64,000 nucleotides of DNA from Candidatus Helarchaeota archaeon (GTDB lineage: Archaea; Asgardarchaeota; Lokiarchaeia; Helarchaeales; JABXJV01): contig JABXJV010000276.1 of the NCBI GenBank assembly GCA_013375355.1, positions 1 to 64,000 on the forward strand, written 5' to 3'. Position numbers and translations under genes: made by a program. Below, piece by piece: positions 1-64,000 of the stretch (positions are counted from its first letter, which is position 1; every line of letters begins with the position of its first letter). The notes under the pieces were generated by a model that was given only the letters and a program-made list of their open reading frames with translations, was not told the DNA's origin and did not search any database.

Positions 1-312
1 AAAAAAGGATCATTTATAATCAAAGGTAAAAAAAATATTTTGAAATCTATCCCTGCAACAATTAAAATTGGGTTTAAAATCGAAGATGACTATACATATC
101 CCGTAATTTCTCCAAATATAGAACAAAAAGATATACTCTTTCCGGTAGAAATTTATCCAGGAGATTTAAAAAGTTCCAGACTAGCAAAAGAAATTATGTC
201 ATATTGGTTATCAAATGTTAAAGATTCAAAACTCCGAAATAAGATAAAACAAATTAATATTGATGAAATACAGCGTTTAATCCCAACTGGGAAAGGCAAA
301 ATAAAAAAATAA
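1..312 (+). CDS. NFACT/Rqc2-family protein, C-terminal part (truncated by window start)
   Basis: The reading frame is open from base 1, so the gene starts upstream of the window and only about the last 103 residues are present. The piece GSFIIKGKK followed by KSIPATIKIG, then YPGDLKSSRLAKEI and finally IDEIQRLIPTGKGKI matches the C-terminal end of archaeal NFACT (fibronectin-binding A/DUF814) proteins, which act with the large ribosomal subunit in quality control of stalled nascent chains. Only this tail can be judged; the N-terminal domains lie outside. The family assignment is fairly sure; the role is known for the family, not shown here. Confidence 0.7.
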   Translation, partial: KKGSFIIKGKKNILKSIPATIKIGFKIEDDYTYPVISPNIEQKDILFPVEIYPGDLKSSRLAKEIMSYWLSNVKDSKLRNKIKQINIDEIQRLIPTGKGKIKK

Positions 313-422
313 TTAAAATTCTTTTTTACCAAATCCTTAATTTCTTCCATTGAATATTCTTTTTTGCACTAATAAAAAATCTTAATAAAATTCAGTTTCA
401 TTATTGAATTGAGGGTAATATT

Positions 423-1232
423 ATGCGTATCAGTGAAATTATGGAAAAAAATATTAGAAAAATATCAATTGACAAAGATCGATTGTTAATTGATGCAATT
501 GAAATGATGAAAAAACAAAATTTATCTACCTTATTATGTACAAACGATGATAAACTCGCAGGCATTCTTACTGAGAGAGAGCTTGCCGATAGATTGGGAT
601 CAAGCAAGAGTAAATCTATAAAAGCTTCAAGTCTTCACGTTTCAACATCTATGTATTATAAACCAAAAATTGTTTCTCCGAAGACGGAATTAAGTGAAGC
701 GGCGGAGATAATGCTTAAAGAAGAGGTTTCGGGACTACCTGTAATGGAAGATGATAAACCTGTGGGATTAATTACATATAATGAAATGACCCAAATTTGC
801 CAAAAATTGGATAAAATTTCTTTAAACAAAATTATGACAAAAAAGCCAATTACAATTTCGATCAGTGATAGGTTAATCCATGCACGTAATATTTTATTTG
901 ATAAAAATGTTTCTGTGCTTCCCGTACTTGATGGAGAAAATCTTATAGGATTGATATCTGAAGGAATGATTGCAAGAGCTTTTGCAAATTTTAGAAATAA
1001 AGTGCCAGGTCGACATCAAGAAGAACGATTAAGATATATTTTGGTTGCAGATGCTATGAAGACAGATCCACCCACTTTAAAAGAAAACGATTCTATTGGT
1101 GATGCAGCTAAATTATTGCTCGAAGAAGGAATGAGAGCAATTCCAATAATAAATGATAATGATAAATTAATTGGAATTGTATCAAAAACTGACATGGTTA
1201 AATTAGTAAAAAATAATTTAAAAATTGATTAA
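423..1232 (+). CDS. Four-CBS-domain protein
   Basis: A 269-residue protein made of four CBS repeats and little else. Each repeat begins with a motif such as SEIMEKN, SPKTELSEA, NKIMTKKP and ADAMKTDPP, and has an internal core like VLPVLDGENLIGLIS or AIPIINDNDKLIGIVS. CBS pairs bind adenosine nucleotides and usually sense energy state or act as regulatory modules. The ATG at 423 follows GAGGGT at a normal spacing. It lies in its own transcription unit before a dihydroorotase-like gene. The partner or target cannot be read from the sequence. Confidence 0.85.
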   Translation: MRISEIMEKNIRKISIDKDRLLIDAIEMMKKQNLSTLLCTNDDKLAGILTERELADRLGSSKSKSIKASSLHVSTSMYYKPKIVSPKTELSEAAEIMLKEEVSGLPVMEDDKPVGLITYNEMTQICQKLDKISLNKIMTKKPITISISDRLIHARNILFDKNVSVLPVLDGENLIGLISEGMIARAFANFRNKVPGRHQEERLRYILVADAMKTDPPTLKENDSIGDAAKLLLEEGMRAIPIINDNDKLIGIVSKTDMVKLVKNNLKID

Positions 1233-1285
1233 AATCCCATCTTCATTTATTACCCCAATTTTTTTAACAAAAGGAATATAAGTCA

Positions 1286-2620
1286 TTGAAAGATTTAATC
1301 CTTAGTAATGCTAAAATTTTCACGGAAGGAGATATAAAAGAGGGGGGGATTGCTATTGATGAAGGAAAAATTTTTAAAATAGCAAAAGAACCCAATCTAC
1401 CTCCCGCTTCCAAAGAAATAGATTGTAATGGCAATTTAATTTTACCTGGAATTATTGATGTTCACGTTCATTTGAGAGATTTAGATTTATCGTATAAAGA
1501 AGATTTCTTGACTGGAACACGTGCAGCATTGGCAGGAGGAATAACCACAGTTTTAGACATGCCAAATACTAAACCACGAACTGATACTCCAGAAAAATTT
1601 AAATTAAAATTAAAAAAGGCAGCCAATAAAATTGTTTGTAATGCGGGTTTTTATTCTGCTATTCCAGAGAACTTCCAAGATATCTTAAAAATAACGAAAT
1701 TAGGGGCAATGGGTTTTAAAATTTATCCAGATCATCCATATTCAAATTTTGATTTTGCTAACGACGAACAACTTGATTCCTTATTTAAAATTCTAAAAAA
1801 GACTAAACTTCCCATCGTAGTTCATGCTGAAAAAAAAGACACTAAAGAATTGATTAAAAAATATAAAGAAGAAAAATACACAGATATTGAAGCATTCTTG
1901 AAGGCTCACGACTTCTATAGTGAAACTTCAACAGTTGATAGATGTATTAATTTAATAAAGCAGAATGGAATAAAGTTACACTTTGCTCATATTAGTACTT
2001 CTGAGTCTGTTAGGAGAATTATAGAAGCTAAAAGTAGTGGAATAAATTTTTCATTAGAAATCACTCCACATCATTTAATTTTAGACTCAGATTCACTCCA
2101 AACCCAAAAGACATTTTCTAAAATGGTCCCCCCTTTACGAAAAAAAGGTGATCGAGATGCGCTTTGGGATGGAATTAATTCAGGATTTGTAGATATCATA
2201 GCAACAGATCATGCCCCGCATTCGTTGACCGAAAAAAAGTCTAATTTTCTAGAAGCCCCGAGTGGAATTCCTGGGTTAGAAACTTTATTACCCTTAATGT
2301 TAACCCACATAAACAAGGAGAGAATTACTTTAGCAAAATTCGTCGAATTAAGTTCAAGAAACCCTGCTAAAATATTTAATCTTCAAGGAAAGGGAAAACT
2401 TTCTAATAAATCAGATGCAGACCTTGTTGTAGTGGATCTAAAAGAGAAATTTAAAATAAATTCCGAAAATTTCTTTTCTAAGGCTCATCATTCTCCGTTT
2501 GATGGATTTGAAGTCCAGGGTATTCCTATTATGACAATTTTAAATGGAGAATTAGTTATGGATCATGGAGAAATTTTAGCGAAAGCAGGAACGGGATCAA
2601 TTATTAAACCACAGAATTAA
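1286..2620 (+). CDS. pyrC: Dihydroorotase (class I amidohydrolase)
   Basis: This 444-residue protein is a metal-dependent amidohydrolase of the class I dihydroorotase type, which cyclises carbamoyl-aspartate to dihydroorotate in pyrimidine synthesis. Visible signatures are DVHVHLRD (metal ligands HxH), the GGITTVLDMPNT segment, a metal-binding His in FAHIST, TPHHLI, and IATDHAPH with the catalytic Asp. The length fits the family. The start is a TTG. It is followed after 10 bases by the Mut7-C gene. Allantoinase and other cyclic amidohydrolases share this scaffold, so substrate specificity is inferred. Confidence 0.8.
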   Translation: MKDLILSNAKIFTEGDIKEGGIAIDEGKIFKIAKEPNLPPASKEIDCNGNLILPGIIDVHVHLRDLDLSYKEDFLTGTRAALAGGITTVLDMPNTKPRTDTPEKFKLKLKKAANKIVCNAGFYSAIPENFQDILKITKLGAMGFKIYPDHPYSNFDFANDEQLDSLFKILKKTKLPIVVHAEKKDTKELIKKYKEEKYTDIEAFLKAHDFYSETSTVDRCINLIKQNGIKLHFAHISTSESVRRIIEAKSSGINFSLEITPHHLILDSDSLQTQKTFSKMVPPLRKKGDRDALWDGINSGFVDIIATDHAPHSLTEKKSNFLEAPSGIPGLETLLPLMLTHINKERITLAKFVELSSRNPAKIFNLQGKGKLSNKSDADLVVVDLKEKFKINSENFFSKAHHSPFDGFEVQGIPIMTILNGELVMDHGEILAKAGTGSIIKPQN

Positions 2621-2630
2621 CTGAATTTGG

Positions 2631-3125
2631 GTGTTTTATATTCTTACATTTATTTGCGACTCTATGTTTGGAAGAACTGCCAAATGGCTACGACTATTAG
2701 GTTATGATACATTATACTACACTAGTATAAGTGACGACCAATTCTTAGAAATAGCAAAAAATAAAAATCGAATTCTATTAACAAAAGACGAGGAGTTAGT
2801 AGAAAGAGCAAAAAATAAAAAAATTCCAGTTTTATTTCTGAAAGGAAATTATGTAAAAAATCTAGCTTATTTATCTAAAAAATATGAAATTGATCTAATT
2901 ATTGACCCTAAAACATCTCGATGTCCCACTTGTAATTATGAGATTGTGTCAGTAACTAAATCAGAAATTGAAGATATGGTTCCTCAATCAACTTTTGACC
3001 TTTTTAACGAATTTTGGATTTGCACTAATGATTCTTGTAAAAAAGTTTACTATAAAGGTCATCACTGGATAAACTTCGAAAAAACGTTAGAGAAAATTAA
3101 AAAAATTAAGAAATCTCTAGGTTAA
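2631..3125 (+). CDS. Mut7-C RNase domain protein (PIN-like, DUF82)
   Basis: A 164-residue protein with the Mut7-C arrangement: an N-terminal DSMFGRTAKWLRLLGYDT motif with the first acidic residue of a PIN-like active site, an ILLTKDEELV segment with further acidic residues, and a C-terminal zinc ribbon (CPTCNYE, then C-x4-C in WICTNDSCKKVY). These proteins are predicted RNases. It starts at GTG 2631, 10 bases after the dihydroorotase-like gene, so the two are probably co-transcribed. Cellular target unknown. Confidence 0.8.
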   Translation: MFYILTFICDSMFGRTAKWLRLLGYDTLYYTSISDDQFLEIAKNKNRILLTKDEELVERAKNKKIPVLFLKGNYVKNLAYLSKKYEIDLIIDPKTSRCPTCNYEIVSVTKSEIEDMVPQSTFDLFNEFWICTNDSCKKVYYKGHHWINFEKTLEKIKKIKKSLG

Positions 3126-3152
3126 AATAAAAAAAAAGAATTTATTGGTATA

Positions 3153-3818
3153 TTATTCAAATTTTTGAGATCTTACTACTGGTTCTTTCTCAATCCTGAA
3201 TGTTTTCACGATTTCTACAACCACGCTTAATTCTACGGAAGTACTTTGATCAGGATCCAAAGAAATTTCCCAAATATATTCGGGTAAGTCCTTTTTAGTA
3301 GGTTCTGGAACTGATGATTCATAGCGAACTTCCTTAACTTCAATATACTTTAATTTTAAATTTTGAACGCGCTTATTTGAAATATTTTTCAAAGTTATTT
3401 TTCTTTGAATGAGATCTTTTCTTCTACGGGTTTCTATTTCTTTAATCCTTGGATCAGGATGTTCTGGTGGTTCTCTTTTTATTTCTTCTTTTCCTCGCTC
3501 AACTTTAACTAATAAATCATTTATTTCAATGCTAGTGTCGTCATGTTTTTCGGAAGATAATTTTCCTGCAACTGATCCTGGTGTTTTTGAATAAAGAGTT
3601 GGTAGGCCTTGTTCCATGACAATTAGGTCAGTTTGGGGAATATCTTTATTTAAATTATTAAATATATATTGGATTTTTGTTATGTGAGTTAATTTATCGT
3701 ATTGAGCCGAGGAAACATTATATTTTACTTCTGTTTCTCGGTTTATCTCGAAAGGAACGCTTTCAAATTTGAACCATTCCAATCGAATTTTTTTTCGGGG
3801 ATATAATGTTGCTTTCAT
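3153..3818 (-). CDS. DUF4139-like C-terminal module protein
   Basis: This 221-residue protein is the last gene of a three-gene minus-strand set. It looks beta-rich, with a charged middle segment (residues about 105-140, REPPEHPDPRIKEIETRR) and a segment TLKNISNKRVQNLKLKYIEV typical of beta-sandwich domains that end DUF4139 proteins. Its start lies 14 bases after the stop of the upstream paralogue, implying co-translation. It has no signal peptide or catalytic motif that I recognise. The DUF4139 link rests mostly on context and is tentative; function unknown. Confidence 0.5.
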   Translation of the reverse strand: MKATLYPRKKIRLEWFKFESVPFEINRETEVKYNVSSAQYDKLTHITKIQYIFNNLNKDIPQTDLIVMEQGLPTLYSKTPGSVAGKLSSEKHDDTSIEINDLLVKVERGKEEIKREPPEHPDPRIKEIETRRRKDLIQRKITLKNISNKRVQNLKLKYIEVKEVRYESSVPEPTKKDLPEYIWEISLDPDQSTSVELSVVVEIVKTFRIEKEPVVRSQKFE

Positions 3819-3828
3819 TTTAATAACC

Positions 3829-4533
3829 TCACTTAAATCTCCTTTTTAATCGTTGAATATTTCTCAAAATATTTTCATTAGCAGGTATTTGCATTTGAGC
3901 AAACGCTTGTTGCTCAGCTTCACCACCGACAGGCATGACAGGTGTAGGGGCAAGGTCAAATTCCGCAAATTCAAGCTCTACATTTTCAAAAATGAAATCT
4001 GAATTGTTATCAACATTAATGTAACCCACTATCTTGGCAACATTGTTTTTTTCATCCAAGTCTACTTGAACTCCGGGTTTCCAACGAATTCGCAAATCTA
4101 TAATGAAGTATTTTAGCGTAAGATTGATTTCGGCATCGACTTCTGACGCCACTACTATGTCTATCTCTCCAAACATGTCTTCATATTGTCTATAATATGC
4201 AGATTCACAGATGGCTAGAATTTTTTTTCTTGATTCTGCTCTCAAATCGGTTGCATTAGTGATTATATTATTGGAAGCCGTTCTTTCTCGTGAAATACCC
4301 ATGTTGACAATCGTTTTATCTGGCAGTTTAATGCTTAATTGACTAAGTTTGACTTTATCTTGAAATTCACTTACGATTTCTACAATGACTTGTTCTGGGT
4401 CGAAACTTGCAGGTACATCCATTATTTCAAAATTATTTTTTCCTGGTGAAACCTTAGCCTTTTGCTTTCTAATTACGAGTCCGCCACCACCAGAAAAGAT
4501 GATGGTATCAGTTATTGGTGGATTTATTCTCAT
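3829..4533 (-). CDS. DUF4140/DUF4139-like protein, copy 2
   Basis: About 234 residues. The N-terminal half (GLVIRKQKAKVSPGKNNFEI, PASFDPEQV) has the pattern of DUF4140, the N-terminal domain of MuiA-like proteins. The second half (RIRWKPGVQVDLDE, GYINVDNNSDFIFENVELEF) resembles the beginning of DUF4139. It is clearly a paralogue of the upstream gene at 4589-5314. The ATG at 4533 is preferred over the one at 4548 because GGAGG sits at the right distance before it. The coiled-coil spacer normally between the two domains is very short here. Function unknown. Confidence 0.6.
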   Translation of the reverse strand: MRINPPITDTIIFSGGGGLVIRKQKAKVSPGKNNFEIMDVPASFDPEQVIVEIVSEFQDKVKLSQLSIKLPDKTIVNMGISRERTASNNIITNATDLRAESRKKILAICESAYYRQYEDMFGEIDIVVASEVDAEINLTLKYFIIDLRIRWKPGVQVDLDEKNNVAKIVGYINVDNNSDFIFENVELEFAEFDLAPTPVMPVGGEAEQQAFAQMQIPANENILRNIQRLKRRFK

Positions 4534-4588
4534 TAAAAGATCCTCCATTTTGTCAATTTAAAGTTCCCTCATTTTTATCATTTTTTCT

Positions 4589-5314
4589 TCACATCAAAAC
4601 TCGTTTTAATCGTTGAACTTGCTTATATAATTTTTTCTTTCTTGGCTTTACTCTTGGTTCTTCACCGTATTCATCTTCACCTTCAAACTCGAATTCATCT
4701 TCATCTTCACCTTCCATAGGAGTTTCTGCAAGATCAAATTCTGCAAATTTTAGTTCAACGTTTTCTAAAAGAAGATCTGAATTGTTATCAACATTAATGT
4801 AGCCAATAATAGTTGCAACGTTACTTTTTTCATCTAAGTCTACCTGTACTCCTGGTTTCCAACGAATTCGGGTGTCATTGAAGAAATATTTAATGGGTAA
4901 AGTTATCTCTTCTTCTTTAACGTCAGATTGGATTATAATATCCAATTCTCCAAGCATGTCTTCATATTGTCTATAATACGCTGATTCACAAATGGCTAGA
5001 ATTTCTTTTCGGGATTCTGCTCTTAAATCGGTTGCACTTGATATTATGTTGTTTGAAGCATTTCTTTCACGTTGAATTACCATGTTCACAATAGTCCTAT
5101 CTGGTAATTTTAGGCTTAATTGGGTGATTTTTACACTACCTAGGTTTTCTCCTTCTAATTCAACGGTGACTTGTTCGGGATCGTAGGAAGCTGGAACATC
5201 AATAATTTCAAATTCATTCTTTCCAGGAGCTACTCTAATTTTTTGCTTTCGAATCACGAGTCCGCCACCACCTGAGAAGATGATGGCTTCTAAAGTTGGG
5301 GGATTTATCTTCAG
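4589..5314 (-). CDS. DUF4140/DUF4139-like protein, copy 1 (probable CTG start)
   Basis: Paralogue of the next gene, with the same DUF4140-like N-terminus and DUF4139-like start, then an acidic tail (EGEDEDEFEFEGEDEYGEEP) and a basic end. The conserved N-terminus KINPPTLEAIIFSGGGGLV aligns with RINPP in the paralogue, but the only ATG/GTG/TTG in frame is a GTG at 5257, inside the conserved region. A CTG at 5314 sits 9 bases after an AAGGAG sequence (complement of 5324-5329) and aligns exactly with the ATG of copy 2, so I place the start there. An in-frame stop closes the frame further upstream. Function unknown. Confidence 0.6.
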   Translation of the reverse strand: MKINPPTLEAIIFSGGGGLVIRKQKIRVAPGKNEFEIIDVPASYDPEQVTVELEGENLGSVKITQLSLKLPDRTIVNMVIQRERNASNNIISSATDLRAESRKEILAICESAYYRQYEDMLGELDIIIQSDVKEEEITLPIKYFFNDTRIRWKPGVQVDLDEKSNVATIIGYINVDNNSDLLLENVELKFAEFDLAETPMEGEDEDEFEFEGEDEYGEEPRVKPRKKKLYKQVQRLKRVLM

Positions 5315-5503
5315 TTTAACTATCTCCTTTAAATCGTTGTTTATTTCTGAAAAAAGTTTGAAATCACTTCATTTTTTTTAATTTTTATGACATTTTTAGA
5401 TTTTTATTAGGAACTTTTTATTATTTTCAGAATAAATTATAGTTTAAAAATCGTGTTATTTTAAATTTGATAAAACCATAGTGTTTTTTTCTGGTGTTAT
5501 ATC

Positions 5504-6127
5504 ATGCTTTCTTTAGATGAGGGAAAATTTTTAGTTAAGTTGGCCAGAAAAAATATTGAATCCTATATAAAAGTAGGAAAAAAAATTGAGATTCCAAAAG
5601 ATATTTCTGAAAAACTGAAAGAAAAAGCGGGTGTTTTTGTAACCTTAAGAAAATTGAAGGAACCAGGTCCTGAAAAGGAATTACGAGGTTGTATAGGTTA
5701 TCCACTACCTCACCTCCCGCTTATCGATGCTGTTATTGAATCAAGCATTAGTTCTGCAACGAAAGATTCAAGATTTTCACGCGTAAAAGCAGTAGAATTA
5801 GATAACATAATAGTTGAAGTAAGTGCTTTAACTCCTCCAGAAGAAATTAAAGTAAATAATCCAGAGGAATATTTGGAAAAAATCAAAATAGGAAGAGACG
5901 GTTTGATTGTTGAGTATAGCGGAAATAGCGGTTTATTATTACCACAAGTTCCAGTTGACTGGAAGTGGGATGTTAAGACTTATTTAGAGCATCTAATGCA
6001 AAAAGCATGGCTTCCATCAAATATCTGGAAAGAAAAAGATGTTAAAATATCTAGCTTTCAAGCAGAAATTTTTGAAGAAGAAACACCTCGAGGGGAAGTT
6101 GTCCGTAGAGAAATTGGAGAATGTTAA
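5504..6127 (+). CDS. AMMECR1-domain protein
   Basis: This 207-residue protein has the AMMECR1 hallmark LRGCIGYPLPHLPL (residues about 64-77), plus FVTLRK before it and GLLLPQVPVDWKWDV near the C-terminus. The family is universal in archaea and eukaryotes. Its biochemical role is unsettled; archaeal structures suggest an enzyme-like fold. The ATG at 5504 starts a full-length protein. It precedes nadC by 34 bases on the same strand. Confidence 0.88.
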   Translation: MLSLDEGKFLVKLARKNIESYIKVGKKIEIPKDISEKLKEKAGVFVTLRKLKEPGPEKELRGCIGYPLPHLPLIDAVIESSISSATKDSRFSRVKAVELDNIIVEVSALTPPEEIKVNNPEEYLEKIKIGRDGLIVEYSGNSGLLLPQVPVDWKWDVKTYLEHLMQKAWLPSNIWKEKDVKISSFQAEIFEEETPRGEVVRREIGEC

Positions 6128-6161
6128 AAATTAGATATTAAGGCTAGGATAGTAAATTAAT

Positions 6162-7022
6162 ATGGAATTACCAAAAACAATTTTAAAAAGAATAATCAAG
6201 GAATTTTTAGAAGTCGATGTAGGATTTGGAGATATAACTACAAATACACTCATACCAGATAATATTCAAGCTACAGCTGAAATTAAAGCTCGAGAAAATG
6301 GAGTTGTAGCTGGGATACAAGAGGCAATAATGGTTTTTGAATTAATGAATATAAAAAAACTTGATAATATCAAGGATGGTAGTACAGTAAAAAAGGATCA
6401 AACAATTTTAAAAATTAAGGGACGTGCTAAAGACATCTTAACTGCGGAAAGAACTGCTCTTAATATACTTATGAGAATGAGTGGAATTGCTACTGAAACA
6501 AATTCGGTAATAAAAATTGTCCGTGAAATAAATAAAGTAACGAGAATTGCATGTACAAGGAAAGTAACACCTGGTTTTCAATATTTTGAAAAAAGAGCGG
6601 TTAGCTTAGGGGGCGGTGATACACATAGATTCAATTTAGATGATGAAATTATGGTGAAAGATAACCATCTAAGTATTTTTGGGGATATTAGAAAAGCAGT
6701 TGAAAAAATTAGAAAAGAAATAAGTTTTTCAAAAAAAATTGAGGTAGAAGTTGAAACAATTGACCAAGTATTAGAAGCAGCGAACGCTGGAGCTGATATT
6801 ATAATGTTTGATAACTTTACCCCAGAAAAAGCTGCGGAAGCTTTAAAACTTTTAGAAGAAAAGGGATTACGTGATAAAGTTACAATTGAATTTTCTGGAG
6901 GGATTAATAAAAATAATGTCAAGAATTACGCAAAACTTAATCCCGATGTCATCTCCATGGGATATTTAATTCATTCATCCAAGTCTTTAAACATCAATTT
7001 GGAATTTATAGAAACCAAATAA
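6162..7022 (+). CDS. nadC: Nicotinate-nucleotide pyrophosphorylase (carboxylating)
   Basis: A 286-residue quinolinate phosphoribosyltransferase, converting quinolinate and PRPP to nicotinate mononucleotide in de novo NAD synthesis. The signatures are GDITTN near the N-terminus, AERTALNILMRMSGIAT, TRKVTPGFQYFEKRAVSLGG with the substrate-binding basic residues, HRFNLDDEIMVKDNHL, VEVET, IMFDNFTPE and FSGGIN. The length is normal. nadA and nadB are not in the window. It is convergent with the ThiI-like gene, leaving only 2 bases between stops. Confidence 0.93.
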   Translation: MELPKTILKRIIKEFLEVDVGFGDITTNTLIPDNIQATAEIKARENGVVAGIQEAIMVFELMNIKKLDNIKDGSTVKKDQTILKIKGRAKDILTAERTALNILMRMSGIATETNSVIKIVREINKVTRIACTRKVTPGFQYFEKRAVSLGGGDTHRFNLDDEIMVKDNHLSIFGDIRKAVEKIRKEISFSKKIEVEVETIDQVLEAANAGADIIMFDNFTPEKAAEALKLLEEKGLRDKVTIEFSGGINKNNVKNYAKLNPDVISMGYLIHSSKSLNINLEFIETK

Positions 7023-7024
7023 CA

Positions 7025-8188
7025 TTAAATTTTTATTTTTTTGGCACTCTTAACCAATTTTTCCGCAATATCTTGTATTGAATTAATTTCTAATTGGTTA
7101 AGATCCTGAAATTTTATCTTTTCATTTTCATTGAAGTTTAAAAGAAGATCTTTTCTATTGATAAAAGAAATATTTTCAAATTTATCCATTAATTCATTTA
7201 AATTGTCTAAATTTTTTCCTAGTAAAGGTCGAAAAATTGGGGATTTCACTAAATTTTCAATAATATTTAAAAATTTTAGGCTGAAGATATCAGAAAACGT
7301 ATGAAAAGTTACTATTCCTCGCGCATTTTCTAAAATAGCAATTTTTTCAGCTACTAGAAACATTAATTGGAGGTTAATTTGAAATTTATCCACATTTTCT
7401 AAAGATTTATGTGATTCAATTAATTTTTTGCAATCTGGAATTTCATAAATATGAAATTTGTCCGAATTTACATATTTTTTCAAATTTTGGGCTATTTTTA
7501 TTACATGATTTGAAAGATTTTGATTTGTAAACTTCCAAAAATTGAAAAATATTGGTATTACTCTACAACCCTTACGAAGCATGAGCCATGTAGATAAAAA
7601 ACTATTAAAATCACCAAAAAAGAGAGAAACAAGATTATCTTGTGAATTATATGGAAATCCACCTAACCCGTCAATAGTATCTTTGAAAATATAGGCCCAT
7701 TTACCCCTTATCTCTATAAATATAGTTACATCAGGGTTAGTTAAATCCACTTTTATATTTCTTTTATTAAATTTTTTGTTTATAAGAGCTCCAACTTCAT
7801 TTGCTACGTCTTGTGATGTATACTCATGCTGTCCAGAACGTCTGACACGTATTGCAAAGGTGTTGTCTTTCTTAATTAAAACATCAGCAAATTTCAATCC
7901 TTCATCAAAAATAGCTGAAAGTTCGGAATTAACTTTTTTAACTGGACTTATCGATACTATCCCAAATACCTCTGATAAGATTTTTGCGGTCTCTTCGATG
8001 CTATCTGTATGGATGAAAAATCTTCCTTGCAGTGGGAGGCGTTCAATCTTATATGCTATTTTTTCTTTATCTAGAACATATTTTATATTAACCTCTAATT
8101 GTTTTTCAAACCTTCTTCGAACTTTGTCACTCTTTAATGATATTTCTCCATATCGGAGCAGCAAGGTTGTGAAATTTAATTGGCTCAT
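7025..8188 (-). CDS. ThiI-like THUMP protein with degenerate PP-loop
   Basis: This 387-residue protein has ThiI architecture: an N-terminal ferredoxin-like segment (LLRYGEISLKS), a THUMP domain (TFAIRVRRSGQHEYTSQDVA; NPDVTIFIEIRGKWAYIF; GLGGFPYNS) and a Rossmann-like C-terminal domain. ThiI makes 4-thiouridine in tRNA, and in some organisms the thiazole of thiamine. The PP-loop that binds ATP, normally SGGxDS, reads FGDFNS at residues 191-196 (7601-7618), and glycines and Asp are lost. The following LMLRKGCRVIPIFF still matches the family. It probably still binds tRNA but may not adenylate it. Confidence 0.75.
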   Translation of the reverse strand: MSQLNFTTLLLRYGEISLKSDKVRRRFEKQLEVNIKYVLDKEKIAYKIERLPLQGRFFIHTDSIEETAKILSEVFGIVSISPVKKVNSELSAIFDEGLKFADVLIKKDNTFAIRVRRSGQHEYTSQDVANEVGALINKKFNKRNIKVDLTNPDVTIFIEIRGKWAYIFKDTIDGLGGFPYNSQDNLVSLFFGDFNSFLSTWLMLRKGCRVIPIFFNFWKFTNQNLSNHVIKIAQNLKKYVNSDKFHIYEIPDCKKLIESHKSLENVDKFQINLQLMFLVAEKIAILENARGIVTFHTFSDIFSLKFLNIIENLVKSPIFRPLLGKNLDNLNELMDKFENISFINRKDLLLNFNENEKIKFQDLNQLEINSIQDIAEKLVKSAKKIKI

Positions 8189-8345
8189 CTAAAGATTACA
8201 ACACATTTTCTAAATTTTAATAATTATAAAAACTGAATCTTATATGAAAATAATCAAGAGGTTAATTCCTTATATTTATCAATTAAATAAAATATTAGTT
8301 AACAATTTTTTTAATGATAATTAAAAATGGACGAAGGTGTAAAAA

Positions 8346-9218
8346 ATGAAAGAATTCCGTCCAATGGCTATGATAAATGTAACCAATAGATGTAACTTAA
8401 GATGCAAACATTGTTTCGTTTTTCGGGAGGGAAACCCGAATATCCCCACTAAAAAGAGCGAAATGCCTGCAGATGTCATGATAAAAGAAATTAAGAAATA
8501 CAGAAACCGATATGGTATCGTCTCGCAAGTATGGATGGGGGGAGAACCTCTATTAAGAAAAGATGTATTAAAACCTGGAGTTAAATTATTCCCCAGAAAT
8601 GTTATTACTACAAATGGAACTCTTCCATTAATAAATTTAGGTAAAAAAACAAAATGGTGTGTTTCATTAGATGGTCCAGAAGAAGTTAATGATGAAGTTC
8701 GGGGAAAAGGGACTTTTCAAAGAGTTATATCTAATCTAAATAATTTACCAGATGATTTTGAAGGGGACCTTCAAAGCCAATGTGTAATTACAAAGAAAAA
8801 TGAAGATTGTTTTGAAGAAATAATCGATGTTTTACGGGAAGAAACTCCAGTAAGAGGCCTTGTTTTCTCTTTTTATGTTCCGAGAAAGAACGATACATCC
8901 GGTCTCGGCTGGAAAACCTTAAAAGAACGAGATTCGGTGATAAAAAAAGTAATTGCTTTAAAAAAGAAATATCCAAACTATATTCTTAATAAGGAGTTGG
9001 CATTTGAACTTATGTTATCTCAAAATGCACCAGAAATAATTAAAAATTGCCCAATAAAGAGATTTTTTATCCCAATGTATCTTGGAGACAACGGTTTTGA
9101 GCAACCCTTCTGTTGTTATGGCAATGATGTGCATTGCTTACTTTGTGGAGCTTGGGGAGTTTTTGAAATAGCTGCTCGAATGAAGTCGAGTTCCCAGTTT
9201 CCTTTTAATTATATATAA
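8346..9218 (+). CDS. Radical SAM protein, copy A
   Basis: A 290-residue radical SAM enzyme. The cluster motif is TNRCNLRCKHC (residues about 14-24, CxxxCxxC), followed by WMGGEPLLR, the GGE motif that contacts SAM. Cysteines near the C-terminus (NCPIKRF; CCYGNDVHCLLCGAWG) could bind an extra cluster, as in SPASM/Twitch proteins. The ATG follows AAGGTG. A close paralogue lies at 11214-12095. Substrate cannot be predicted; heme- or peptide-modifying families have similar layouts. Confidence 0.82.
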   Translation: MKEFRPMAMINVTNRCNLRCKHCFVFREGNPNIPTKKSEMPADVMIKEIKKYRNRYGIVSQVWMGGEPLLRKDVLKPGVKLFPRNVITTNGTLPLINLGKKTKWCVSLDGPEEVNDEVRGKGTFQRVISNLNNLPDDFEGDLQSQCVITKKNEDCFEEIIDVLREETPVRGLVFSFYVPRKNDTSGLGWKTLKERDSVIKKVIALKKKYPNYILNKELAFELMLSQNAPEIIKNCPIKRFFIPMYLGDNGFEQPFCCYGNDVHCLLCGAWGVFEIAARMKSSSQFPFNYI

Positions 9219-9356
9219 ATTTCCTAAATCATTCAGTTTCCTATTAATTATTATTTAGATAATCATAATAGTATTTTGATAATTATATATTGGAATTTTA
9301 AAAACACTTTTATCCATGATCCTATCTTATATACATAATTGGAGGTGAAAGGAAGA

Positions 9357-9644
9357 ATGATATTTCTTTTAACGGCTCACTACCCAACCAACAAGGCAGT
9401 AGAAATTGGGAAAAAGAGTCTTGAAGCAATTAAGATTAAACATCCATCATATATTAAGAAATGGTATATGTTATCAACTTTAAATGGCGTAAAAGGTTAC
9501 CATCTAATAGTAGTGGAGAAAGGCAAGGTGGATGAAGCAAGTGTTTACATAAGTAAAATTTTAGCCCCATTTTCAGAAATTGAGGGATTTAGATGGAAAA
9601 TAGAACCTTTACTGGAAATGACAGATACTGGTGAATTATCGTAA
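9357..9644 (+). CDS. Small conserved-looking protein
   Basis: A protein of about 95 residues beginning MIFLLTAHYPTNKAVE and ending near FRWKIEPLLEMTDTGE. The composition and length suggest a small alpha/beta (ferredoxin-like or dimeric barrel) fold. ATG 9357 is chosen because GGAGGTG lies directly upstream; a TTG at 9339 would place the ribosome-binding site inside the gene. I do not recognise the family with certainty. It stands alone between a radical SAM gene and a convergent DUF2225 gene. Confidence 0.6.
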   Translation: MIFLLTAHYPTNKAVEIGKKSLEAIKIKHPSYIKKWYMLSTLNGVKGYHLIVVEKGKVDEASVYISKILAPFSEIEGFRWKIEPLLEMTDTGELS

Positions 9645-9727
9645 CTTTTTTTCATTGTTCTTAAAAAAAAATAAATATATTTTTAACGGTACTAAAGAAA
9701 TTATACTCCTTTTCGCCTAAACAGTCC

Positions 9728-10459
9728 TTAGAAATTCAATCCCCTTACGAAAATTGAAGCCATCTCTTCTTCAATAAGTAATTCCTTAGAATTACCTTTG
9801 AGTGCCTCATTTTCTACGCGGTTTACTAATTTTAAAGCCACTGGTGGGTCTTCCCTATTTTTAATAGCATCTTTATAAATTTGATACCATTTTTTAGCCA
9901 GATCAAATTCACCAGCAAGTCTATAATGTTCTGCTGCAATATAGGCAAAAGCTAGATTTTTAGGACTTGATTCAAAGGCATGAGCGCATTTTCGAGCGCA
10001 TTTGATATCTATTTCAGAAGTTGGGACTTTCAAAGTTGGGGTTAAGGTAGATTTTTGTCCACTCATACGGATTGCATCAACCCCTTCTTTAAATATTTTT
10101 GCTATTATTTCAGGAGGTTGGCCTTCTTTTTCATATCGTGCAGCAATGTCAAACCGTTCAGATGCTCCATTCGTTACCGTACTTCTTTTGAGATCCTTTA
10201 ATTCTTCCCTAAATCGTTTATAATATTCCTGATAATCCTCTACGGTTTCCGGAGGTGGATCATAGATGAAACCATTTACAAAATCGGCAAATGAACAAAA
10301 CGGACATCGAATAACCCTATTTGGCATTGGATTCATACCCCAATAAAGGGGTCTTAGATCTGTGGTTATTCTTTTATATCCACAAGAAAAAGTTATTGTG
10401 GCTTTGAACCTTTTATTACATTTGGGACAAGTTGTTGGCAAAGTATTAACAGTCGTCAT
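9728..10459 (-). CDS. DUF2225 family zinc-binding protein
   Basis: A 243-residue protein with an N-terminal CPKCNKRF pair, then LRPLYWGMNPMPNRVIRCPFC, the hallmark of DUF2225: two CxxC pairs forming a zinc site followed by an alpha-helical region that looks TPR-like (AYIAAEHYRLAGEFDLAKKW). The family is found in bacteria and archaea and its role is unknown. It is divergent from the flavodoxin gene, with about 146 bases between the two starts that must hold both promoters. Confidence 0.75.
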   Translation of the reverse strand: MTTVNTLPTTCPKCNKRFKATITFSCGYKRITTDLRPLYWGMNPMPNRVIRCPFCSFADFVNGFIYDPPPETVEDYQEYYKRFREELKDLKRSTVTNGASERFDIAARYEKEGQPPEIIAKIFKEGVDAIRMSGQKSTLTPTLKVPTSEIDIKCARKCAHAFESSPKNLAFAYIAAEHYRLAGEFDLAKKWYQIYKDAIKNREDPPVALKLVNRVENEALKGNSKELLIEEEMASIFVRGLNF

Positions 10460-10605
10460 ATTAATATTCAGTTAATACAAGTTTTTAAGTTCTAGTACTT
10501 ATAAACTATAAGTACAATCCTTATTTTTATTTTAACACAAGCAGAAACTTAATAAATAGATTTTTTGATACAAATTTTAAAATTTAATTTATTGGAGGAA
10601 AAAAA

Positions 10606-11118
10606 ATGAAAGTTTTAGTTGCGTATTTCACCCAATCTGGTAATACGGAAAAAATTGCCAAGGCCCTATTTGATGGAATTGAAAGTGATGATAAAGAAAT
10701 TAGTCTAGTGAAAGAAGTAGATTTTACAAAGATAAACGATTATGATCTCGTATTTTTAGGATCACCCATTATTGCAAATGGATTTGCAGGACTCTATAAA
10801 AAGATTATAAAAGGGCTTCCTGAATTAACAACAAGAATTGTTTTATTTTGCACACACGCTGCTCCAAAAAATTATCCCCAGTTCTGGGAAGTAGGATTTA
10901 AGAAATTTGGTAAAAAACTGGAAAAGAAAGGTGGTAACATATTAGGCTATTTTGACTCACAGGGAGAACAAGCACCACAAGTTAAAGAATTAATAAAAAA
11001 GGCGGATCCAGAATATGCCGCAATAGCAAGGAAAGCATCTGATGGGCATCCAAATGAAGAGGATATAGCAGCTGCAAAGAAATTCGCTAGTGAAATTATC
11101 AAGAAAGTAACAGTATAA
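10606..11118 (+). CDS. Flavodoxin-family protein
   Basis: A 170-residue flavodoxin-like protein. The FMN phosphate loop is FTQSGNTEKIA (residues about 8-18), followed by DLVFLGSPIIANG and VLFCTHAAP, in the positions of the other FMN contacts. The gene has a strong ribosome-binding site (GGAGG before ATG 10606). It sits between two paralogous radical SAM genes, and flavodoxins commonly supply electrons for the reductive cleavage of SAM, so it is a reasonable electron donor for them. That link is inference from position. Confidence 0.82.
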   Translation: MKVLVAYFTQSGNTEKIAKALFDGIESDDKEISLVKEVDFTKINDYDLVFLGSPIIANGFAGLYKKIIKGLPELTTRIVLFCTHAAPKNYPQFWEVGFKKFGKKLEKKGGNILGYFDSQGEQAPQVKELIKKADPEYAAIARKASDGHPNEEDIAAAKKFASEIIKKVTV

Positions 11119-11213
11119 ATTATATTTCTTTCTTTTTTACTATTATATGTGATAAAATCAATTATATTTAATCTAATTATTTTTATTAGAGATTATTTAG
11201 AAGGTGTATAATA

Positions 11214-12095
11214 ATAAAAAGATTCTATCCGCTGGCTATGATTAATATCACAAATAGATGCACCTTAAGATGTAAACATTGCTTCGTTTTTCGCGAAGGA
11301 AATCCGAATCAACCCACTAAAAAGAATGAAATGCCAGCAGATGTAATGATAAAAGAAATTAAGAAGTATAGACGTAAATATGGAATTTTATCGATGGTTT
11401 GGATGGGAGGAGAACCGCTATTAAGAAAAGATGTTTTAAAATTAGGTGTTAAATTATTCCCTCGAAATGTAATTACTACAAATGCGACGCTTCCATTAAT
11501 TAATTTAGGGGAAAAAATAAAGTGGGTAATATCTTTAGATGGTCCTGAATATGTCAATGATGAGATACGTGGAAAAGGGTGTTTTAAAAAGGTTTTAACT
11601 AATTTAAATAATCTACCGGCTGATTTCAAAGGAGATCTTCAATGCCAATGTGTAATTACAAAGAAGAATGCAGATTATTTTGAAGAACTAATTGATATTT
11701 TGCGGAGTGAAACACCAATAAGAGGTTTTATATTTTCCTTTTATTGTCCAAGAAAAAATGATACTTCTGAATTTGTCTGGAAAACTTTAAAAGAACGGGA
11801 TCCTGTGGTGAAAAAAGCCCACGCTTTAAAAAAGAAATATCCAAAATTCATTTTGAATAAAGAATTGGAATTTGAACTTTTATTGTCTCAAAATGCACTA
11901 GAAGTCACCAATAATTGCCCTTTAAAGAATTATTTATTGCCACTTTATTTAGGAGATGAAGGATTTGAAATTCCTTTCTGTTGTCACGGGAATGATGTTG
12001 ATTGTGATTTATGCGGATCGTTTGGAGTTTTTAGTATTGCCGCATCAATGAAAATGAATCCTGATTTAGCATCAATTTATATCGAATCGATTTGA
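11214..12095 (+). CDS. Radical SAM protein, copy B (probable ATA start)
   Basis: Close paralogue of the protein at 8346-9218 over its whole length: TNRCTLRCKHC cluster motif, WMGGEPLLR, and C-terminal CCHGNDVDCDLCGSFG. The residues preceding the first ATG (11238) read KRFYPLA and align with KEFRPMA in copy A, where they are translated. In the same frame an ATA at 11214 lies 7 bases after AGGTG, exactly where copy A has its ATG after AAGGTG. I therefore place the start at ATA 11214; ATG 11238 has no ribosome-binding site of its own. Substrate unknown. Confidence 0.7.
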   Translation: MKRFYPLAMINITNRCTLRCKHCFVFREGNPNQPTKKNEMPADVMIKEIKKYRRKYGILSMVWMGGEPLLRKDVLKLGVKLFPRNVITTNATLPLINLGEKIKWVISLDGPEYVNDEIRGKGCFKKVLTNLNNLPADFKGDLQCQCVITKKNADYFEELIDILRSETPIRGFIFSFYCPRKNDTSEFVWKTLKERDPVVKKAHALKKKYPKFILNKELEFELLLSQNALEVTNNCPLKNYLLPLYLGDEGFEIPFCCHGNDVDCDLCGSFGVFSIAASMKMNPDLASIYIESI

Positions 12096-12103
12096 TTCAT
12101 TAA

Positions 12104-12163
12104 TTAAGAAATATCGCCACAAGCACAAAAAAATTCATTTATTAATTCAAATAAATATAATGC
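12104..12163 (-). pseudogene. Duplicated 3' end of the GPN-loop GTPase gene
   Basis: Reading the minus strand gives LFELINEFFCACGDIS followed by a stop, nearly identical to the last residues of the GPN GTPase at 13331-14080 (LYELINEIFCACGDIS, stop). The similarity covers about 20 codons and fades upstream. The fragment is in the same orientation as the full gene and lies on the other side of the tandem-repeat gene at 12274-13302, so the two copies bracket that gene. I read it as the scar of a local duplication or insertion. Confidence 0.7.
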
Positions 12164-12273
12164 GGAGTATTTTAAAATTAAAATACATATATTTAAATAC
12201 ATTTTTATAATATGAGTTACATTATCGGAAAAATTTACGAATTTATTAAAAAATAAAAACGGGGGTATGGTCT

Positions 12274-13302
12274 ATAAGCGTTAAACCTATAGAATCAATA
12301 GTGATTGAAAAAAAGATTGGAGAAATAAAAAAAATTCCCAAGAATTTTGAATTTTTTATCAATAACTTGGCAGCATATTTTATAATTATGATGAAAAGGG
12401 AAGAGAAGGTAGTAAAAAAAGATGGATCGAAGGAATTAAATAATAATCAATATATTGAAATTGAACCACGAGAACCAAATTCACTCAGTTTCATTAGAAA
12501 ACCAGATCATATCTCACGCACAACCTTTAAAATTAGTTTTATAAAAAAAGGAAAAAAATTTGAAATTTTTTATTATGGAAAAGTAGAAAACATAAATGAT
12601 GTGTTGAGAAAGAAATTTAAGGATTGGGCCCCAAAATGGATTAAGTCTCATGTTCCAGCTGGAATCAAGACGGTTATCAAAAAGGCATTAGATTATATGA
12701 AAAAAGGATTTGTTCTAAACGTTAAACCTATAGAATCAATAGAGATTGAAAAAAAGATTGGAGAAATAAAAAAAATTCCCAAGAATTTTGAACTTTTTAT
12801 CGATAATTTAGCAGCGGTGTTTATAAATACGTTTAAAAAGGTAAATAAGATAAGAAAAAACGATGGAACAATGGAATTAATTTATGTTCAATGTATTGAA
12901 ATTGAACCAAGAGAACCAAATTCACTCAGTTTCATTCTCAAGCCAGATCATATCACACGTTCAACTTTTAAAATTAGTATTATAAAAAAAGGAAAAAAAT
13001 TTGAAATTTTTTACTATGGAAAAGTAGAAAACATAAATGATGTATGGAAAAAGAAATTTAAGGATTGGGTCCCAAAATGGATTAAGACTTATTTTCCAAT
13101 GGCAATCAATCTCTATTTAAAAATGGCCTTAGATTATACGGAAGAAGGAATTGTTCTAAAACCAGAAGTAATAAAAACAACATATGATTGTCCTAAATGT
13201 AATGGACCTATTAGCAAGGAAAAAGTTGAATTATTATTAAGGAGAGAATTAATTACGTGTGAGTATTGTAATACTACTTTCCAATTAGGATTTGCTTTCT
13301 AG
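12274..13302 (+). CDS. Two-module tandem-repeat protein with C-terminal zinc ribbon
   Basis: About 340 residues made of two almost identical 147-residue modules (VKPIESI, KKIGEIKKIPKNFE, CIEIEPREPNSLSFI, KFEIFYYGKVENINDV, KFKDW.PKWI), ending in a zinc ribbon (YDCPKCNGP and CEYCNTTF). I do not recognise the module. The start is unsure: GTG 12301 lies inside module 1 and has no ribosome-binding site, while an ATA at 12274 follows GGGGG and would include the whole first module. A stop closes the frame a little further upstream. Confidence 0.6.
   Translation: MSVKPIESIVIEKKIGEIKKIPKNFEFFINNLAAYFIIMMKREEKVVKKDGSKELNNNQYIEIEPREPNSLSFIRKPDHISRTTFKISFIKKGKKFEIFYYGKVENINDVLRKKFKDWAPKWIKSHVPAGIKTVIKKALDYMKKGFVLNVKPIESIEIEKKIGEIKKIPKNFELFIDNLAAVFINTFKKVNKIRKNDGTMELIYVQCIEIEPREPNSLSFILKPDHITRSTFKISIIKKGKKFEIFYYGKVENINDVWKKKFKDWVPKWIKTYFPMAINLYLKMALDYTEEGIVLKPEVIKTTYDCPKCNGPISKEKVELLLRRELITCEYCNTTFQLGFAF
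12280..13161 (+). repeat. Tandem duplication, two 441-bp units
   Basis: The unit 12280-12720 is repeated directly at 12721-13161. Both begin GTTAAACCTATAGAATCAAT, and the first ~95 bases differ at only a handful of positions. The repeat is in frame (147 codons), so it doubles a protein module. Low divergence points to a recent duplication or to gene conversion between units. Confidence 0.88.
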
Positions 13303-13330
13303 TATTTGTTGAAACACAAAACCAACAAAT

Positions 13331-14080
13331 TTAACTAATATCTCCACAAGCACAGAAGATCTCATTTATTAATTCATATAATTCAAGCATTCCCTCATTT
13401 GTAACTGATGATGTTTTAATTATACGGGCAATTGGCTCTAAGATATTATCTAAAATCGGTAAAACCACATTTATCATAGCCCCCTTTTTTTCTTCGATTA
13501 CTTTTTTTTTCAAAAAATCGAAATCATGAACTATCTTTATTATCTCCTGATTAATGATTTTATCCGATTTGTGCAATATAGAAACCACATCAATTGGTAA
13601 CTGTAAACTACATGAGGTTCCTATTAAAGTTGCGATAACAAAATCTGTGGCTGAAGATAAAAATTCAGCATCGATTAAATAAATTCCTACAACACGAATC
13701 TTAGTTTGAAGTTTTTGAATGAAATTCGCTCCAGATTGTCTAAAAATAAAGGTTTCTAATTGTCCAGGAAGATCAATTAAAATAAAATCTTCTGAACCGA
13801 TAATCTTTTCGATAATTTCATCAGAGATTTCATTAATTTTATTATTCGCACGTATCATTGCTCCATTTGGACCTAATTTTTCCTTTTTCATAATATCTGA
13901 AATCGTAAAATATTGTCTAATATCAAAATTTGGATTAAAAGGGATATATTCAGCCCCAGGGTCAAGATTAATTAATTTAAAAGATTTTTCATTCTCCTTC
14001 AACCATTTTCCAAATGAAGCGCATAAATTTGACTTTCCACATCCTGCTTGTCCCATAAATATTACAGCTAGAGATGTCAT
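13331..14080 (-). CDS. GPN-loop GTPase
   Basis: A 249-residue GTPase with Walker A GQAGCGKSN (residues about 10-18) and the GPN signature GPNGAMIRANNKI, the insertion that defines this family. DLPGQLE is the G3 region and HKSD the G4 specificity motif. Eukaryotic GPN proteins assemble RNA polymerase II; archaea have one or few members that act as dimers. The length fits the archaeal family. The C-terminus CACGDIS is duplicated as a fragment at 12104-12163. It has no close operon partner. Confidence 0.9.
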   Translation of the reverse strand: MTSLAVIFMGQAGCGKSNLCASFGKWLKENEKSFKLINLDPGAEYIPFNPNFDIRQYFTISDIMKKEKLGPNGAMIRANNKINEISDEIIEKIIGSEDFILIDLPGQLETFIFRQSGANFIQKLQTKIRVVGIYLIDAEFLSSATDFVIATLIGTSCSLQLPIDVVSILHKSDKIINQEIIKIVHDFDFLKKKVIEEKKGAMINVVLPILDNILEPIARIIKTSSVTNEGMLELYELINEIFCACGDIS

Positions 14081-14197
14081 AACTTAATCTCCTTAGATTT
14101 TGAACTTATACTAACTCCTTATATGATGAAAATAAGTAAAGAATTTTTATAATTTTAATATCATATAGAATTAATATTGAAAAAAAGGCGATATAAA

Positions 14198-15655
14198 TTG
14201 AATATTGAAGAAATTGCAACAAAGATTCGAGAGAGTATCGGCAAACGTAAAGTTCAAACCGCTAAATTTCACTTAATGACTTATTCTCGGGATTGGTCTC
14301 CAAGGGAGGCTACTGATACACAATTACCAGATATTGTGGTTCGTCCCACATCTACAGAGGATGTAGCAAAAACCCTTAAGATTGCAAATGAATATAAGAT
14401 TCCAGTTGTGGCAATTGGTGGACTTACGGGAATGGGTGGAGGTGCGGTTCCGATAAATAAAGGAATAGTGATCGATACGAAGGGATTAAATAGTGTTCTT
14501 GAAGTAGATACAAAAAATTTTACTGTTACAACTCAAACAGGGGTAACAATCTTAAATTTAAATAATGAGTTAGAGAAATATGACTTATGGTGTCCTCATG
14601 ATCCCGAGTCAAAGCCCTCATCAACTGTAGGTGCAGCAATTTCTTGTGATAATGATGGAACATTTGGAATTAAATACGGTAAGATGGTTGATTTTCTACT
14701 AAATGCTGTTATAGTTACCGGCACAGGAGAAATTGTTAGGGTAGGACATAGAAAGGCATTTTGTACTTCAAGTGGTTACAAACTACACTGGTTACTAATA
14801 GGTTCGGAAGGGACTTTAGGTATAGTCACTGAAGCTACTTTAGCTATATTACCAAAGCCCGAAACTCGTGCTGTTGATGCTTTCATATTTCCCTCCATAG
14901 AAGATGCTGCCAAGGCTTTAATGGGGCTTTTAAATTCAGGATTGTCAGTTGAAAGTGCACATATTAACTGTAAAAATCGCCTTGGTTTTTATACTCATGC
15001 TTATAAGACAAAACACGGAAAAGACCCAGATATTCCCGAATGGGCGGGAGCTTTGTTATTCGTTTCATTTAATGGTGACAGTGAAGTTGTTAATTTCTCA
15101 AATGAATATTCAAAAAAAATTATGAAATTACATGGTGGCGAAATAGTAAAAGAACGTGAAATTGTAGATGGGTGGTGGAGGAGTAAACATACCTTAGAAT
15201 TCGAACCATTTCTTCAAAAATGGCCTGACTCGCAAAGAATAAAGAAGTTTGGATCTGCAGATCTCGGCATACCCATTGGAAAATTAGAAGAAGCCTATGA
15301 GAAATACCTTGAATTTACAAAGAAGCATCAAATTGAAATATTAGGTGCATGCGTTTATAATGAACGCCCAAATAAGGTCAGTCCAAGCATTTCATTTGCT
15401 GTATTTGTAGATGATAGCAATCCTGATGAAGTTAAACGTTTCTATGACTACGTTAAAGACATGTCCAAAATGGCGATTGATAAAGAGGGCACAATGTCAA
15501 CTTATATTGGTGATGGAGACCGTCTTGGAGGATTTAACCGCTATGAACATGGGATTAGTCTGGATTATATGTGGAACCTTAAAAAAGTATTTGATCCCAA
15601 CAATATCTTAAATCCTGGTAAGAAATTTAAAAGTAAATGGATCAAAGAGGATTAA
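14198..15655 (+). CDS. FAD-binding oxidase (GlcD/alkyl-DHAP synthase-like)
   Basis: A protein of about 485 residues of the FAD_binding_4/FAD-oxidase C superfamily. PDIVVRPTSTEDVAKTLKIA and VVAIGGLTGMGGGAVP form the FAD-binding half; PSSTVGAAISCD and GSEGTLGIVTEATL are typical; the C-terminal half ends DPNNILNPGKKF. Related enzymes oxidise 2-hydroxy acids such as glycolate or D-lactate. TTG 14198 is preferred because AGGCG precedes it; an upstream TTG at 14177 lacks a site. Substrate not determinable. Confidence 0.82.
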   Translation: MNIEEIATKIRESIGKRKVQTAKFHLMTYSRDWSPREATDTQLPDIVVRPTSTEDVAKTLKIANEYKIPVVAIGGLTGMGGGAVPINKGIVIDTKGLNSVLEVDTKNFTVTTQTGVTILNLNNELEKYDLWCPHDPESKPSSTVGAAISCDNDGTFGIKYGKMVDFLLNAVIVTGTGEIVRVGHRKAFCTSSGYKLHWLLIGSEGTLGIVTEATLAILPKPETRAVDAFIFPSIEDAAKALMGLLNSGLSVESAHINCKNRLGFYTHAYKTKHGKDPDIPEWAGALLFVSFNGDSEVVNFSNEYSKKIMKLHGGEIVKEREIVDGWWRSKHTLEFEPFLQKWPDSQRIKKFGSADLGIPIGKLEEAYEKYLEFTKKHQIEILGACVYNERPNKVSPSISFAVFVDDSNPDEVKRFYDYVKDMSKMAIDKEGTMSTYIGDGDRLGGFNRYEHGISLDYMWNLKKVFDPNNILNPGKKFKSKWIKED

Positions 15656-15844
15656 ACTTCTATATAAAGCGTCTATTCTTGAATTCTAAATTAATTTTTT
15701 TTCTTGGAATAATGCGAAATTTTTATTTTCTAAATAAATGAAATTAAATATATTAAAAAGAGATTGAAATTAAATTTAGTTTAGATTTGTAAGCTTAATT
15801 TAGAATTGTAAATAAATAAATGGATTATAATCAGAGGGTTTGTT

Positions 15845-17068
15845 TTGTCAGTCAGCCCACAAGCAATTTTGGCTAAAATACTCCGAAGTTCCACTAGCGT
15901 TAAGGAAGTAGTTATTTGTGACAAGGTGGGGTTAATTATTTCTAAAGTCTTGAGAATGAACCCCATCGAAGGATTAGGAGCTATGGAATCATCTATTTTT
16001 AAAGCAGCACAAGAAATCTGCGAATTTTTAAATCTTGGTAAAGAATTAATTCATATTTCTGTCTTCGAGAAAAATGCTGTTATCGCAATGGAAATTGGCT
16101 TAGGATATTTGGTTATAGTTCTCGATCATCAAACTAGATTCATTCTTGATTCAGAATTAATTAGCAGTTGTCTAAATGACTTAATAAATATGTGGATTAA
16201 TGAGTTGGGACTTCAAGGTTATGATTTTTCTGTTGTAGAAGGAGTCATTAAAGCTTTATATCAAGTTTATACAGGTGATTTTAAACCATTAACAGTTTAT
16301 AAAGAAGCACTTGATGATTTTGATATAATTTCTGCAACTATAGAACAGGTTAAGAATCCTTTAATACTAGCTCAATGCTTCACCAACGAATTAGGATTAC
16401 CAATTGCATTTAAAAAACAACCAGTAATTAAAGTCGAATCGGACGAATTTGGTGGCGGATTACTTTCATTAGATGCAATAGTTAAGGAAAAAGCAGAAAA
16501 GACCGAATTAAAACTCCCAATATTATCTGTAGTTTTTACTAACCAAGGTAAAGGATTTATGACTGTCCATGGAGGAACTATGGATAAAGAACCTCTAATA
16601 TATCAAGTTCTTTTTGAAACAAATAAAGGATTTATTGAAATTCTTTCAGAAGCGGCTTCAGTCGTAAATACTATCGCTCATGAATATGGTGATCAACAAA
16701 CAAATGTTTTCTTAGATACTTTGGAAAATATTAAAAGACAAATCTATCCGGAAGAAAAAGTAGAAGTAATGCCAGATACTGCTGCTGCAGGACAAGTCAA
16801 AACATTAATGGAAGAGATGACAAAAAATATTTCTGAAACCATTAATTATTATGTAGCACAATTTGGTGAACTGTTGGAACTCTTTACATCTCGCGGTGAA
16901 GAATTAATTCAATCAATGGAAACTTATGATAAAGAATTAAGAGGGTGGATCGAATCAAATATGGCGGTAATAAAACAATTTGGATTTGATAATCAAACTA
17001 ATCAAGAAATAAAAAAATGGGAAGATACAATCTCAAAATTAAAAACAAAATTAGCAGCGCTTAAATAG
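15845..17068 (+). CDS. Roadblock/LC7-like domain protein with C-terminal helical region
   Basis: A 407-residue protein starting at a TTG. The first 115 residues (AILAKILRSSTSVKEVVICDK, GLIISKVL, AMESSIFKAAQEI, LGYLVIVLDH) follow the roadblock/LC7 beta-alpha pattern of MglB and longin-like GTPase regulators, which are expanded in Asgard archaea. The middle shows no family I recognise, and the last 90 residues look coiled-coil (MTKNISETINYYVAQFGELL). A role as regulator or scaffold for a small GTPase is inference from the fold; no GTPase of the Ras type is in the window. Confidence 0.6.
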   Translation: MSVSPQAILAKILRSSTSVKEVVICDKVGLIISKVLRMNPIEGLGAMESSIFKAAQEICEFLNLGKELIHISVFEKNAVIAMEIGLGYLVIVLDHQTRFILDSELISSCLNDLINMWINELGLQGYDFSVVEGVIKALYQVYTGDFKPLTVYKEALDDFDIISATIEQVKNPLILAQCFTNELGLPIAFKKQPVIKVESDEFGGGLLSLDAIVKEKAEKTELKLPILSVVFTNQGKGFMTVHGGTMDKEPLIYQVLFETNKGFIEILSEAASVVNTIAHEYGDQQTNVFLDTLENIKRQIYPEEKVEVMPDTAAAGQVKTLMEEMTKNISETINYYVAQFGELLELFTSRGEELIQSMETYDKELRGWIESNMAVIKQFGFDNQTNQEIKKWEDTISKLKTKLAALK

Positions 17069-17078
17069 GGTTAATATT

Positions 17079-18014
17079 TTATTCTAAATAATAGGGCTTT
17101 CTTATTTCAATTGCCTTATTGAATATTTTTTCTAATTCTTTGTCACTTTTACCTTCCCTAATTGGTCCTAATATATTGATCAAGTTAGAATTAGTTCTTA
17201 AACAAGGTTTTAAACGACCATCGGAGGTTATCCGGATTCGGTGGCAGTTTGCGCAGAACTCTGGATTGTGATATGGTTTCACAAATTCAATATTTGCCCC
17301 ATTTTCTAAAAAGTAGATCATTCTCCTTTGTAAGTTTCTAACTTTTGTTTTAACTGCTCTTTTTTTAATTTTATCTTCAATATTTGATAAATCAACATGA
17401 AATTTTACGAATCCCTCACGTTTCCTAAATGGAACAAGTTCAATTAATTGCAAAGTTGCTCCCAAATCACTAGATAATTCAATCATTTTTTCAATTTCTG
17501 TTTCATTTACACCTTTTAACATTACCATATTCAATTTCAAAGGTGCTAAGCCTTGCGCAATTGCATATTTAATTCCTTCAATTATATCATTAGGAATTAA
17601 GTTATTGTTTGATTTTGTAATATTTTTGTATAAGCTTGGGTCCAGACAATCTAAACTTACGTTAACTCTTTTAAGGCCCGATTCAGATAATTTTTTTACA
17701 GAATCTTTAAGTAAAATGCCGTTTGTAACAAGTGAAATATCTTCTATATCATTTAGTCTTGATATTTTGTCTATAATCTCATAAATATCCTCTCGAATTA
17801 AGGGTTCTCCCCCTGTTAATTTAACCTTTTTAATTCCAAATTTAGTGCCAATTTTAACAATTTTATAAATCTCGTCAGGTGTCATTTCATCGTTTTCATC
17901 AAAATTATTTTGCCATTGCCCCTCATGATGGCAATATATACATTTTAAATTGCACTTTTTTGTAACTGAAATGCGTATATCGTCGACATACCGTCCGTAT
18001 TTATCTGTAATCAT
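17079..18014 (-). CDS. moaA: GTP 3',8-cyclase (molybdenum cofactor)
   Basis: A 311-residue radical SAM enzyme that starts molybdopterin synthesis by converting GTP to cyclic pyranopterin precursor. The N-terminal cluster motif is TKKCNLKCIYC with YGRYVDDIRIS just before it. LTGGEPLIR follows, and the C-terminal second cluster ligands are CANCHRIRITSDGRLKPC. The protein ends KPYYLE and lacks the terminal Gly-Gly tail of bacterial MoaA. The gene lies 106 bases downstream of the riboflavin operon on the same strand; both pathways start from GTP. Confidence 0.93.
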   Translation of the reverse strand: MITDKYGRYVDDIRISVTKKCNLKCIYCHHEGQWQNNFDENDEMTPDEIYKIVKIGTKFGIKKVKLTGGEPLIREDIYEIIDKISRLNDIEDISLVTNGILLKDSVKKLSESGLKRVNVSLDCLDPSLYKNITKSNNNLIPNDIIEGIKYAIAQGLAPLKLNMVMLKGVNETEIEKMIELSSDLGATLQLIELVPFRKREGFVKFHVDLSNIEDKIKKRAVKTKVRNLQRRMIYFLENGANIEFVKPYHNPEFCANCHRIRITSDGRLKPCLRTNSNLINILGPIREGKSDKELEKIFNKAIEIRKPYYLE

Positions 18015-18120
18015 TAATTTTTCCTACTATAAATTGAAAGAATCCAAAAAACATAAAGAATATTATTAAAAAAGAGTTTCATAGTCGACTCAAAAATAAA
18101 TAGAATTTAAAAAAAGTTAG

Positions 18121-18798
18121 CTACTCTACAACTTTGTAAAATAATATTAAATTTTTTCCTAATTCTTCTATTCTCACTAATTTTAAATTCACTGCGTCAT
18201 TCAAGTCGGGAAAACCTTTTCCATCTACTAATGAAACCGCTTCTTCTCCGCCTACAATAACTGGAGCCATACAAATTCGGACTTCATCAATCAGGTTTTT
18301 CTCAAACATGCCGAAATTTAGAGTCCCACCACCTTCTAACATTACACTTTGGAATCCCTTTTTTCTTAATTTATGCATTAAATCATCAAGGTCGACTTGA
18401 GGACCTGGACCACAAATTAAAATTTCAACATTCAATTTTTTTAATGCTTCAATTTTTTCTTTTGGGGCCTGTTCAGTGGTGGCAATGATAGCAGGATATT
18501 TTTCTCTTTCAAAATTTATTACTTTTGCGTCCAATGGAATTCTGCATTTACTATCCACAATAATTCTGGTTGGATTTCCACTAAAATATTTAACCCTTAA
18601 CTTAGGATCATCTTTTAAAATTGTTCCAATCCCTATTAATATCCCGTCTACATCAGCTCTCAATTTATGAACGCGTTTCCAATCTTGTTCATCAGAATAT
18701 TCTGCACCACCAGAACAAGTCGAGATTTTACCATCTAGACTCATGGCGGCATTTAAAATAACATAAGGTCTTCCATTAGGAATTATAACGTCTTTCAT
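18121..18798 (-). CDS. 2,5-diamino-6-ribosylaminopyrimidinone 5'-phosphate reductase
   Basis: A 225-residue RibD C-terminal-type reductase. MSLDGKIST, GILIGIGTILKDDPKL, NPTRIIVDSKCRIPL and MLEGGGTLNFGM are the substrate and NADPH-binding motifs. The archaeal enzyme (ArfC/RED) reduces the ribose side chain of the early riboflavin intermediate before deamination, the same order as in fungi. It lacks the cytidine-deaminase-type N-terminal domain of bacterial RibD. Its start codon overlaps the end of the amidohydrolase gene by 23 bases, so the two are translationally linked. Confidence 0.9.
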   Translation of the reverse strand: MKDVIIPNGRPYVILNAAMSLDGKISTCSGGAEYSDEQDWKRVHKLRADVDGILIGIGTILKDDPKLRVKYFSGNPTRIIVDSKCRIPLDAKVINFEREKYPAIIATTEQAPKEKIEALKKLNVEILICGPGPQVDLDDLMHKLRKKGFQSVMLEGGGTLNFGMFEKNLIDEVRICMAPVIVGGEEAVSLVDGKGFPDLNDAVNLKLVRIEELGKNLILFYKVVE

Positions 18799-19954
18799 AA
18801 GCCAATCTTCCTTTTAGGTAAGTTGCAATTATATTTTCAGATTTTGCTCGTAAAATTAAGCTATCGTATATATTCTCCATTGGAACTAAATTTGGAGAAT
18901 TAAGATCGAGTACAAAAAAATCAGCATATTTGCGCTCTGCTAAAGAACCTGTTAAATGATCTAATCTAAGTGCTTTTGCTGGGTTTATTGTAACCATCGA
19001 TAATATATCTTTAGATTTTAACATATTGATTCCATTAGTCCCTCGGAATAATTTAAATAGAAATTCCATTTCACGAAATAAATCAGGACTGTTAGCCATA
19101 ACATTATCTGTTCCTAAGCAAAGAACTATTTTATTTTTTAAAAAGGCTGAAATTGGAGGAAAGCCAGCACCAAAATACCCATTTGCTCTAGGACAGATTA
19201 CGATAGGAACGTCATATTGTGAAATTAGCTCGATATCTTTATTATCGGCATGAATAGCATGAATTAATATGTTTGCTTTTAAAATTTTAATTGCCCTTTC
19301 TATATCAGAGATTTTAAATCTCTCAAAAGCGATTTTTCTTTCTTCTTCTGTCTCTGACACGTGTGTAGAAATAATTTTAGATCCTTCTAAGCAAAATATT
19401 GCAAACATTTCTAATTCAGTGTCATTATATAAATTTGAAGAACTTAGGCCAATTCCATGGGCTATTTTTAATATTTCGTGGGGTGTATTAAAATCAGGAG
19501 TAGTCCTCCCTAAAATGAATGCCCTTATTAAAGAATCTTTTAATGCTTCTTTTAAAATTAGAATACCATCAGGTCCACCTTCCCTAAAATCGGCAAATGT
19601 AGTCGTGCCAGATGATAGCATCTCTTTAAACCCATTCCTCATTCCCTCAATAATTGTTTCTACCCTAGTTTCTTTAAGTAGGCGGTGTTTCAAGCCATTA
19701 GGCGGTTCCACTACCTCGGGTAGAGTTAAATTTACCCCCTTATCTTTTGCAAATGAGTCACCAATATGCACATGTGCGTTAATAAAACCAGGGACTACTA
19801 ATGCATCCTTAAATTCAACAATATCTGAATTTTTAGGGCGTTGAGTAGTAATTTCCTTAATTAACCCCTCTTCTGAAACTTGAAAATAGATCTTTTCTTT
19901 TATATCCAGATTTTCACCTATTAGTGCGAAATCAGAAAAAAAAGTGGTTGGCAT
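18776..19954 (-). CDS. Amidohydrolase-superfamily deaminase in the riboflavin operon
   Basis: A 392-residue enzyme of the TrzA/SAH-deaminase type. Metal ligands are visible as NAHVHIGD (HxH), STHVSETEEER (His plus the Glu pattern typical of deaminases), HAIHADN and LGTDNVMANS with the catalytic Asp. The family removes amino groups from purines, pyrimidines and triazines. It lies between ribH (29 bases upstream) and the pyrimidine reductase gene (23-base overlap). The archaeal pyrimidine deaminase step of riboflavin synthesis has no assigned enzyme that I know of, and this gene is a strong positional candidate. The specific role is inference. Confidence 0.82.
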   Translation of the reverse strand: MPTTFFSDFALIGENLDIKEKIYFQVSEEGLIKEITTQRPKNSDIVEFKDALVVPGFINAHVHIGDSFAKDKGVNLTLPEVVEPPNGLKHRLLKETRVETIIEGMRNGFKEMLSSGTTTFADFREGGPDGILILKEALKDSLIRAFILGRTTPDFNTPHEILKIAHGIGLSSSNLYNDTELEMFAIFCLEGSKIISTHVSETEEERKIAFERFKISDIERAIKILKANILIHAIHADNKDIELISQYDVPIVICPRANGYFGAGFPPISAFLKNKIVLCLGTDNVMANSPDLFREMEFLFKLFRGTNGINMLKSKDILSMVTINPAKALRLDHLTGSLAERKYADFFVLDLNSPNLVPMENIYDSLILRAKSENIIATYLKGRLAYERRYNS

Positions 19955-19983
19955 TCTATTTTTCCAATTATATTTTAATTTTA

Positions 19984-20409
19984 TTATTGTGAATGTTCAC
20001 GAATTCTTTTAATCATTTTAACACATGCTTCGACACTACGGCGGGCAAAGTCTTCAATTCGCTCAACTGCTTCAAGTCGCGTCATTCCCGGTCCAGAAAC
20101 ACCGAGCGAAACAGGTTTTTGATATTGAAGAGATAAATCAACCATTTTTCTTGCTGCATGTTGTGCAACAACTTGGTCGTGATCTGTATCTCCTTTAATA
20201 ACTGCTCCTAGTGTCACGACTCCATGGATATCATCACGTTTTAGAAGCGCTTGGATAGCTATTGGCATGTCAAATGAGCCAGGAACCTTTATAACGTCGC
20301 CGACTTCGCAGCCTAGGAATACAGCATGTTCTTTTCCTTTTTCAAGCATCATAGATGTAATATCATAGTGAAATTCTGCTACAACAAATCCCAGTCTAAT
20401 TTTTTCCAT
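19984..20409 (-). CDS. ribH: 6,7-dimethyl-8-ribityllumazine synthase
   Basis: About 141 residues. It joins 5-amino-6-ribitylaminouracil with dihydroxybutanone phosphate. Motifs: GFVVAEFHYDI, VPGSFDMPIAIQAL, GAVIKGDTDHDQVVA with the catalytic His region, and VSLGVSGPGMT. ATG 20409 has GGTGA just upstream; a GTG at 20421 is the alternative. It is the third gene of the rib operon, about 90 bases after ribC. RibC next to it is a distant homologue, as usual in archaea. Confidence 0.9.
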   Translation of the reverse strand: MEKIRLGFVVAEFHYDITSMMLEKGKEHAVFLGCEVGDVIKVPGSFDMPIAIQALLKRDDIHGVVTLGAVIKGDTDHDQVVAQHAARKMVDLSLQYQKPVSLGVSGPGMTRLEAVERIEDFARRSVEACVKMIKRIREHSQ

Positions 20410-20497
20410 TTTTTTCACCAAATTTTATTTTTCATTTCTATTTTTTACTTACTTTTACTTACTCTTACTTTCTTTCACTTAATTTTACTTATTTTCT

Positions 20498-21708
<1,211 letters not shown>

Positions 21709-21748
21709 TTTTTCACAAACTTTTATTTAATTAATTTAATATGAGTGG

Positions 21749-21766
21749 TTACTCAAATTTGGGTAA
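21749..21766. promoter_or_regulatory. Palindromic operator candidate 1 upstream of ribB
   Basis: TTACTCA, a 4-base spacer, then TGGGTAA: an inverted repeat with one mismatch, 41 bases before the ribB start. TGAGT immediately before it (21742-21746) adds another half-site. The same half-site recurs at 21812-21829. Its placement near the expected transcription start fits repression. No regulator gene is identifiable nearby. Confidence 0.5.
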
Positions 21767-21794
21767 ATTGTTTTGTATAAACTATTAAAAGAAC

Positions 21795-21806
21795 GTATAA
21801 AAATTT
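21795..21806 (-). promoter_or_regulatory. TATA-box candidate of the riboflavin operon
   Basis: On the minus strand a run AAATTTTTATAC lies between the two palindromes, with a purine-rich stretch just upstream that could serve as BRE. Transcription would start about 25 bases downstream, close to palindrome 1. Assigned by position and composition only; the region is AT-rich throughout. Confidence 0.4.
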
Positions 21807-21811
21807 TTTCC

Positions 21812-21829
21812 TTACTCACTTTTGAGTAA
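21812..21829. promoter_or_regulatory. Palindromic operator candidate 2 upstream of ribB
   Basis: TTACTCA, a 4-base spacer, then TGAGTAA: a perfect 7-base inverted repeat, just upstream of the TATA candidate of the rib operon. It shares both arms with palindrome 1, 63 bases away (about six helical turns), suggesting two dimers of one regulator on the same DNA face. Confidence 0.55.
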
Positions 21830-22124
21830 TTCGGATTTAAGATTTGTTTTCAAATCAGGATAAAATGTATCCAACTGAGCATTCTTTTGCAGACCTAATT
21901 TCTGGGGGAAATTTTTCTAACACTCCAATATATAAGAGCATCATAAGATGAAAATACGATAAAATCCTATTCTCCATTCACAACTCTGATCGGTCCACCT
22001 TCATCATCATAATATCTTATTCAGCTAATGGGCCAATTCGTCATTTATTGTGAACACAATTCGTCTAATTTTGTTCTTATTAGTTAAAAAATATAACTCC
22101 ATAATTTTTTTTAAATTATTTAAA
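21830..22124. other. Intergenic region, possibly with a decayed coding remnant
   Basis: This stretch before the TPR gene holds a small perfect hairpin, GATTTG/CAAATC, near 21841-21856. Around 21890-22060 it is less AT-rich than other spacers. The minus strand there reads short coding-like pieces (DDEGGPIRVVNGE, stop, DFIVFSSYDALIYW) broken by stops. This may be a degraded gene, but nothing can be assigned. Confidence 0.25.
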
Positions 22125-22643
22125 TTACTTTTTCTCCAGTTCTCGTCTTTGAGGTTCTAAGCGTTTCAAGTTATCCTTTGCTGTTTGATAGTCCGGATTA
22201 ATTTCAAGTGCCATTTCATAACATTCAATCGCTTTCTGATAATTTTTTAATCCATTATAAGCGTTTCCCATATTATTCCAAGCATAACTCATGTCACTGA
22301 AAGCAATATGATTTTGGGAAAAGATTTTAAACGCTTTTTCGTAACATTCAAGGGCTTTTTGATAATTCTTTAGGTCATAATAAGCGAGCCCCATCCCATA
22401 CCAAGCAACACTTAATTTGGGGTCGATTTTAACCACTTTTTTGTAACAATCAATCGCTTTCTGATAATTTTTTAGGTTAAAATAAGCAGATCCCAAGCTA
22501 TACCAAGCCATTCTATCTTTTGGGTCGATTTTAACCACTTTTTCATAACATTCAATCGCTTTCTGATAATTTTTTAAACTAATATTAGCGTTTCCATCGC
22601 TATACCATTCTCCAGAACTTTTACTTTCAATTTCTTTCGGCAT
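22125..22643 (-). CDS. TPR-repeat protein
   Basis: A 172-residue protein made of about four 34-residue TPR units. The units share the pattern AWYSLGSAYFNLKNYQKAI, then CYKKVVKIDPK, and are highly similar to each other at DNA level, which points to recent internal duplication. TPRs form a superhelical protein-binding surface. No catalytic domain is attached. The ligand is unknown. Confidence 0.85.
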   Translation of the reverse strand: MPKEIESKSSGEWYSDGNANISLKNYQKAIECYEKVVKIDPKDRMAWYSLGSAYFNLKNYQKAIDCYKKVVKIDPKLSVAWYGMGLAYYDLKNYQKALECYEKAFKIFSQNHIAFSDMSYAWNNMGNAYNGLKNYQKAIECYEMALEINPDYQTAKDNLKRLEPQRRELEKK

Positions 22644-22753
22644 ATTTATTAGTCTCCTAAAATTTCAATTTCCTACTAAATTTATCCATCATTATTATAC
22701 TACTTTTTTACACCAAAAATAAATTATATAGCGATCATTTCTCTTAAGGTCAT

Positions 22754-23041
22754 CTATAATTCCTCTCTCAATGAATTTAATATTGCAGCAATAAAAGTAA
22801 CAATCAGGGCTCCAGTTAATGGTATCAGACTATTAAAAAACCCTGAACTTGGTGTTATTCTATGTAGAACTGCATTATTAAAAAAAGCTACATCAAGATC
22901 AAACCAGAAATATGACCACAATACCAATCTTTGTATTGTATTTTGTAAAAAAACTGCTCTGGCTATTACAAAAACAACTCCAATTGCCACACCAGCAAAT
23001 GCTAGCCATGAGAAGGCAACTGCAGAACCCTTACTTACCAT
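22754..23041 (-). CDS. Small membrane protein
   Basis: A 95-residue protein with two clear hydrophobic segments: residues about 10-32 (SWLAFAGVAIGVVFVIARAV) and about 71-89 (IPLTGALIVTFIAAIL). The region between is hydrophilic to amphipathic. No family recognised. The ATG at 23041 is preceded by GGAGG, which supports translation. Confidence 0.55.
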   Translation of the reverse strand: MVSKGSAVAFSWLAFAGVAIGVVFVIARAVFLQNTIQRLVLWSYFWFDLDVAFFNNAVLHRITPSSGFFNSLIPLTGALIVTFIAAILNSLREEL

Positions 23042-23123
23042 TCAATCAACCTCCAAATAGATTTAATAAATCATTAAATTATCTTTTGACCGAACTACTA
23101 TTTCTAATTTATCGAATTAAATA

Positions 23124-23222
23124 TTAAAGCTTGTTTAAGTTTATACCACAATAAATACAAAATTTAGCATCATTTGGAATTGGTTTTTCACATTTTGGAC
23201 ATTTTATAAAAAATTTTAAAAT
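23124..23222 (-). pseudogene. Zinc-ribbon mini-ORF without a standard start codon
   Basis: The minus strand encodes KCPKCEKPIPNDAKFCIYCG, the classic short zinc ribbon (two CxxC pairs 14 residues apart), then INLNKL and a stop. The frame is closed by TAG at 23223 and has no ATG, GTG or TTG before the first cysteine; only ATT or ATA is available. An ATG nearby is in another frame. It is either a remnant of a larger gene or a tiny protein with an unusual start, about 40 bases after the gene at 23269-23766. Confidence 0.4.
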
Positions 23223-23268
23223 CTAGGCATTTTATTTGCAGATTAGGCAAAAGAAAAAAAAGAGAAGG

Positions 23269-23766
23269 TTAAAAATCTCCAACAGCGGATTTGGGTTTTC
23301 TGCTATCCCGAGTTAATGTAGTAAAGCCACTAATAATTTTCCATTGACCTTTATTGTTTTTAGCAAGTTTTATGGAAATTGGATTATCATGACCTCCGGA
23401 TTTAAGAACAACCTTTGCTTTATCATCATCTTTATCTACTTTTAGTATGTTTGGTTTATAATTATCTACATCAATGTCTTTATAATCTTTTTCCCACGAG
23501 GCACCCATGCAAGCTAGGACACCATATGCTCTTTGGTGCTCTTTTGTTCCTTTAATTCGATTTAAAGTAGTTAGACCTGGTTTGAGTCCGCTTGGAGCAG
23601 AAGCGTCTTCTCGCATCATGTCCTTAGAAAGAACATATCCAAAGTACCCCATTGCCTTATCATCAACTTTTTGATACACATAAAGACAATCCAATACGTA
23701 TTTTATAGCACTTTCAGGCGATTCTGTAGCCTTAGCTGCGTTTTTTTCTAAATCTTTTATATCCAT
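23269..23766 (-). CDS. Hypothetical protein
   Basis: A 165-residue soluble protein beginning MDIKDLEKNAAKATESPESA, with a helical first half and a beta-rich second half (KAKVVLKSGG, ISIKLAKNNKGQWKIISGF). The end pattern, in which a strand leads into a Trp-containing strand, recalls nuclear-transport-factor-2-like or SnoaL-like domains, but I cannot confirm a family. No membrane segments or catalytic motif. Confidence 0.55.
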   Translation of the reverse strand: MDIKDLEKNAAKATESPESAIKYVLDCLYVYQKVDDKAMGYFGYVLSKDMMREDASAPSGLKPGLTTLNRIKGTKEHQRAYGVLACMGASWEKDYKDIDVDNYKPNILKVDKDDDKAKVVLKSGGHDNPISIKLAKNNKGQWKIISGFTTLTRDSRKPKSAVGDF

Positions 23767-23913
23767 TGAAACAACTCCGTCTTTTTTTTGAAATTTTTAT
23801 CCATTTTTTATGAATAAGTCCAGTTTGATATTTTAATGTAATTATTGGGGAATATTTATTTTCAATATTTAATTAAGAAATCTAATTGAAAAAGACTATC
23901 TATGGTGAAGACT

Positions 23914-25131
23914 ATGAAGTATCGAAAATTTGGTTTAACAGGTTTGGAACTATCTGCATTAGGTTTTGGGGCTATGCGATTGCCTTTAGATAAACAATTT
24001 AAGATAAATGAAGAAGAGGCAATTAAGATGATTCGTTATGCAATTGACCATGGATTAAATTACATAGATACTGCATATACATATCATAATAGTCAAAGCG
24101 AAGTATTAGTTGGAAAAGCGTTAAAAGACGGATATCGTGAGAAGGTTTATCTCACTACAAAATCCCCTATATGGTTAGTAAAGAATAAAGAAGATTTTAA
24201 CATTTTCTTCAATGAACAGGTTGAAAGATTACAAACAAATCCAAATTTCTATTTTTTTCATGGTTTACGCAAGGAACGATTAGAAAAAATAAAAAAGTTG
24301 AATTTAATAGAAAATATGGAAGCATTGAAAGCAAATGGTATCATTAAATATATAGGATTTTCATTTCACGATAGTTTTGAAGTATTTAAAGAGATCATTG
24401 ATTACTATCAATGGGATTGCTGTCAAATCCAGCATAATTATCTTGATGTTGATTTTCAAGCAGGTACTAAAGGTTTAAAATATGCTGCTAGTAAAAAAAT
24501 ACCTGTAATAATTATGGAGCCTATTCGGGGTGGAAAACTGGCTATTCCTGAGCGTAAATTGGATAGAAGACCAGAAATTAAGAGTGTATTAGAAAAATCA
24601 AGAGTAAAAAGGAGTATGGCTGATTGGGCTTTACAATTCCTTTGGAATCAACCCGAAGTTTCAGTTGTATTAAGTGGTATGAGCACGATGCAGCAAGTTA
24701 TAGAAAACATAGAATCTGCAAATAATTCAGGGTTAAATATTCTTAGAAAAGAAGAATTACAAACAATTTCAGAATTACGAGAAGCATTTAAAAAATACGA
24801 TATAGTGTTTTGTACTAACTGTGGATATTGTATGCCATGTCCTAATGGAGTTTCTATCCCGATGGTACTTAATTTACTGAATCAAACTGCTTATTGGGGA
24901 GATAGTAACAATCCGCGAATTACGTTTTTTTATAATAGAATGGTAAAAACACCTGAGGATTTAGAAAAAAAGAAAGCAAAAGGAGAAGAGGTTGAAGGAG
25001 CAGCGTCTCTTTGCATTCAATGTGGGGAATGTTTGGATAAATGTCCCCAACAAATAAATATTCAAGATATTATGGAAAAAGCAAATCTAATTTTTAAAGA
25101 AGGCAAGAAAGTTTCAGAAATCTTTAACTGA
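23914..25131 (+). CDS. Aldo/keto reductase with C-terminal 4Fe-4S domain
   Basis: About 405 residues. The barrel carries the AKR tetrad: Asp and Tyr in YIDTAYTYHNSQSE, Lys in LTTKSP and His in FYFFHGLR. The C-terminal domain has CTNCGYCMPCP and CIQCGECLDKCPQQ, binding one or two Fe-S clusters. Such fusions are common in anaerobic archaea and bacteria and presumably exchange electrons with ferredoxin. ATG 23914 has GGTGA upstream; ATG 23902 is an alternative. Substrate unknown. Confidence 0.88.
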   Translation: MKYRKFGLTGLELSALGFGAMRLPLDKQFKINEEEAIKMIRYAIDHGLNYIDTAYTYHNSQSEVLVGKALKDGYREKVYLTTKSPIWLVKNKEDFNIFFNEQVERLQTNPNFYFFHGLRKERLEKIKKLNLIENMEALKANGIIKYIGFSFHDSFEVFKEIIDYYQWDCCQIQHNYLDVDFQAGTKGLKYAASKKIPVIIMEPIRGGKLAIPERKLDRRPEIKSVLEKSRVKRSMADWALQFLWNQPEVSVVLSGMSTMQQVIENIESANNSGLNILRKEELQTISELREAFKKYDIVFCTNCGYCMPCPNGVSIPMVLNLLNQTAYWGDSNNPRITFFYNRMVKTPEDLEKKKAKGEEVEGAASLCIQCGECLDKCPQQINIQDIMEKANLIFKEGKKVSEIFN

Positions 25132-25178
25132 CCTTTGAATTTTATGTCTAATGGAAACTTTATGCCTAAAAACTCGGT

Positions 25179-26096
25179 ATGAATCAAATGTCAAAAGCAA
25201 AAAAACAAAAATCTGCTGTAGAATGGCTGGATGAAGGTTATCATTTAGCCGAATCTGGCGAGCTAGAAAAAGGAATTGAATATTTCAAAAAAGCTCTTGA
25301 AATTAACCCGAATTATGGCATGGCTTTAAATAATCTAGGATGGTATACTGCCCAACTAACTGGAGATTATAAATTTGCACTTAAACATTGTAAAAAAGCA
25401 ATCGAGATAGATCCCAATAATTATGCAGCTCAACATAGTGTTGGATGGGCATATAGAGGATTAAAAGATTACAAAAATGCCATAAAACATTTCAAAATAT
25501 CAATTAATAAACCAGATCCGCTCCACTATACTGATTTAGGGCTTACATACATCTCCCTAGAAAAACACAAAGAAGCTCTTGATTGTTTTGATAAAGCTCT
25601 ACAAGGAGATAAAAAATTTTACAAAGCTTGGAACGGGATGGGAATTGTTTATCTAAATTTAATGAATTATGAAAAAGCCATTGAATGTTTTGAACAAGCC
25701 ATTAAATTTGAACCACAATATAAACAAGCATGGATTAATTTAGGGGAAATATATATAGAATTGGGACATAATAAAGACGCAATTAAATGTTTTAAACATA
25801 TTGTCGAAAAAATCGATGCAAAAGATAGCGATGTTTGGTTTGAATTGGGGTCTTGTTACAGTAGATTAAGTCGTTATAAAAACGCAATAAAGAGTTTTAA
25901 AAAAGTAGTCGAGTTTGACCCAAATAATAGCACTGCTTTGTATTCACTAGGTATGATGTACGGGAAACTTGAAGATCCTGCGAAGGGGACTGAATTTGTA
26001 AAGAAATCTTTAGAAATTGATCCAGAAAATGAAGATGCAAAAAGTGTGCTTAAATTATTAAACTTAATTCAAGAAAATTTGAAAAATAAAATCTAG
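25179..26096 (+). CDS. TPR-repeat protein
   Basis: A 305-residue protein of about eight TPR units (for example ALNNLGWYTAQLTGDYKFAL, AWNGMGIVYLNLMNYEKAI, ALYSLGMMYGKLEDPAKG), with a short N-terminal charged stretch. No other domain. It is more diverged between units than the TPR protein at 22125-22643. Likely a scaffold; partners unknown. Confidence 0.85.
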   Translation: MNQMSKAKKQKSAVEWLDEGYHLAESGELEKGIEYFKKALEINPNYGMALNNLGWYTAQLTGDYKFALKHCKKAIEIDPNNYAAQHSVGWAYRGLKDYKNAIKHFKISINKPDPLHYTDLGLTYISLEKHKEALDCFDKALQGDKKFYKAWNGMGIVYLNLMNYEKAIECFEQAIKFEPQYKQAWINLGEIYIELGHNKDAIKCFKHIVEKIDAKDSDVWFELGSCYSRLSRYKNAIKSFKKVVEFDPNNSTALYSLGMMYGKLEDPAKGTEFVKKSLEIDPENEDAKSVLKLLNLIQENLKNKI

Positions 26097-26148
26097 TGAA
26101 TATTTATTTAAATAAACTTCATGGACATATTAGGGGTCAATTATAAAA

Positions 26149-26733
26149 ATGCCAATAAGAAAATCAACTATTTTAAATGAATTAAAGCAAATATCCAGAA
26201 AAGATTTAGAAGATATTGCTAAAAAGAGAATTAAAATCAAAGTTAGGGATGATTTTAAAGCTAGTTCTTGGAAAAAAGTTAAAGATTTGGAATTAATTGA
26301 TAAATTAGCAGAAATTTGCTTTCAAAATAATATCTATGTCAAAGATCTTTTACATTTGAAAGTTTTGTACAAGAATAAAGATGATTTTCTAATTCAGAGA
26401 AAGTTAGGTGATATACACTACTTTGAAGAGATCTTGAAATCTGCCGTGATGAAATATGGTCCTTCCAAATCACCGGATTATGAAGAGCTGGCCCGAATAG
26501 CAGAAATAGTATATGAATACATCGATACTGTAAGATTTGACAATGCATTAGACTACCCAGTCTATCCCAATTCAAGTCATTTACCTAGGATAATAAGTAT
26601 TGCGGGGTCTCTATCAACCATCGGTCAGAAAAATCTAAAGACGGAAGAATCTTATAGAAATTTCTTGCAATCAATTACTGAAGAATTCAAAGAGGCAGAT
26701 ATGGCTCATTATGGAGATGTTATGAGCCGTTAA
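26149..26733 (+). CDS. Hypothetical protein
   Basis: A 194-residue mostly helical, charged protein (start MPIRKSTILNELKQISRKDL, end DMAHYGDVMSR). There are no cysteine clusters, membrane segments or nucleotide-binding motifs. I do not recognise the family. It lies 52 bases after the TPR gene on the same strand and may be co-transcribed with it. Confidence 0.5.
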   Translation: MPIRKSTILNELKQISRKDLEDIAKKRIKIKVRDDFKASSWKKVKDLELIDKLAEICFQNNIYVKDLLHLKVLYKNKDDFLIQRKLGDIHYFEEILKSAVMKYGPSKSPDYEELARIAEIVYEYIDTVRFDNALDYPVYPNSSHLPRIISIAGSLSTIGQKNLKTEESYRNFLQSITEEFKEADMAHYGDVMSR

Positions 26734-26913
26734 TCGAATTATTTAAATATTTCCCCAAATTAATATCTGGTTATTTATCGAAAAAATTATAATTTTTACT
26801 CAAATATTTATAGTTATAAATTGAAAAAAATCATGAAAAAGCCTTCTTAACTGTTTCTACTTGCAGTTTTTACTAAGTTGATTAATTAATTTGTTAAAGT
26901 GAAAGTGATTTTA

Positions 26914-27639
26914 ATGGAAAATAAATCTGAAAGTAATGATACCTTCTCGAAAGTTTATTTTTGGCTTGTGCCTTTCATCGTTCCTGTTATTGTGACCTTC
27001 GTATCTTATTTATTTTATCCGTTTGTTTCTATTGACTTAAGATGGGTGCCAGTTTTATTAATTTATTGGGGAACCATCTGGGCTTTAACACTAATTTATA
27101 AATTTAAACGTGGAGGAGTTTTTGAAGAAGAACGTTTCAGACTCACGTTAAAACTAAAAGGGGACTATCTCTGGTTACAGTATCTACTAGTTTATGGACC
27201 ACTTATCTATTCTATCCCATTATTCATCATAAATTATGCAGCTCACCTCTCGTTTGAGATGTATATACTTATTATAATAGCATCAGTAATCAATGGACCT
27301 TCGGAGGAAATTTATTGGAGAGCCTGTATGGAAGATGTTGGAATAAATGCGGGTGTGTCACAAAAAGGTCGTCTCGCCTTTGCACCTATTGCATTCGCAT
27401 TTTGGCATACAGCATTTGTAATACATTTATTCCCATGGAATGAATATTGGTTTTTTGCATGGGGAGGCATTATACTAATGACTTGGAGCAGTGGTTTCAT
27501 TTGGATGTGGGTTATGCATCGCTCTGGAAGATTAATTCCGCAATGTTTCTATCATTCATGTGCTAATTTTCTAAGTATTTTTCCCATGATGCTTGTAGTA
27601 ATTCTCCCTTTATTATTAAGACCTGCCCCTCTTTTCTAA
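26914..27639 (+). CDS. CPBP-family intramembrane protease
   Basis: About 241 residues with six or more membrane segments. The CPBP/Abi motifs are present: the EExxxR-like motif NGPSEEIYWRA (residues about 132-142), FAFWHTAFV, and a final HSCANF. Members cut or process membrane-linked substrates, for example prenylated proteins and bacteriocin-related peptides. ATG 26914 is preferred over GTG 26899 because GTGAT lies just upstream. Target unknown. Confidence 0.8.
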   Translation: MENKSESNDTFSKVYFWLVPFIVPVIVTFVSYLFYPFVSIDLRWVPVLLIYWGTIWALTLIYKFKRGGVFEEERFRLTLKLKGDYLWLQYLLVYGPLIYSIPLFIINYAAHLSFEMYILIIIASVINGPSEEIYWRACMEDVGINAGVSQKGRLAFAPIAFAFWHTAFVIHLFPWNEYWFFAWGGIILMTWSSGFIWMWVMHRSGRLIPQCFYHSCANFLSIFPMMLVVILPLLLRPAPLF

Positions 27640-27679
27640 TAAATTATTATTCTTTCTCTTAAATTATTAAAACAGTAAT

Positions 27680-28864
27680 CTAATAAAATTTTTTACCAAG
27701 ACCTCTATAAGTTTTATATTTATCTATTATTTCGCCATTACTAAAAATATGAACTTCGTTAAAATGTTCTAGAGGTTCTCCGGCTTTACCGAATCTACAA
27801 AAAATTGGATCTCCTAGATTTAAATCCATTTTTTTCCGGTTAAAAGTCAATGGTGTTTGAACTTCTCCAAATTCTTCATCTTTCGATGTGGTTAAATTTT
27901 TAGGCATAACTGGTTTTGGTAGAGCTCTAACACTTCCAGAACTGACATATCCTCCTGAAAATGCTGTTACTACATTTTTCCTTGGTTTTCTCACGATTTG
28001 AATTACAAAGTATAGGGAAGGTATGAATTCACTTAATGATCTAATGGAATCGAAAATATGTGGTTTAAAAAGTAATGACCCAATTCCAATTTCGGTAATA
28101 GATTCTTCTGCAGCTGTTTCTTGAAAACAACCTGAACCACCGCCATCAACAACTTCTAATTGAAAACCTGCTTTTTTTAAAGCATCAACAATATTCTGTC
28201 GCCAAATATTTACATGTTTTCTGGACCGTTTTTTAACCATCCTAAATAACATCTTATCATCACCTAAACTTGCGTTTTGCGCTTCGTACCCCATTATTCC
28301 TCTAAATTCCAGATTTTTAGCCTCTTCCACCTTTTTCGCAACTTTAATGACCTCAACTGCATCTCTTAAAGGGCTTCTCAAAACACCTACGGTCCTACCT
28401 AAAAAATTATCTGAAACATCAACTTCAATTAGAATTTTAAAATGAACCTCGTTTTTTTCTGCTAGTTCATCTAATAATGTAATATGTTTTACATCATCCA
28501 CCATAACAGTAATATCTTTTCCAGGAATTGAAGCTGCATTACATAATTCTTCGATATCTACTTTAGAATAGGTCGGATAACCCAATAAAATATCCTTAAT
28601 CTCATAATTTTCAGCATAAAATAAAACTTCCGCTGAGTTATAAGTAAAAATGCCATTTACAAAATCTTGCTCTTCAACTTGCTTAATTAATTCTGGAACT
28701 CTTAATGATTTGGTACATACCCTCATTTTTTTCTTCATTTTTCTTAAATATTTTCCAACTCTTTCTAAATTTTGTTTGAATGCATTTAAATCACAAATTA
28801 CAAGTGGAATTTTTCTATTTTTAACGAGTTCTTTTAAATCTTCATAGTTTGAATTGAGAAACAT
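27680..28864 (-). CDS. Alanine racemase-fold PLP enzyme (D-threonine aldolase/DSD-like)
   Basis: A 394-residue protein of the type III PLP fold. The PLP lysine is in MRVCTKSLRVPEL (residues about 47-59). Later motifs are DILLGYPTY, FKILIEVDVSDNFLGRTVG, FRGIMGYEAQ, VVDGGGSGC for the phosphate, and a C-terminal beta domain with GDPIFCRFGKAGEP. Relatives are D-threonine aldolases, D-serine dehydratases and similar amino-acid enzymes. The exact reaction cannot be read. Confidence 0.75.
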   Translation of the reverse strand: MFLNSNYEDLKELVKNRKIPLVICDLNAFKQNLERVGKYLRKMKKKMRVCTKSLRVPELIKQVEEQDFVNGIFTYNSAEVLFYAENYEIKDILLGYPTYSKVDIEELCNAASIPGKDITVMVDDVKHITLLDELAEKNEVHFKILIEVDVSDNFLGRTVGVLRSPLRDAVEVIKVAKKVEEAKNLEFRGIMGYEAQNASLGDDKMLFRMVKKRSRKHVNIWRQNIVDALKKAGFQLEVVDGGGSGCFQETAAEESITEIGIGSLLFKPHIFDSIRSLSEFIPSLYFVIQIVRKPRKNVVTAFSGGYVSSGSVRALPKPVMPKNLTTSKDEEFGEVQTPLTFNRKKMDLNLGDPIFCRFGKAGEPLEHFNEVHIFSNGEIIDKYKTYRGLGKKFY

Positions 28865-29007
28865 CAGAATTTTCGCCCTCTTATATAAATTTCACTTCTA
28901 AATAATTTTCGATTATCACTTTTTTATAGCAAGATTATTTTATAACAACAATTAATAATTAATTATCTTTGAATTAGCGATTTAATTTAACATAAAGGTA
29001 ATTAAAC

Positions 29008-30168
29008 ATGTCCGAAGTAGATTTATATGAAAATGTAAGACAAAAACTGACTATAGGGGCATTTAATACCCCAAAACACGAAAAAATTATTGAATTAATG
29101 AAAGTTTTTTGGAACGAACAAGATATCAACATTCTCTCCCATTTTCCGAAATCTGGAAAATTAATTTCTATAAAAGATTTAGTTGAGAAAACGAGTATTC
29201 CGAAATCAGAAATAAAACCAATTTTAAAGAACCTAGTAAAAAGGCATACTATTGCTAAAATTGGAACTAAATATGGATTAGTACCCCTATTACCAGGTGT
29301 ATTTGAAGGATATTTTATTGCACGAACTGATACCAAAGAAAATCTGGAAAAAGCAGCAGTACTTTACCGATTTTACATTAAAAATTTACCGTCATTAACA
29401 ACACAATCAGAGGGAACCAGAGAAATACTAGAAGGAGCCGGATTCACCTCACCACTTCTTCCATATGAAGCCCAAGAGCGATTGATCAAGATTGATGAAA
29501 CGGTGGATGTTGAAAAAAAAGTCATTTCTATTGAGTTAGTCAAAGATATGATAGATAAAAATGACGCGTTTGGTGTGCTAACCTGTCCATGCCGATTAAT
29601 AGGAGAAATGAGTGGAGAGCCGTGTGAAGTAGCTCCAGCTGAAATGGGTTGTTTTGCCGTTGGAATAGTTGCCCAAATGGGGATCCAAGCTGGTTTTGCA
29701 AGGTCTTTAACTAAGGAAGAGGCAATCGATTTTATCAAGAAAACTGAGGAAGCAGGACTCGTTCACACAATTATGGGTGCTTCAAAAGACCAAGTTTTTT
29801 CGATTTGTAACTGTTGTAAGTGTCATTGCGGCGCTCTTTACCCAACTAGCAAAACTCAATTCGAACTTAAATTCGTTAGGCAAAGTAATTTTGCACCTAA
29901 ACGTGACCCAGAACTATGCATTTTTTGTGAGAAATGCGTCGAGTTTTGTCCGATGGAAACAATTTCTCATCCAGCAGGGGAAGATGAAATAGTATTTAAC
30001 CTCAATTTATGCATTGGATGTGGTGTCTGTGCTGCAAACTGCCCAGAAAACGCAATCTCGATGGATAAAATTCGTGATACTCCTACTAGGACACTTGAAG
30101 CAATACCAAAAGTAGAAGGAGAAATATCTTTCGCGGAACTTTTTCAAGCTATCTTAGCTGGAGGATAA
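29008..30168 (+). CDS. 4Fe-4S protein with N-terminal winged-helix-like region
   Basis: A 386-residue protein. Residues about 40-90 (LISIKDLVEKTSIPKSEIKPIL) look like a winged helix. A middle region has CPCRLIGEMSGEPCEVAP and CNCCKCHCGAL, cysteines placed to bind another metal centre. The C-terminus is a two-cluster ferredoxin (CIFCEKCVEFCPME, CIGCGVCAANCPENAI). Similar proteins occur widely in anaerobic archaea and are thought to be electron carriers or redox sensors. The DNA-binding idea is inference. Confidence 0.78.
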   Translation: MSEVDLYENVRQKLTIGAFNTPKHEKIIELMKVFWNEQDINILSHFPKSGKLISIKDLVEKTSIPKSEIKPILKNLVKRHTIAKIGTKYGLVPLLPGVFEGYFIARTDTKENLEKAAVLYRFYIKNLPSLTTQSEGTREILEGAGFTSPLLPYEAQERLIKIDETVDVEKKVISIELVKDMIDKNDAFGVLTCPCRLIGEMSGEPCEVAPAEMGCFAVGIVAQMGIQAGFARSLTKEEAIDFIKKTEEAGLVHTIMGASKDQVFSICNCCKCHCGALYPTSKTQFELKFVRQSNFAPKRDPELCIFCEKCVEFCPMETISHPAGEDEIVFNLNLCIGCGVCAANCPENAISMDKIRDTPTRTLEAIPKVEGEISFAELFQAILAGG

Positions 30169-30216
30169 ACTCAAAAATTCTTTTTTTTTAATATAGAATA
30201 TTATAAGAGAAATAAA

Positions 30217-30714
30217 ATGAAACTGGGTAGTAATGATAATATTTCTTTAGGATTGAGCCTTATAATTACTTGTTTAGTAATTAATCCCATAATATTAATA
30301 TTCGGATTAATATTGGAAGTTCCATTTTCCTCGCTATCAATTATTATATCATTAATCTCTATAGCGTTTTATATCCCATCTTCTATTCTGTATCTTATCG
30401 GTGTAAATGTTAATAAATCAAGAATAGTAATTATTGGATTCTGTTTGGGTCTATCATCTTGGATTTTAAGTCTCTTTGTAATAGGTTTAATATTCGAAAG
30501 TATTGATAAAGCATTTTTAGTTACTATAATAAGAATATCATGGTGTCCATTGGAAGGTCAAATTAGTTTTACAGTTTTAGGAGGTTTTGAGGGTGGATTA
30601 GTAGGTTTTATACCTCCAATTTGGGTAAGGGTTATAATTTTTATAAATATAGCATCAGCAATCTTGTGTATCATATTAGGATTCATCATATTTCTAAGAA
30701 GAAAAGATTTGTAA
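30217..30714 (+). CDS. Four-helix membrane protein
   Basis: A 165-residue hydrophobic protein with four probable membrane segments: around 10-35, 40-62, 68-92 and 137-160. A hydrophilic extracytoplasmic-looking loop (residues about 95-135) lies between segments three and four. No family recognised. It follows the Fe-S protein by 48 bases on the same strand. Confidence 0.55.
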   Translation: MKLGSNDNISLGLSLIITCLVINPIILIFGLILEVPFSSLSIIISLISIAFYIPSSILYLIGVNVNKSRIVIIGFCLGLSSWILSLFVIGLIFESIDKAFLVTIIRISWCPLEGQISFTVLGGFEGGLVGFIPPIWVRVIIFINIASAILCIILGFIIFLRRKDL

Positions 30715-30817
30715 ATTATCAATTAAGTAATTATTTATGGGTGAAATTACATTAAAAATATTGAATAATTAAAGTTTATTCATAATTTTGTACTATTAAA
30801 CAGTAAGATGAACTATT

Positions 30818-31111
30818 TTGTCAGAGGAATTAAAACCTGAATTTATAACTGAAAGGACTGAGATTAAGGGAACACAATGTTCTTTTCAGATCGCTTTTAT
30901 AAAACAAAAATGGGCCATTCGAATCATAGATCATAAGGAAAATAAAGTTATAAAAGTCGCCGAACTCAAAAAAATTAGTTCAACGTATATTACTCATGTT
31001 ATTCAAGACATTATCGGTCGGAAATTCGGGGAAGACGTACAAATCGATGAAATGGACTTAGGAGGAAAAATGGCCGAATTATTGAAACAAATTAACGATT
31101 TCCAAAAATGA
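30818..31111 (+). CDS. Small hypothetical protein
   Basis: A 97-residue protein starting at TTG 30818 (SEELKPEFITERTEI). A beta-rich first half (GTQCSFQIAFIKQKWAIRII) is followed by helices. No cysteine clusters or membrane segments. The reading frame is well formed, but the family is unknown and the upstream region lacks a clear ribosome-binding site. Confidence 0.5.
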   Translation: MSEELKPEFITERTEIKGTQCSFQIAFIKQKWAIRIIDHKENKVIKVAELKKISSTYITHVIQDIIGRKFGEDVQIDEMDLGGKMAELLKQINDFQK

Positions 31112-31152
31112 TTAAATTAAAAAGTATCCATTAAGTGTAAGTAGTAAAAGCA

Positions 31153-32097
31153 TTAATGCCCTGAAACAGAATCTACATTTTTAAAAATTTTCTTAAGTCT
31201 TAACAAATCCTTTTGTGGAAGTGGTGGTTTAGAAAAAGATTTAATATTTGATTTTAAATGCTCTGGGTTCCCCGTTCCGGAAAGAATTACATGGGTTCCA
31301 GGCTCATAACGGCAAAATCGATATGCAGCGTCTATTAAATTTTCCGCCCCATCCTCATGAATAAGAAAATCTAATAGTTTTTTTTCATTAATATCAGAAG
31401 CATTTAACATGTTTTTTTCTATTAATTTTCCAATAACCTGCTTGAGATAATCTGGTCTACTAAGTGCGAGGCGGACAGCGAACATGATCAATACACCAAT
31501 TTTTTTCTCTATTGTTTTTGGAAAGACCCGATCACGGGCTGATTGATTGAGCATGTTAAAACCAACCATCATTACATCCCAGAAATCGTCTTGTAATGCT
31601 CTTTGTAGCATTTTATGCCCAGTATCAGAAATAAACCGTTCAGTTATTCCAATATAACGTATTTTTCCTTGTTTTTGAAGCTCCTGAAGGGTGGGAACAA
31701 TTTTTTTAACAAGATAATTATAATCTTTCAGCCTTACAGCATGAAGATGATAAATATCGACGTAATCAGTACCGAGCTTCTTCAAACTTTTTTCAAGACT
31801 CTTTTGAACTTTTTCTGGAGTGATTCTATCCATCGTTTGTTTTTTGGTTGAAAGGATCAATGATTCACGGTCCATACCTTCTATAGCTCTACCTATAATT
31901 TTCTCAGTACCGTACATTTCTGATGTGTCAATGATATTGATACCAGAGTCTAGAGCTTGTCGAATCAGAGCAATAGATTCTTCTTTGGTCCTTCCAGTAC
32001 CTTTTCCTATACGGCTTGGACCACCACATCCCAAACCCATAACACTTACTTTTAATCCTGTGCGTCCAAGTACAGTATAGTCCAAATTTACACCCAT
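31153..32097 (-). CDS. Aldo/keto reductase
   Basis: A 314-residue AKR barrel. The tetrad is Asp and Tyr in NIIDTSEMYGTEK, Lys in LSTKKQT and His in DIYHLHAV. The NADPH-binding end HVILSGTGNPEHLKSNI is typical. There is no Fe-S domain, unlike the AKR at 23914. It is divergent from another AKR at 32164, with 66 bases between starts that must carry both promoters. Substrate unknown. Confidence 0.87.
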   Translation of the reverse strand: MGVNLDYTVLGRTGLKVSVMGLGCGGPSRIGKGTGRTKEESIALIRQALDSGINIIDTSEMYGTEKIIGRAIEGMDRESLILSTKKQTMDRITPEKVQKSLEKSLKKLGTDYVDIYHLHAVRLKDYNYLVKKIVPTLQELQKQGKIRYIGITERFISDTGHKMLQRALQDDFWDVMMVGFNMLNQSARDRVFPKTIEKKIGVLIMFAVRLALSRPDYLKQVIGKLIEKNMLNASDINEKKLLDFLIHEDGAENLIDAAYRFCRYEPGTHVILSGTGNPEHLKSNIKSFSKPPLPQKDLLRLKKIFKNVDSVSGH

Positions 32098-32163
32098 AAA
32101 CCATATCGATTAAATAGTAGATAAAAGATATCATCCTTATATAAAAAATAGATAGGTGATTTA

Positions 32164-32991
32164 TTGCCAGATTTAACAATTAACAGCACCTACACTCTTA
32201 ATAATGGAGTAAAAATTCCTGTTTTAGGGCTTGGAACTTACCAAGCTACGAAAATCAAAATGATAGAAGATGCTATCCGCCGTGCTTTAGATGTAGGTTA
32301 CAGACTCATTGATACCGCTAGAATGTATGGAAATGAAAGTGAAGTAGGAAACGCAGTAAAAAAAAGTGGTATACCACGTGAAGAAATTTTTATAACAACA
32401 AAAGTCTGGTTTACAGATTTTGGGCATGATGCAGCCATTAAGTCTTTTAATAAAAGCCTAAAAGAATTAGATATGGAGTATGTAGATTTATTATTAATAC
32501 ACTGGCCTGTAGGTGGTCAGCTATTAGAAACTTGGAAAGCATTTGAAAAACTATTTATAGAAGAGAAATGTAGAGCAATTGGAGTGAGTAACTTTAAGAT
32601 TAGCCATTTAAAGGAATTTTTGGAGAAATCCTCAATAATCCCAACTCTTAATCAAGTCGAATTTCATCCATTTCTCTATCAAGAAGAATTACTAAATTAT
32701 TGTCGTGAAAATAGAATACAATTAGAAGCATATAGTCCATTAACCCAAGGTAGAAAATTAAATGATGAAGATTTAACAAAGATAGCTAATAAATACTCAA
32801 AATCCGTTGCTCAAATTCTCATAAGATGGTGTATTCAACACCAAGTAGTACCAATTCCTAAATCTTCAAACCCTGAAAGAATAAAACAAAATGCAAGTAT
32901 ATTTGATTTTTCGATATCTCCAGAAGATATGAAAGCTCTTGATGCACTTAATCAAAATTTAAGGATCGCATGGTATCCACCAGGATACTAA
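32164..32991 (+). CDS. Aldo/keto reductase
   Basis: A 275-residue AKR similar to the 2,5-diketo-gluconate reductase group: GLGTYQATK, LIDTARMYGNESEVG with Asp and Tyr, ITTKVWFTD with Lys, LLLIHWPVG with His, AIGVSNF and PIPKSSNPERI for NADPH. It starts at TTG 32164. Divergently paired with the AKR at 31153-32097. Confidence 0.9.
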   Translation: MPDLTINSTYTLNNGVKIPVLGLGTYQATKIKMIEDAIRRALDVGYRLIDTARMYGNESEVGNAVKKSGIPREEIFITTKVWFTDFGHDAAIKSFNKSLKELDMEYVDLLLIHWPVGGQLLETWKAFEKLFIEEKCRAIGVSNFKISHLKEFLEKSSIIPTLNQVEFHPFLYQEELLNYCRENRIQLEAYSPLTQGRKLNDEDLTKIANKYSKSVAQILIRWCIQHQVVPIPKSSNPERIKQNASIFDFSISPEDMKALDALNQNLRIAWYPPGY

Positions 32992-33012
32992 TTCGGGAAA
33001 TTTCTAATTAAA

Positions 33013-33141
33013 TCAGTCCATTAAATTAAAGTAACGCTCAATACTTTTTATTAATAAAAATAATATAAAAGCACCTAAAATAATTAACGCAATAATTGCT
33101 GGAGTTATTTTATTTATATTTAAGATGATTATTATAATCAT
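33013..33141 (-). CDS. Possible small two-segment membrane peptide
   Basis: The gap between the AKR and cofG holds a minus-strand frame starting at ATG 33141: 42 residues with ITPAIIALIILGAFILFLLI followed by a charged end SIERYFNLMD. The hydrophobic pattern continues upstream of the ATG in the same frame up to about 33186. No ribosome-binding site is clear, and AT-rich spacer can mimic such peptides. The rest of 32992-33334 shows nothing else. Confidence 0.3.
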   Translation of the reverse strand: MIIIIILNINKITPAIIALIILGAFILFLLIKSIERYFNLMD

Positions 33142-33334
33142 TAAACCAGTATAAATAATTAGGATTAATATTAGGATTTGATTTGATTTTTTAAATTAAC
33201 ACAACCCCAAGATTTACTATCAATATTTTATTTGTGATAATTATTTAATCCTAACTTAAATGGGTTAAAAAACTAATTAAAATTGAGATAAGAATTTAAG
33301 TAGAGATATTATAAGACAAAATTAAGAGTTGAAA

Positions 33335-34498
33335 ATGTTAAGTATAGAAAAGAAGGAACTTTTATTTAAAATATTAAAAGGAAAGGATATAAATAAAGAG
33401 GAAGCTCTCACTATTTATTCTCTTTCTAATTCAGAATTATTATATTTTATGTATTTATCTACAAATTTTGTCTTTAATCAGTTTAAAGGGATTGTAAGTT
33501 TCTCAAAAAATATTTTTATCCCTCTTACAAATTTATGTAGAAATAATTGTAGCTATTGTGGATTTCGGAGATCTCTTAATGATGATTCATCTTATATTTT
33601 GGAGAAGGAGAAGGTTATAGAGATTGTAAAGAAAGGATTTAAATATAATTGTAAAGAGGCTCTTTTTACGTTTGGCGAGAAACCCGAAATTAAATATGAT
33701 AAAATTAGAAAATTACTGAAAAAATGGGGATATTCTAGCATAATTGAATATCTCCGAGACTTATGTAAAGAAGTTATAAAAATTGGTCTCCTTCCACACA
33801 GTAACCCAGGAATTTTAGAAAAAGAAGAATTAGAAATTTTGAAAGATGTAAACGCGAGTCTTGGCCTTATGTTAGAAAATAGTAGCGATAAACTATGTGG
33901 TAAGGGAGGTCCTCATGAATTTAGTCCGGGTAAAGTACCAGAGCTGAGGATAAGAACTATAGAGCTTGCTGGAAAGTTGAAAATTCCTTTTACAACTGGA
34001 ATTTTAGTAGGAATCGGAGAAACTGAAGAAGAAAGAATTGAATCGCTATTGACTATAAAAAAGATTCATGAAAAATATGGTCATATCCAAGAAATAATAA
34101 TTCAAAACTTTATTCCTCAAAAAAATACCCCAATGGAATCTCATCCTCCTCCAGATTTTTCAACGATGCTAAAAACAATAATAATCGCTAGATTTATTTT
34201 TAAAGATAAAATAAATCTCCAGGCTCCACCGAATTTAAATCCGAAAAATCTATCTGATTTACTACTATCAGGAATTAACGATTGGGGTGGAATTTCTCCA
34301 GTTACTCACGATTATATAAATCCTGACATGAGTTGGCCAAAAATATCTGAACTCCAACGTATTACAGAAAATTATTATTTTAAATTAAAACAAAGATTAC
34401 CAATTTATCCAGCTTTTATAAATGATAAATTTCTGCCAAAATTTCTTAAAGATAAGATTTTATCTGTTGTTGATGAAGAAGGCTATTTAAAAGAATGA
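33335..34498 (+). CDS. cofG: F420 chromophore synthase subunit (7,8-didemethyl-8-hydroxy-5-deazariboflavin synthase, CofG)
   Basis: About 387 residues. The radical SAM motif is NLCRNNCSYCGF (CxxxCxxC). FTFGEKPE, PHSNPGILEKEE and GLMLENSSDKLC are typical of CofG, as is GILVGIGETEEER. With CofH it builds the Fo chromophore of F420 from tyrosine and 5-amino-6-ribitylaminouracil, an intermediate of the riboflavin pathway also encoded here. The start may be ATG 33335 or TTG 33329. cofH follows after 13 bases. Confidence 0.92.
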   Translation: MLSIEKKELLFKILKGKDINKEEALTIYSLSNSELLYFMYLSTNFVFNQFKGIVSFSKNIFIPLTNLCRNNCSYCGFRRSLNDDSSYILEKEKVIEIVKKGFKYNCKEALFTFGEKPEIKYDKIRKLLKKWGYSSIIEYLRDLCKEVIKIGLLPHSNPGILEKEELEILKDVNASLGLMLENSSDKLCGKGGPHEFSPGKVPELRIRTIELAGKLKIPFTTGILVGIGETEEERIESLLTIKKIHEKYGHIQEIIIQNFIPQKNTPMESHPPPDFSTMLKTIIIARFIFKDKINLQAPPNLNPKNLSDLLLSGINDWGGISPVTHDYINPDMSWPKISELQRITENYYFKLKQRLPIYPAFINDKFLPKFLKDKILSVVDEEGYLKE

Positions 34499-34511
34499 AA
34501 AATGATTCACT

Positions 34512-35663
34512 TTGACACAGATTCAATTAAAAAGAATTGAGCAATTGCTATCAGGTTTAGACCCAAAGATAGCAGAAATTCTGGAGAAGAGTCTTTCAAA
34601 CAAAGAACTTTCACGGGAAGATGCCATACAATTAATGAAAGTTTCAAATTTAGAATTAAGTGCATTAACTTTAACAGCAGATTATATTAGAAAAACAAAA
34701 GTGGGCGATATTGTAACATATGTAATAAATAGAAACATTAATTTTACGAATGTTTGTATTAAAAATTGTAAATTTTGTGCCTTTTCTAAGAATGAGGGGC
34801 ATCCAGAAGCTTATAATTTATCTATAAATGAAATTATCAGAAGAGCTAAGGAAGCTTGGAAAATAGGAGCAACAGAACTTTGTATTCAAGGTGGAATAAA
34901 TCCTTCTATGGATGCATATTACTACGAAAAAATAATTCAAAGTATTAAAGACGATCTTCCAGAAATTCATATCCATGGATTTTCACCACAAGAAATTTAC
35001 GATGGCGGTACGAAAATCGGATTATCGATAAAAGAAACTTTATGCCTCTTAAGAGATGCGGGATTGGATAGCATCCCAGGAACAGCGAGCGAAATTCTTG
35101 ATAATGAAATTAGAAAAATAATTTGTCCAAATAAAATTGATGTTGATACTTGGATTGAGGTTATAACGACTGCACATAAATTAAAAATTCCAACAACTTG
35201 TACAATTCTATATGGTCATATAGAAACTATAGAGCAGCGAGTTAAACATTTGGAAATACTTAGACAGATTCAAAATGAAACCTCTGGTTTTACAGAATTT
35301 GTCCCTCTTACTTTTATACCTTGGAATACAACACTATTTCAAAATATGAAAGCATTAAAATATACTAATTTTACTGAATCTACTGGAATAGAAGATATAA
35401 AAATGTACGCTGTTTCACGTCTATTTTTACACAATTTTGACAATATTCAAGTTTCTTGGGTAAAATTAGGGGAGAAATTTGCCCAATATGCTTTAAATAT
35501 TGGTGCGAATGATTTTGGAGGAACACTTATGGAAGAAAATATCTCCAAAAGTGCAGGAGCAACACATGGGGAATATATAAGTCCTGAAAGAATTAAAAAA
35601 ATAATATTAGATATTGGTAGAATTCCTGTCCAAAGATCTACCATATATGAATTAATTCAATAA
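34512..35663 (+). CDS. cofH: F420 chromophore synthase subunit (5-amino-6-ribitylaminouracil-tyrosine radical SAM enzyme, CofH)
   Basis: A 383-residue radical SAM protein with NVCIKNCKFCAFSKNEG (CxxxCxxC), CIQGGINPSMDAYYYE, HIHGFSPQEI, PGTASEIL and TTCTILYGHIET, all typical of CofH. It condenses tyrosine-derived glycine radical with the ribitylaminouracil before CofG closes the ring. It starts at TTG 34512, in the same operon as cofG. cofC and cofD are separate, at 49-51 kb. Confidence 0.92.
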   Translation: MTQIQLKRIEQLLSGLDPKIAEILEKSLSNKELSREDAIQLMKVSNLELSALTLTADYIRKTKVGDIVTYVINRNINFTNVCIKNCKFCAFSKNEGHPEAYNLSINEIIRRAKEAWKIGATELCIQGGINPSMDAYYYEKIIQSIKDDLPEIHIHGFSPQEIYDGGTKIGLSIKETLCLLRDAGLDSIPGTASEILDNEIRKIICPNKIDVDTWIEVITTAHKLKIPTTCTILYGHIETIEQRVKHLEILRQIQNETSGFTEFVPLTFIPWNTTLFQNMKALKYTNFTESTGIEDIKMYAVSRLFLHNFDNIQVSWVKLGEKFAQYALNIGANDFGGTLMEENISKSAGATHGEYISPERIKKIILDIGRIPVQRSTIYELIQ

Positions 35664-35970
35664 CCTCCAAGAATGTTTAAATCTAGTTCTTACTACTTCC
35701 CTATTTAGCATCTCAACCTTTTTTCTCTTTCTATACATATTGTTGCACAAAATAATATAGAACGGCTTAATACAAATTTAAAAATATTGAACACTATTAT
35801 TTAACTCGCAATTTCGAAAAAATTGAGCTCATTTAAAATACATTTATTTTATTGAAATAATCTTAAAAAGTAAGAATTTCAAATAGTAAAGTAAAACCTT
35901 AATATTTACGCGTTTAATTAAAATACATCTATTGTAAATTAATAATAATACAATTTTTGAGGATACGAAA
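35664..35970. other. Gene-free AT-rich spacer
   Basis: About 300 bases after cofH and before a small gene. I see no open frame of note, no tRNA and no strong inverted repeat; presumably it holds the cofGH terminator and the promoter of the next gene. Confidence 0.5.
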
Positions 35971-36240
35971 ATGCCAAAGGAAAAAATTGACAAAGAAGAT
36001 TTTGTAAAAAAAGTATATGAAATAGTAAATGAAATGAAGATTCCACTAATAGACGAGCGAGTATATGAAAAAGCAGAGATCAGAAAAGGATCGGTAAGTG
36101 TCGTTTTTAAATACGAAGGAGATGAGAGTGTTATAAAGGGCTTTTTAGGTCTAGCAGAATATTATCATACAGTTGTCATCAGAAAAGGGTACGTATTCTT
36201 CATTCCGATTTCAAATATCACATTCGAGCTTCAATGCTAA
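35971..36240 (+). CDS. Small hypothetical protein
   Basis: An 89-residue protein starting MPKEKIDKEDFVKKVYEIVN, with GGAT-like site upstream (TTGAGGATACG before ATG). It shows an alpha-beta-beta pattern (SVSVVFKYEGD, TVVIRKGYVFFIPI). The family is not recognised. It stands alone between cofH and a convergent gene. Confidence 0.5.
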   Translation: MPKEKIDKEDFVKKVYEIVNEMKIPLIDERVYEKAEIRKGSVSVVFKYEGDESVIKGFLGLAEYYHTVVIRKGYVFFIPISNITFELQC

Positions 36241-36449
36241 CTAATTTTTTTTACTTTATTGAATTTTAGTAAAATAATCTCCATTTTGTATTTTCTTTAT
36301 TTCTATAATACGATATAAAATAAATTTCTTTAAGCTAATAAACGTAATATTTACAAAATGGGTATGTCAGTTTTAATGAGTTAATAAAGAATACGATGGT
36401 GTTTATTTTGTTTTCAAAAGAATAAAAAAATTAGTTAAAAATTTCGGGG

Positions 36450-37142
36450 TTACCCGCCCTTCATTATACTCTTCAATCTTTTTAATTCTTTAAGCATTTC
36501 ATCCCGTAGACCAATTATTGATCCACCAGGTTTGGCTGCGGCAGTTGCTGGGCTTGGTGCAGGTTTTGCCATAGGAGGGGTGGGAGGTTTCATTATTGGT
36601 GGTGGTGTTGCGGTCGCTGGAGGTGTTTTCATAGTAGGAACCGTAGGGGGTTTTGATACAGTCGGAGGTCTCATCACAGGAGGAGCTGCGGTTTTAATTG
36701 AAGGTACTGCAGTAGAAGGTAATTTCATCGGCTTGGGTGGACTTGCCATGGTTTTTGGGGGACCTACCATTCTCTTTGGAGGACCAGCGGTAGGGATTGG
36801 TTTTGAAACTCTAACGGCAGGTGTCGGCTTAGAGGTGGAAAGAGGAGTTCCAGCACTTGCAGCGGCACTACTTAATGGTTTTCCTGTTAATAGACCTATC
36901 AATCTCTCTCTAGATGTACTTGTAGTGCCAGCTTTGATACGTTCAGCTATTTGACTTGAAGTCATTGGAGTAGTATGTTTTGGTTGAACTCCCAAAATAC
37001 TTAAATCCTTCTCAACTTTTGTTAATGAACTCATAAGAGTATTTAAAGAACCACTTACATCATCCATAGTCGATTTAAAATTCTCTAATGCGTCATAGAG
37101 GAATCCTACGACTCGACTTAAAATCTGTTCTTTATCTTCCAA
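36450..37142 (-). CDS. Proline-rich linker protein
   Basis: A 230-residue protein with three parts: a helical, probably coiled-coil N-terminus (residues 1-50), a long low-complexity middle rich in Pro, Thr, Ala and Lys (residues about 90-200, with repeats such as PPKPMKLP, RPPTVSKPP, TPPPIMKPP), and a short C-terminal helix DEMLKELKRLKSIMKGG. The middle must be disordered. The plan suggests a flexible tether. No enzymatic motif; function unknown. Confidence 0.6.
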   Translation of the reverse strand: MEDKEQILSRVVGFLYDALENFKSTMDDVSGSLNTLMSSLTKVEKDLSILGVQPKHTTPMTSSQIAERIKAGTTSTSRERLIGLLTGKPLSSAAASAGTPLSTSKPTPAVRVSKPIPTAGPPKRMVGPPKTMASPPKPMKLPSTAVPSIKTAAPPVMRPPTVSKPPTVPTMKTPPATATPPPIMKPPTPPMAKPAPSPATAAAKPGGSIIGLRDEMLKELKRLKSIMKGG

Positions 37143-37444
37143 TATAAATCATATCCAAATTAGTTGATGACTATAAGAATATACTATTTTTCTTAATTGA
37201 TTATAAATTTTTTTTAAACTCTTATGTTTCAATTTCAAGATCATAATTATTAAATTTAATTCTTGAAATTTGAGCAACAAATCTAATAAATAATTGCGAA
37301 ATACCAATATAAATTCTTTATGTAATTAAATTTTAAAATGAGTATTTTTATCATAATTAAAGTTGATAATGATTAGATTTTAAACGAGAAATTTAATTTT
37401 AGAAGGAATATTTTACTTTTTTTGTTATTATTAACTAAATATGA
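37143..37444. other. Gene-free AT-rich spacer
   Basis: About 300 bases between nusA and the proline-rich gene. No ORF, RNA gene or clear hairpin is seen. In many archaea rps12 and rps7 would follow nusA here; neither is present. Confidence 0.5.
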
Positions 37445-37885
37445 CTAACTGATTATTACATCATCAATGTTAAAATGTCGTTTAGCAAGAAGTTTTGCTC
37501 TAGCAACATTTCTTCCATTTTTTCCTATTGCAATTCCTCTATCTTTTGTATCAACAGTAACTAGGGCTATTTTTCGACCGTCTCTTCTTTCAGTTATGGT
37601 AATCGTTTTTATTTTGGCAGGACTAAGGGTATTTGTAATAAAAGCTTCTGGTTTTTCGGCATATTCAACAACGTCTATAGCTTTTTTATTTAAGAATTCA
37701 CGAACCCTTCGAATATTAATTCCACTTTTTCCTATTGCAAGTCCAATATTGCCAGGTTTCACTACAAAAATTATTCTTTCTTCGGTATCATCTAATACAC
37801 AATCTCTTGCAACTGCGCCAGTTATACTCTCAAATAATGAGATGAATCGAATTTCTGTATCTCCTAGTTTTATACCTGGTGACAT
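37445..37885 (-). CDS. nusA: Archaeal NusA (two KH domains)
   Basis: A 146-residue NusA-like protein with two KH motifs: VKPGNIGLAIGKSGINIRR (residues about 50-68) and KDRGIAIGKNGRNVARAK (residues about 115-132). Archaeal NusA lacks the S1 and RNAP-binding domains of bacterial NusA, so this length is normal. It acts in transcription elongation or termination. The gene lies after rpl30e in the RNA polymerase operon, its standard place. Confidence 0.92.
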   Translation of the reverse strand: MSPGIKLGDTEIRFISLFESITGAVARDCVLDDTEERIIFVVKPGNIGLAIGKSGINIRRVREFLNKKAIDVVEYAEKPEAFITNTLSPAKIKTITITERRDGRKIALVTVDTKDRGIAIGKNGRNVARAKLLAKRHFNIDDVIIS

Positions 37886-37953
37886 TATATTTCCTCGTTC
37901 CGTATTATTAATAATATTTTTCTTTTTATTTATTTCGATAATGTAAGTTTGAA

Positions 37954-38250
37954 TTAAGAAAGCTTTAAAATTTCAGAATCTCCAGCTTCTTCAATTGCAA
38001 TAGTTGAGATCATAAATGGTTTACCACAAACAAATCCTAGGTCTAGGCTAGACCCTTTATATGTATGGATTGTAATATTTACTAATTTTGAATAATATTT
38101 TAAGTCTTCTGAAATTTTTAAAGGACAATTTGCAGCCTTTATAACCAATCGGGCTTTATTTCTAATTATTGAATCGATAGATCTTTTTGATCCTATTATA
38201 ACTTTTCCAGTTTTTATTGCAATTTTAATCGCGGTATCTTCATCTATCAC
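37954..38250 (-). CDS. rpl30e: Ribosomal protein L30e
   Basis: A 98-residue L30e. AIKTGKVIIGSKRSIDSIIR and LVIKAANCPLKISEDL are characteristic of the L7Ae/L30e fold that binds kink-turn RNA. It sits between rpoA2 and nusA, the conserved archaeal order. Confidence 0.92.
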   Translation of the reverse strand: MIDEDTAIKIAIKTGKVIIGSKRSIDSIIRNKARLVIKAANCPLKISEDLKYYSKLVNITIHTYKGSSLDLGFVCGKPFMISTIAIEEAGDSEILKLS

Positions 38251-38313
38251 TTTTCTACATCCAATTCACAATTAATCAAAAAATGGTTTTAAATATTATG
38301 ATTAATCTTCAAT

Positions 38314-39750
<1,437 letters not shown>

Positions 39751-39759
39751 TCACAAAAA

Positions 39760-42576
39760 TTAATTTTGAGATTCTTTAGCTTTTAATTCAAATAACTTTT
39801 GTTCCAATTCTTTCAGAATTGATTTAGAAATTAGTCCTTGCTCATATGCTCTTTGCAACTTTATTTTAATAACATCTTCAGAAGGTATTTCGTAATCTTC
39901 AAGTTGACTTAATACTTTTTCAACGATAGCATTGATATTTACTGCCTTCCCATGGTCACTTTTGGCTGGGTCGATATCATCATCTCCGTAGCGAAACTGA
40001 ATCACTTCTCCTATTGCATTTCGAACAGTGCCATCATATTCAACTTTTATATCTTGCAATGCGTTTATTAATCTCCTCTGCATATATCCACTCGTGCTGG
40101 TCCTTACAGCTGTATCTACAAGTCCTTCTCTCCCTCCCATTGCATGAAAGAAGAATTCTATTGGATTGAGACCTCTACGATAGGACGAACTAACAAACCC
40201 TCTTGATTTTGCTCCTAAATCATCTTTATTAAAATGAGGTAATGTCCTTTTACGATAACCTCGTACTATACGTTCACCCCTAACTGACTGTTGCCCTACA
40301 CAAGCTGCCATTTGAGCTAAATTTAAAGGATTTCCTCTAGCCCCTGTTTTTGTCATAATTACAGCCGGTTTATTAATTCCAAGATATTGACCTGCAATTT
40401 CACCAGCTTTATCTCTAGCCTCTGATAAAACACTCATAATTCGCATTTCGAGTGTTTCTTTTAATGATCTTCCAGGTAATCTTTGGAGTTCTCCATTTCT
40501 ATAAATTTCAACAAAATTATTAACATCTTGATTCGCGTTAGCTAAAATTTCACTTATTCTATTACGTGCTTCCTCTTGAATATCAATATCATCAATACCA
40601 ACAGAAAATCCTCTATTTGTTATTAATTCGATTAGCATAGAAGCTTCTGAGTCTAAAAATATACGAGCTCTTTTATTATTATAATCTTTAACAATCCTAT
40701 GAAGTAAACTGTCAGGTTGTCCTGCGCCGAATGCTTTTTTATCAATAACACCTGTTAAAAGTTGTCCATTTCTAACTAAAACGTACGCATCATTAGGACA
40801 TTCCCCTTTTTCACAATCCCCACATTTACGACATATTTTTGATTTTAACGATAAATTTAAACCGTCTGGCATAATTACACTAAAGATTTGCTTTCCAGTC
40901 CATCTTGGAACTGGTTTAATAATTACTGGATCGGGTAATTCATATCTAATTTTTTTACCTTCTTTCTCTTGGTATCCCGCAGCCATTAATAATTGACATG
41001 CCTGTTCCTTATCTAAAAAAACATTTTTCCGGGTTAATAAAAATGCAGCGGAAATATAATCTTGAATTCCACCAATTATAGGACCTCCATATCTTGGAGA
41101 TAGGATTTGTTCCTGAACTAACATCAGATTTCTTGCTTCAGCACGAGCTTCTTCATTTCTTGGAACATGAAGATTCATTTCATCTCCGTCAAAATCTGCG
41201 TTATATGGAGGACATACACATAAACTCAGTCTGAAAGTTTTATATGGCATAACGATTACTTCGTGTGCCATTATAGATAATCTATGTAAAGAGGGTTGTC
41301 GATTAAATAATACAATATCCCCATCTCTTAAGTGCCGCTCTATAATAAATCCAGGTTCGAGTGTATCTGCAACGGCTTCTTTGTTTTTTACGAATCGTAA
41401 GTCAATTCTCCTACCATCTCCCCGAATTACATAATTTGCTCCAGGATGTCTTTCTGGTCCCCTAATAACTAATTTTTTCATCTCACCTATATTCCATTCT
41501 GTCACACGTTCTGGAATTGTAAGAATTTCAGCCACTCCTACCCTTGGAACCCCAACTTCATTAATGCTTAAATTAGGATCTGGACTTATCACAGTCCTAG
41601 CAGAAAAATCCACTCTTTTACCAGATAAATTACTACGAAAACGTCCTTCTTTCCCTTTTAATCTTTGTGATAATGTACGTAATGCCCTTCCAGAACGATG
41701 ACGTGCAGGAGGTATACCAGATACTTCATTATTAAAATATGTAGTTACATGGTATTGTAAAAGTTCCCAAAGATCTTCAACAATTAATTGTGGTGCACCT
41801 GCTTCAATATTTTCCTTCAAACGTTGATTAATTCTAATAATGTCAACTAATTTGTGAGTCATATCATCTTCTGACCGGACACCCGATTCTAGTGTGATTG
41901 AAGGTCTGACACATACTGGAGGAACTGGTAAAACTGTTAATATCATCCATTCAGGTCTTGCATATTTTGGATTTAAGCCAAGACTCATACAATCTTCGGT
42001 TGAAATACGTTCGAATCTATCCCTAATATCACTAGGATTTAATCTTGAGAAACCTGCTTCTGTTTTTTCATAAAAAGTTGTTGGTTTTTCTAAAACAATT
42101 TTTAATTGCTTTTCTCCACAATAAGGACAGCTCGTAGCTTTATATGCTCTTTTTAAAATTGCGTCTGTATAAATTAATTGATCTTTAAATTCCGTTGAAT
42201 TATCATATTCGTCTTCTTCAGTTTTAATTTCCCTTAATTCTTCTTCAGAGACTAAAATTCTGCTACATTTTCTACAAATTGCTCTTAAAATCTTCTGTAT
42301 ATAAGTTGCGAAGCCCACATGAATTATAGGACGCGATAATTCAATATGGCCAAAATGTCCTGGACACTCTCCCACTCTATTACCGCAAGTTTTACATCTT
42401 TGACCAGGCTCGACTGTTCCTAAACGGCCATCCATTAAACCAGAGTCTATAGGTAGGCCATCTTCGTCGTAAGTATCCGCTGTCATTATTCTTGTAACAC
42501 TCATCTTCCTAATGTTATCAGGAACTAAAATTCCAAAAACAATCTTATCAATTTGTTTCAAATTATGTTGGGACAT
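39760..42576 (-). CDS. rpoA1: RNA polymerase subunit Rpo1N (A')
   Basis: A 938-residue Rpo1N. The catalytic NADFDGDEMNLHVP, the zinc sites CKTCGNRVGECPGHFGHIE and CRKCSRI, FRSNLSGKRVDFSARTVIS, FNRQPSLHRLS and MTKTGARGNPLNLAQM are all present. A small extra zinc-like cluster (CRKCGDCEKGECP) lies near residue 575. The ATG at 42576 gives the family N-terminus. rpoH and rpoB, normally just upstream, are absent from the window. Confidence 0.95.
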   Translation of the reverse strand: MSQHNLKQIDKIVFGILVPDNIRKMSVTRIMTADTYDEDGLPIDSGLMDGRLGTVEPGQRCKTCGNRVGECPGHFGHIELSRPIIHVGFATYIQKILRAICRKCSRILVSEEELREIKTEEDEYDNSTEFKDQLIYTDAILKRAYKATSCPYCGEKQLKIVLEKPTTFYEKTEAGFSRLNPSDIRDRFERISTEDCMSLGLNPKYARPEWMILTVLPVPPVCVRPSITLESGVRSEDDMTHKLVDIIRINQRLKENIEAGAPQLIVEDLWELLQYHVTTYFNNEVSGIPPARHRSGRALRTLSQRLKGKEGRFRSNLSGKRVDFSARTVISPDPNLSINEVGVPRVGVAEILTIPERVTEWNIGEMKKLVIRGPERHPGANYVIRGDGRRIDLRFVKNKEAVADTLEPGFIIERHLRDGDIVLFNRQPSLHRLSIMAHEVIVMPYKTFRLSLCVCPPYNADFDGDEMNLHVPRNEEARAEARNLMLVQEQILSPRYGGPIIGGIQDYISAAFLLTRKNVFLDKEQACQLLMAAGYQEKEGKKIRYELPDPVIIKPVPRWTGKQIFSVIMPDGLNLSLKSKICRKCGDCEKGECPNDAYVLVRNGQLLTGVIDKKAFGAGQPDSLLHRIVKDYNNKRARIFLDSEASMLIELITNRGFSVGIDDIDIQEEARNRISEILANANQDVNNFVEIYRNGELQRLPGRSLKETLEMRIMSVLSEARDKAGEIAGQYLGINKPAVIMTKTGARGNPLNLAQMAACVGQQSVRGERIVRGYRKRTLPHFNKDDLGAKSRGFVSSSYRRGLNPIEFFFHAMGGREGLVDTAVRTSTSGYMQRRLINALQDIKVEYDGTVRNAIGEVIQFRYGDDDIDPAKSDHGKAVNINAIVEKVLSQLEDYEIPSEDVIKIKLQRAYEQGLISKSILKELEQKLFELKAKESQN

Positions 42577-43070
42577 TTTAGCATATCCTCTTAAATAGGA
42601 AAAAATATTTAACTCTCAATAATTCGAATAAGACTTTATCAAAAAATATTAGCACAAATTGATTGAATTTGAGCATCATCTCTTTATTTTTGAGTAAATT
42701 GAATTATTAAAAAGAATTTACCTTAAAAATCGTATTTCCTTTAAAAACATTTTCAATTTTTCTTTTATAGTAGAACTAAAAATAACTTATAAATATTATC
42801 AAATTAAAACAAAATTTCTTTTTGACATAATCGTAAAATTTTTTAATCACTTTTTTAAATTCGCGCCTCATTAAAATATATTTATTCGGTAAGATTATTA
42901 TATCTTTAAGAATAATCCATAAAATAAAATAATTTAAAGCAATTTTAAGAAAAATCTATTATTTTATTCAGTTAATATTTAATCAATTTTTGATATACTT
43001 AGCTTTAATCTTTTCCATAAGAAAAAATGTGAATATAATTGTAAATTTTATGTTTAAATTATAATTTAGG
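42577..43070. other. Long spacer between rpoA1 and tRNA-Glu
   Basis: Almost 500 very AT-rich bases. No open frame or RNA gene stands out. It must carry the promoter for the rpoA1-rpoA2-rpl30e-nusA operon; several TATA-like runs exist and none can be singled out. Confidence 0.45.
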
Positions 43071-43172
43071 TGCTCTGACCGGGATTCGAACCCGGGTCGA
43101 AGGGTTTCTCTTTACTGTAGAAATACTGTAATCGAGAGCCCTTTATGCTTGGCCGTGCTACACCATCAGAGC
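43071..43172 (-). tRNA. tRNA-Glu (anticodon CUC) with intron
   Basis: The minus strand folds as a full cloverleaf: acceptor GCTCTGA/TCAGAGC with discriminator A (43071), D stem GTGT/GCAT, anticodon stem AAGGG/CCCTT, T arm CCGGG-TTCGAAT-CCCGG. The anticodon CTC is at 43134-43136. The loop is interrupted after position 37 by a 27-nt intron. The mature tRNA is 75 nt, and CCA is not encoded (CCT follows). The D arm GTGTAGCACGGCC matches archaeal tRNA-Glu. Confidence 0.93.
43106..43132 (-). other. tRNA-Glu intron, canonical BHB, 27 nt
   Basis: The intron lies between tRNA positions 37 and 38. The BHB consists of the anticodon stem as outer helix, a 4-bp central helix (CTCT 43135-43138 with AGAG 43108-43111), 3-nt bulges CGA and AAA, and an inner hairpin beginning TTAC/GTAA. 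Cutting after the second base of each bulge leaves a 7-base anticodon loop. Confidence 0.9.
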
Positions 43173-43185
43173 AAATAGAGGGTTT

Positions 43186-44865
43186 TTACATACCGGGAGG
43201 CATTCCACCCATTCCAGGCGGCATTCCGCCCATTCCAGATAATGGTCCCGTTGGCATTCCCGCTTTAGCTTCTGGGGAAATTAATTTAGCAGCCACTACA
43301 TCATCAATTCTTAAGATCATTGATGCTGCTTCTACGGCAGATTTTATTTCTTGCATTTTAACTGAAAATGGCTCAATAACTCCATTTTCTTTCATATCTT
43401 CAATTTTACCATTAAATACGTTAATTCCATAATATTTATTATTTTCTTGGCTATGTATTGCTCTAAGTTTTAAAATTTTATCAATAAGGTCAAAACCAGC
43501 ATTTTGTGCCAATATTTTTGGGATCATCTCTATACTATCTGCAAGTATTTCAATCGTTAATTGTTCTTTATCACCAATTGATGAAGCATACGCTCTAAGT
43601 AATTTGGCAATCTCTACTTCTATTGCTCCTCCTCCAATCACTACTTTATTTTCATAAATTATATCCCTTATAACACATAGGGCATCATTAAGAGCTCTTT
43701 CGGCTTCATCAATAAGATTATCAACCCCACCTCTTAAGAGAATAGAAACCGCCTTTGGATCTTTGCAACCACTAATAAAAATCATCTTCTTATTTCCAAC
43801 TAATTTTTCTTCAACTAAATTAGCTTGACCAATATCATCTTTAGATAGATCTTCTATGTTTGAGACCATTCTTGCACCTGTTGCTTTTGCTAATTTTTCT
43901 AATTCTTTCTTTTTAATTCGTCTGATACCAATTATATTATTTGAGAGCAAATAATGTTGAGAAATATCATTAATACCTTTTTTTGAAAAAACTACATTAG
44001 CATTTGCTTCCTTAATTTTTTGTACATAATGTTCCAATATCTCTTCTTCTTCCATATGATATTTTTTCATTTCCAACGGGTCAGTAAATCTTAATTCAGC
44101 ATCAAATTTTGTTTTTTCGAGTTCAAGAGGTAAATCTAATATGCAAATTCTTGCGTCTTCAACCTTTTTAGGCATTAAAGGATGAACGATATTATCCTCA
44201 ATAATAATTCCATCAATTAATTCTGAATCCGATAAGCTTTTTCCTTGCCTTTTTTTAATTTGAATTCTTTCAATATCTACAAAAATTTTATTAGAACGTA
44301 ATTCCTTTACTTGATAAGCCGCTTTGACACAAATATCAGCAAATAATTCTTTAACATTAGAAATTGATTTGCTATTTAAAGCCGTTATAGCGGCTTGTTT
44401 TAAAATTTGAGTATCTTTATCAATATTGACTTTTATTGAAAGAGATTCGAGAAATTCTTTTACTTTTTTTAAGCCTTTTTTAAAACCTCTTATTATAACT
44501 GTAGGATGTAATTTTAGATCTAATAAAAATTCAGCACGACGAAGAAGTTCTCCAGCAATAATAACAGCTGTTGTGGTCCCATCTCCAACCTCATCATCTT
44601 GTGCTCTTGCAATTTCCACCATCATTTTTGCTGCAGGGTGTTGAACATCAATTTCCTCTAATATCGTAGCACCATCATTTGTTATTATAATTCCACCAAG
44701 CCTATCAACTAACATTTTATCCATACCTTTAGGGCCTAAAGTACTTTTGATGGAATTAGCTAATGTTCTGGCAGCGGCAATATTGACCCTTAGTGCATCT
44801 TGTTCTGAGATTCTCTTGCTTCCTTCTTTTAGGATTAGGATAGGCTTTCCAGTTAATTTAGACAT
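43186..44865 (-). CDS. Thermosome subunit (group II chaperonin)
   Basis: About 559 residues. [40 protein letters not shown] (ATPase catalytic region), [17 protein letters not shown] and the C-terminal Gly-Met-rich tail (GMGGMPPGM repeats) identify it. ATG 44865 begins [11 protein letters not shown], the normal N-terminus, and has AAAGGAA upstream; the frame can be extended to 44946 but that would overlap the upstream Sm-like gene. It is the last gene of the HDAC-tgtA-Sm operon. Confidence 0.95.
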
Positions 44866-44887
44866 AATAGATTCCTTTATGATTTTC

Positions 44888-45331
44888 TTATTCTTCTTCT
44901 GTTTCAACTTCACTTTCATGTTCTTCAAGAAATCTATCATACACATTTCGAATTCTTTCTGCTAAAGGACCAGAACCTTCTACTCCAAACTCAGTAACTT
45001 TGATTTTATTAAGAACCATTATTACACGAGCTTCAGGGCTATATTGAACTTCACCTTTTGGAAATAATTTTGCCAAATCTTCCGCTAATGCCTTTAGATC
45101 AAAAGCCCTACCTGTTTCGATAAGTTCTAGAATTGAATTACCATATATTATTATTTTAGGATATTCACGTCCTTCGTCATCTTCAGCAGAACCCAGGCAG
45201 ACACTCATACTTTTTCGGTCCCAACCCAACAAATTGCCCTCATATATTTTATCTGAAGTGATAACTTTAACTTTAGCGTTTAATAATCCTGCCATTTCTT
45301 TAAAAAATCGGCTTTCAGCCGTCTGACTCAT
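44888..45331 (-). CDS. Sm-like RNA-binding protein with C-terminal domain
   Basis: A 147-residue protein. Residues about 14-75 form an LSm fold ([22 protein letters not shown] as Sm1; [12 protein letters not shown] as Sm2). The C-terminal 70 residues ([24 protein letters not shown]) form an extra domain as in archaeal SmAP3 proteins. Sm-like rings bind U-rich RNA. It lies 5 bases after tgtA and 22 before the thermosome gene, so it is in the same operon. Confidence 0.8.
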
Positions 45332-45336
45332 TTTTA

Positions 45337-46989
45337 TTACTCCATTTTTTTATTTCTTAAAAACCTATTTTCATTATATAATTTTTCAATTTCTTCATAT
45401 AGTTGAACTTCATCATTTACAATAGCTACCTTAATTTCAGTAGATATTTTATTTATTGTATGGTTATCCAATAAAGATTTATTTAAATCTTGCATGATTA
45501 ATTCTTTTGGTCTATATAATACAATTTCTTCATAATTTTTTTTATGACGAATAATAAACCTTTCAATTATTTGTTGACTATGGAAAATGAAATCCTTATT
45601 TGTCATTTGAGAATAGACAAATTGAGATAGAGGATATATTTCTTGTAATTCTTCGGGTATAATTCCAAATATTGGTGAAATAAGGCATATTTGAAAAATT
45701 GACCTATTTTTTTTTGTAATTTTGTTGATATTTATTTGAATATTTTGAAATTTTCTATCGAAATATAGTCTATTCCTTAAATCTGGCAATAGAATTAAAT
45801 ATTTTACATTTTTTGGGACTTTATAATATTTTTCTAAATTTTTGTGGTAACGAAACACTTCTGGACGATTTAAGGAACTTGAATCTGTTATAAAAATTGC
45901 TGAATGTTTAGAAATTGGTTCGAATAGTTCTAAATTATTCAAATATTTGCTCATTACATAATTATATGCCTCAATTAGTCTAGGATGAGATTGAATCCTT
46001 ATTTGGACTAAATTCCATAAATTCCCTTCCCTAATTGCCAATCTAATTCTTTTCATTTCTTCTAAACATACATATAGATTATGTTGAGCCAATAATTTTT
46101 CCCTTTCAGGGTTTTCTTTACTTTTTAGATCCTCAGGGGTAAATTTCAAGCAAATGGGACATGAACAAGGAAATTCTGTTATTAAATTCTCGAGTCTCAA
46201 GGTGCCATTTACAGTTAGGTATCTATTATTTTTTGCAAATAAAGCATAGGAAGATGAATCAAATAAGTCAGCTCCTAAAGCTACTGCTAAAGAAAAAAAA
46301 ATCGGATGACCTATTGAAAAAGCGTGTAACGGTCTTGATGGAGTCATATATTTTTTTGTTACTGCAATAGTTTCAGCTACTTTTTTAAAATTATAACTAA
46401 CGAGTGCAGGAGCTAGTGTTCCTAAAGGATGAAAATCAAAATCAAGTTTAGATAATTCTTTTGCACAATACTCAAGTAAATCTAAGAATTGACCTCCTTG
46501 AATTGGCGCAGCCCAAAGAATCTTTGAGTCTTTTTTTCTAATTTTTATACACTCTTCTGCGCTTTCTATAGTTTTTTTTACTCCTTCCTTTGCGATTGAA
46601 TATGAGTTCGTTTCTGTAAAGATATCTAGTATTGTTGCAATGTCTGGCTTAAGTAAATCTTGAAAATTAATAATCTCCTTATTTGTTATTTCAAGTTCTT
46701 TCTGATACATCCATGCTTGATAGGCCCCTGAATCTGTCATTATTAAATTATTAAAATTTATTAAATTATGAATTCCTTTTTCCGCATTATCCTTCAGTTT
46801 AGGAGTTCGGTTTATTATGTAGGCATTAGTAATTAAAATTTTCACATTCATTTTTCTAAAATCGTCAATTGGAACTGTTGGATGGTTGTGATTGTAGACT
46901 GGCATAAATTCAGGTGTGTAAATATAGCCATGAGTAGTTCTTAATTTTCCTATCCTACCAGCACCATCTCTTGCAATAATTTCAAACAT
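45337..46989 (-). CDS. tgtA: Archaeosine tRNA-guanine transglycosylase
   Basis: A 550-residue enzyme inserting preQ0 at position 15 of archaeal tRNAs. FEIIARDGAGRIGKL, TDSGAYQAW, ILDIFTETNS with the catalytic Asp, APIQGG and a zinc site CSCPIC with a following His are visible. The C-terminal half carries the archaeal extension; a PUA domain, if present, is not obvious. It follows the deacetylase gene by 39 bases. Confidence 0.9.
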   Translation of the reverse strand: MFEIIARDGAGRIGKLRTTHGYIYTPEFMPVYNHNHPTVPIDDFRKMNVKILITNAYIINRTPKLKDNAEKGIHNLINFNNLIMTDSGAYQAWMYQKELEITNKEIINFQDLLKPDIATILDIFTETNSYSIAKEGVKKTIESAEECIKIRKKDSKILWAAPIQGGQFLDLLEYCAKELSKLDFDFHPLGTLAPALVSYNFKKVAETIAVTKKYMTPSRPLHAFSIGHPIFFSLAVALGADLFDSSSYALFAKNNRYLTVNGTLRLENLITEFPCSCPICLKFTPEDLKSKENPEREKLLAQHNLYVCLEEMKRIRLAIREGNLWNLVQIRIQSHPRLIEAYNYVMSKYLNNLELFEPISKHSAIFITDSSSLNRPEVFRYHKNLEKYYKVPKNVKYLILLPDLRNRLYFDRKFQNIQININKITKKNRSIFQICLISPIFGIIPEELQEIYPLSQFVYSQMTNKDFIFHSQQIIERFIIRHKKNYEEIVLYRPKELIMQDLNKSLLDNHTINKISTEIKVAIVNDEVQLYEEIEKLYNENRFLRNKKME

Positions 46990-47028
46990 TTATTTAAAAT
47001 TCTCCCAAATTTTCTTATTTACCAACAT

Positions 47029-48122
47029 TTAAAAATTCCAATAAGGACTAAAAACTTCTTTTATCTTATCGATCATTTTATTATTGTACTCTACTATTCC
47101 TTCTTCAATTTTAGGAGTATCATCTATAAATTCTATACCTAATTCTCCAAGAACGGATATTTCAGTTAAAATCCCCCGAGATAGTGATTTTAAATCATAA
47201 CCACCTTCAAGTAAAATCACAATTTTCCCATCACAGACTTTTTTTACCCCTTCTTTTACCTTTTTAATTATTTCTCCATATCCTGGTATCGTTATATTTA
47301 GTTGTGTTATGGGGTCAGAAAAATGAGTGTCGAATCCTGCTGAAACTAGAACAATATCAGGTTTAAATTGATTGATGATTGGAATGAATAATTCATCAAT
47401 ACCCTTTAGAAATTGAGCATCACCAGCACGTGGAACCATTGGTAAATTCATATTATATCCCTTTCCCTCTTCTTCGCCTATCTCATATATGTAACCTGTC
47501 CCAGGATAGAGTGTTCGCGGGTGTTGATGAAAATCAAATAAAAAAACATCTGGATCTCGATATAGAATTTGCGAGGTTCCATTACCTGCGTATATGCTTA
47601 AAAAAGAATGTTTCTTTTCTAATGTGCATCATGGTCAAAAATTAAGACTTTATTGACCTCTTCAAACCTCGCAATTAAAGATCTTGCAACAATGGCAATA
47701 TTATTAAATAAACAAAAGCCTCTAGCAGTACCTGGTCCAGCATGATGTCCAGGAGGACGGATCAAACAAAAAGCATTGTCAATTTCCCCTTTTATAACCA
47801 TCTCACCTGCTTGTATTGCTCCTCCAACAGCTAATAAAGCGACATTGTAGCTATCTGGAGAAACTAGTGTATCAGCATCAAGCCAGCCCCCACCACTTAA
47901 ACATTTTTCTTTAACTTTTTCAATATAAAATTCTTTGTGAACTCTTTGAATTTCCTCAATAGGTGCTGGATTTGGAGAAATCTTAACGATATTAGGATGC
48001 TCAAAAACACTGTATTCATTTAATAAATCGACTGTGGCAATTAATCTTTTTTTATTTTCGACATGATCTCCAGTATCATGTTTTAAATAGTCTTCATGAT
48101 ATAATATTCCAGTCTTTATCAT
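47029..48122 (-). CDS. HDAC-family deacetylase, interrupted by a 32-nt BHB intron
   Basis: Exon 1 is 48122-47624, exon 2 is 47591-47029; joined, they encode 353 residues. Motifs are GILYHEDYL, RPPGHHAGP (active-site His pair), LIFDHDAHAGNGT (zinc ligands Asp and His), YPGTG, SAGFDTHFSDP (zinc Asp) and LEGGYDL. The intron falls exactly in DHDAH-AGNG, and unspliced reading stops right after DHDAH. ATG 48122 follows GAGGT; the frame extends further up without a ribosome-binding site. Relatives include AcuC-like and class II HDAC-like enzymes acting on acetyl-lysine or acetylpolyamines. First gene of the tgtA-Sm-thermosome operon. Confidence 0.88.
47592..47623 (-). other. Pre-mRNA BHB intron in the deacetylase gene, 32 nt
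   Basis: On the minus strand: central helix ATGC (47626-47629) with GCAT (47594-47597), 3-nt bulges ACA (47623-47625) and ATA (47591-47593), and an 11-bp inner helix (47612-47622 with 47598-47608, one G-U) closed by a 3-base loop. The outer helix is weak (one G-C and one G-U before mismatches). Cuts after the second base of each bulge remove 32 nt and join GAT GCA C to AC GCA GGT, restoring DAHAG. The intron carries TAG in the upstream frame. Confidence 0.88.
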
Positions 48123-48220
48123 AAATTTTACCTCTGGACTTTTCATTTTTAATTTATATTTCCCAATTTTTATGATTTTATATGTTTTTTGTAAAAATCT
48201 ATTTTTGTATTTCAAAGTTT

Positions 48221-48232
48221 TTTTATTTATAG
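48221..48232 (-). promoter_or_regulatory. TATA-box candidate of the deacetylase operon
   Basis: The minus strand reads CTATAAATAAAA, an archaeal TATA-like sequence directly after GC-rich ACGCG, about 100 bases before the chosen ATG. Transcription would begin near 48195. Positional evidence only. Confidence 0.45.
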
Positions 48233-48274
48233 CGCGTAATCCCGTAATTTTTAAATTTAAAGAAGTTAAAATAT

Positions 48275-48366
48275 AACTCGGAAATGATATCGTCGCCCCA
48301 AGCTGAAAAAATCCAACACTGATGATGAGCTCTGCGACGATTTGATCCCTAATTCTGATCTAAGTT
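48275..48366 (+). ncRNA. Structured RNA candidate, C/D-box-like
   Basis: A block much richer in G and C than the surrounding spacer. It has a perfect 8-bp stem ATCGTCGC (48289-48296) with GCGACGAT (48334-48341), an internal AGCT/AGCT pairing, and C/D-type boxes: an imperfect C box ATGATAT (48284-48290), D' CTGA (48303-48306), C' TGATGA (48320-48325) and D CTGA (48355-48358). The ends AACTCGGA and TCTAAGTT pair at 7 of 8 positions. The 8-bp stem and the box layout compete, so it may be a C/D sRNA or another kink-turn RNA. It could also be the leader of the nitroreductase operon. Confidence 0.45.
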
Positions 48367-48529
48367 GTTTTAACTTAAACAAAATAGGTGAATTAAATAG
48401 CTATATTTGATTTTTTAATCTATTTTTAAATCAGATTATTCAAATTTTAGAATTTAGAGATTGAATATTTTTAAAAATACTCTTTTTAATTCAAGATTAA
48501 TGACCTTATCTTGACGGAGTTTTTTAAAA

Positions 48530-49147
48530 TTGGATATAAAAGATGTAATAAAATCCAGAAGAAGTATTAGAAAATATAAAAAAAATCCAATTGATATTTC
48601 AAAAATAGTAGAAATTCTAAAATTTGCTATTTGGGCACCTTCAGCACATAATTCGATACCTTATTATTTTTTAATTATCGAAGATCTTCAAGTAAAATTA
48701 GAATTAATAACAAAAATGGCCGAAGAATATGAGAACGATCTAGAAAAAGACCAAATTGAGGAGACATCTAGAAAAGAGATTATTAAAGACTCAATCAATA
48801 AATTTACTTCCGCTCCAATTATTTTAATTCCATGCCTATCAATGGAAAGAATGCATAAATATCCTGATAAAAAAAGACAAAATGCAGAATATACTATGGC
48901 AATCCAAAGTGTAAGTGCCGCAATCCAAAACATTCTCTTGGTAAGTTATGAATATGGTTTTGGTTGCTGTTGGTATTGTGCTCCATTATTTTGTCAAGAT
49001 ACAGTACGTAAAGTATTGGATATACCTGCAACCCATGATCCACAAGCTATTATAACAGTTGGTTATCCAGATGAAACCCCTTCACCTCCTCCTAGAATTG
49101 AAATTAAAAAAATAACTTTTAGAAATAAATGGGGGCAACAAATTTGA
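48530..49147 (+). CDS. Nitroreductase-family flavoprotein, linked to cofD
   Basis: A 205-residue FMN-dependent nitroreductase: IKSRRSIRKYKKNPID for FMN, AIWAPSAHNSIPYYFLI, QSVSAAIQNILLVSYEYGFGCCW and IITVGYPDETP. It starts at TTG 48530 after GGAG and overlaps cofD by 19 bases. In actinobacteria the nitroreductase domain of FbiB reduces dehydro-F420-0, and here the gene is translationally linked to cofD and near cofC, so that role is likely for this stand-alone protein. This is inference from context. Confidence 0.85.
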   Translation: MDIKDVIKSRRSIRKYKKNPIDISKIVEILKFAIWAPSAHNSIPYYFLIIEDLQVKLELITKMAEEYENDLEKDQIEETSRKEIIKDSINKFTSAPIILIPCLSMERMHKYPDKKRQNAEYTMAIQSVSAAIQNILLVSYEYGFGCCWYCAPLFCQDTVRKVLDIPATHDPQAIITVGYPDETPSPPPRIEIKKITFRNKWGQQI

Positions 49148-50070
49148 TTGTAGTTTTAGCTGGAGGAGTCGGCGCCGCAAGATTTCTCCAGGGACTGGTT
49201 CAAATAGTGAACCCTAAAGATTTATACGTTATAGTAAATACAGCTGACGACTTTGAACAACATGGTCTTTCAATCTCACCAGATTTAGATATTATTATGT
49301 ATACTCTTTCTGGGATTGTAGATGAGACACAAGGTTGGGGAATTAAAAACGATACAATAAATTGCTTAGAAATGTTAAAAAGATACAAACAAGATACTTG
49401 GTTTAAATTGGGAGATAAAGATTTAGCAACACATATTTACAGAACTCAATTATTAAAATCAGGTTTAACTCTTTCTGAAATCACTAAAATATTATGTTTA
49501 AATCTTGGAGTTAAAGTAAATTTAATTCCTATGACTGACCAAAAAGTGGCTACAAAAATCAAAATTCCAACTGGTACCATTCATTTTGAAGAATTTATGA
49601 TTAAAAGAAAGGCACAGGATAAAGTTTTAGAAATTATTTATGAGGGAGCTGAAGATGCTAAACCTACAGATGGAATATTAGATATAATAAAGGATGCCGA
49701 AGGGATATTAATAGGCCCCAGTAATCCTCTTGTAAGTATAAACACAATATTATCTATTAAGCAAATACGAAAAGCTTTAAAACAAGCTAATAAACCTATT
49801 GTTGGAATAAGTCCAATAATTGGTAATAAACCAGTAAAAGGACCTCTAGATACACTTATGAAAGGTTTAGGAATGGAAGTTTCTTGTGTTGGTGTAGCAA
49901 AATTTTATAAAAATTTAATTAAAACATTTATAATCGATGAAATTGATAGAGATAGAAAAAATCAAATTGAAGAATTGGGGATCAAAGTATTAGTTACTAA
50001 TACATTAATGAAAAATTTGGAAATAAAGAAAAATTTAGCACAAATTACCTTAGATGCGATGAATAATTAA
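49129..50070 (+). CDS. cofD: 2-phospho-L-lactate transferase (CofD)
   Basis: A 313-residue transferase adding the phosphoenolpyruvyl or phospholactyl group from its guanylyl carrier to Fo. VVLAGGVGAARFLQGL, VNTADDFEQHGLSISPDLD, GWGIKNDT and GPSNPLVSI are typical. It starts inside the end of the nitroreductase gene. cofC follows 11 bases later. Confidence 0.93.
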   Translation: MGATNLIVVLAGGVGAARFLQGLVQIVNPKDLYVIVNTADDFEQHGLSISPDLDIIMYTLSGIVDETQGWGIKNDTINCLEMLKRYKQDTWFKLGDKDLATHIYRTQLLKSGLTLSEITKILCLNLGVKVNLIPMTDQKVATKIKIPTGTIHFEEFMIKRKAQDKVLEIIYEGAEDAKPTDGILDIIKDAEGILIGPSNPLVSINTILSIKQIRKALKQANKPIVGISPIIGNKPVKGPLDTLMKGLGMEVSCVGVAKFYKNLIKTFIIDEIDRDRKNQIEELGIKVLVTNTLMKNLEIKKNLAQITLDAMNN

Positions 50071-50081
50071 ATGTGGAATGA

Positions 50082-50732
50082 ATGAATTTCATAATTATTC
50101 CGGTTAAATCTTTAAAATTAGCAAAATTAAGATTATCTTCCATATTAAACGCCGAACAGAGAAAAATGCTCTGTGTTAATATGTTTAAAGATGTAATACA
50201 AGCAGCAAGTTTAGCTAAAAAAACTAAAAAAATTGTGACAATTTCTTCTGATCCTTCAATATTAGATATTGGTTCTCAATTTGGGGATATAATAAGCGAG
50301 CAATTGGAGACTAATATAAATGAATCAATAAATTCTGCTATTGATTTTGCAATGAAGAAAAAATCAGATTCAGTTTTAATAATTCCTGGAGATATCCCAT
50401 TAATTACTCCAATCGATATTGACCAGATATTCAATTATGAAATAAATCCACCCACAATTATAATTTCTCCGTCTATAAGAAGAAATGGAACTAATCTCTT
50501 ATTTCTTATGCCTTCTAACATAATTAAAATTGAATATGGTGAAGATAGTTTTCAAAAACATATTGAGAAAGCTCGTATTATAGAAAATCTAAATTTAATA
50601 ATTTATAATTCTAGAAATATTGGGCTTGACATTGATTTGCCCGAAGATATTTTTCTGTTTCTAAAAACACCGAGCCAAACACTCACTTATCAGTATTTAA
50701 CAAAAATAAAATTAAAAGGTAGTTTAGGTTAA
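50082..50732 (+). CDS. cofC: 2-phospho-L-lactate/phosphoenolpyruvate guanylyltransferase (CofC)
   Basis: A 216-residue nucleotidyltransferase: IIPVKSLKLAKLRLSSIL, then IIPGDIPLITPIDI with the metal-binding Asp, and SIRRNGTNLLFL. It makes the GPP- or enolpyruvyl-guanosine donor for CofD. The stop overlaps by 9 bases the stop of the convergent membrane-protein gene. Which three-carbon substrate is used is not readable here. Confidence 0.9.
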   Translation: MNFIIIPVKSLKLAKLRLSSILNAEQRKMLCVNMFKDVIQAASLAKKTKKIVTISSDPSILDIGSQFGDIISEQLETNINESINSAIDFAMKKKSDSVLIIPGDIPLITPIDIDQIFNYEINPPTIIISPSIRRNGTNLLFLMPSNIIKIEYGEDSFQKHIEKARIIENLNLIIYNSRNIGLDIDLPEDIFLFLKTPSQTLTYQYLTKIKLKGSLG

Positions 50733-51431
50733 TCCAAAGAGTGGAGCAAGACTATAAGCGTCTGGATGGGGTGGCAAGCTAATCAATAATGCTTGTATGA
50801 AACATAAAACCATTATAACGAATGATCCCAGTCTCGAACTAAGAATTGTACCTAATAGATGCAGTATATGTTGTGCTAACCCAAACATACTGAAGATTAT
50901 ACCATAGACTAATACGAATATTATACCATAGAGAAGTTTTACGTCAATACCGAACAACCCTGCAAGCCATGTAAATGTAGTTTCAAGATAGGTAATTGCA
51001 AGAAAAACAACTACAGCCCCAGCAATAATGGCAATCAAGCTTGCCCAAGGAATATCTTTTATTGGCTTTAGAAATAGACATAAACCGACAGCAACAATTA
51101 GACCTTTTGTAAAAATATCATGTTTGCCCCCTATAAATCCGCCAAGCGCTTCAGTGATTGGATTTTGTCCATTTAATAATAAAGTGATCCCACTGCCCAA
51201 ACAGATGATTCCAATAAAAAACCCGATGACATCAATAGCAACTAAATATATAGGTCTTTCTTCCTCAGCTTCTGGATGCCTAATTATCCAATCAATAAAC
51301 CAAAATCCAGCAAAGAGACCTCCTAATGCTAACATCCCAGCTGCATTATCAGCGAAGTAATCGAATAATGGAAAACCCCTTGGTTGAGTCAATATCATAT
51401 ATAATACTACTAAGAGTTCAGTGTTAGCCAT
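50724..51431 (-). CDS. Polytopic membrane protein
   Basis: A 235-residue hydrophobic protein with about six membrane segments (for example residues 30-50, 65-85, 108-125, 130-150, 165-185 and 205-222). A glycine-rich loop GGFIGGKHDIFTKG lies near the middle. DUF373-like architectures are similar, but I cannot assign a family. Converges with cofC. Confidence 0.55.
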   Translation of the reverse strand: MANTELLVVLYMILTQPRGFPLFDYFADNAAGMLALGGLFAGFWFIDWIIRHPEAEEERPIYLVAIDVIGFFIGIICLGSGITLLLNGQNPITEALGGFIGGKHDIFTKGLIVAVGLCLFLKPIKDIPWASLIAIIAGAVVVFLAITYLETTFTWLAGLFGIDVKLLYGIIFVLVYGIIFSMFGLAQHILHLLGTILSSRLGSFVIMVLCFIQALLISLPPHPDAYSLAPLFGLT

Positions 51432-51567
51432 TGAAATTCACTTTCTTATACTTTTAAAAATCCTATTCTTTTATGTTGATTTATTGTTAATATATTTTTG
51501 TTTTGGTGAAAAATCATAATTTGGACACAATAAATCAAAATTAATAAAAGAAATTTCTTTTTTAAAT

Positions 51568-52008
51568 TCAATGTTCTAGAATTTCTATTTTTACTTCCTT
51601 TATTGAATCATTGAAATATTGGAAAGCTCTCATATCTTCCTTTTTTATATTAGTTTCATCTAATACACCTAAAATAATCCATGCTACTGGATTATATTCC
51701 ATATATTTGAGGTCAACTGAAGAAGGAGCAGAGACGGTTGGATGAGAATGAAAAATTCCTGTAATTACTTTATTTTCTTTTTCTGCTTTCATGTAAACTT
51801 GATATAAAAATTCTGGATTAATTGAAAAGCTAACATGAGAGTAATCAATATTTTCTGCAAATATTATTTCGTCTACTGTTGCTTTATAATCAACTATCTT
51901 CCCTATAAATAATGCACACGACTCGTATGGATAGGTTTTTTTTGTAAATTCTACTAGTTTATCTAAATCGGAGTCTTTAATTGCAATTACATTGATTTCA
52001 GAAGTCAT
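51568..52008 (-). CDS. JAMM/MPN-domain metalloprotease
   Basis: A 146-residue JAB1/MPN protein. The zinc motif is GIFHSHPTVSAPSSVDLKYM (HxHP, then Ser and Asp), with the upstream catalytic Glu in YPYESCALFIG. Archaeal members remove ubiquitin-like SAMP modifiers from proteins or process sulfur-carrier proteins. No ubiquitin-like protein or E1 is in the window, so the substrate is open. Confidence 0.87.
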   Translation of the reverse strand: MTSEINVIAIKDSDLDKLVEFTKKTYPYESCALFIGKIVDYKATVDEIIFAENIDYSHVSFSINPEFLYQVYMKAEKENKVITGIFHSHPTVSAPSSVDLKYMEYNPVAWIILGVLDETNIKKEDMRAFQYFNDSIKEVKIEILEH

Positions 52009-52097
52009 TTTTACCGATTAAAAATAATTATTTATACCAAATTTTTATTATTTATTCACTTCCTATTAAAAAAAAGTATCATAAGGATTTTTTATTA

Positions 52098-52592
52098 ATG
52101 TCAAAAAGAGTTATAACTAAAAAAGAAAGATTAAGACGGGCAGAAATTCGAAAAAAAATGCTATTTTCTTTTTATTTCTGTTTATTAATATCCATAACTA
52201 TTCTTCTCCTCTATTTAATCATTTATATACCAATGGCACTTGATTTTCAGAATATACTCAAAAATCCCCTCGGTGAATATTTTTTCGGTAGTGAAGAAAT
52301 ACATCTTTTTATTAGGGGTCTATGGTCTGTGAAATTGGGAATAATTACTTTAGCTGACATTTTTACTGCTTTTCTGTTATCGCTATTTTTCGCATTCATA
52401 TTCATAGGATTTGCAAATTTGTTAGAATACAAAAGGCATACAGCTGGTTTACTATCGATGATTGTCTTTATAACAGGAACTGGTTTAATAACCTTGATTT
52501 ACGCATTTGCTTCAGGTTCTGCCGTTATAAGTGTTTTTACAATTATAGGTTGTATCTTAACAATTCTATATTTATACGCTGTACAAAGTTAA
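52098..52592 (+). CDS. Membrane protein
   Basis: A 164-residue protein with a basic N-terminus (SKRVITKKERLRRAEIRKK) followed by four hydrophobic segments (residues about 25-48, 80-105, 115-135 and 140-162). Family not recognised. It stands divergent from the JAMM gene, with about 90 bases between starts. Confidence 0.55.
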   Translation: MSKRVITKKERLRRAEIRKKMLFSFYFCLLISITILLLYLIIYIPMALDFQNILKNPLGEYFFGSEEIHLFIRGLWSVKLGIITLADIFTAFLLSLFFAFIFIGFANLLEYKRHTAGLLSMIVFITGTGLITLIYAFASGSAVISVFTIIGCILTILYLYAVQS

Positions 52593-52811
52593 AATCTATG
52601 ATAAAAGGTTTTAAATCAATATTTATTTAAAGAATCGTTAGAATTTTAAACAAATGAAATAACATTTTTGTATAAAAAAATCGTTGCGTGTAAATAAATA
52701 AAATAATTTTACACAAAAAATTATTGAAATAAATAATAATTTCTGAATATATCATATTTTATTATAAAATTAAGAAATAGAAAAATAAAGAATTGGTAGG
52801 TGTTAGAAAAG

Positions 52812-53525
52812 ATGTTTGCTCCACCAGGTATGGGTTATGATCGTGCAATCACTATTTTTAGTCCAGATGGAAGACTTTTCCAAGTAGAATATGCCATGGA
52901 AGCAGTAAGAAAAGGTACTACTGCAATTGGTATTTTATGTTCTGAAGGTGTAGTTTGTACAGTAGAAAAAAGAATTCTCGCACTTCAAGAACCTGAAAGT
53001 GTAGAAAAAATCTTTAAAATTGATAATCATGTTGGCTGTGCTATAGCTGGTTTAACAGCTGACGCAAGAGTTCTAGTAGATCATGCTAGAATTCAATGTC
53101 AAATAAATAAACTCACATATGATGAGTCAATTGATATTCAAATGCTTACAAAAAAGATTTGCGATCTAAAGCAATTATATACACAACATGCTGGAGTGCG
53201 CCCTTTCGGTGTAAGTTTATTAATTGCTGGAATTGATGAAAAAGGTCCGAAACTTTTTTTGACAGATCCCTCAGGCGCTCATTGGGGTTACAAGGCGAAT
53301 GCCATTGGCTCTGGTGCACAGACAGTGCAAGAAGAATTAGAAAAAGAGTATAAATCAGATATGACGTTAGATGATGCAATACTTTTAGCATTAAAAGCAT
53401 TAAAACAAGTAATCGAAACTGAACTCGATTCAACCAAAGTAGAAGTGGCTCTAGCACGTACTGAAACTAAGGAATTCGAAAGATTAGCAACAGAGGAATT
53501 GGAGAATTATATAAAAAGGATTTAG
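52812..53525 (+). CDS. psmA: Proteasome alpha subunit
   Basis: About 237 residues. GYDRAITIFSPDGRLFQVEYAMEAV is the alpha-subunit N-terminal helix, which gates the 20S chamber; GLTADARVLVDHAR and RPFGVSLLIAGID are conserved. ATG 52812 is preferred (MFAPPGMGYDRA), with AGGTG upstream; a GTG at 52800 would add four residues. First gene of the psmA-SBDS-rrp4-rrp41-rrp42-rpl37Ae-pcc1 superoperon. Confidence 0.95.
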   Translation: MFAPPGMGYDRAITIFSPDGRLFQVEYAMEAVRKGTTAIGILCSEGVVCTVEKRILALQEPESVEKIFKIDNHVGCAIAGLTADARVLVDHARIQCQINKLTYDESIDIQMLTKKICDLKQLYTQHAGVRPFGVSLLIAGIDEKGPKLFLTDPSGAHWGYKANAIGSGAQTVQEELEKEYKSDMTLDDAILLALKALKQVIETELDSTKVEVALARTETKEFERLATEELENYIKRI

Positions 53526-53542
53526 AAGCAGATCAGATAAAT

Positions 53543-54277
53543 ATGGTTTCAATAAGGGGACAGAAAAGACTAGATCTTGGAAAAGCAGCGATAGTTCGTT
53601 ATGATAGTATGGGACATCATTTTGAGATCGTAGTTGATCCAAAGCTAGCTTGGCAATTTAAAGAAGGAAAGGATATAGAAATACGAGAAATTTTACTTGG
53701 ATATTACATATTTTCAGACGCTTTACGAGGTCAAAAATTAACAGATTCGGAGTTATTTAAAGAAATCTTTGAAACTGATGATATTTTTGAAATTTCAGAA
53801 GAGATTTTAAAAAACGGCGAACTTCAAATTACAGCAGAAATGAGAAAAGAATTTACGGAGAAAATTAGAAAAAAAATAATTTACTTTATTAATCGTAATT
53901 GTGTAAACCCTAAAACTGGGCTTCCACATCCACCTGCGCGCATTGAACGTGCAATGGAAGACGCAAAAATATCTATTGATTCCAATGAGGAAATTGTAGA
54001 GCAAGCAAAGAAAATCGTAAAGAAATTAGCAGAAATTATTCCTATAAAAATGGAACGAATTACTCTTGCTGTAAAAATTCCTGCTAAATATACAGGAAAG
54101 GCTTACGGAATTGTTTCTAAATATGGTACGATTTCTAAAGACGAATGGCAATCTGATGGATCTTGGATAGCTTTAATTGATCTTCCTGTCGGAGTTCACG
54201 CTGAATTAAATGAACAACTTAAAAATTTAACAAAGGGTAAGCATGATATTAAGAAATTAAAAGAAACACTTTTTTAA
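53543..54277 (+). CDS. SBDS ribosome maturation protein
   Basis: A 244-residue SBDS homologue, with the N-terminal FYSH domain (AAIVRYDSMGHHFEIVVDP, ILLGYYIFSDALRGQ), the central helical domain (FINRNCVNPKTGLPHPPARIERAM) and the C-terminal ferredoxin-like domain (SKYGTISKDEWQSDGSW). It releases anti-association factor from the large subunit. Its place between psmA and rrp4 is conserved in archaea. Confidence 0.95.
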   Translation: MVSIRGQKRLDLGKAAIVRYDSMGHHFEIVVDPKLAWQFKEGKDIEIREILLGYYIFSDALRGQKLTDSELFKEIFETDDIFEISEEILKNGELQITAEMRKEFTEKIRKKIIYFINRNCVNPKTGLPHPPARIERAMEDAKISIDSNEEIVEQAKKIVKKLAEIIPIKMERITLAVKIPAKYTGKAYGIVSKYGTISKDEWQSDGSWIALIDLPVGVHAELNEQLKNLTKGKHDIKKLKETLF

Positions 54278-54305
54278 CTATATTAAATATAAAGGAGGAC
54301 TTTTT

Positions 54306-55016
54306 TTGTCAAATGGTGATAGTTTTGAACGGCATCGTATTGTAGTACCAGGTGAATTAATTGTAGAAGGTTCTAAATATAGAGCGGGATTTGGAACATT
54401 TAAGGAACAAGATAAACTTTATGCTTCTATTATTGGGTTTTCAGAAATTAGAGGAAATAATAATGTATATGTAGTTCCCTTCAGTGGACCTTACGTACCT
54501 AAAGTTGGTGATATTGTTATAGGAAAGATTATAAATACGTCCATTGTTAGCTGGAAAGTTGATATTGATTCTCCATATACAGCTTCCTTACATGTTTCAA
54601 ATGTAATAGACCGGGCATTTAATCCTTTAAAAGATAACATCAAAAATTATTTTGATATTGGACAAACTATTGTGGGGGAGATAATTGCATTTAATAGAAC
54701 AAGAGATCCTGTTTTATCAATAAGAGGTAAAGGTTATGGTAAATTGCGCGGAGGAAAAGTAATAAAAATTGCTTCTGCAAAAATACCTAGATTGATAGGA
54801 AGAAAAGGTTCTATGATAAATTTAATTAAAGAAGCAACCAAGAGCCAAATCGTAGTTGGACAAAATGGTTTGGTTTGGATATATACAAAAAACCTAGAAG
54901 ATGAAAAATTGTTAATCAAAATTGTTAAAAAAATTGAACAAGAGGCACATACTTCTGGCCTCACAGATAGAGTGAAAGTTTTAATTGAAAAGGAAAAAAA
55001 AGAAGAAATAAATTGA
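54306..55016 (+). CDS. rrp4: Exosome RNA-binding subunit Rrp4
   Basis: A 236-residue cap subunit. HRIVVPGELIVEG and YRAGFGTF form the N-terminal domain; VGDIVIGKIINTSIVSWKVDI is the S1 domain; IASAKIPRLIGRKGSMINLI is the KH domain. TTG 54306 follows AAAGGAGG. It sits on the Rrp41/Rrp42 ring and feeds RNA into it. rrp41 follows after 53 bases. Confidence 0.95.
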   Translation: MSNGDSFERHRIVVPGELIVEGSKYRAGFGTFKEQDKLYASIIGFSEIRGNNNVYVVPFSGPYVPKVGDIVIGKIINTSIVSWKVDIDSPYTASLHVSNVIDRAFNPLKDNIKNYFDIGQTIVGEIIAFNRTRDPVLSIRGKGYGKLRGGKVIKIASAKIPRLIGRKGSMINLIKEATKSQIVVGQNGLVWIYTKNLEDEKLLIKIVKKIEQEAHTSGLTDRVKVLIEKEKKEEIN

Positions 55017-55069
55017 AATTCGAATATTAAATATTATTTAAAAATAAAATAAATAAAAAGGTGATAATT

Positions 55070-55884
55070 ATGGCACTTTTTAAACAAGTCCCAGCTGATT
55101 GGTTAATTAAGGATGGAATAAGAAGAGATAATAGAAAAATTGATGAATTAAGACCAATTTCATTGGAAATGGGATTATTAACAAAAGCAGATGGTTCTGC
55201 TTTAATTAATATGGGAAAAAATAAAATTTTGGGCGCAGTTTATGGACCGCGTGAAGTTCACCCTCGTCATTTAGCCCGTCAAGATGCGGCAGTTTTGCGA
55301 GTTCTTTATCGCATGGCTACGTTCGCTTAAATTATGCCAAGTGAATAATTTGGAATAAAGTAGATGAGAGAAAATCTCCTGCCCCATCTAGAAGGGAAGT
55401 CGAACTTTCGTTAATTTTAAGACAAGCTTTGGAATCATCCATATTTCTTGAATATTATCCAAAAACTATAATAGATATATATATCCAAGTCCTTTGTGCA
55501 GATGGTGGTACACGTTGTGCTGCTGTTACTGCAGCATCGTTAGCTCTAGCAGATGCTGGAATATCATTACGCGACCTTGTTTGTGGTGTAGCAGTAGGAA
55601 AAATCGCAAATCCTGATCCCCCCACCTTAGTCCTAGATTTATCGGATGTTGAAGATAAAGAAGGTTCAGGAGATTTACCAGTTGCGATGATGCCACGATC
55701 TAAAAGATATACACTTTTACAATTTGATGGACGAATAACATTTGATGAAATGCGTAAAGCCTTGGATCTTGCTGAAAAGGGAACCGAAAAAATTAGTCAA
55801 ATTCAAATTCAGACAATAAAGGAAAAATATAGTCAAATTGATAAAGAAATTGAGACTAAAAGATCAATTGAGGGGGATACATAA
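55070..55884 (+). CDS. rrp41: Exosome catalytic subunit Rrp41, interrupted by a 32-nt BHB intron
   Basis: Exon 1 is 55070-55326 and exon 2 is 55359-55884; joined, they encode 260 residues, the usual Rrp41 length. The junction reads RMATFAVDERKSPAPSRRE, matching the conserved family sequence (PF/FS-x-ER-x-PAPSRRE). Downstream motifs are DGGTRCAAVTAASLALADAG and LVLDLSDVEDKEGSGDLPVA with the active-site acidic residues. Without splicing, translation stops right after MATFA at residue 86. Rrp41 is the phosphorolytic subunit, so splicing would be essential. ATG 55070 has GGTGAT upstream; rrp42 begins at 55884. Confidence 0.93.
55327..55358 (+). other. Pre-mRNA BHB intron in rrp41, 32 nt
   Basis: Full hBHBh' fold: outer helix CTAC (55317-55320) with GTAG (55360-55363); central helix GTTC (55321-55324) with GAAT (55353-55356, one G-U); 3-nt bulges GCT (55325-55327) and AAA (55357-55359); inner helix TAAATTAT with ATAATTTG (55328-55335, 55345-55352, one G-U) and a 9-base loop. 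Cutting after the second base of each bulge removes 55327-55358 and forms a GCA codon, restoring the frame. The intron has an in-frame TAA at once. Confidence 0.93.
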
Positions 55885-56696
55885 TGGAATCTTTTAAAAT
55901 CATATCTGAAATCGAAAAATCTCATATAAATTCTCTAGTAAAAAAGAATCAAAGAATTGACGGGAGAGATTTTTTAGAATATCGAAAAATATCTTTAGAA
56001 ACAGGTGTAATACTTAAGGCTGAGGGCTCAGCACGAGTTAGAATTGGAAAAACGGAAATTATTGCAGGCATAAAGATTTCGCTTGGCCCTCCATTTCCAG
56101 ATACCCCTGATAGGGGAGTAATTACTGTAAATGCTGAACTTACAGCTCTTGCATCTCCTGTATTCGAACCAGGACCACCAAATGAAAATTCTGTTGAGGT
56201 GGCACGTGTAGTTGACAGAGGAATTCGGCATTCGGTAATAGTAGACTATTCTAAATTATGTCTAATTCCCGGAAAACAAGTCTTTATCATATTTATCGAT
56301 CTATATGTCATGTCCTATGATGGAAATATGTTTGATGCAGGAACATTAGCAGCAGTAGCAGCTTTACTTTCTACAAAAATGCCAAGGACTAAGATAGTCG
56401 ATGATGAAGTAGTTGTATTAGGTGAGCAATACGATAAATCAGATTGGTTATCCCTCCCATTTACCAATAAAGCAGTTTCAGTTACAACAGCAAAGATAGG
56501 AGATAAATTGCTGATTGATCCAAATGAACAAGAGGATCGGATAATGGATGCGCGCCTTACGGTTACAGTAGATAAATCTGGAAATATTTGTAGCATACAA
56601 AAAGGTAGGAAGGGTTTTTTTACTAAAGATGAAATTTTAAAATGTATAGAGATTACATTAAAAAAATCGAAAGAATTACTTCAATACCTACCTTAA
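55884..56696 (+). CDS. rrp42: Exosome structural subunit Rrp42
   Basis: A 270-residue RNase PH-fold subunit that pairs with Rrp41 in the hexameric ring but lacks the catalytic residues. INSLVKKNQRIDGRDFLEYR, SARVRIGKTEIIAGIKISLG, GIRHSVIVDYSKL and FDAGTLAAVAALLST are typical. Its ATG overlaps the rrp41 stop by one base, so its translation depends on ribosomes finishing rrp41, which in turn requires splicing. Confidence 0.95.
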   Translation: MESFKIISEIEKSHINSLVKKNQRIDGRDFLEYRKISLETGVILKAEGSARVRIGKTEIIAGIKISLGPPFPDTPDRGVITVNAELTALASPVFEPGPPNENSVEVARVVDRGIRHSVIVDYSKLCLIPGKQVFIIFIDLYVMSYDGNMFDAGTLAAVAALLSTKMPRTKIVDDEVVVLGEQYDKSDWLSLPFTNKAVSVTTAKIGDKLLIDPNEQEDRIMDARLTVTVDKSGNICSIQKGRKGFFTKDEILKCIEITLKKSKELLQYLP

Positions 56697-56740
56697 ATTT
56701 ATTAAGTCAAAATATCCTTCAAATTCAAAGAGTGATAAGA

Positions 56741-57010
56741 TTGGGAAGAACGAAAAAAGTAGGAATTACGGGAAGATTTGGTCCAAGATACGGTGCTATT
56801 GTTCGGAAACGAGTAAAAAAAGTCGAAGAAAGAATGAAAGCACCCCATAAATGCCCTCAATGTAGAACTAAATCCGTAAAGCGCATATCAGTAGGTATTT
56901 GGCGTTGTAAAAAATGTAAAATAGTTTTTTCTGGCGGAGCTTGGATTCCCATGACGGATGAAGGAAGGAAGGCTTTTAGAACAATCAAACGTGTTAGATC
57001 TCAAGGTTAA
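56741..57010 (+). CDS. rpl37ae: Ribosomal protein L37Ae
   Basis: An 89-residue zinc-binding ribosomal protein: GRTKKVGITGRFGPRYGA at the start and CPQCRTKSVKRISVGIWRCKKC forming the zinc ribbon. The frame is open further up into rrp42, but TTG 56741 gives the family N-terminus. rpoP, which follows L37Ae in many archaea, is absent; pcc1 comes next. Confidence 0.93.
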   Translation: MGRTKKVGITGRFGPRYGAIVRKRVKKVEERMKAPHKCPQCRTKSVKRISVGIWRCKKCKIVFSGGAWIPMTDEGRKAFRTIKRVRSQG

Positions 57011-57029
57011 TGAGCCTTTTGGTGAAAAG

Positions 57030-57281
57030 TTGGTAAAAAATATTTGTTGTGAAATCATTATCGATTTTTTTAATGAAATAATTGCTCAGATATACTTTAA
57101 CTCCCTTAATCCTGAAAGTGATGAATCATTTAGTCATAGATCTAGTACTAAATTAATTTTAATGGGTAATAAATTAAAAATTTCAATTGATGCAAGAGAT
57201 GTAACAGCATTACGTGCAACCGTAAATTCATACCTTAATTGGATTAAAATTATCGAAGGTATTGTCGAAATCACAAAATAA
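57030..57281 (+). CDS. pcc1: KEOPS complex subunit Pcc1
   Basis: An 83-residue protein of the Pcc1 family, part of the KEOPS complex that makes t6A37 in tRNAs. The IYFNSLNPESDE start, KLKISIDARDVTALRATVNSYLNWI core is typical. The frame runs back into rpl37Ae, but TTG 57030 has GGTG upstream and gives the normal family length. It ends the superoperon. Confidence 0.85.
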   Translation: MVKNICCEIIIDFFNEIIAQIYFNSLNPESDESFSHRSSTKLILMGNKLKISIDARDVTALRATVNSYLNWIKIIEGIVEITK

Positions 57282-57522
57282 GCATTTTTTTAACATTTAA
57301 AATTTATATTTTTTTAAAAAATAGATTAAATTTCATTTAAATGGTGAATATTGCACCAACATATTCTCTTCTCTTCAATTGTACAAGTAATAAACTAATT
57401 TAAAATAAATTTAATAAAGAAAAATATTATCTTATTATTAAAACTATAATTTTACAGAATTCCTCTTCAATACCAAAAGAAATGAGGAAATAAAAGTAAA
57501 AACCAAATGGAGTAAAAGAAAA

Positions 57523-57903
57523 ATGCAAGAAATACCACCACATTTACAACACCAAATTATGCAACTCCAGCAACTCCAACAACGATTAGAAATGCTGGTT
57601 GCTCAGAAAAGTCAAATGGAAATTCGAATGAAAGAGGCGGAAAAAGCATTATCTGAATTAGAGAAATTAAGTGAGGGTGCTATTGTATATAAAAACGTTG
57701 GTACAATATTAGTAAAATCCCAAAAAGACAAAGTAAAAGAAGAACTTGTTGATAAAAAAGACACTTTAGAGATGAGACTTAAGACAATTCAGCGCCAAGA
57801 AGAACGTACAAGACAACAATTTGAAGAAGCAAGAACTAAAATTCAAAGTGCACTACAGCGACCAGGAACTAAATCAGATCTTGGAACTCTTGGCCCAATG
57901 TAA
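57523..57903 (+). CDS. pfdB: Prefoldin beta subunit
   Basis: A 126-residue coiled-coil protein: HLQHQIMQLQQLQQRLEML, EKALSELEKLSEGAIVYKNVG, ILVKSQKDKVKEELVDKKDTLE. The helix-hairpin-helix plan and the VYKNVGTIL turn are those of prefoldin beta, which passes unfolded proteins to the thermosome also encoded here. Followed after 47 bases by a DUF3194 gene, a conserved archaeal pair. Confidence 0.93.
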   Translation: MQEIPPHLQHQIMQLQQLQQRLEMLVAQKSQMEIRMKEAEKALSELEKLSEGAIVYKNVGTILVKSQKDKVKEELVDKKDTLEMRLKTIQRQEERTRQQFEEARTKIQSALQRPGTKSDLGTLGPM

Positions 57904-57950
57904 TTGATTTCATACTATTTTTTCCTAATACTTAATTCTTTGGATATCAA

Positions 57951-58235
57951 ATGATTATTAAAATTGGTATACCCGCTTTAAATGAAGAAGAAATCATAAA
58001 AATATCCGAGATTGCTGACTTTAAAATAAAAGAATTTATATTTTCAAAAGTTAAGAAATCTAAAGTCACTATACTTGAGAGTACAATTGAAATTAATAGA
58101 GAAAATAATATTTGTAATATTGAAATAGAATTAGACCTTGAAGTTCCTTCTCTATCCACCTCAGAAGTTGAAAAATTAGCTGAAAATGCTATTAACAAAG
58201 CTTTTAAGGCAATTGAAAACGAGTTTAAAAAATAA
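57951..58235 (+). CDS. DUF3194 family protein
   Basis: A 94-residue small protein (IGIPALNEEEIIKISEIADF, IEIELDLEVPSLSTSEVEKLAENAI). Its place right after prefoldin beta and its sequence fit the archaeal family DUF3194. The structure is presumably alpha/beta; function unknown. Confidence 0.75.
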   Translation: MIIKIGIPALNEEEIIKISEIADFKIKEFIFSKVKKSKVTILESTIEINRENNICNIEIELDLEVPSLSTSEVEKLAENAINKAFKAIENEFKK

Positions 58236-58270
58236 AAATCTTTACAAATATTCAAACATCTTTTTTTCTA

Positions 58271-58543
58271 TTAACCTAACATTGTAGCTAAAAATAATAC
58301 AAGAACCATAACACCCATTAAAATCATCATCATCATGCTATTTCTTTTATTTTTCTTTTCTTGCTCGAGTTTCCATTCTTGATATTCTCCGCTACATTTT
58401 GAAGAACAAAAATCTTCTTTATCCATCCCGATTGCCACACCACATACAGAACAATGTTTGTGGGGTTCCCATTTTTTTATCCATTTTTGTTTTTTTGAAG
58501 TAGAACTATCTTCTGATTTTTTCTTATTTTGAATTTGGACCAC
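58271..58543 (-). CDS. DUF2116 zinc-ribbon membrane protein
   Basis: A 90-residue protein with a zinc ribbon HKHCSVCGVAIGMDKEDFCS followed by C-x3-C (SSKCSG), and a single C-terminal membrane segment (MMMMILMGVMVLVLFLATML). This matches DUF2116. It starts at GTG 58543, 5 bases after the pyrH stop, so the two are co-transcribed. Function unknown. Confidence 0.8.
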   Translation of the reverse strand: MVQIQNKKKSEDSSTSKKQKWIKKWEPHKHCSVCGVAIGMDKEDFCSSKCSGEYQEWKLEQEKKNKRNSMMMMILMGVMVLVLFLATMLG

Positions 58544-58548
58544 CTTTT

Positions 58549-59235
58549 TTAATCATAAACAATTTTCGTTCCTATTTTTTCACCATTTATTATTTTTATA
58601 ATATTTTTTGGATCTTCTCCTGAAATAAAGAAGAATGGGATTTTAGATCTTTTAATTATTAAATAAGCTACATAATCGAATAAAGAATATTCCCCCGCTT
58701 TTGATTTTTCAAAATTGATATATTTTCCAAAATCCGAAATGTTCAAGACATCCAATTTTTTGGCTGATGGATCTTGTTTAGGATCTGCAGTATAAACACC
58801 CGAAACATCCGTTGCATTGATTAATAAATTAGCTTTTAATCGTTCAGCTAATAAACTTGCTACAGCATTGGTCGATTGCCCCGGTTGTAAACCTCCTAAG
58901 ACAATGATTTTACCACTTTCAAATGCTGATACCGCATCAGAAAGTGAATCAAATGTCTTGGGATATGCCAATTCATCTAATGCAGTAATAAGAAGTCTAG
59001 CATGTATTTTTGCTATTTCGATTCCTATTTCATCAGAAAGTGCTTCAGGTGCGCCTAACTCTCTTGCAGTTCTTATATAGGAGTGCGCACTCTTTCCGCC
59101 TCCAACTATTAAGGCTATTTCATTATTTTCTTTGATTTTTCTTAAAATATTAACTAATTCCTTCAAGTAATTAATTCGAATTTCGCCATTTGTGTCTTGA
59201 ATTAGGGAACCGCCAACTTTAATTACAATTCTCAT
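58549..59235 (-). CDS. pyrH: UMP kinase
   Basis: A 228-residue amino-acid-kinase-fold enzyme of the archaeal UMP kinase type. IVIKVGGSLIQ, ALIVGGGKSAHSYI, VLGGLQPGQSTNAVASLLAE, LINATDVSGVYTADPKQDPSAKK are typical. It phosphorylates UMP in pyrimidine metabolism. GGAGG lies upstream of ATG 59235. Confidence 0.92.
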   Translation of the reverse strand: MRIVIKVGGSLIQDTNGEIRINYLKELVNILRKIKENNEIALIVGGGKSAHSYIRTARELGAPEALSDEIGIEIAKIHARLLITALDELAYPKTFDSLSDAVSAFESGKIIVLGGLQPGQSTNAVASLLAERLKANLLINATDVSGVYTADPKQDPSAKKLDVLNISDFGKYINFEKSKAGEYSLFDYVAYLIIKRSKIPFFFISGEDPKNIIKIINGEKIGTKIVYD

Positions 59236-59488
59236 TGGTTTAAGGTCCTCCTAAACAATTTTTTTTTTCAGTCAAATTATAATCTTTTTACCAAATAAAA
59301 AGAAATTGTTACGTAAAAAACGATTTAATATTTTCAAAAAATATTGCTTATGCGTAAATCATTAAAGAAAATATTTTGATTAATCAATTAATTAAATAAA
59401 TATTACATAGTAATTAAATTAAAACATATTTAGATTGATCTAATCATTTATGATTTCTCTTTTATTTAAGTTAAAAAAGATTTGAGTT

Positions 59489-62284
59489 ATGATTTCAATG
59501 TCGTTGGATAAAAATAAACTTAGAGATCTCTTTGGTCCTGAAAAATATAAAGTTATGCTATTCGATGAATTAGGGTTTCAAAGAAAACAGTGTAAGATTT
59601 GTGGTGATTATTTCTGGACTTTAAATCCTGATTCAGAAATCTGTGGGGATACTAAGTGTGTAGGAGGTTATCAATTCATTGGACAATCCGTTAAAGGATC
59701 ATGGGATTTTCATGATACCATAAAAAAATGGTCGGAATTTTTTGTAAAATACGATCATAAAAGAATTAAAGAATATCCTGTTGTTGCACGGTGGAGAAAC
59801 GATCTTTTTTTCACGCTTGCTTCTATTACTTGTTTTCAACCTCATGTATTGAATAGTACAATTCTACCTCCTGCTAATCCTTTGGTCATTCCTCAACCAT
59901 GCATACGATTCGGAGGAAAAGGATTCAACGACATTGATAATGTAGGAAAAACAGGTCGCCACCTCACTTCTTTTATTATGGGGGGACAACACTCGTTTAA
60001 TAATGAAAAACTAAAATTAAAGGGATATTGGATGGACCGATGCATTGAACTGGATTTTAAGTTTCTAACAGACGTTTTAAAAATTGATCCAACTGAAATA
60101 ACGCTTCGCGAAGATATTTGGCTGGGAGGAGGAAATTTTGGACCTTGTTTAGAATCCTTTGCCAAAGGATTAGAAATTGTAAACAGTGTTTTTATGCAGT
60201 ATGAAGTGCTTCCTGATCAAAGCTATCGTCAAATGGATATGACAGTTGTAGATGTTGGTTGGGGAATGGAACGAATAGGGTGGTTTGCTTTAGGCACCCC
60301 AACTATTTATGAGGCGACATTTGGACCGGTTTTTGAAAATGTTAGAAAGAATTCGGATATTAACGTTGATAAGGAGTTAATGTCACGTTATGCTGTAATA
60401 TCTGGGCTGCTTAATGTTGATGAAGTAGAAAATATTGAGCAAGCTCGAAAAAAAGTAGCTTCAGAATTAGGTTTGACATATAATGAGCTGGAATCTCAGT
60501 TAGGTCCTCTTGAGGCTGCTTATGCTATAACAGATCATATGCGCACTCTTATATTTGCAGTAGCAGATGGTGCCTTTCCATCAAATGTTGGTGGTGGTTA
60601 TAATCTCCGAATCATTTTAAGACGTGCAATGAGTTTGAACAATATTTACAATTTAAGTTTGAATTTAACAGAATTATGTTACGACTTAATTAAATATTTT
60701 ACCCGAACATATAACCGTTTAGAAAGTGCAAATAATATTATTGAAGATATTCTTAAAGTAGAACTAGATAGATTCCAAGAATCGAGAAGAAAAGGGGTTA
60801 ATTATGTTAAAAAACTTTTAAAAGAAAAGAAAAAGATTGAAATAGATAAATACATCGAACTATATGAATCTCACGGAATACCACCTGAATTAGTTCAAGA
60901 AATTGCCATAGAAGAGAATCTCCAGATTGATGTGCCAGGGGATTTTTATGTAACACTGGGTGAAAAACGAGTTCAATCACAAATAGTTTCAAAAATTGAG
61001 ACTTTAGAAGATAAACTTAAAGGAAAGTTCGATAATTTACCCGAAACAGTTCAATTATATGAAAAAAATTCTTATAACTCAGAATTTAAGGCTAAAATTC
61101 TTCAAATTGTTGATAATATATTTGTGGTTTTGGATAAGACATTATTTTACCCAACTAGTGGTGGTCAACTTCATGATACAGGAAAAATAGGCGATGAAGA
61201 CGTAAAAAATGTCGAAAAAGTCGGAAATGTAATTGTTCATGAATTAAATAGGGTAACTTCTTCACTAAAAATCGGTCAAGAAATTATAGGAAAAATCGAT
61301 TGGGATAGGCGGATATCCTTAATGCGTCATCACACAGCAACACATATTGTAAATTATGCTGCAAGACAAGTTTTAGGAAACCATGTGTGGCAAGGAGGAA
61401 CGGAAAAAACTCCTGAAAGAGCACATCTGGATATATCACATTATAAAGCTGTTAATAAAGAAGAATTATGGAAAATTGAAAAAGTTGCAAATGAATTAGT
61501 TTTAAAAAACATTAAGTTACATAAAGAGGAAATGGCTAGAAATCAAGCAGAATCAAACTTTGGCTTCACTATCTATCAAGGTGGAGCAGTTCCTGGTAAA
61601 ACCTTAAAAATAATTAACATAGGTGATTTTGATGTCGAAGCTTGCGGTGGAACACATCTTGATAACACTAATGAAGTTGGATCCATCAAAATGATCGGAT
61701 CAAAAAGAATTCAAGATGGAATAGTGCGTTTGGAGTATACAGCTGGTAAAGCAGCCATAAAATATAACCAAGAATTAGAAAAAATATTGGAGCAGACAGC
61801 TCAAATGTTCAATATTGGGAAAAAAGAAATACCATCGGTAACCAAACGTTTCTTTAATGATTGGAAGGATGCCATGAAAGAGAGCGAACGTTTGAGAAAA
61901 GAATTATCTTTGTTAATTGCTGAACAATTATTTACCCGTGCCGAACAATATAAACAAATTAAAATTGTTCACAAAGTCTTTGATAACAAATCTGTAGATG
62001 ATTTAATTGAAATTGGGAATGCATTAATTTCTATGAGTAATGATATTATCGGAATTTTAGCAACAACTCAGAATGAAAAAGTTAATACTTTAATAGTTGC
62101 TGGATCCAAAACTCAATCAAGAGGAATTCATGCCGGCAAAACAATGAAGGAATTGGCAAAAATTTTAGGCGGTGGTGGAGGAGGAAAGGCAGAAATGGCA
62201 CAAGGTGGAGGAATGCCCTTAGAAAATGTTCAAAAGATACGAAATAAATGTTTAGAAATCATAAATAAACAAATTAAACCCTGA
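59489..62284 (+). CDS. alaS: Alanyl-tRNA synthetase
   Basis: A 931-residue archaeal-type AlaRS. An N-terminal zinc finger (CKICGDYFWTLNPDSEICGD) precedes the catalytic core (RWRNDLFFTLASITCFQPHV, WLGGGNFGPCLESFAKGLEI, TVVDVGWGMERIGWFA). The editing domain has HHTATHIVNYAARQVLG and VEACGGTHLD. The C-Ala part ends GGGGGGKAEMAQGGGM. ATG 59489 is chosen; ATG 59498 is an alternative. Intact and of normal length. Confidence 0.96.
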   Translation: MISMSLDKNKLRDLFGPEKYKVMLFDELGFQRKQCKICGDYFWTLNPDSEICGDTKCVGGYQFIGQSVKGSWDFHDTIKKWSEFFVKYDHKRIKEYPVVARWRNDLFFTLASITCFQPHVLNSTILPPANPLVIPQPCIRFGGKGFNDIDNVGKTGRHLTSFIMGGQHSFNNEKLKLKGYWMDRCIELDFKFLTDVLKIDPTEITLREDIWLGGGNFGPCLESFAKGLEIVNSVFMQYEVLPDQSYRQMDMTVVDVGWGMERIGWFALGTPTIYEATFGPVFENVRKNSDINVDKELMSRYAVISGLLNVDEVENIEQARKKVASELGLTYNELESQLGPLEAAYAITDHMRTLIFAVADGAFPSNVGGGYNLRIILRRAMSLNNIYNLSLNLTELCYDLIKYFTRTYNRLESANNIIEDILKVELDRFQESRRKGVNYVKKLLKEKKKIEIDKYIELYESHGIPPELVQEIAIEENLQIDVPGDFYVTLGEKRVQSQIVSKIETLEDKLKGKFDNLPETVQLYEKNSYNSEFKAKILQIVDNIFVVLDKTLFYPTSGGQLHDTGKIGDEDVKNVEKVGNVIVHELNRVTSSLKIGQEIIGKIDWDRRISLMRHHTATHIVNYAARQVLGNHVWQGGTEKTPERAHLDISHYKAVNKEELWKIEKVANELVLKNIKLHKEEMARNQAESNFGFTIYQGGAVPGKTLKIINIGDFDVEACGGTHLDNTNEVGSIKMIGSKRIQDGIVRLEYTAGKAAIKYNQELEKILEQTAQMFNIGKKEIPSVTKRFFNDWKDAMKESERLRKELSLLIAEQLFTRAEQYKQIKIVHKVFDNKSVDDLIEIGNALISMSNDIIGILATTQNEKVNTLIVAGSKTQSRGIHAGKTMKELAKILGGGGGGKAEMAQGGGMPLENVQKIRNKCLEIINKQIKP

Positions 62285-62285
62285 T

Positions 62286-63356
62286 TTATTTTTTTAATAT
62301 TAATTTTTTAATAAACGCAATAAGAATTCCATATATCTCGACAATTTCTTCAGCTTTAACTCCTTTTATATCCAATGATTTGAGGCATAATTTAATATTC
62401 TCTTTAATATTTTGCACCATTCCATTAATGGATTGATAAGTATTTGGAAATGTAAATCGATAAAAATCAAATATGCTAATTTTTCCTTTTCTCATTTCAT
62501 TTAAACTATTTTCCAATTGTTTTATTAAATTAGAATTTAAATTATTTTTATTTTTTATGAGGTTGATTAATTTTTTTCCTTCCGTATTCCAGTTTTCATT
62601 TAATACTAAAGCCATTACAATGTTAGGCTGCTCAATCTCGATATCTTGCCAAAATAAATCTCTCAAATCATCTATTAATTGTGCAAGCATTCCAATATTA
62701 AAAAATAAATCAAAGTAGGCTTTTTTATTTTTAAAATTCAAACTAAAAAACCTATAGAGAAAATATCCCATACCACGAAAAAAATTCCCGAATTTTGTTT
62801 TATGAACTTCAATAATATCGTTACTGGTGAATAGGTCAGAAATTTTTTCAGTTACAATCCTATCAATGAGACTTTCAATTTTTACAGACTCATCTTTAGG
62901 ATAAACTACCCTCTCGGCATAGCGATTTAAATTATCCAAAAAAGATTCAAAAAAGATTCTCATTTTTTCCGAAATTAGACCCTCAGAATATGCATTCTTT
63001 AAAATTTTTCCAAATGTGCATCTAAAAACCTTTTTCGTATTTTGATATTTTTCAATTTCATTTTCTTTTGTCACTTGCCGGTCTCTAATTCTATCTTCTA
63101 AGGCAAAAAATAAATGACATAAATCAACTAGACAATTTGCAAAAATTCTCTTTTTTTCATTTTTTTCGAATTCATTGCTCAAAATTAAACTTATTATTAA
63201 TGAAGGTGCTATTACAGAACTCCAAACTACATCTTTTTTTGATAATTGAAAATCCTGGATACATAGTTGACCGAATTTATTTCTTAATTTTAAAATAGAT
63301 TTAATTTCTGCACCATATTTATTAAACTTCTTTAATTTCTCCAATAAAATTACCAA
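62286..63356 (-). CDS. Isoprenoid-synthase-fold protein with altered first Asp-rich motif
   Basis: A 356-residue, largely helical protein. CLVDLCHLFFALEDRIRD sits where polyprenyl synthases have their first DDxxD motif, but here as EDRIRD. AQLIDDLRDLFWQDIEIEQP matches the second motif (QxxDDxxD). Between them is a long non-conserved helical stretch. It may still bind a prenyl diphosphate, but chain-length determinants cannot be judged. It converges with alaS with 1 base between the stops. Confidence 0.6.
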   Translation of the reverse strand: MVILLEKLKKFNKYGAEIKSILKLRNKFGQLCIQDFQLSKKDVVWSSVIAPSLIISLILSNEFEKNEKKRIFANCLVDLCHLFFALEDRIRDRQVTKENEIEKYQNTKKVFRCTFGKILKNAYSEGLISEKMRIFFESFLDNLNRYAERVVYPKDESVKIESLIDRIVTEKISDLFTSNDIIEVHKTKFGNFFRGMGYFLYRFFSLNFKNKKAYFDLFFNIGMLAQLIDDLRDLFWQDIEIEQPNIVMALVLNENWNTEGKKLINLIKNKNNLNSNLIKQLENSLNEMRKGKISIFDFYRFTFPNTYQSINGMVQNIKENIKLCLKSLDIKGVKAEEIVEIYGILIAFIKKLILKK

Positions 63357-63428
63357 ACTTTCTTTATTTAAATAAATTGTATTAAAAATATTTATTTTAT
63401 TGTTATTGATGTTTCATCTTTTATTTCA

Positions 63429-64000
63429 TTACATGAATGAAATGATTTTTTGATATGCTTGCTCTTTAATAATTGAACCAGCTAAATCAAAAATTGTTTT
63501 TCCTTTATCTAAGAGTAAGCTATCTGCACTAATTACGGTCTCTCCTTGTTTTATTATTTCATGGTCCGGACTATTAACAGCCTTAGCAATTCCTTTTAAT
63601 TTAAATTCGGAAATTTTTTCATTTATTAATGCTGAAAATTCGCCACTTTTGCTAATTGGCTTATCAAAGAAAATATAAATATATTTTGGGGCTAATTTTA
63701 CTAATTTTTCAAACATTAATTTAATTGCTAAATCTGTTTTTTTTGATTTTTTATATCTTTTTGAAATTTTTGAAGCATCTCGAAAGAAACTATCAGCAGC
63801 ATTAATCAAAATTTTGTTATTTAACATGGTTTCTAATGTAATTAAAACATTATATCCATCAATCGAAAGTATTCGATCTTTCAATTGATCTTGAGATAAC
63901 TTCTTTTTATCCCTATTTTTTATTTCATTTTCAGAAAAAATTGCTCTAAATAAAATATGACGTTCATTTTTATCCAAAATATATCTATCTCCAACCAATT
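63429..64000 (-). CDS. DUF434 family protein, N-terminus cut by window end
   Basis: The frame is open to the end of the window, and the visible 190 residues match DUF434: LVGDRYILDKNERHILFRA, LSIDGYNVLITLETML, AADSFFRDASKISKRYK and IFFDKPISKSGEFSALI. The PIN-like acidic residues (IDGYNV, FFDKPIS) suggest a nuclease. The true start lies beyond base 64000. Function unproven. Confidence 0.75.
   Translation of the reverse strand, partial: LVGDRYILDKNERHILFRAIFSENEIKNRDKKKLSQDQLKDRILSIDGYNVLITLETMLNNKILINAADSFFRDASKISKRYKKSKKTDLAIKLMFEKLVKLAPKYIYIFFDKPISKSGEFSALINEKISEFKLKGIAKAVNSPDHEIIKQGETVISADSLLLDKGKTIFDLAGSIIKEQAYQKIISFM

What the first reader, a model, noticed from the sequence alone, without database searches (positions are those of the whole stretch)
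55317..55363. BHB intron inside the rrp41 mRNA
rrp41 is broken by 32 nt with an immediate stop. The insertion and its flanks fold into a complete bulge-helix-bulge: 4-bp outer helix, 4-bp central helix, two 3-nt bulges and an 8-bp inner hairpin. Excision at the standard cut sites gives RMATFAVDERKSPAPSRRE, the conserved Rrp41 sequence, with no residue lost or gained. A sequencing error cannot explain a 32-nt self-folding insertion. BHB introns in archaeal protein genes are known from a few cases, such as cbf5 in Crenarchaeota; I know of none in an exosome subunit.
Basis: partly seen in the sequence, partly recalled or inferred. Interest (0 to 1): 0.95.

Follow-up and report, generated by a model that had tools for sequence, protein, structure and literature searches.

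The report
tRNA-type introns in Asgard messenger RNAs
In a likely Asgard archaeon, the gene for an RNA-degrading exosome subunit is interrupted by 32 bases that can fold into the splice signal of archaeal tRNA introns and would be cut out of the messenger RNA by the tRNA-splicing enzymes; nearly the same insert sits in a close relative, which has such inserts in at least four other genes.

Summary
rrp41 (55070-55884 +) is broken by 32 nt (55327-55358) that, with the flanks, can form a canonical BHB: 4-bp outer, 4-bp central and 8-bp inner helices, two 3-nt bulges. Excision restores a gapless Rrp41. The nearest genome found (G090, an unnamed Asgard) has the same intron with 2 substitutions, both in the loop; both exons are under purifying selection (dN/dS 0.25). 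It is not alone. A second 32-nt BHB intron interrupts a histone-deacetylase-like gene here (47592-47623 -) and in G090. A scan of 2.38 of about 5.8 Mb of G090 added an EF-2-like paralogue, RNase Z and a PAC2-family gene (26-31 nt). The five fused proteins match Pfam families across the junction; none of 20 control fusions does. The EF-2-like intron recurs in G091 at the same codon boundary but is 33 nt, with 6 of 16 shared pairs changed on both sides and none lost. G090 has two EndA genes and RtcB; the window has a tRNA-Glu intron. Sifarchaeum rrp41 has an apparently independent insert 5-6 nt away. Splicing is inferred: no RNA data, and the rrp41 stretch's MFE fold is not the BHB. Archaeal pre-mRNA BHB introns are known (cbf5); the papers I searched describe none in exosome or Asgard genes.

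The parts
55070..55326 (+). rrp41 exon 1 (M1 to the first two bases of codon A86)
55327..55358 (+). 32-nt BHB intron of rrp41
   Evidence: the same intron with 2 loop substitutions in G090
55317..55324 (+). exon side of the BHB: outer strand CUAC and central strand GUUC
55325..55327 (+). 5' bulge GC|U, predicted cut 55326|55327
55328..55352 (+). inner hairpin, 8 bp with a 9-nt loop
55353..55359 (+). central-helix 3' strand GAAU and 3' bulge AA|A, predicted cut 55358|55359
55360..55363 (+). outer-helix 3' strand GUAG (exon 2)
55359..55884 (+). rrp41 exon 2
   Evidence: dN/dS 0.245 against G090
47624..48146 (-). histone-deacetylase-like gene, exon 1 (to ..DHDA and the first base of the H codon)
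   Evidence: (PF00850 28-319)
47592..47623 (-). second 32-nt BHB intron: 11-bp inner helix, central AUGC/GCAU, bulges AC|A and AU|A, 2-bp outer helix
   Evidence: same place in G090
47029..47591 (-). histone-deacetylase-like gene, exon 2 (..AGNGTSQI to the stop)
43071..43172 (-). tRNA-Glu(CUC) gene with a 27-nt intron at 43106-43132: sign that this genome uses BHB-type tRNA splicing
   Evidence: Rfam; ARAGORN with introns allowed; sequence

Best explanation
The 32 nt at 55327-55358 are likely a bulge-helix-bulge intron in the pre-mRNA of rrp41, which the tRNA-splicing endonuclease EndA would cut in its two 3-nt bulges and a tRNA ligase such as RtcB would seal, restoring the Rrp41 reading frame. 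Shown: the insert and its possible pairing, the residue-perfect product, the same intron in a sister genome with exons under purifying selection, and genes for two EndA paralogues and RtcB in that sister genome. Inferred: that the BHB forms in the transcript, that EndA and RtcB act on it, and that functional Rrp41 is made from the spliced message. It is one of a set: a second gene in the window and three further genes in the sister genome carry introns of 26-32 nt with the same architecture, each inside a segment that encodes a conserved motif; one of them recurs, with a changed hairpin and length, in the next relative.
For: (1) Exact BHB topology; 6 of 200000 letter shuffles match it. (2) G090: same place, 2 differences in 32 nt, both in the loop. 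HDAC intron: 3 differences, one in the inner helix turning G-U into A-U, two in the loop; a further one, in exon 1, turns an outer-helix U-G into C-G. (3) EF-2-like gene: intron at DTPGH|VD in G090 (31 nt) and G091 (33 nt; 49% identical protein); of 16 pairs present in both, 9 are the same, 1 differs on one side and 6 on both, none is lost; G088 and G089 read DTPGHVDF without an intron. The two lengths differ modulo 3. (4) dN/dS 0.25 for rrp41 and 0.23 for HDAC; the 23 codons between the junction and the first possible start of rrp41 exon 2 have 0 nonsynonymous and 2 synonymous differences. (5) The HDAC product DHDAHAGNGTS equals intronless G088. (6) G090 scan: EF-2-like (31 nt), RNase Z (29), PAC2 family (26); 5 of 5 fused proteins match Pfam across the junction, 0 of 10 mirror-topology and 0 of 10 other BHB fusions do. 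Homologues with no stop inside: rrp41, RNase Z and PAC2 in G088, G089 and G091; HDAC in G088 and G089 (the TGA flagged in G091 is codon 2 of the matched stretch). (7) Two EndA genes and RtcB in G090; tRNA-Glu intron in the window. (8) The 8 other Rrp41-like proteins at 77% identity or more to P0084 are 151-201 aa pieces that begin at or after the junction or read back through it.
Against: No RNA evidence of splicing. The MFE fold of the rrp41 stretch is not the BHB, in the window or in G090. Of the five G090 stretches, EF-2-like has the BHB exactly as MFE, HDAC and PAC2 have all its pairs plus extra ones, rrp41 and RNase Z fold otherwise. The total count of BHB motifs in G090 does not clearly exceed a mirror-topology control (24 against 22 at score 8 or more with coding flanks), so the set rests on homology, not on motif counts. 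No near-identical full-length (spliced) Rrp41 is among the best 120 of the protein search. Six of the 8 truncated relatives lie on contigs of 0.9-3.1 kb, where a contig end could also explain truncation.
Confidence: 0.92

Rival explanations
1. Programmed ribosomal bypassing: the ribosome hops over a 32-nt hairpin gap, and the RNA is never cut.
For: A short hairpin follows directly on an in-frame stop, as in known bypass elements (recalled), and the MFE fold of the rrp41 stretch is not the BHB.
Against: None of the five introns has a landing triplet equal to the take-off codon (rrp41 GCT/AAA, RNase Z GAA/TAA, EF-2-like CAT/TAA, HDAC CAT/TAC, PAC2 TAT/AAT; my reading of the DNA). In each the exon just before the cut pairs with the 3' end of the intron, as a BHB needs and a bypass hairpin does not. 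The EF-2-like hairpin has changed both sides of 6 pairs and its length while keeping the BHB.
Confidence: 0.03
2. Pseudogene, assembly or sequencing error: rrp41 is simply broken.
For: The window alone shows a stop-containing insertion.
Against: The same insertion is in an independent genome (G090); both exons are under purifying selection; the best rrp41 match in G090 is its split copy; five genes show the same architecture.
Confidence: 0.03
3. Split gene: two separate Rrp41 proteins are made from the two ORFs.
For: Gene callers annotate exon 2 alone, e.g. P0124, which by its contig length is G090's own protein.
Against: The first start codon in the exon-2 frame lies 23 codons after the junction, and those codons, which encode VDERKSPAPSRRE, are conserved without any nonsynonymous change. 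HDAC: first start 46 codons after the junction, dN/dS 0.11 before it.
Confidence: 0.02

Closest known systems
BHB intron of cbf5 pre-mRNA in Desulfurococcales and Sulfolobales (PMC2738675, passages read; Watanabe 2002 known only through citations there)
   Same: Short intron in a protein gene, BHB-like motif recognised by EndA, codon of a catalytic residue interrupted; sizes of 33-39 bp in some species
   Different: Different genes (rrp41, HDAC-like, EF-2-like, RNase Z, PAC2), Asgard instead of Crenarchaeota, several genes in one genome; splicing was shown for cbf5 in some species but not here
BHB intron in the 5' UTR of HVO_1309, Haloferax volcanii (PMC7714728, passages read)
   Same: EndA substrate in an mRNA
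   Different: In a 5' UTR, not a coding sequence; cleavage shown in vitro there
Archaeal tRNA introns at 37/38 with canonical hBHBh' (Marck and Grosjean 2003, recalled; PMC6379350, passages read)
   Same: 3-4-3 motif, cut after the second bulge base (recalled), hairpin intron, same presumed enzymes; the window's tRNA-Glu has one
   Different: Host RNA is an mRNA; no tRNA body for recognition
Abundant tRNA introns in Atabeyarchaeia and Freyarchaeia (PMC11291895, passages read)
   Same: Asgard archaea rich in introns
   Different: Only tRNA genes in the passages I read; other Asgard lineages

Membership tests
Archaeal EndA-type BHB intron | Two 3-nt bulges on opposite strands around a 4-bp central helix at the exon-intron borders, outer and inner helices present | tested here: met
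   Can be formed exactly; not the MFE fold for rrp41
Archaeal EndA-type BHB intron | Cuts after the second base of each bulge give a functional product | tested here: met
   Gapless Rrp41; motif identical to the intronless relative G088 for HDAC. Function itself was not assayed
Archaeal EndA-type BHB intron | The organism has EndA and a tRNA ligase | tested here: inconclusive
   Window's genome not held; in sister genome G090 two EndA genes and RtcB; tRNA-Glu with intron in the window
Archaeal EndA-type BHB intron | Structure kept by selection among relatives | tested here: met
   rrp41 and HDAC introns, window against G090: 5 differences, 4 in loops, 1 keeping its pair. EF-2-like intron, G090 against G091: 6 of 16 shared pairs changed on both sides, 1 on one, 0 lost. 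Two genomes compared in each case
Archaeal EndA-type BHB intron | Excision and ligation shown on RNA | not testable with these tools
   No RNA data
cbf5-type pre-mRNA intron | Located in cbf5 at the crenarchaeal position | tested here: not met
   The host gene is rrp41
Programmed ribosomal bypass element | Matched take-off and landing codons | tested here: not met
   0 of 5 introns, my reading
Group I or group II intron | Catalytic core | tested here: not met
   32 nt long; the only Rfam gathering hit in the window is a tRNA

The most novel reading that the evidence does not exclude
A lineage of Asgard archaea splices pre-mRNAs of many protein genes with its tRNA-splicing enzymes: 26-33-nt hairpin introns have repeatedly been gained inside catalytic-motif codons of RNA-processing, translation and other genes, so functional Rrp41, RNase Z and EF-2-like proteins would depend on EndA. 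That is an mRNA-splicing regime among the closest known relatives of eukaryotes that does not use a spliceosome.
Probability: 0.6. Interest if true: 0.92.

Novelty: new member of a known kind. Interest (0 to 1): 0.83.

Why it matters
Archaeal pre-mRNA splicing has been treated as nearly a single-gene curiosity: PMC7714728 (2020, passages read) names cbf5 as the only earlier additional example of a BHB intron. Five protein genes in less than half of one Asgard genome would turn it into a recurring mechanism in the lineage nearest eukaryotes, make intron gain by EndA directly testable, and explain why gene callers truncate core genes there (the 8 Rrp41-like proteins nearest to P0084 are pieces). 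An RNA exosome subunit and RNase Z whose own mRNAs need the tRNA-splicing enzyme also suggest a possible regulatory loop (speculation).

Tried and rejected
Searching the window's own genome was impossible. Long match spans looked like insertions, but most seem to reach into the neighbouring rrp42 (compare; not checked one by one). Of the 80 loci, 47 have one alignment of over 40% identity across residue 86, and only L002, the Sifarchaeum record, was flagged there by my filter for stops or gaps. G108 and G109 were flagged for stops inside rrp41, but the stops lie at the C-terminal end. Motif counting alone does not separate real introns from background: BHB 41 against mirror 42, 220 against 185, 24 against 22. 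Mobile-element idea: none of the five intron sequences has a second copy within 3 mismatches in the 2.38 Mb of G090, so there is no sign of a recent repeat family. A further candidate at C1:15617-15581 was rejected because its fusion joins the end of a long ORF to an unrelated tail. In controls 69 and 70 (10 of the 22 mirror hits, and 10 of the 17 BHB hits other than the five introns, taken by score) the fused pieces were at most 140 aa, whereas the five candidates were run full length; one control match, CMD 4-71, ends at the junction. The HDAC exon-2 search cannot serve as evidence of a split gene: its length limits kept full-length homologues out. NCBIfam has no match for the HDAC-like protein, and the PAC2 protein stays below its cut-off there.

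Full report
Observation. rrp41 lies in an exosome/proteasome gene cluster (proteasome alpha subunit, SBDS, Rrp4, Rrp41, Rrp42 and L37Ae, named from the translations by recall). Exon 1 is open from ATG 55070 and meets TAA at 55328; exon 2 is open to 55884. The motif is rare given the exons (6 of 200000 shuffles), but it is not the minimum free-energy fold of the isolated stretch.

Product. Removal of 55327-55358 gives RMATFAVDERKSPAPSRRE. The joined protein scores 322.5 bits with NCBIfam TIGR02065 (Rrp41, cut-off 318.7), matches Pfam RNase_PH over 26-154, across residue 86, and aligns without a gap there to solved chain 2br2_B.

Relatives. No whole genome is held for the window. Among 227 genomes of the Asgard phylum reached through a Lokiarchaeota record, 222 have an Rrp41 match. 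The closest in sequence at this gene, G090, matches with exon 2 only in the printed row (90% identity, residues 86-259); its exon 1 is adjacent (93%) and the intron differs from the window's at two loop positions. G090 belongs to the class that also holds G003, G004 and G005, whose records are titled Lokiarchaeota or Lokiarchaeia; its order holds four genomes here, G088-G091. G091 (67%) has no stop inside its rrp41. The listing was cut, so I do not claim that every other genome lacks an intron. In the protein database the 8 other hits with at least 77% identity to P0084 are short (151-201 aa). P0065, P0084 and P0121 start four residues before VDERK with LRN or MRN; P0122 reads through what looks like a 28-nt version of the intron with the same ends (inferred from protein letters). 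P0124 is, by its contig length, G090's own truncated prediction. Six of the 8 sit on contigs of 0.9-3.1 kb.

Selection. Between window and G090, dN/dS is 0.25 for rrp41 (exons 0.27 and 0.25) and 0.23 for the HDAC-like gene (0.24 and 0.22). The 23 codons between the rrp41 junction and the first possible start codon have no nonsynonymous difference. This suggests that the region after the intron is translated as part of the protein.

A second intron in the window. The histone-deacetylase-like gene on the minus strand is broken at the active-site motif (motif recalled). A 32-nt BHB (47592-47623; 11-bp inner helix, central AUGC/GCAU, only a 2-bp outer helix) restores DHDAHAGNGTS, the sequence of the intronless relative G088; G091 has DHDVHAGNGTS. 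Of the 30 aligned homologue loci outside G090, 26 have HHGNGT and 3 HAGNGT there. G090 carries the intron at the same place; between the two, one change in the inner helix and one in the exon-side outer helix keep pairing.

A conserved intron position with covariation. Checking the stop flagged in G091's EF-2-like gene, I found that it, too, has a BHB insert at exactly DTPGH|VD: 33 nt against 31 in G090, 4-bp outer and central helices, 8-bp inner helix; excision gives DTPGHVDLSPKVSRALRSIDG. Of the 16 pairs present in both, 9 are unchanged (mostly exon-encoded), 1 changed on one side, 6 on both, and none is lost; 2 of 200000 shuffles match the G091 motif. G088 and G089 read DTPGHVDF without an insert. 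Length differs modulo 3 while the protein is kept, and the hairpin has been rewritten while the pairing stands. This new fact is why I raised the confidence from 0.90 to 0.92 and trimmed two rivals by 0.01 each.

Machinery. G090 has two PF01974 EndA genes. One translation has the Tyr-His-Lys arrangement that I recall as catalytic (VYEHGPGIDH..., RKKF), the other lacks the His segment, which would fit a hetero-oligomeric enzyme of the kind linked to relaxed and pre-mRNA substrates in Crenarchaeota (PMC2738675, passages). RtcB is present. The window carries tRNA-Glu(CUC) with a 27-nt intron.

A further rrp41 case. Sifarchaeum (G001; record L002 titled Candidatus Sifarchaeum marinoarchaea) and G180 have a 33-nt insert with an in-frame TGA, 5-6 nucleotides downstream of the window's site depending on the register. 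Its MFE fold in the Sifarchaeum sequence is BHB-like (-18.0 kcal/mol) and excision gives VDERK. The central helix is longer or the outer helix has a mismatch, so it is a relaxed motif. I read it as an independent gain, because position and sequence differ. RtcB was not found in G001 (it is in G180).

Literature. Ten searches of the held open-access library listed no paper that I recognised as describing a BHB intron in an exosome gene or in any Asgard protein gene; I saw listings and abstract starts, and passages of six papers (PMC7714728, PMC12397907, PMC2738675, PMC11291895, PMC6379350, PMC6125680). PMC7714728 names cbf5 as the only earlier additional BHB intron and adds a 5'-UTR case; PMC2738675 says that other putative introns in protein genes had been predicted but not confirmed. 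An XPD/Rad3 case in Crenarchaeota is recalled; one search did not turn it up. Subscription journals and bioRxiv are largely not covered.

Verdict. A real, conserved feature, most likely an EndA-spliced pre-mRNA intron, and one of several in this lineage. The kind is known; the host genes, the phylum and the number per genome are what is new. RNA evidence is still needed.

Noticed in passing
window 47592-47623 (-): Second 32-nt BHB intron, in a histone-deacetylase-like gene, conserved in G090.
   Followed up: yes
window 43106-43132 (-): 27-nt intron in tRNA-Glu(CUC); the first ARAGORN run did not list the gene.
   Followed up: yes
G090 C6:81259-81229 (-), C6:64108-64136 (+), C1:81769-81794 (+): BHB introns in an EF-2-like paralogue, RNase Z and a PAC2-family gene, each inside a segment encoding a conserved motif.
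   Followed up: partly
L311 (G091 EF-2-like gene, codon 94 of the matched stretch): 33-nt BHB intron at the same codon boundary as the 31-nt one of G090, with a rewritten hairpin.
   Followed up: yes
L084 and L120 (Sifarchaeum G001 and G180), rrp41: 33-nt BHB-like insert with an in-frame TGA, 5-6 nucleotides downstream of the window's intron site; looks like an independent gain.
   Followed up: partly
P0065, P0121-P0127 (protein database): The Rrp41-like proteins nearest to P0084 are all truncated near the junction, so the split gene is probably shared by a whole clade and mis-annotated; six sit on short contigs.
   Followed up: partly
G088:C115 and G089:C140: The intronless EF-2-like gene and RNase Z are neighbours there; in G090 both carry introns and lie about 15 kb apart.
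   Followed up: no
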